The notes beneath the pieces were generated by a model. That model searched no databases and was not told where the DNA came from. It saw nothing but the letters and a program-made list of their open reading frames with translations. Below are positions 1-11,342 of a stretch of 11,342 nucleotides of DNA, one piece after another; the stretch's first letter is position 1; each line of letters begins with the position of its first letter. Position numbers and translations under genes: made by a program. This stretch comes from Actinomycetes bacterium (lineage in GTDB: Bacteria > Actinomycetota > Actinomycetes > Actinomycetales > Cellulomonadaceae): NCBI GenBank assembly GCA_023390875.1, contig JAEWCA010000167.1:1-11342 (forward strand), in the 5' to 3' direction.

Positions 1-97
1 GCTCCTCGTCGAGCACCGAGCCCAGCTCGCGCGCGGCGTCGTCGAAGCGCCGGCGCAGGTCGTCGCCCGACCGCGGGGTCCGTCCCATCGCACGCAT
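1..97 (-). CDS. Unidentified protein, N-terminal fragment (gene continues beyond window)
   Basis: A minus-strand frame opens just downstream of the LacI gene and runs off the left edge. Two in-frame ATG codons are possible, at 97-95 or 88-86. The readable product begins MRAMGRTPRSGDDLRRRFDD and continues with a charged, probably helical stretch (AARELGSVLDEE). Third codon positions are almost all G or C, as in real genes here. The start lies about 7 to 16 bases past the lacI stop, so the two genes could form one transcript. No clear Shine-Dalgarno sequence precedes either ATG. About 30 residues are too few to assign a family. Confidence 0.5.
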   Translation of the reverse strand, partial: MRAMGRTPRSGDDLRRRFDDAARELGSVLDEE

Positions 98-104
98 GCG
101 CGGG

Positions 105-1106
105 TCAGCGCGGTTCCGCGGTCGACCGGCGGAGCACGAGGGACGTGGGCAGCCGCACGCGCGGCTCGTCGACGTCCGGCCCGTCGAGCATCCGGGTCAG
201 CAGCCGGACCGCGGCCGCTCCCATCTGCTGGATCGACTGGCTCACCGTGGTCAGCGGCGGATCGGTCTGCGCGGACTCCGGGATGTCGCCGAACCCGACG
301 ACCGAGAGGTCCTCCGGGACGCGCAGGCCGAGGTCGCGCGCGACCTCGACGGCGGCGATCGCCGACACGTCGTACGCGGCGAAGATCGCCGTGGGACGGT
401 CCGCCCGGGACAGCAGCGCCCGCAGCGCGGCCACGGTGGAGCCGCGGCGGTAGTCGTCCGTCAGCAGGAGCGTCTCGTCGACCGCCACGCCCGCCGCGGC
501 CATCGCCGTCCGGAAGCCCTGCTCGCGCACGCGCGACCAGTGATAGAGGTCGGGCCGGCCGCCGATGAAGCCGATCCGCCGGTGGCCGAGCCCGAGCAGG
601 TGCTCGGTGGCGAGCGTCGCGCCGCCCAGGCTGTCCGAGTCGACGCCGGGCTGCCCGGACGGGCCCGCGGCCGGGTCGATCGAGACGACCGGGACGTCGA
701 CGTCGACCGGCGCGGCCGAGGGCGTGACCAGCACGGCGCCGTCGATCAGGGTGCCGCTCAGCCGGGACAGGAAACGTCGCTCCCACCCCGACCCACCGCC
801 GCGGACACCGCTCGTGTAGGCCAGGAGCTCGTACCCGGAGTCGCCGAGAGCCGCCGCGGCGCCCTTGAAGATCTCCGACGAGAACGGCTCGAACTCCCCG
901 GCGAGGACCCCGATGACATGGGTGCGTCGCGAGCGCATCCCGCGTGCGACGAGGCTGGACTCGTACCCGAGCTCCTCGATCACGCGCAGGACGTGGGCCG
1001 AGGTCGCCTCGGCGACGCCGTCGCGGCCGTTGAGCACCTTCGACACCGTCGCCACCGACACGCCCGCGGTCCGCGCGACGTCGGTGATCGTCACCCGACG
1101 AGCCAC
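105..1106 (-). CDS. LacI/GalR-family transcriptional repressor
   Basis: A 333-residue sugar-responsive DNA-binding repressor, the usual length for the family. Residues 6-26 form the N-terminal helix-turn-helix (TITDVARTAGVSVATVSKVL), with the hinge around residues 45-58. A periplasmic-binding-protein-like effector domain fills residues 60-333 and includes family-typical stretches such as GHRRIGFIGG and DLSVVGFGDIPES. The start is GTG at 1106-1104, with a strong GAGGAGG ribosome-binding site four bases upstream. It is transcribed divergently from the expansin gene, and the shared intergenic region holds a LacI-type operator candidate; a second lies upstream of the GH5 cellulase. By analogy with CelR-type regulators of cellulolytic actinobacteria, it probably represses cellulose-degradation genes until a cello-oligosaccharide binds. 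The family is certain; effector and targets are inferred. Confidence 0.93.
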   Translation of the reverse strand: MARRVTITDVARTAGVSVATVSKVLNGRDGVAEATSAHVLRVIEELGYESSLVARGMRSRRTHVIGVLAGEFEPFSSEIFKGAAAALGDSGYELLAYTSGVRGGGSGWERRFLSRLSGTLIDGAVLVTPSAAPVDVDVPVVSIDPAAGPSGQPGVDSDSLGGATLATEHLLGLGHRRIGFIGGRPDLYHWSRVREQGFRTAMAAAGVAVDETLLLTDDYRRGSTVAALRALLSRADRPTAIFAAYDVSAIAAVEVARDLGLRVPEDLSVVGFGDIPESAQTDPPLTTVSQSIQQMGAAAVRLLTRMLDGPDVDEPRVRLPTSLVLRRSTAEPR

Positions 1107-1188
1107 GGGACCTCCTCGACGACGGGGAGGCGGTCCAGCGGCACGGGCCCATCATGCAGGGGTCGCGGGAGCCTGTCGAAGAGCCGGC

Positions 1189-1200
1189 CGGACCGGTCCG
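1189..1200. promoter_or_regulatory. 12-bp perfect palindrome in the lacI/expansin intergenic region
   Basis: CGGACCGGTCCG is a perfect inverted repeat in the divergent promoter region. It could be a regulator site, but a GC palindrome of this length can arise by chance in such DNA. No second copy was noticed near the other cellulase gene. Confidence 0.3.
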
Positions 1201-1219
1201 ACCGGGGCGACCCCCGACG

Positions 1220-1229
1220 TAAACGATTC
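1220..1229. promoter_or_regulatory. Candidate LacI-family operator upstream of the expansin gene
   Basis: TAAACGATTC contains the AA-N-CG-N-TT core typical of LacI-family operators and is an AT-rich island in very GC-rich DNA. It lies 113 bases from the lacI start and about 90 bases from the expansin start. It matches the site at 5752-5761 at 7 of 10 positions, including the whole core plus the final C. It could serve repression of the expansin gene and autoregulation of lacI. Confidence 0.5.
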
Positions 1230-1284
1230 GCCGTGCGCACGACGCTCCGTTGGGGCCGACACGCGCGGCACGGGAGGGCACAGT

Positions 1285-1310
1285 CGGTGCGACCGTCGCG
1301 CACCGGGAGG
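1285..1310 (+). promoter_or_regulatory. 5' leader hairpin abutting the ribosome-binding site of the expansin gene
   Basis: CGGTGCG (1285-1291) pairs perfectly with CGCACCG (1299-1305) around a 7-base loop. The last stem base is the first base of the GGGAGG Shine-Dalgarno sequence (1305-1310), which sits 7 bases before the ATG at 1318. The hairpin could modulate ribosome access or mRNA stability; the RBS supports the chosen start. Confidence 0.4.
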
Positions 1311-1317
1311 ACTCGTC

Positions 1318-2664
1318 ATGGCCAGGCTCAGGAATGTCCGTTCGTGGAGCCGCGCGCTCGCCGTTCTGCTGGCAGGCGCCTGGCTCGTCGCGGCACAGGC
1401 GCCGGCCGAGGCCGTCAACCCCGGCGGCGAGCCCCAGCCGGTGACCGGCAACGCGACGTGGTTCGACAACCTCGGCTCGCCGTACGGCGGCTGCGGCCTG
1501 CCGCAGGACCAGCTCGAGACGCAGAACTGGATCGCGCTCAACGTGTTCAACACGCCGCGCGACTACACGATGTACTCCCGGCCCCTGGCCGCCGGTGACG
1601 CCAAGACCGGCATGTGGGACAACGGCCGCAACTGCGGCCGGTGGGTGCGGGTGTCGATCGGCGACTACTGCACGGGCCTCAACGACGGCGCCGCCGGGCA
1701 GGCGTTCTGCCGCAACGGGTCGTGGGTCGCGGACAAGTACAACGGCGCGACGCTCGACATGCTCGTCGCCGACAGCTGCGGCGACCCCAACGCGTGGTGC
1801 CGTGACGACCCGTACCACCTCGACCTCGCGCACGCGGCCATCAACCGCTTCGTCAAGGACGGCGCCGCGGTCGGCGACCTCGAGCCGAACCACTGGGGCA
1901 ACCGCCATGTGACGTGGGAGTTCATCAAGGCGCCGAGCTACACCGGCGACATCGAGATCGGCTTCATCCAGGGCTCGGAGAAGTGGTGGGGCGGGGTGTC
2001 GATCAACCACCTGCCCAACGGCATCCACGGCGTCGAGCACTTCACCGACGGCGCGTGGGCGACGACCCCGATGAACACCGACATGGGGCAGTCGTACCTG
2101 GTCAAGCCGACCACGGCGGGCGGCACCGACTACCGGATCCGGGTCAAGGACGTCACCGGCGCATACCTGTTCGGCGGTCGTGAGTACTCGTTCTCGCTGC
2201 CCGCGAGCTGCGGCGGCAAGTGCTCGGCGCCGCGCACGGTCGTCTCGTACACGACGTCGGGCGGCGACACCTCGACGCCCACGCCGACGCCGACCCCCAC
2301 GCCGACCGTGACACCCACGCCCACGCCCACGCCCACGCCGACGCCCACGCCCACCCCGACGTCGACCGGCGGGACCTCCGCGTGCACCGCGACCTTCCGC
2401 ACCGTGAGCGCGTGGCAGGGCGGCTTCCAGGCCGAGGTCACGGTGCAGGCCCGCACGGTGACGACGTCGTGGAGCGTGCGGTGGCAGACGTCCGGCGAAC
2501 GGGTCGACCAGGTGTGGAACGGCACGCTGTCGTCGCAGGCCGGTGCGGTCACGGTCCAGGGCGTCGCGTGGAACAGCAGGCTGGCGGCCGGCGGCTCCAC
2601 GACGTTCGGCCTGATCGGCAGCGGCACGCCGCCCACGCCGTCGCTCACGTGCACGGGCGCCTGA
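1318..2664 (+). CDS. Secreted expansin-like protein with C-terminal CBM2
   Basis: A 448-residue secreted protein expected to loosen cellulose non-hydrolytically. Residues 1-32 are a signal peptide with probable cleavage after AEA. Residues 43-197 resemble the expansin D1 double-psi beta-barrel; D152 (VADSCGDP) and D169 (HLDL) occupy the positions of the two conserved Asp residues of Bacillus expansin EXLX1/YoaJ. Residues 198-296 resemble D2/CBM63: WEFIKAP leads in, and the W223-W224 pair with Y260 matches the aromatic cellulose-binding face. A Pro-Thr linker (319-348) leads to a CBM2 (356-448) with cysteines at both ends and all three surface tryptophans (W366, W400, W418). It faces the lacI gene and has its own RBS and terminator. 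Plant-type expansins lack this CBM2; the fusion should target the protein to crystalline cellulose. Confidence 0.9.
   Translation: MARLRNVRSWSRALAVLLAGAWLVAAQAPAEAVNPGGEPQPVTGNATWFDNLGSPYGGCGLPQDQLETQNWIALNVFNTPRDYTMYSRPLAAGDAKTGMWDNGRNCGRWVRVSIGDYCTGLNDGAAGQAFCRNGSWVADKYNGATLDMLVADSCGDPNAWCRDDPYHLDLAHAAINRFVKDGAAVGDLEPNHWGNRHVTWEFIKAPSYTGDIEIGFIQGSEKWWGGVSINHLPNGIHGVEHFTDGAWATTPMNTDMGQSYLVKPTTAGGTDYRIRVKDVTGAYLFGGREYSFSLPASCGGKCSAPRTVVSYTTSGGDTSTPTPTPTPTPTVTPTPTPTPTPTPTPTPTSTGGTSACTATFRTVSAWQGGFQAEVTVQARTVTTSWSVRWQTSGERVDQVWNGTLSSQAGAVTVQGVAWNSRLAAGGSTTFGLIGSGTPPTPSLTCTGA
2275..2361 (+). repeat. Thr-Pro linker microsatellite inside the expansin-CBM2 gene
   Basis: About fourteen consecutive Thr-Pro dipeptides, interrupted by one Val, are encoded by near-perfect 6-bp repeats of ACGCCC and close variants. 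This is the usual flexible, probably glycosylated linker of actinobacterial cellulases. The repetitive DNA is prone to length change. Confidence 0.9.
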
Positions 2665-2682
2665 CGGGCCGATGACGCAGGC

Positions 2683-2718
2683 ACCGCGCGTCCCGGCCGG
2701 CTCGACGGGACGCGCGGT
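2683..2718 (+). terminator. Strong hairpin terminator after the expansin gene
   Basis: ACCGCGCGTCCC (2683-2694) pairs perfectly over 12 bases with GGGACGCGCGGT (2707-2718) around a 12-base loop. It begins 19 bases after the expansin stop. There is no long U tract, which is common for hairpin terminators in high-GC actinobacteria. It separates the expansin gene from the reductase gene. Confidence 0.75.
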
Positions 2719-2778
2719 CCCTTGCCGTCGCCTGCGTGCCGCTGCCAGCCTGGAGTCCCCGTCCTGCCGGAGGAGCAC

Positions 2779-3345
2779 ATGGGCAAGCTGGTCTACGCGG
2801 CGAACACCTCGCTCGACGGGTACCTGGAGGACGAGAGCGGCGCGTTCGACTGGTCGGTCCCCGACGAGGAGGTGCACGCGTTCTGGAACGCGCACGAGCG
2901 GCAGATCGGCACATCGCTGTACGGCCGGCGCATGTACGAGACCATGCGCGTCTGGGAGGACGACGACTGGCTGACGGACGAGCCCGCGGTGGTCCGGGAG
3001 TACGCGGACATCTGGCGCGACGCCGACAAGGTCGTCTACTCGACGACGCTCGACACGGTGTCGACCGCCCGCACCAGGATCGAGCGGCGGTTCGACCCCG
3101 AGGCGGTCCGTCGCCTCAAGGACGAGTCGGACGCGGACCTGAGCGTGGGTGGTGCGACGCTCGGTGCCGAGGCGATCCGGCACGGCCTCGTCGACGAGTG
3201 CGTGCTGCTCCTGTGCCCGGTGGTCGTGGGCGGCGGGAAGCCGGCGCTGCCGCGGGGCGTCCGGCTCGACCTGGAGCTGCTCGACCACCGGCGGTTCGCG
3301 AACGGCGTCGTCTACGTGCGCCACGCGGTCCGGCGCCCGAGCTGA
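2779..3345 (+). CDS. Dihydrofolate reductase / RibD C-terminal-like family protein
   Basis: A 188-residue cytosolic protein of the RibD_C/DHFR-like fold (YyaP/YwjB type), whose members are putative NADPH-dependent reductases without an assigned substrate. The N-terminus (KLVYAANTSLDGYLED) matches the first strand and loop of the family. The GTSLYGRRMYETM segment fits the cofactor-binding region, and SVGGATLGAEAIRHGLVDE with PVVVGGGKP forms the typical C-terminal signature. The start is ATG at 2779 with a GGAGGAG ribosome-binding site three bases upstream; longer in-frame starts have no RBS and would enter the preceding terminator. It appears monocistronic, bounded by hairpins on both sides. 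True folate reduction is unlikely, since the YwjB/YyaP group is distinct from classical DHFR. Confidence 0.85.
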   Translation: MGKLVYAANTSLDGYLEDESGAFDWSVPDEEVHAFWNAHERQIGTSLYGRRMYETMRVWEDDDWLTDEPAVVREYADIWRDADKVVYSTTLDTVSTARTRIERRFDPEAVRRLKDESDADLSVGGATLGAEAIRHGLVDECVLLLCPVVVGGGKPALPRGVRLDLELLDHRRFANGVVYVRHAVRRPS

Positions 3346-3347
3346 CG

Positions 3348-3375
3348 GACCGGGCGCGTCGACGTCGGCCCGGTC
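3348..3375. terminator. Hairpin terminator between convergent reductase and VOC genes
   Basis: GACCGGGC (3348-3355) pairs perfectly with GCCCGGTC (3368-3375) around a 12-base loop. It starts three bases after the reductase stop codon. Being symmetric, it could also stop transcription arriving from the VOC gene on the minus strand. Confidence 0.65.
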
Positions 3376-3376
3376 A

Positions 3377-3441
3377 GCCGTCCCGCTCAGCCGATGCGCT
3401 CAGCTGTCCCGCTCAGCCGATGCGCTCAGCCGATGCGCTCA
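3377..3441. repeat. Five tandem 13-bp repeats spanning the stop codon of the VOC gene
   Basis: The units start at 3377, 3390, 3403, 3416 and 3429. Three are GCCGATGCGCTCA; the first and third differ (GCCGTCCCGCTCA, GCTGTCCCGCTCA), so the array is also two 26-bp repeats plus one 13-bp unit. On the minus strand every unit begins with TGA. The unit at 3429-3441 encodes the last VOC codons (ERIG), and the stop at 3428-3426 belongs to the next unit. Because 13 is not a multiple of three, the array places stops in all three minus frames. Confidence 0.9.
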
Positions 3442-3866
3442 GCGAGCGCCACGATGATGCCCTCGGGCCCGCGGACGTACGCCATGCGCCAGACGCCCTC
3501 GTGGTCGCCGATCCCGCCGACGAGGCCGTAGCCGTCCTCGGCGACCCGGTCGACGGCCGCCCGCACGTCCTCGACCTCGAACGCGACGCTGCGCAGCCCG
3601 AGCCAGTTCGCCATCGCGGACGGGTCGGCCGGCACCGCCTCCGGCCGGACGAAGCTCGACAGCTCCACCTGGGTGCCTCCGCCGGGAGGCGTGAGCATGA
3701 CGATCTCCGTGCGCGAGCCCGGGATGCCGGTGACGACGTCGATGAACTCGCCCTCGACGAACGTCCGGCCGTCGACCTCCAGCCCGAGCGCGACGAAGAA
3801 CTCCGTCACCCGGTCGAGGTCCGCGACCGTGATGCCGACGTGGTCGAACCGTCTGACGTGCGCCAC
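3426..3866 (-). CDS. VOC-superfamily (glyoxalase/bleomycin-resistance-like) protein
   Basis: A 146-residue cytosolic protein with two beta-alpha-beta-beta-beta modules of the vicinal oxygen chelate fold. Module one begins RRFDHVGITVADLDRVTEFF, with H9 and E68 (TQVELSSF) at the usual metal-ligand positions. Module two begins LRSVAFEVEDV and ends GPEGIIVALAERIG. The second-module ligands look replaced: Ser93 where His is common in this family, and Ala140 where Glu is common. Metal-dependent catalysis is therefore doubtful, and a ligand-binding or sequestration role is possible. The start is the GTG at 3866-3864, chosen because the fold begins at once after it; the frame extends further upstream only as unrelated Arg-rich sequence. 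No strong RBS is visible. It is divergent from the DUF3237-type gene and convergent with the reductase gene. Confidence 0.8.
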   Translation of the reverse strand: MAHVRRFDHVGITVADLDRVTEFFVALGLEVDGRTFVEGEFIDVVTGIPGSRTEIVMLTPPGGGTQVELSSFVRPEAVPADPSAMANWLGLRSVAFEVEDVRAAVDRVAEDGYGLVGGIGDHEGVWRMAYVRGPEGIIVALAERIG

Positions 3867-3977
3867 CGGCCCATCGTGTCCCGGAAGCCGCGTGCGCGCC
3901 TGCCCGGCCGACCCGTCATCCGACCGCGCACGTGGTGCCGGCACGGGCGGGCCCGCGTCGCCGACCGCACCCCTGAG

Positions 3978-3983
3978 GAGGGA
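3978..3983 (+). promoter_or_regulatory. Ribosome-binding site fixing the DUF3237 start
   Basis: A GAGGAGGG run about six bases before the GTG at 3989 is a near-consensus Shine-Dalgarno sequence. It shows that translation begins in the first of the two frames across which the DUF3237 gene is now split. Confidence 0.75.
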
Positions 3984-3988
3984 ACGCC

Positions 3989-4467
3989 GTGCCGGCACTG
4001 CCGCCGCCCGCCCTGCAACCGTTCTGCACGCTCGAGGTCCAGCTCGCACCGATGATGGACCTCGGGCTCGGCCGCTTCGGGGAGCGGCGCATCGTCCCGA
4101 TCCTCGGCGGACGCGTGACCGGCCGGTCAGCGGCACCATCCTCGGCGTCGGCGCCGACTGGCAGTCCGTCGTGCACGACGGCGTGGCCGAGCTCGACGCG
4201 CGCTACGCGTTCCGCACCGACGACGGCGCGCTCGTCGAGATCGTCAACCAGGGGTTCCGGCACGGGCCGCCCGAGGTGATGGCGCGGCTCGCGTCGGGCG
4301 CCCCGACCTCGCCCGAGTCGTACTCGATGCTGTCGACGGCACGCCTCGAGAGCGGCCACCCCGACTACCGGTGGCTCAACCGCATGGTCTTCGTCGGCAC
4401 CGGCGCACGCGACGCGAGCACCGTGCAGGTCGACCTCTACAGCGTGGGACGAGGACCTCAGGCATGA
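3989..4467 (+). pseudogene. DUF3237 family protein, interrupted by a 1-base frameshift
   Basis: The GTG start at 3989 begins MPALPPPALQPFCTLEVQLA and reads as a DUF3237 N-terminus through ILGGRVTG. The family sequence then continues in another frame as PVSGTILGVGADWQSVVHDG, then FRTDDGALVEIVNQGFRHGP and LNRMVFVGTGARDASTVQVD, ending at the TGA at 4465-4467. One missing C near 4121-4125 (GGCCGG in place of GGCCCGG) explains the break. With it restored the protein would be 159 residues, a normal length for the family. Unrepaired, the first frame continues as unrelated sequence and ends near 4279. DUF3237 proteins are small beta-barrels of unknown function. Both halves keep GC-rich third positions, so the lesion is recent or a sequencing error. 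The gene overlaps the next start by ATGA. Confidence 0.8.
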
Positions 4468-5753
4468 CCGCGCCGCACGTGCTGATCGCCGGCGGCGGCA
4501 TCGGAGGCCTCGCCGCGGCGCTCACGCTGCACCAGATCGCGGTGGGGTTCACCGTGCTCGAGAGCGCGCGGGAGCTCGCGCCGCTCGGGGTGGGGATCAA
4601 CCTCCAGCCGAACGCGGTGCGCGAGCTCGGCGACCTGGGCATCGGCGCCGACCAGCTCGACCGCATCGGCGTCGCGACCCGTGAGTGGGCGCTCGTCGGT
4701 CGCAACGGCCGCGACATCTACCGCGAGCCGCGCGGCCTGTCCGCCGGCTACCCCTGGCCGCAGGACGCCCTGCACCGCGGCCGGCTCCAGCTGCTGCTCG
4801 CCGACACGCTCCGGGAACGGGCCGGTGCGGACGCCGTCCGGCTCGGTCACCGCGTCACCGGCTACGCGGTCGACGCGGACGGTGCGGTGACCGCGACCGG
4901 GCTGCGCGCCGACGGGAGCGCGTGGCAGGAGCGCGGCACCCTGCTGATCGGGGCCGACGGCATCCACTCGGCGGTGCGGGCGCAGATGCACCCCGACCAG
5001 CCGCCGATCCACTGGGGCGGCACGATCATGTGGCGCGGCACGACGCAGGCGGCGCCGATCCGCACCGGCGCGTCGTTCGTGGGCGTGGGTTCGGCCCGCA
5101 CGCGTGTCGTCGTCTACCCGATCTCGTCCGCCGACCCGCGCACCGGCCTGGCGACGGTCAACTGGATCGCCGAGCGCACGGTGGACGCCGCCGAGGGGTG
5201 GCGCGGCACCGGGTGGTTCCGGCAGGTGGACGTCGCGGAGTTCGCGCACCACTTCGACGACTGGACGTACGACTGGCTCGACGTGCCGGACCTGCTGCGC
5301 CGCAGCGAGGTGGCCTACGAGAACCCGATGATCGACCGCGACCCCGTGCCGACCTGGCAGGACGGGCCGGTGCTGCTGATCGGCGACGCTGCGCACGCCA
5401 TGTACCCGACGGGGTCGAACGGGGCGAGCCAGGCCGTCGTGGACGCCCGCGTGCTGGGCGCCGCGATGGTCCGCCACGGCGTGACCGCGGACGCGCTCGG
5501 CGCCGTCGACGCGCAGCTGTGCGGCCCGCTGTCCGAACTCGTCCTGCGCAACCGCGGGGCGGGACCGTTCGGCCTGCTCGACCTGGTCGACGAGCGGTGC
5601 GGCGGCCGGTTCGACGACATCGACGACGTCGTCCCGCGGGCCGAGCGCGACGCGTTCATGGCCGGGTACAAGGCGGCGGCGGGGTTCGCGGTCGACGCGC
5701 TGCGCTCGGCGGGGCCGACGATCCCGCCGGGTGCCCGCGCCCGGGACGTGTGA
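4464..5753 (+). CDS. FAD-dependent monooxygenase, PhzS/salicylate-hydroxylase-like
   Basis: A 429-residue cytosolic group A flavoprotein that probably hydroxylates an aromatic or heterocyclic substrate with NAD(P)H and O2. The ADP-binding motif GGGIGG spans residues 10-15 after a hydrophobic first strand. The second FAD motif GADGIHSAVR is at 163-172, and LIGDAAHAMYPTGSNGASQA (305-324) carries the ribityl-contacting D308. The last motif and the ERCGGRFDDIDDV C-terminal region resemble the PhzS-type flavin-dependent oxidoreductases more than classical salicylate hydroxylases. The ATG at 4464 overlaps the stop of the DUF3237 gene (ATGA), so the two were translationally coupled and probably share a pathway. 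Loss of that partner by frameshift could lower its expression. The substrate is unknown. Its stop codon overlaps the GH5 operator candidate. Confidence 0.88.
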   Translation: MTAPHVLIAGGGIGGLAAALTLHQIAVGFTVLESARELAPLGVGINLQPNAVRELGDLGIGADQLDRIGVATREWALVGRNGRDIYREPRGLSAGYPWPQDALHRGRLQLLLADTLRERAGADAVRLGHRVTGYAVDADGAVTATGLRADGSAWQERGTLLIGADGIHSAVRAQMHPDQPPIHWGGTIMWRGTTQAAPIRTGASFVGVGSARTRVVVYPISSADPRTGLATVNWIAERTVDAAEGWRGTGWFRQVDVAEFAHHFDDWTYDWLDVPDLLRRSEVAYENPMIDRDPVPTWQDGPVLLIGDAAHAMYPTGSNGASQAVVDARVLGAAMVRHGVTADALGAVDAQLCGPLSELVLRNRGAGPFGLLDLVDERCGGRFDDIDDVVPRAERDAFMAGYKAAAGFAVDALRSAGPTIPPGARARDV

Positions 5754-5761
5754 AGCGTTTC
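5752..5761. promoter_or_regulatory. Candidate LacI-family operator upstream of the GH5 cellulase gene
   Basis: GAAGCGTTTC is an imperfect inverted repeat (8 of 10 positions symmetric) with the LacI-family AA-N-CG-N-TT core. It lies 99 bases before the GH5 start and overlaps the stop codon of the monooxygenase gene. It resembles the site at 1220-1229 upstream of the expansin gene, which supports joint control by the LacI regulator in this window. Confidence 0.55.
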
Positions 5762-5809
5762 GACGGCAGCGCCGCACGCCGCCCTCTGCTGGGCTGTGCC
5801 GGTCCCCCG

Positions 5810-5829
5810 CCAGGGCACCCGCGCCCTGG
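5810..5829 (+). terminator. Small hairpin in the GH5 leader, possible weak terminator or leader structure
   Basis: CCAGGGC (5810-5816) pairs perfectly with GCCCTGG (5823-5829) around a 6-base loop. It lies between the monooxygenase stop and the GH5 start. It could end the upstream transcript or be a 5' leader structure of the cellulase mRNA; the sequence alone does not decide. Confidence 0.4.
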
Positions 5830-5845
5830 ACGTCGCCGCTCCTGA

Positions 5846-5857
5846 GAGGGATCCCTC
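5846..5857 (+). promoter_or_regulatory. Palindrome covering the GH5 ribosome-binding site
   Basis: GAGGGATCCCTC is a perfect 12-bp palindrome. Its left half, with the preceding GA, is the Shine-Dalgarno sequence (GAGAGGG, 5844-5850) for the GTG start at 5860. At DNA level it could be an operator; at RNA level it could drive dimerisation or masking of the RBS. Confidence 0.45.
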
Positions 5858-5859
5858 GC

Positions 5860-7467
5860 GTGCACGCACTCCGCAAGGTCCTCACCGTCGCCGCCGCGGC
5901 CCTGGTCGCCGTCACCGGCTCGATCGTCGCCACCGACCAGGCCAGCGCCGCCGCCGGCTGCCGCGTCGACTACAAGGTGACCAACCAGTGGCAGAGCGGC
6001 TTCGGCGCGGACGTGCAGGTCACCAACCTGGGCGACCCCGTCACGAGCTGGGACCTGCGCTTCTCGTTCGCCGCGGGCCAGAGCGTCACGCAGCTCTGGA
6101 ACGGCTCCGTCACGCAGTCCGGCGCCACGGTGACGGTGCACAACGCCGGCTGGAACGGGACGCTCGCCACGAACGGCACGACCTCGTTCGGGTTCAACGG
6201 CTCCTACTCCGGGTCCAACCCGGCGCCGAGCGCGTTCATGCTCAACGGCGTGACGTGCACGGGCGCCCCGACCACCCCGACCAGCTCGCCGACGACCTCC
6301 CCGACGGCCACGCCCACCACGACACCGCGCCCGACCACGACCCCGACGCCCACACCGACCCCGACCACGGGCCCGATCACGGGCGACGCCGCCCAGCTCG
6401 TCGCCGGCATGGGCAAGGGCTGGAACCTCGGCAACCAGCTCGAGGCCAGCGTCAACGGCGTCCCCGGCGAGACGGCATGGGGCAACCCGGTCGTGACCGG
6501 GGCGCTCCTCGACCGGGTCAAGGCCGCCGGCTTCTCCACGATCCGCATCCCCGTCTCCTACCTCGGCAAGATCGGGTCCGCACCGGACTACACCGTCGAC
6601 CCCGCGTGGCTGAGCCGCATCCAGGAGGTCGTCGACCTGGCCTACGACCGGGGGCTGTACGTCGTCGTCAACATGCACGGCGACGGCTACAAGTCCGTCA
6701 GCGGCGCGTGGCTGATCTGCGACGCGTCGTCCCAGACCGCGATCAAGGACAAGTACCAGAAGGTCTGGCAGCAGGTGGCGTCGAAGTTCCAGGGCTACGG
6801 CGGACGCCTGGTGCTCGAGTCCATGAACGAGGAGTTCGACGGGCAGTACGGGAACCCGACGCAGCCGTGCTACTCCAACATCAACGCGTACAACCAGATC
6901 TTCGTCGACACGGTGCGCCGCACGGGCGGCAACAACACGTCGCGGTGGCTGCTCGTGCCCGGCTGGAACACCAACATCGACTACACCGCGGGGAGCTACG
7001 GGTTCGTCGTGCCGACCGACCAGTACCGGTCGGCGTCGATCCCGAGCACCCAGAAGCGGATCATGATCTCGGTGCACTACTACGACCCGTGGGACTTCAC
7101 CGGGACGGAGAGCGGCGCCGTCACGCAGTGGGGCCCGGCCGCGACCGACCCGTCGAAGCGGGCCACGTGGGGCCAGCAGGACTACCTGGACGCCCAGCTG
7201 AAGAAGATGCACGACACGTTCGCCGTCCAGGGGTACCCGGTGTTCGTCGGCGAGTACGGCTCGATCGACAAGACGGCCTTCGACGCGACGAACAACCGGT
7301 ACCGGGCCGACTACGCGCGCACGCTCGTCGCCACCGCGGCGAAGTACGGCGCGGCCACCGCCTACTGGGACAACGGGTTCAACGGCCAGTACGGGTTCGC
7401 GCTGTTCGACCGGCGCTCCGCGACCGTGACGCAGCAGGGGATCATCGACGCGATCATGGGTCGCTGA
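5860..7467 (+). CDS. Secreted CBM2-GH5 endoglucanase (cellulase)
   Basis: A 535-residue secreted endo-beta-1,4-glucanase. The signal peptide covers about residues 1-32, with cleavage near ASAAA. A CBM2 fills residues 34-133, bounded by C34 and C133, with the three cellulose-stacking tryptophans W44, W80 and W98; it closely resembles the CBM2a of Cellulomonas fimi Cex. A Thr/Pro/Ser linker (137-172) leads to a GH5 TIM barrel (about 176-533). Visible GH5 residues are R229 (IRIPV), H273 (VNMHG), the acid/base E324 in MNE, H406 (VHYYDPW), the nucleophile E465 in GEYG, and W503. The GTG start at 5860 is chosen because it sits just before the signal peptide and follows GAGAGGG. The gene ends at a strong terminator, and a LacI-type operator upstream suggests cellobiose-type induction. 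The GH5 subfamily was not determined. Confidence 0.95.
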   Translation: MHALRKVLTVAAAALVAVTGSIVATDQASAAAGCRVDYKVTNQWQSGFGADVQVTNLGDPVTSWDLRFSFAAGQSVTQLWNGSVTQSGATVTVHNAGWNGTLATNGTTSFGFNGSYSGSNPAPSAFMLNGVTCTGAPTTPTSSPTTSPTATPTTTPRPTTTPTPTPTPTTGPITGDAAQLVAGMGKGWNLGNQLEASVNGVPGETAWGNPVVTGALLDRVKAAGFSTIRIPVSYLGKIGSAPDYTVDPAWLSRIQEVVDLAYDRGLYVVVNMHGDGYKSVSGAWLICDASSQTAIKDKYQKVWQQVASKFQGYGGRLVLESMNEEFDGQYGNPTQPCYSNINAYNQIFVDTVRRTGGNNTSRWLLVPGWNTNIDYTAGSYGFVVPTDQYRSASIPSTQKRIMISVHYYDPWDFTGTESGAVTQWGPAATDPSKRATWGQQDYLDAQLKKMHDTFAVQGYPVFVGEYGSIDKTAFDATNNRYRADYARTLVATAAKYGAATAYWDNGFNGQYGFALFDRRSATVTQQGIIDAIMGR

Positions 7468-7471
7468 CCCG

Positions 7472-7512
7472 CCGGGCGGTCCGGGAGCTCGTGAGCCTCC
7501 CGGGCCGCCCGG
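7472..7512. terminator. Long hairpin terminator between convergent GH5 and cold-shock genes
   Basis: CCGGGCGG (7472-7479) and CCGGGAG (7481-7487) pair with CTCCCGG (7497-7503) and CCGCCCGG (7505-7512). One T/G position, a U-G wobble in plus-strand RNA, interrupts an otherwise perfect 16-pair stem around a 9-base loop. It begins five bases after the GH5 stop. Lying between convergent genes, it probably works in both directions. Confidence 0.8.
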
Positions 7513-7575
7513 GTCGACCGGCGCGCCGTCGCCGAAGGGCGGCAGGTCAGCACGCTCGACGGCGCCGACGCTCCG

Positions 7576-8511
7576 TCACAGCAGCTCGACGTCGTCCGCC
7601 TGCGGTCCTCGGTCGCTCTGCCGCACCCTGAAGCGGACCCGGTCGCCCTCGAGCAGCACCTCGTCACCGCGCACGACCGGCACGTGCACGAACAGGTCGG
7701 CGCCGCCCGCGTCCGGGGTGATGAAGCCGAACCCGCGGTCGGCGTCGTACCGCGCGACGACGCCCTCGCCCGCGCGTGCCGAGCTGCCGTGCCCCCGCGG
7801 GGCGCTCCGACCACGACCCGGGGCGGGCGCACCGCGCCGCGAGAAGCCGCCGACGAGGTCGACGTCGCGGGCCTGCGGGCCCTTCTCGCTCTCGATGACG
7901 TCGAACGTCACGCGGTCGCCCTCGACCAGCCCGTCCAGCCCCCGGGCCAGGGCCCGGACGTGGACGAAGACGTCCTCGCCGCCGGACTCGGGGGTCACGA
8001 ACCCGAAGCCCTTGTCCGCGTCGTACCAGGACACCGTGCCGTCCGCGCCGTCGGACGCGACCGCCGGTCCGGCGGCCTGGCCCGCGAGCGGCAGGACGTG
8101 GTCGGCCTGCGGTCCCTTCTCGCCGTCCACCACGAGGAACGCGACCCGCTGCCCCTCCGAGACCACGCCACCACCCACGATCGCGGAGCTGTGCACGAAG
8201 ATCTCGGCGCCGCCGCCGTCCGGGGTCACGAAGCCGTACCCCTTGCCCGGCTCGTACCAGGCGACGGTGCCCAGCACGCCCAGGGCGGCACCGGCGGCGT
8301 GGTCGCCCGTGACCCGGACGCGGCGCGCCTGCGGTCCACGGTCCCCCTGGCCGACCTCGAACTCGACCTCCTGGCCCTCGCGGAGCAGCCGCGGCCCGTC
8401 GTCGTCGACGATCTCCGACACGTGCACGAACAGGTCCTCGGCGTCGCCCTCGAGGGCGACGAAGCCGAAGCCCCGCTCGGCGTCGAACCAACGGACGGTT
8501 CCCTGGGGCAC
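7576..8511 (-). CDS. Protein with four tandem cold-shock domains
   Basis: A 311-residue nucleic-acid-binding protein made of four cold-shock (OB-fold) domains, whereas bacterial Csp proteins usually have one domain of about 70 residues. The domains lie near residues 3-67, 79-141, 157-219 and 248-311. Each has an RNP1 motif (RGFGFV 13-18, KGYGFV 90-95, KGFGFV 167-172, RGFGFI 259-264) and an RNP2 motif (LFVH 27-30, IFVH 104-107, VFVH 181-184, LFVH 273-276), and each ends in a G-P-Q-A signature. Domain four has Arg254 where the others have the surface Trp (W8, W85, W162). Domains three and four are joined by an Arg/Gly/Ser-rich linker (221-247), suggesting extra RNA contacts. The GTG start at 8511-8509 follows a GAGGAG site six bases upstream. 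Probably an RNA chaperone or translation factor. Confidence 0.9.
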
Positions 8512-8588
8512 GGCTGACTCCTCGCTCGACCGACGATGTGCTGCCACCAGTGTCCCCCGCGGTCGGGTGCGCGTCGTGACGCGGTCGT

Positions 8589-8602
8589 TAGGGTGACGCC
8601 CG
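8589..8602 (+). promoter_or_regulatory. -10 element for a probable leaderless transcript of the NIF3-like gene
   Basis: TAGGGT (8589-8594) fits the actinobacterial TANNNT -10 box and ends 7 bases before the GTG at 8602, placing the transcription start at or next to the start codon. No convincing -35 or Shine-Dalgarno sequence is seen. The spacing equals that at 9927-9940. Confidence 0.55.
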
Positions 8603-9438
8603 TGACGGTGACGGCGGGGCAGGTGGCGGGGCGGATCGCGGCGCACGTGGGGGTGCCGCCGCGGGCCACGACGGTCGACGGCTTCCTCGCCGGCGACCCG
8701 GACGCGCCGATCAGGGGGATCGCCGTGACGGTGATGGCGACGCTCGACGTGCTGCGCCGAGCCGCGGAGCGGGGTCTCGACCTCGTCGTCACGCACGAGC
8801 CGCTCTACTTCGACCACCACGGCGCGTCGGACGCGGTCCTCGCCGACGAGGCCGACCCGGTGTTCGCCGCGAAGTCGGCGTTCGTCGCCGAGCACGGGCT
8901 GGTGGTGCTGCACCAGCACGACGCGTGGCACGACCGGCAGCCCGACGGCATCCTCACCGGGACGGCACGGGCGCTCGGCTGGCTGGACGACGAGCGCGCG
9001 GGCGACCCGGGCGTCTACGACCTGCCGCGGACGACGCTCGGTGCGCTGGCCGAGCACGTCGGGGAGGCGCTGGGCGCGCGGGCGCTGCGCTACGTCGGCG
9101 ACCCCGACGCGGCGGTGTCCGTCGTCGCGCTGCAACCGGGGTTCCAGGGGTTCGGACGGAACCGGCGCGTGCTCGCGCGACCGGACGTGGACGTGCTCGT
9201 CGTCGGCGAGGGCCACGAGTGGGAGACCGGCGAGTACGCCGCCGACGCCGTCACCGCGGGCCTGTGCGCCGGTGTCGTCGTGGTCGGGCACGTGCCGTCG
9301 GAGCAGGAGGGCATGGCCGAGCTCGGTCGCTGGCTCGCGGAGCTCGTGCCGGAGGTCCCGGTCGAGCTGGTCGCCGCCGCCGACCCGTTCCGGACGGTCA
9401 CGCCGCCCGGTGCCGCTGCTCCCACTGCTCCCTGGTGA
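8602..9438 (+). CDS. NIF3-like dinuclear metal-centre protein
   Basis: A 278-residue protein of the NIF3/YbgI family, whose members form hexameric toroids with a two-metal site; the biochemical role is poorly defined, although some are labelled GTP cyclohydrolase I type 2. Likely metal ligands are H65 (VVTHEPLYF), the HQHDAWH cluster (H104, H106, D107), and H230 with E234 (GHVPSEQEG). The start is GTG at 8602, where a -10 box seven bases upstream suggests a leaderless message; GTG codons at 8593 and 8608 are alternatives. The family-like sequence ends near DPFRTV (residues 261-266). The final nine codons, from 9409, are unusually rich in T at the third position and fall in the segment that looks inverted. 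The present C-terminus (GAAAPTAPW) is therefore probably not ancestral. Confidence 0.85.
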
Positions 9439-9496
9439 TCTCGTACCGGTAGCCGCCCAGCTCGGCGCCCTCGACCGCCAGCATGTCGTCGGGCGG
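9403..9496. other. Apparently inverted 94-bp segment flanked by 7-bp inverted repeats
   Basis: CCGCCCG (9403-9409) and CGGGCGG (9490-9496) are inverted copies flanking 80 bases. On the plus strand this segment has poor codon quality. On the minus strand it reads as 28 codons from an ATG at 9485-9483 to the stop at 9400-9398 ([20 protein letters not shown], then WEQRHRAA), all with G or C in third position. Flipping the segment gives one open frame from the NIF3-like gene through this stretch into AVDDYL, the first recognisable residues of the GNAT gene. An alternative is the truncated 3' end of a convergent minus-strand gene. Confidence 0.5.
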
Positions 9497-9874
9497 TCGA
9501 CGACTACCTCGCCTGCGACAGGTCGCCGGGCTGCACCCCAAGACCGCGCCGCAGGCGGAGGTCGCGCTGCGGGGAGCTGGTCGGTCTGCCATGTCACCGG
9601 TCCCGGCGGCGGCACGGTCGCCATGGGGCGCGTCGTCGGTGACGGCGGCTGGTACTTCGTCGTCGCCGACATGGTGACCGACCCCGGCCACCAGCGCCGG
9701 GGCGTCGGCCGCGCGGTCCTCGACCACCTCCTGGCTGACGTCCGCCGCCGCGCCCCCGGGGAGCCGTACGTGACGCTCGCCGCCGACGACGCCGGGCAGC
9801 GCCTGTACGAGCAGGCGGGGTTCCGCGCGTTCGGCGTCGGCCAGACGGGGATGCAGCTCGTGCTCACGCGCTGA
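9496..9874 (+). pseudogene. GNAT-family N-acetyltransferase, 5'-disrupted and frameshifted twice
   Basis: GNAT sequence is spread over three frames. VDDYL is read from 9496-9510. [20 protein letters not shown] is read in a second frame from 9510. [12 protein letters not shown] through the TGA at 9872-9874 is read in a third frame from 9575. Missing single bases, a C near 9510 and a G in the run at 9571-9574, explain both shifts. The last part contains motif A with the acetyl-CoA pyrophosphate loop QRRGVG, and the [20 protein letters not shown]-terminus typical of the family. No start codon with an RBS lies directly upstream; a plausible N-terminus ([10 protein letters not shown]) is present on the opposite strand in the segment 9403-9496. 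Substrate unknown. The gene cannot be read as one protein from this sequence. Confidence 0.75.
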
Positions 9875-9926
9875 GCCGCACGGCCAGGCCCCAGGACGTC
9901 GACCGGCGGACGTCGCGCGTCGCGGT

Positions 9927-9940
9927 TACCGTCGCGGGTA
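9927..9940 (+). promoter_or_regulatory. -10 element for a probable leaderless transcript of the SGNH hydrolase gene
   Basis: TACCGT (9927-9932) fits TANNNT and ends 7 bases before the ATG at 9940, the same geometry as at 8589-8602. No Shine-Dalgarno sequence precedes the ATG, which supports initiation on a leaderless mRNA. Confidence 0.55.
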
Positions 9941-10809
9941 TGAGGCGCCTGCTGCGGACGGCGAGGTCCGCTCTCCTCACGACGGTGGCCGCCGTCGGGC
10001 TCGTCGGCGGCGCTGCTGGACCTGCGACCTCGGCCGCGCCGGCGATCTCGCCTCCCTCGGCGGACGCAGCGCCGGCGGGCCGGGCGCCCCGCGTCGTGTA
10101 CGACGCGCTCGGCGACTCGTACGCGTCGGGGTACGGCGTGCCGCCCTACGCCGACTGCGGCCGCTCCCAGGGCGCGTACCCGGAGCTGCTCGACGGTCGC
10201 CACCGCCTGCGGCTCGACGACTTCGTCGCGTGCGCGGGCGCGACCACCACGTCGCTCGTCACGGGCGGCCAGCTCAGCGCCCTGGATACCGGGACCGACC
10301 TCGTGACGCTGACCGTCGGCGGCAACGACATCGGCTGGTCGACCGCCGTCACCGCCTGCCTCGGCGGCACGGACGTCCAGTGCGCGGGCGCGCTCGCGCT
10401 CGTCGACGGCCGCACGACGACCCAGCTGCCGGCCCTCCTCGACGCGCTGTACGCGCAGGTCGCCGCGGCGGCGCCGGACGCACGCGTCGTCGTGACCGGG
10501 TACCCGCACCTCTTCTCGCCCGAGTACGGCACGTACCTCGCGGCCTCCCCCGCCGAGCTCTCCGCCCTCAACGCGGCCGCGGACACGCTCGACACGGTGA
10601 TCGCCGCGGCGGCCGCCCGCGCCGGCTTCGAGTACGTCGACGTGCGCCGGCGGTTCGACGGCCACGGTGCGAACTCGCCGGACGCGTGGATCTTGGGACC
10701 CACCGACCCGGCGGCGTTCCACCCGACCGCCCAGGGGTACCGCGCCTACGCGGCCGCGGTGACCGCGGAGCTGGGTCCGCTCGGGCCGGGGTGCGGCGGC
10801 CGCCGGTAG
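9940..10809 (+). CDS. Secreted SGNH/GDSL-family esterase or lipase
   Basis: A 289-residue secreted serine hydrolase resembling the Streptomyces SGNH lipase/esterase group. A basic start and hydrophobic core (residues 1-36) form the signal peptide. Family blocks appear in order: ALGDSYASG with nucleophile S60 (block I), ACAGAT with G100 (block II), TVGGND with oxyanion N129 (block III), and [12 protein letters not shown] with the catalytic pair D256 and H261 (block V). Cysteines 73 and 98, and 140 and 148, are likely disulfides of the exported enzyme. The ATG at 9940 directly precedes the signal peptide and follows a leaderless-type promoter. It probably cleaves short-chain acyl esters outside the cell; a role in deacetylating plant polymers is possible but not shown. 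Its 3' end overlaps a convergent minus-strand frame. Confidence 0.92.
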
Positions 10810-11008
10810 GACGACGACCGCAGCCGCGCCACGCCGAGCACGAGCAGGCCGAGGTACCCGACCGAGTACACCGTCGAGCCGACCGCGGTCAGCGCGTCGT
10901 CGTCGAACCAGCCGGCGGGGACGAGCGTGACCGACCAGGCGACAGCCAGGGCTGCGAGCGAGCGACGCAGCCAGGCGGGTGCGACGTCGCCCGCCTGGCA
11001 GCGGTCAC
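10746..11008 (-). pseudogene. Small two-helix membrane protein, apparently frameshifted near its start
   Basis: A minus-strand frame with strongly GC-biased third positions encodes a protein-like sequence. [20 protein letters not shown] and VPAGWF form a first hydrophobic helix. A short acidic loop (DDD) and [20 protein letters not shown] form a second, followed by a basic tail ([14 protein letters not shown]) ending at the TAG at 10748-10746. This frame has no ATG, GTG or TTG start nearby. A GTG at 11008-11006 overlaps the response-regulator stop (GTGA) and gives MTAARRATS in a neighbouring frame; one missing base near 10981-10983 would join them into about 87 residues. It was probably translationally coupled to the response regulator. 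No family is recognised. The last 60 or so bases overlap the SGNH gene on the other strand. Confidence 0.5.
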
Positions 11009-11342
11009 GCCACGAGCCCTCGGCGGTACGCGTACACCACGGCCTGCACCCGGTCGCGCAGGTCGAGCTTGGTGAGGATGCGCGACACGTGGGTCTTGAC
11101 CGTCTCGTGGCTGATGACGAGCTCGGCGGCGATCTCCCCGTTCGACAGGCCCGCGGCGACGAGGCGCAGCACCTCGAGCTCGCGCGCCGTCAGGGCGTCG
11201 TCGTCGGTCGTGGCGCCCGGCGGGGCGATGCGGCTCGCGAACCGCCCGACGAGCTGCCGCGTCACCTCGGGCGCGAGCAGCGCGGCGCCGGAGGCGACGG
11301 TGCGGATGCCGTGCAGCAGCTGCGCCGGTGGGGCGTCCTTGA
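11005..11342 (-). CDS. LuxR/NarL-type response regulator, C-terminal part (gene continues beyond window)
   Basis: The readable 111 residues begin KDAPPAQLLHGIRTVASGAA, where the Lys matches the conserved lysine at the end of the receiver domain. The C-terminal LuxR/GerE DNA-binding domain follows: LTARELEVLRLVAAGLSNGE, then IAAELVISHETVKTHVSRIL as the helix-turn-helix, and TKLDLRDRVQAVVYAYRRGL at the end. The phosphoacceptor Asp lies outside the window. An internal start would give only 86 residues, but the frame is open to the window edge and the receiver sequence is continuous, so this is a 5'-truncated gene. Such regulators normally pair with a sensor histidine kinase, expected upstream beyond the window. 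The stop overlaps a GTG that probably starts a small membrane protein. Confidence 0.93.
   Translation of the reverse strand, partial: KDAPPAQLLHGIRTVASGAALLAPEVTRQLVGRFASRIAPPGATTDDDALTARELEVLRLVAAGLSNGEIAAELVISHETVKTHVSRILTKLDLRDRVQAVVYAYRRGLVA

Follow-up and report, generated by a model that had tools for sequence, protein, structure and literature searches.

Bacterial cold-shock proteins are described as single-domain in a 2021 review (PMC7825780), and a gene that encodes several cold-shock domains (CSDs) on one chain raises the question whether it is an oddity of one contig or a member of a family, and what its product might bind. Such a gene lies on the minus strand of the window, that is, the whole stretch of 11,342 nucleotides analyzed here, which comes from an actinomycete of the Cellulomonadaceae (Table 1). 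Its reading frame runs from a GTG codon at 8511 to a stop codon at 7576-7578 without internal stops. The Pfam CSD profile PF00313 matches the product in four stretches (E = 3.4e-83, 273.9 bits against a curated cut-off of 27), with the GFGF or GYGF centres of the four domains, further D1 to D4, at residues 14, 91, 168, and 260. The domains are 43-59% identical to one another. The first-pass annotation had read this locus as one intact gene for four mutually divergent CSDs, contrary to the bacterial single-domain rule, and our analysis agrees with it in each of these respects. The start was fixed at 8511 because the orthologs, the ribosome-binding site, and the upstream element all point to it; among the 81 sequences compared, the start codon as chosen is GTG in 76, ATG in three, and TTG in two. 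The longer minus-strand frame 7576-10722 (1048 aa) was rejected as an open-frame artefact of high GC content, and the frame 7576-9291 is over-extended likewise.

Table 1. Features of the four-CSD gene and its upstream region (positions in the window; residues of the 311-aa protein)
Feature	Position	Strand	Description
Four-CSD protein gene	7576..8511	-	311 aa, GTG start; intact open reading frame
CSD1 (D1)	8311..8505	-	Residues 3-67; retains W8, GFGF, FVH; lacks site-1 aromatics
CSD2 (D2)	8083..8277	-	Residues 79-143; retains W85, GYGF, FVH; lacks site-1 aromatics
CSD3 (D3)	7855..8043	-	Residues 157-219; retains W162, GFGF, FVH; lacks site-1 aromatics
D3-D4 linker	7777..7854	-	Residues 220-245; basic, Arg/Gly/Ser/Pro; 222-245 with pLDDT <50, predicted disordered; no RGG triplets
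CSD4 (D4)	7582..7776	-	Residues 246-310; retains GFGF, FVH; site-5 Trp replaced by Arg
R254 codon (Trp-to-Arg position of CSD4)	7750..7752	-	Arg in 81 of 81 aligned sequences
GAGGAG ribosome-binding site	8518..8523	-	Six nt upstream of GTG; comparable purine-rich stretch upstream of relatives
GGGGGACACTGG element	8547..8558	-	Core GACACT at 8549-8554, 37 nt before the start codon; candidate -10-like promoter element or operator

The gene is a member of a conserved four-CSD family found in one branch of soil Actinobacteria, namely the Cellulomonadaceae, Promicromonosporaceae, Intrasporangiaceae, and their kin. A contig search of genomes gave at least 594 pattern matches, at least 528 of which are relatives; the best 80 of these (L001-L080) were kept, and each matches the query from residue 1 to residue 309, 310, or 311, being thus a full-length four-CSD ortholog. 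In the alignment of these 80 sequences and the query, the key columns are filled for all four domains in 81 of 81 cases (L005 and L074 each miss one strict motif match, the domain itself being present). The named hosts among the best 80 are Cellulomonas, Actinotalea, Promicromonospora, Isoptericola, Cellulosimicrobium, Oerskovia, Sanguibacter, Terrabacter, Knoellia, Humibacillus, Ornithinimicrobium, and Serinicoccus. Close copies also occur in records assigned to Sphaerisporangium cinnabarinum (L044) and to a "Proteobacteria bacterium" (L034); the upstream sequence of L044 is almost identical to that of Cellulosimicrobium L042, which likely reflects mislabelling or contamination.

Samples of genomes drawn around the L001 genome, which is itself included in the counts, outline the range of the family. 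A match at E <= 1e-60 was found in 156 of 200 genomes of the family sample and in at least 54 of 396 of the order sample, where eight of the 54 matches align over residues 1 to 191-252 only, short of D4; at E < 1e-100, at least seven of the 394 genomes of the class sample have a match. The order and class figures are lower bounds, since at most five candidates were scored per genome. In the family and order samples alike, the listed matching genomes carry a single copy, the exception being G887 with two copies, and a single match at E <= 1e-60 was also found in 49 of 49 genomes of another set; separate CSD loci besides the four-CSD gene number three to five per genome (PF00313, four genomes checked). 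The gene is therefore not the distinctive one-off for which it had been taken.

The first-pass annotation had also proposed a search for this architecture across actinobacteria, and had regarded its reading as refuted if such proteins proved both widespread and already characterized in the genus. They proved to be widespread in these genera, but no prior characterization, and no study of any bacterial protein with several tandem CSDs, was found by searches of open-licence PMC papers. Thus the family is apparently unstudied; the sources that name it at all give it no more than the label cold-shock (CspA family) protein. In their available parts, PMC7383231 mentions a Clostridium protein with non-canonical CSDs, and PMC6950789 uses "multiple CSDs" for many csp genes. 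Mentions of Cellulomonas in PMC7383231 and PMC6518244 were followed as a lead and dropped, as they occur, in the parts available, in an unrelated context.

The age of the four-domain form was addressed by a tree of 79 individual domains (12 of the 81 sequences, 16 single CSDs, and 15 domains from four other multi-CSD proteins), which is built on few columns. D1, D2, D3, and D4 each form a clade of their own, with strong support for D1 and D2 (100/99) and moderate support for D3 (93/92) and D4 (88/80, or 91/88 including one domain of L098). Since each domain position is its own clade, the four-domain form is older than the split of these bacterial families.

Other actinobacterial proteins with several CSDs and Arg/Gly/Asp-rich linkers are found in Motilibacter and in Geodermatophilaceae (Klenkia, Modestobacter, Blastococcus, Geodermatophilus). 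They are about 42-48% identical to the four-CSD family along their length and up to 53% over a part, but their domain number varies, and the aromatic residue at position 30, discussed below, is kept in 229 of 280 domains (72 proteins). Likewise, L097, L098, L099, and L100, also of actinobacterial origin, combine three or four CSDs with Arg-rich linkers. A second search with four other actinobacterial multi-CSD proteins as queries newly listed 111 proteins, at least 39 of them members of the four-CSD family; 73 of the 111 have four CSDs, 24 three, eight five, five six, and one two. Multiple multi-CSD lineages, independent or ancient, exist in Actinobacteria.

The base-binding surface of the four-CSD family is partly remodelled. 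In BsCspB, as described in the available text of PMC4493011, site 1 consists of Phe30 and Phe38, sites 2, 3, and 4 are His29, Phe27, and Phe17, respectively, and site 5 is Trp8. Across the 81 aligned sequences, each of the four domains retains the GFGF or GYGF motif and the F-x-H core; D2 has GYGF, the middle residue of FVH varies in D2, and in D1 the first residue is F or Y. The position after the histidine, equivalent to Phe30, is mostly A in D1, S in D2, V or A in D3, and V in D4. It is non-aromatic in 321 of the 324 aligned domains, the exceptions being two Tyr and one Phe in D3, and in 479 of the 480 domains of 120 listed homologs, a set that includes the protein of the window itself. In 306 of the 324 domains, the loop bearing Phe38 is free of F, Y, and W (exceptions: one in D1, four in D3, and 13 in D4). 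The RNP motifs, described earlier as intact, are so in each of the four domains with respect to RNP1 and to the F-x-H core of RNP2. The Phe30 and Phe38 aromatics, by contrast, are missing from every domain of the window copy, and the protein thus lacks the full set of stacking aromatics expected of a CspA-family member.

All 20 single-CSD controls drawn from the class sample have Trp8 and aromatic residues at positions 30 and 38; they were chosen from high-scoring matches and lean toward canonical forms. Among 16 single CSDs from five genomes, an aromatic residue occurs at position 30 in 12 (one of them a His) and at position 38 in 12. Site-1 loss is not unique to the four-CSD family: L084, L087, L091, and L095, from four genomes, are single-CSD proteins of 124-131 aa that have a longer C-terminal tail and no aromatics at either position, and they represent a separate csp subtype. 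Compared with the single-domain PF00313 proteins CspA and CspB, the four-CSD family has the common fold, RNP1, the F-x-H core, and the GPQA motif, and its domains superpose on CspB and CspE chains; it differs in having four domains and 311 aa rather than one domain of about 70 aa, in the long basic linker, in domains that nearly all lack the site-1 aromatics, and in the Arg that replaces Trp8 in D4.

A similar surface is known from YB-1, a protein with one CSD, long disordered tails, and no tandem array. The available text of PMC4493011 describes YB-1 as lacking site 1 while keeping sites 2-4 and the site-5 Trp, as do D1-D3 here. This similarity bears on a role in transcription or on single-stranded DNA, in which the protein would be an antiterminator or an ssDNA-binding factor rather than an RNA chaperone. 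Such a role is in line with a score above the NCBIfam cut-off for the CspE antiterminator, though several other Csp models are exceeded as well. However, the 10-fold preference of BsCspB for DNA stems from thymine methyl contacts, site 1 is missing from the four-CSD protein, and the YB-1 CSD, also without site 1, prefers RNA according to PMC4493011. We consider the DNA-directed role unlikely.

The replacement of the surface Trp by Arg in the fourth domain, noticed already in the first reading of the sequence, is a fixed feature of the family: besides the aligned set, it occurs in 119 of the 120 listed homologs, the remaining one having Gly. Arg at this position recurs in internal domains of other multi-CSD proteins (D2 of L098, D3 of L099). 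Despite the loss of Trp, D4 is as conserved as D1, the mean frequency of the most common residue over the 81 sequences being 0.884 in D1, 0.913 in D2, 0.794 in D3, and 0.889 in D4. Together with the fixed Arg and the conserved domain order, this could mean that some domains, D4 first of all, no longer bind RNA and serve instead to orient the others or to recruit a partner, in the manner of the non-canonical CSDs of UNR. In UNR, canonical CSDs alternate with pseudo-CSDs that lack FGF and FFH (available part of PMC7383231), whereas GFGF, F274, and H276 are kept in D4 in 81 of 81 sequences; moreover, the AlphaFold model has no confident interdomain arrangement. A pseudo-RNA-binding scaffold of this kind seems quite improbable.

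The AlphaFold model, computed from 25 of the 81 sequences, consists of four five-stranded barrels and a disordered linker (mean pLDDT 75.4, pTM 0.33), and the low pTM indicates no fixed arrangement of the domains. Parts of the model match CspA, CspB, and CspE chains in Foldseek with TMt of about 0.9. Its top four matches are fragments of UNR (TMq 0.19-0.24, a fifth reaching 0.25; rmsd 12-21 Å; 17-20% identity), low values along the string that weigh little for a model without a fixed arrangement. The suggested likeness to UNR/CSDE1 therefore extends to the architecture, several CSDs per chain like beads on a string, but not to close kinship: all four bacterial domains keep the cores that the UNR pseudo-CSDs lack, and there is no sign of descent. 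The linker before D4, which had been called RGG-like, is indeed Arg/Gly-rich and basic (six K/R and no D/E in residues 223-246), but the window copy has RAG in place of the RGG that directly precedes D4 in 72 of the 81 sequences, and in the window the linker is not an RGG box with clustered RGG repeats. Over the 81 sequences, the stretch equivalent to residues 220-245 varies in length from 20 to 52 residues, with a median of 28.

A short conserved element, GGGACACT, precedes the gene close to its start codon and is almost confined to this gene across whole genomes. Its family consensus is GTC(G/A)GGGACACTGG, the window copy GGGGGACACTGG being without the leading TC. Of the 81 sequences, 79 have a GACACT-like core in the 70 nt upstream; L051 has the variant CACACT, and none was found in L061. 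The core end is aligned 34-39 nt before the start codon in 78 of 81. A matrix built from these sites scores above 11 bits at 79 of the family's own sites and at 10 other places in 1.54 Mb with both strands counted; as the own sites trained the matrix, only the count of other places serves as a test. Among 16 chosen whole genomes, 13 contain the pattern TCRGGGACAMTRG, with 15 occurrences in total, and the other three have no exact match; 13 of the 15 occurrences lie just upstream of the four-CSD gene, one per genome, as judged by coordinates; the reversed control pattern occurs six times in the same 16 genomes. These 13 sites and the few off-target matrix sites indicate that the element belongs to the four-CSD gene and not to a wide regulon. 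It may be an operator, or a -10 element in which A, A, and T are fixed and the first base is unusual in being G. Folding of 17 chosen leaders gave no sign of a structured leader RNA, with a mean z of about 0 against simple shuffles and a lowest value of -2.15 (L020).

The dnaK gene is a recurrent neighbor of the family. In 27 of the 80 loci, surveyed over 4-kb flanks that are in some cases ended by the contig and with Pfam identification on one example of each gene, dnaK lies at most 3.2 kb downstream on the same strand, and it is accompanied by grpE in 22 of them and by dnaJ in 16; for L034, L061, L069, and L072 the survey covered the flanks alone. Among 49 further genomes, dnaK was found in 48, on the contig of the four-CSD gene in 18 and on a different contig in 30, the latter including each of the 11 genomes of Intrasporangiaceae and Ornithinimicrobiaceae in which dnaK was matched. 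It is downstream and co-directional in 17 of the 18 shared-contig genomes, at about 4.7-50.2 kb (distances taken by hand from coordinates), and lies about 221 kb away on the opposite strand in G440. In both sets pooled, this order holds for 44 of 45 shared-contig cases at 0.1-50 kb.

Such linkage might suggest a proteostasis arm, in which the four-CSD protein is expressed and works with the adjoining DnaK-GrpE-DnaJ operon. The different contigs in the 30 genomes speak against it, and the window itself contains no dnaK; shared descent explains the remaining gene order without a functional tie. The regulatory sequences differ as well. Scored against what we take to be the HAIR consensus, a HAIR-like repeat precedes dnaK in 27 of 27 loci (1-3 mismatches of 14) and the four-CSD gene in none of these loci (5-7 mismatches), and HspR control of the four-CSD gene was rejected. 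Over the 80 upstream regions of the four-CSD gene, the best repeat has three mismatches in one, five in 12, six in 57, and seven in 10, the sole three-mismatch site (L054) overlapping the GGGACACT element itself. We regard a joint action with the DnaK operon as very improbable. In L019, L020, L042, and L045, the intergenic sequence between the four-CSD gene and dnaK contains two HAIR-like inverted repeats before dnaK.

The immediate neighbors in the window were considered as functional partners and rejected: of ten window genes compared with L001-L080 by tblastn at E 1e-20, the GH5 cellulase was found in seven loci, the NIF3-like gene in two, and the LacI, VOC, and LuxR genes in none. The NIF3/DUF34-like gene (8593-9435, plus strand) is divergent to the four-CSD gene with a gap of 81 bp if 8593 is chosen as its start, and its two homologs are in L001 and L074. 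Two cellulose-binding CBM2 proteins with PT-repeat linkers are encoded at 1318-2664 and 5860-7467 (plus strand), one of them being the GH5 cellulase and the other having an N-terminal domain that is expansin-like by eye. A LacI regulator is encoded at 105-1106 (minus strand). The DUF3237 gene at 3989-4467 (plus strand) looks frameshifted through decay or assembly error, as the frame 4171-4467 matches profile positions 59-149 only, and a DUF3237-like front half is seen by eye in another frame from 3989. A GNAT acetyltransferase fragment at 9623-9874 (plus strand) matches the back part of most profiles only and is possibly truncated or frameshifted.

On balance, we favor the four-CSD protein as a tetravalent binder of single-stranded nucleic acid, which would most likely act as an RNA chaperone or an mRNA-binding factor. 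Judging from the retained motifs, multivalent binding of single-stranded RNA is plausible: four OB barrels on one chain would each hold a short unpaired stretch of RNA, and the remodelled surface would make for shorter footprints. Each domain alone probably binds weakly, because none of the four has site 1 and D4 has lost site 5 as well; tethering would restore the affinity by avidity, whether over a single long unpaired stretch or over several short ones. With D1-D2-D3 joined by short linkers and D4 placed on a flexible basic one, the last domain could reach a second segment. The loss of stacking residues could equally mean that RNA binding was lost and protein contacts were gained. Further points against the RNA-binding reading are the site-1 loss shared with the four single-CSD proteins and the acidity of the whole protein (pI 4.7, net charge -20). 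Ordinary cold-shock proteins are often acidic too. It is a distinctly speculative extension of the RNA-binding reading that the protein is a separately arisen bacterial counterpart of UNR, in which YB-1-like CSDs with short footprints and an Arg-switched domain on a flexible arm would recognize spaced single-stranded motifs in selected transcripts instead of coating RNA randomly, with self-control via GGGACACT and a tie to DnaK by gene order.

The conserved bacterial four-domain family stands against the single-domain view of the 2021 review (PMC7825780). New here are the fixed Trp-to-Arg replacement in D4, the near-universal loss of site 1, the nearly gene-specific GGGACACT element, and the gene order with dnaK. 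The family offers a compact, intron-free system in which to test how the number of CSDs, their linkers, and the loss of subsites set the affinity for RNA and its choice, a question known chiefly from UNR.
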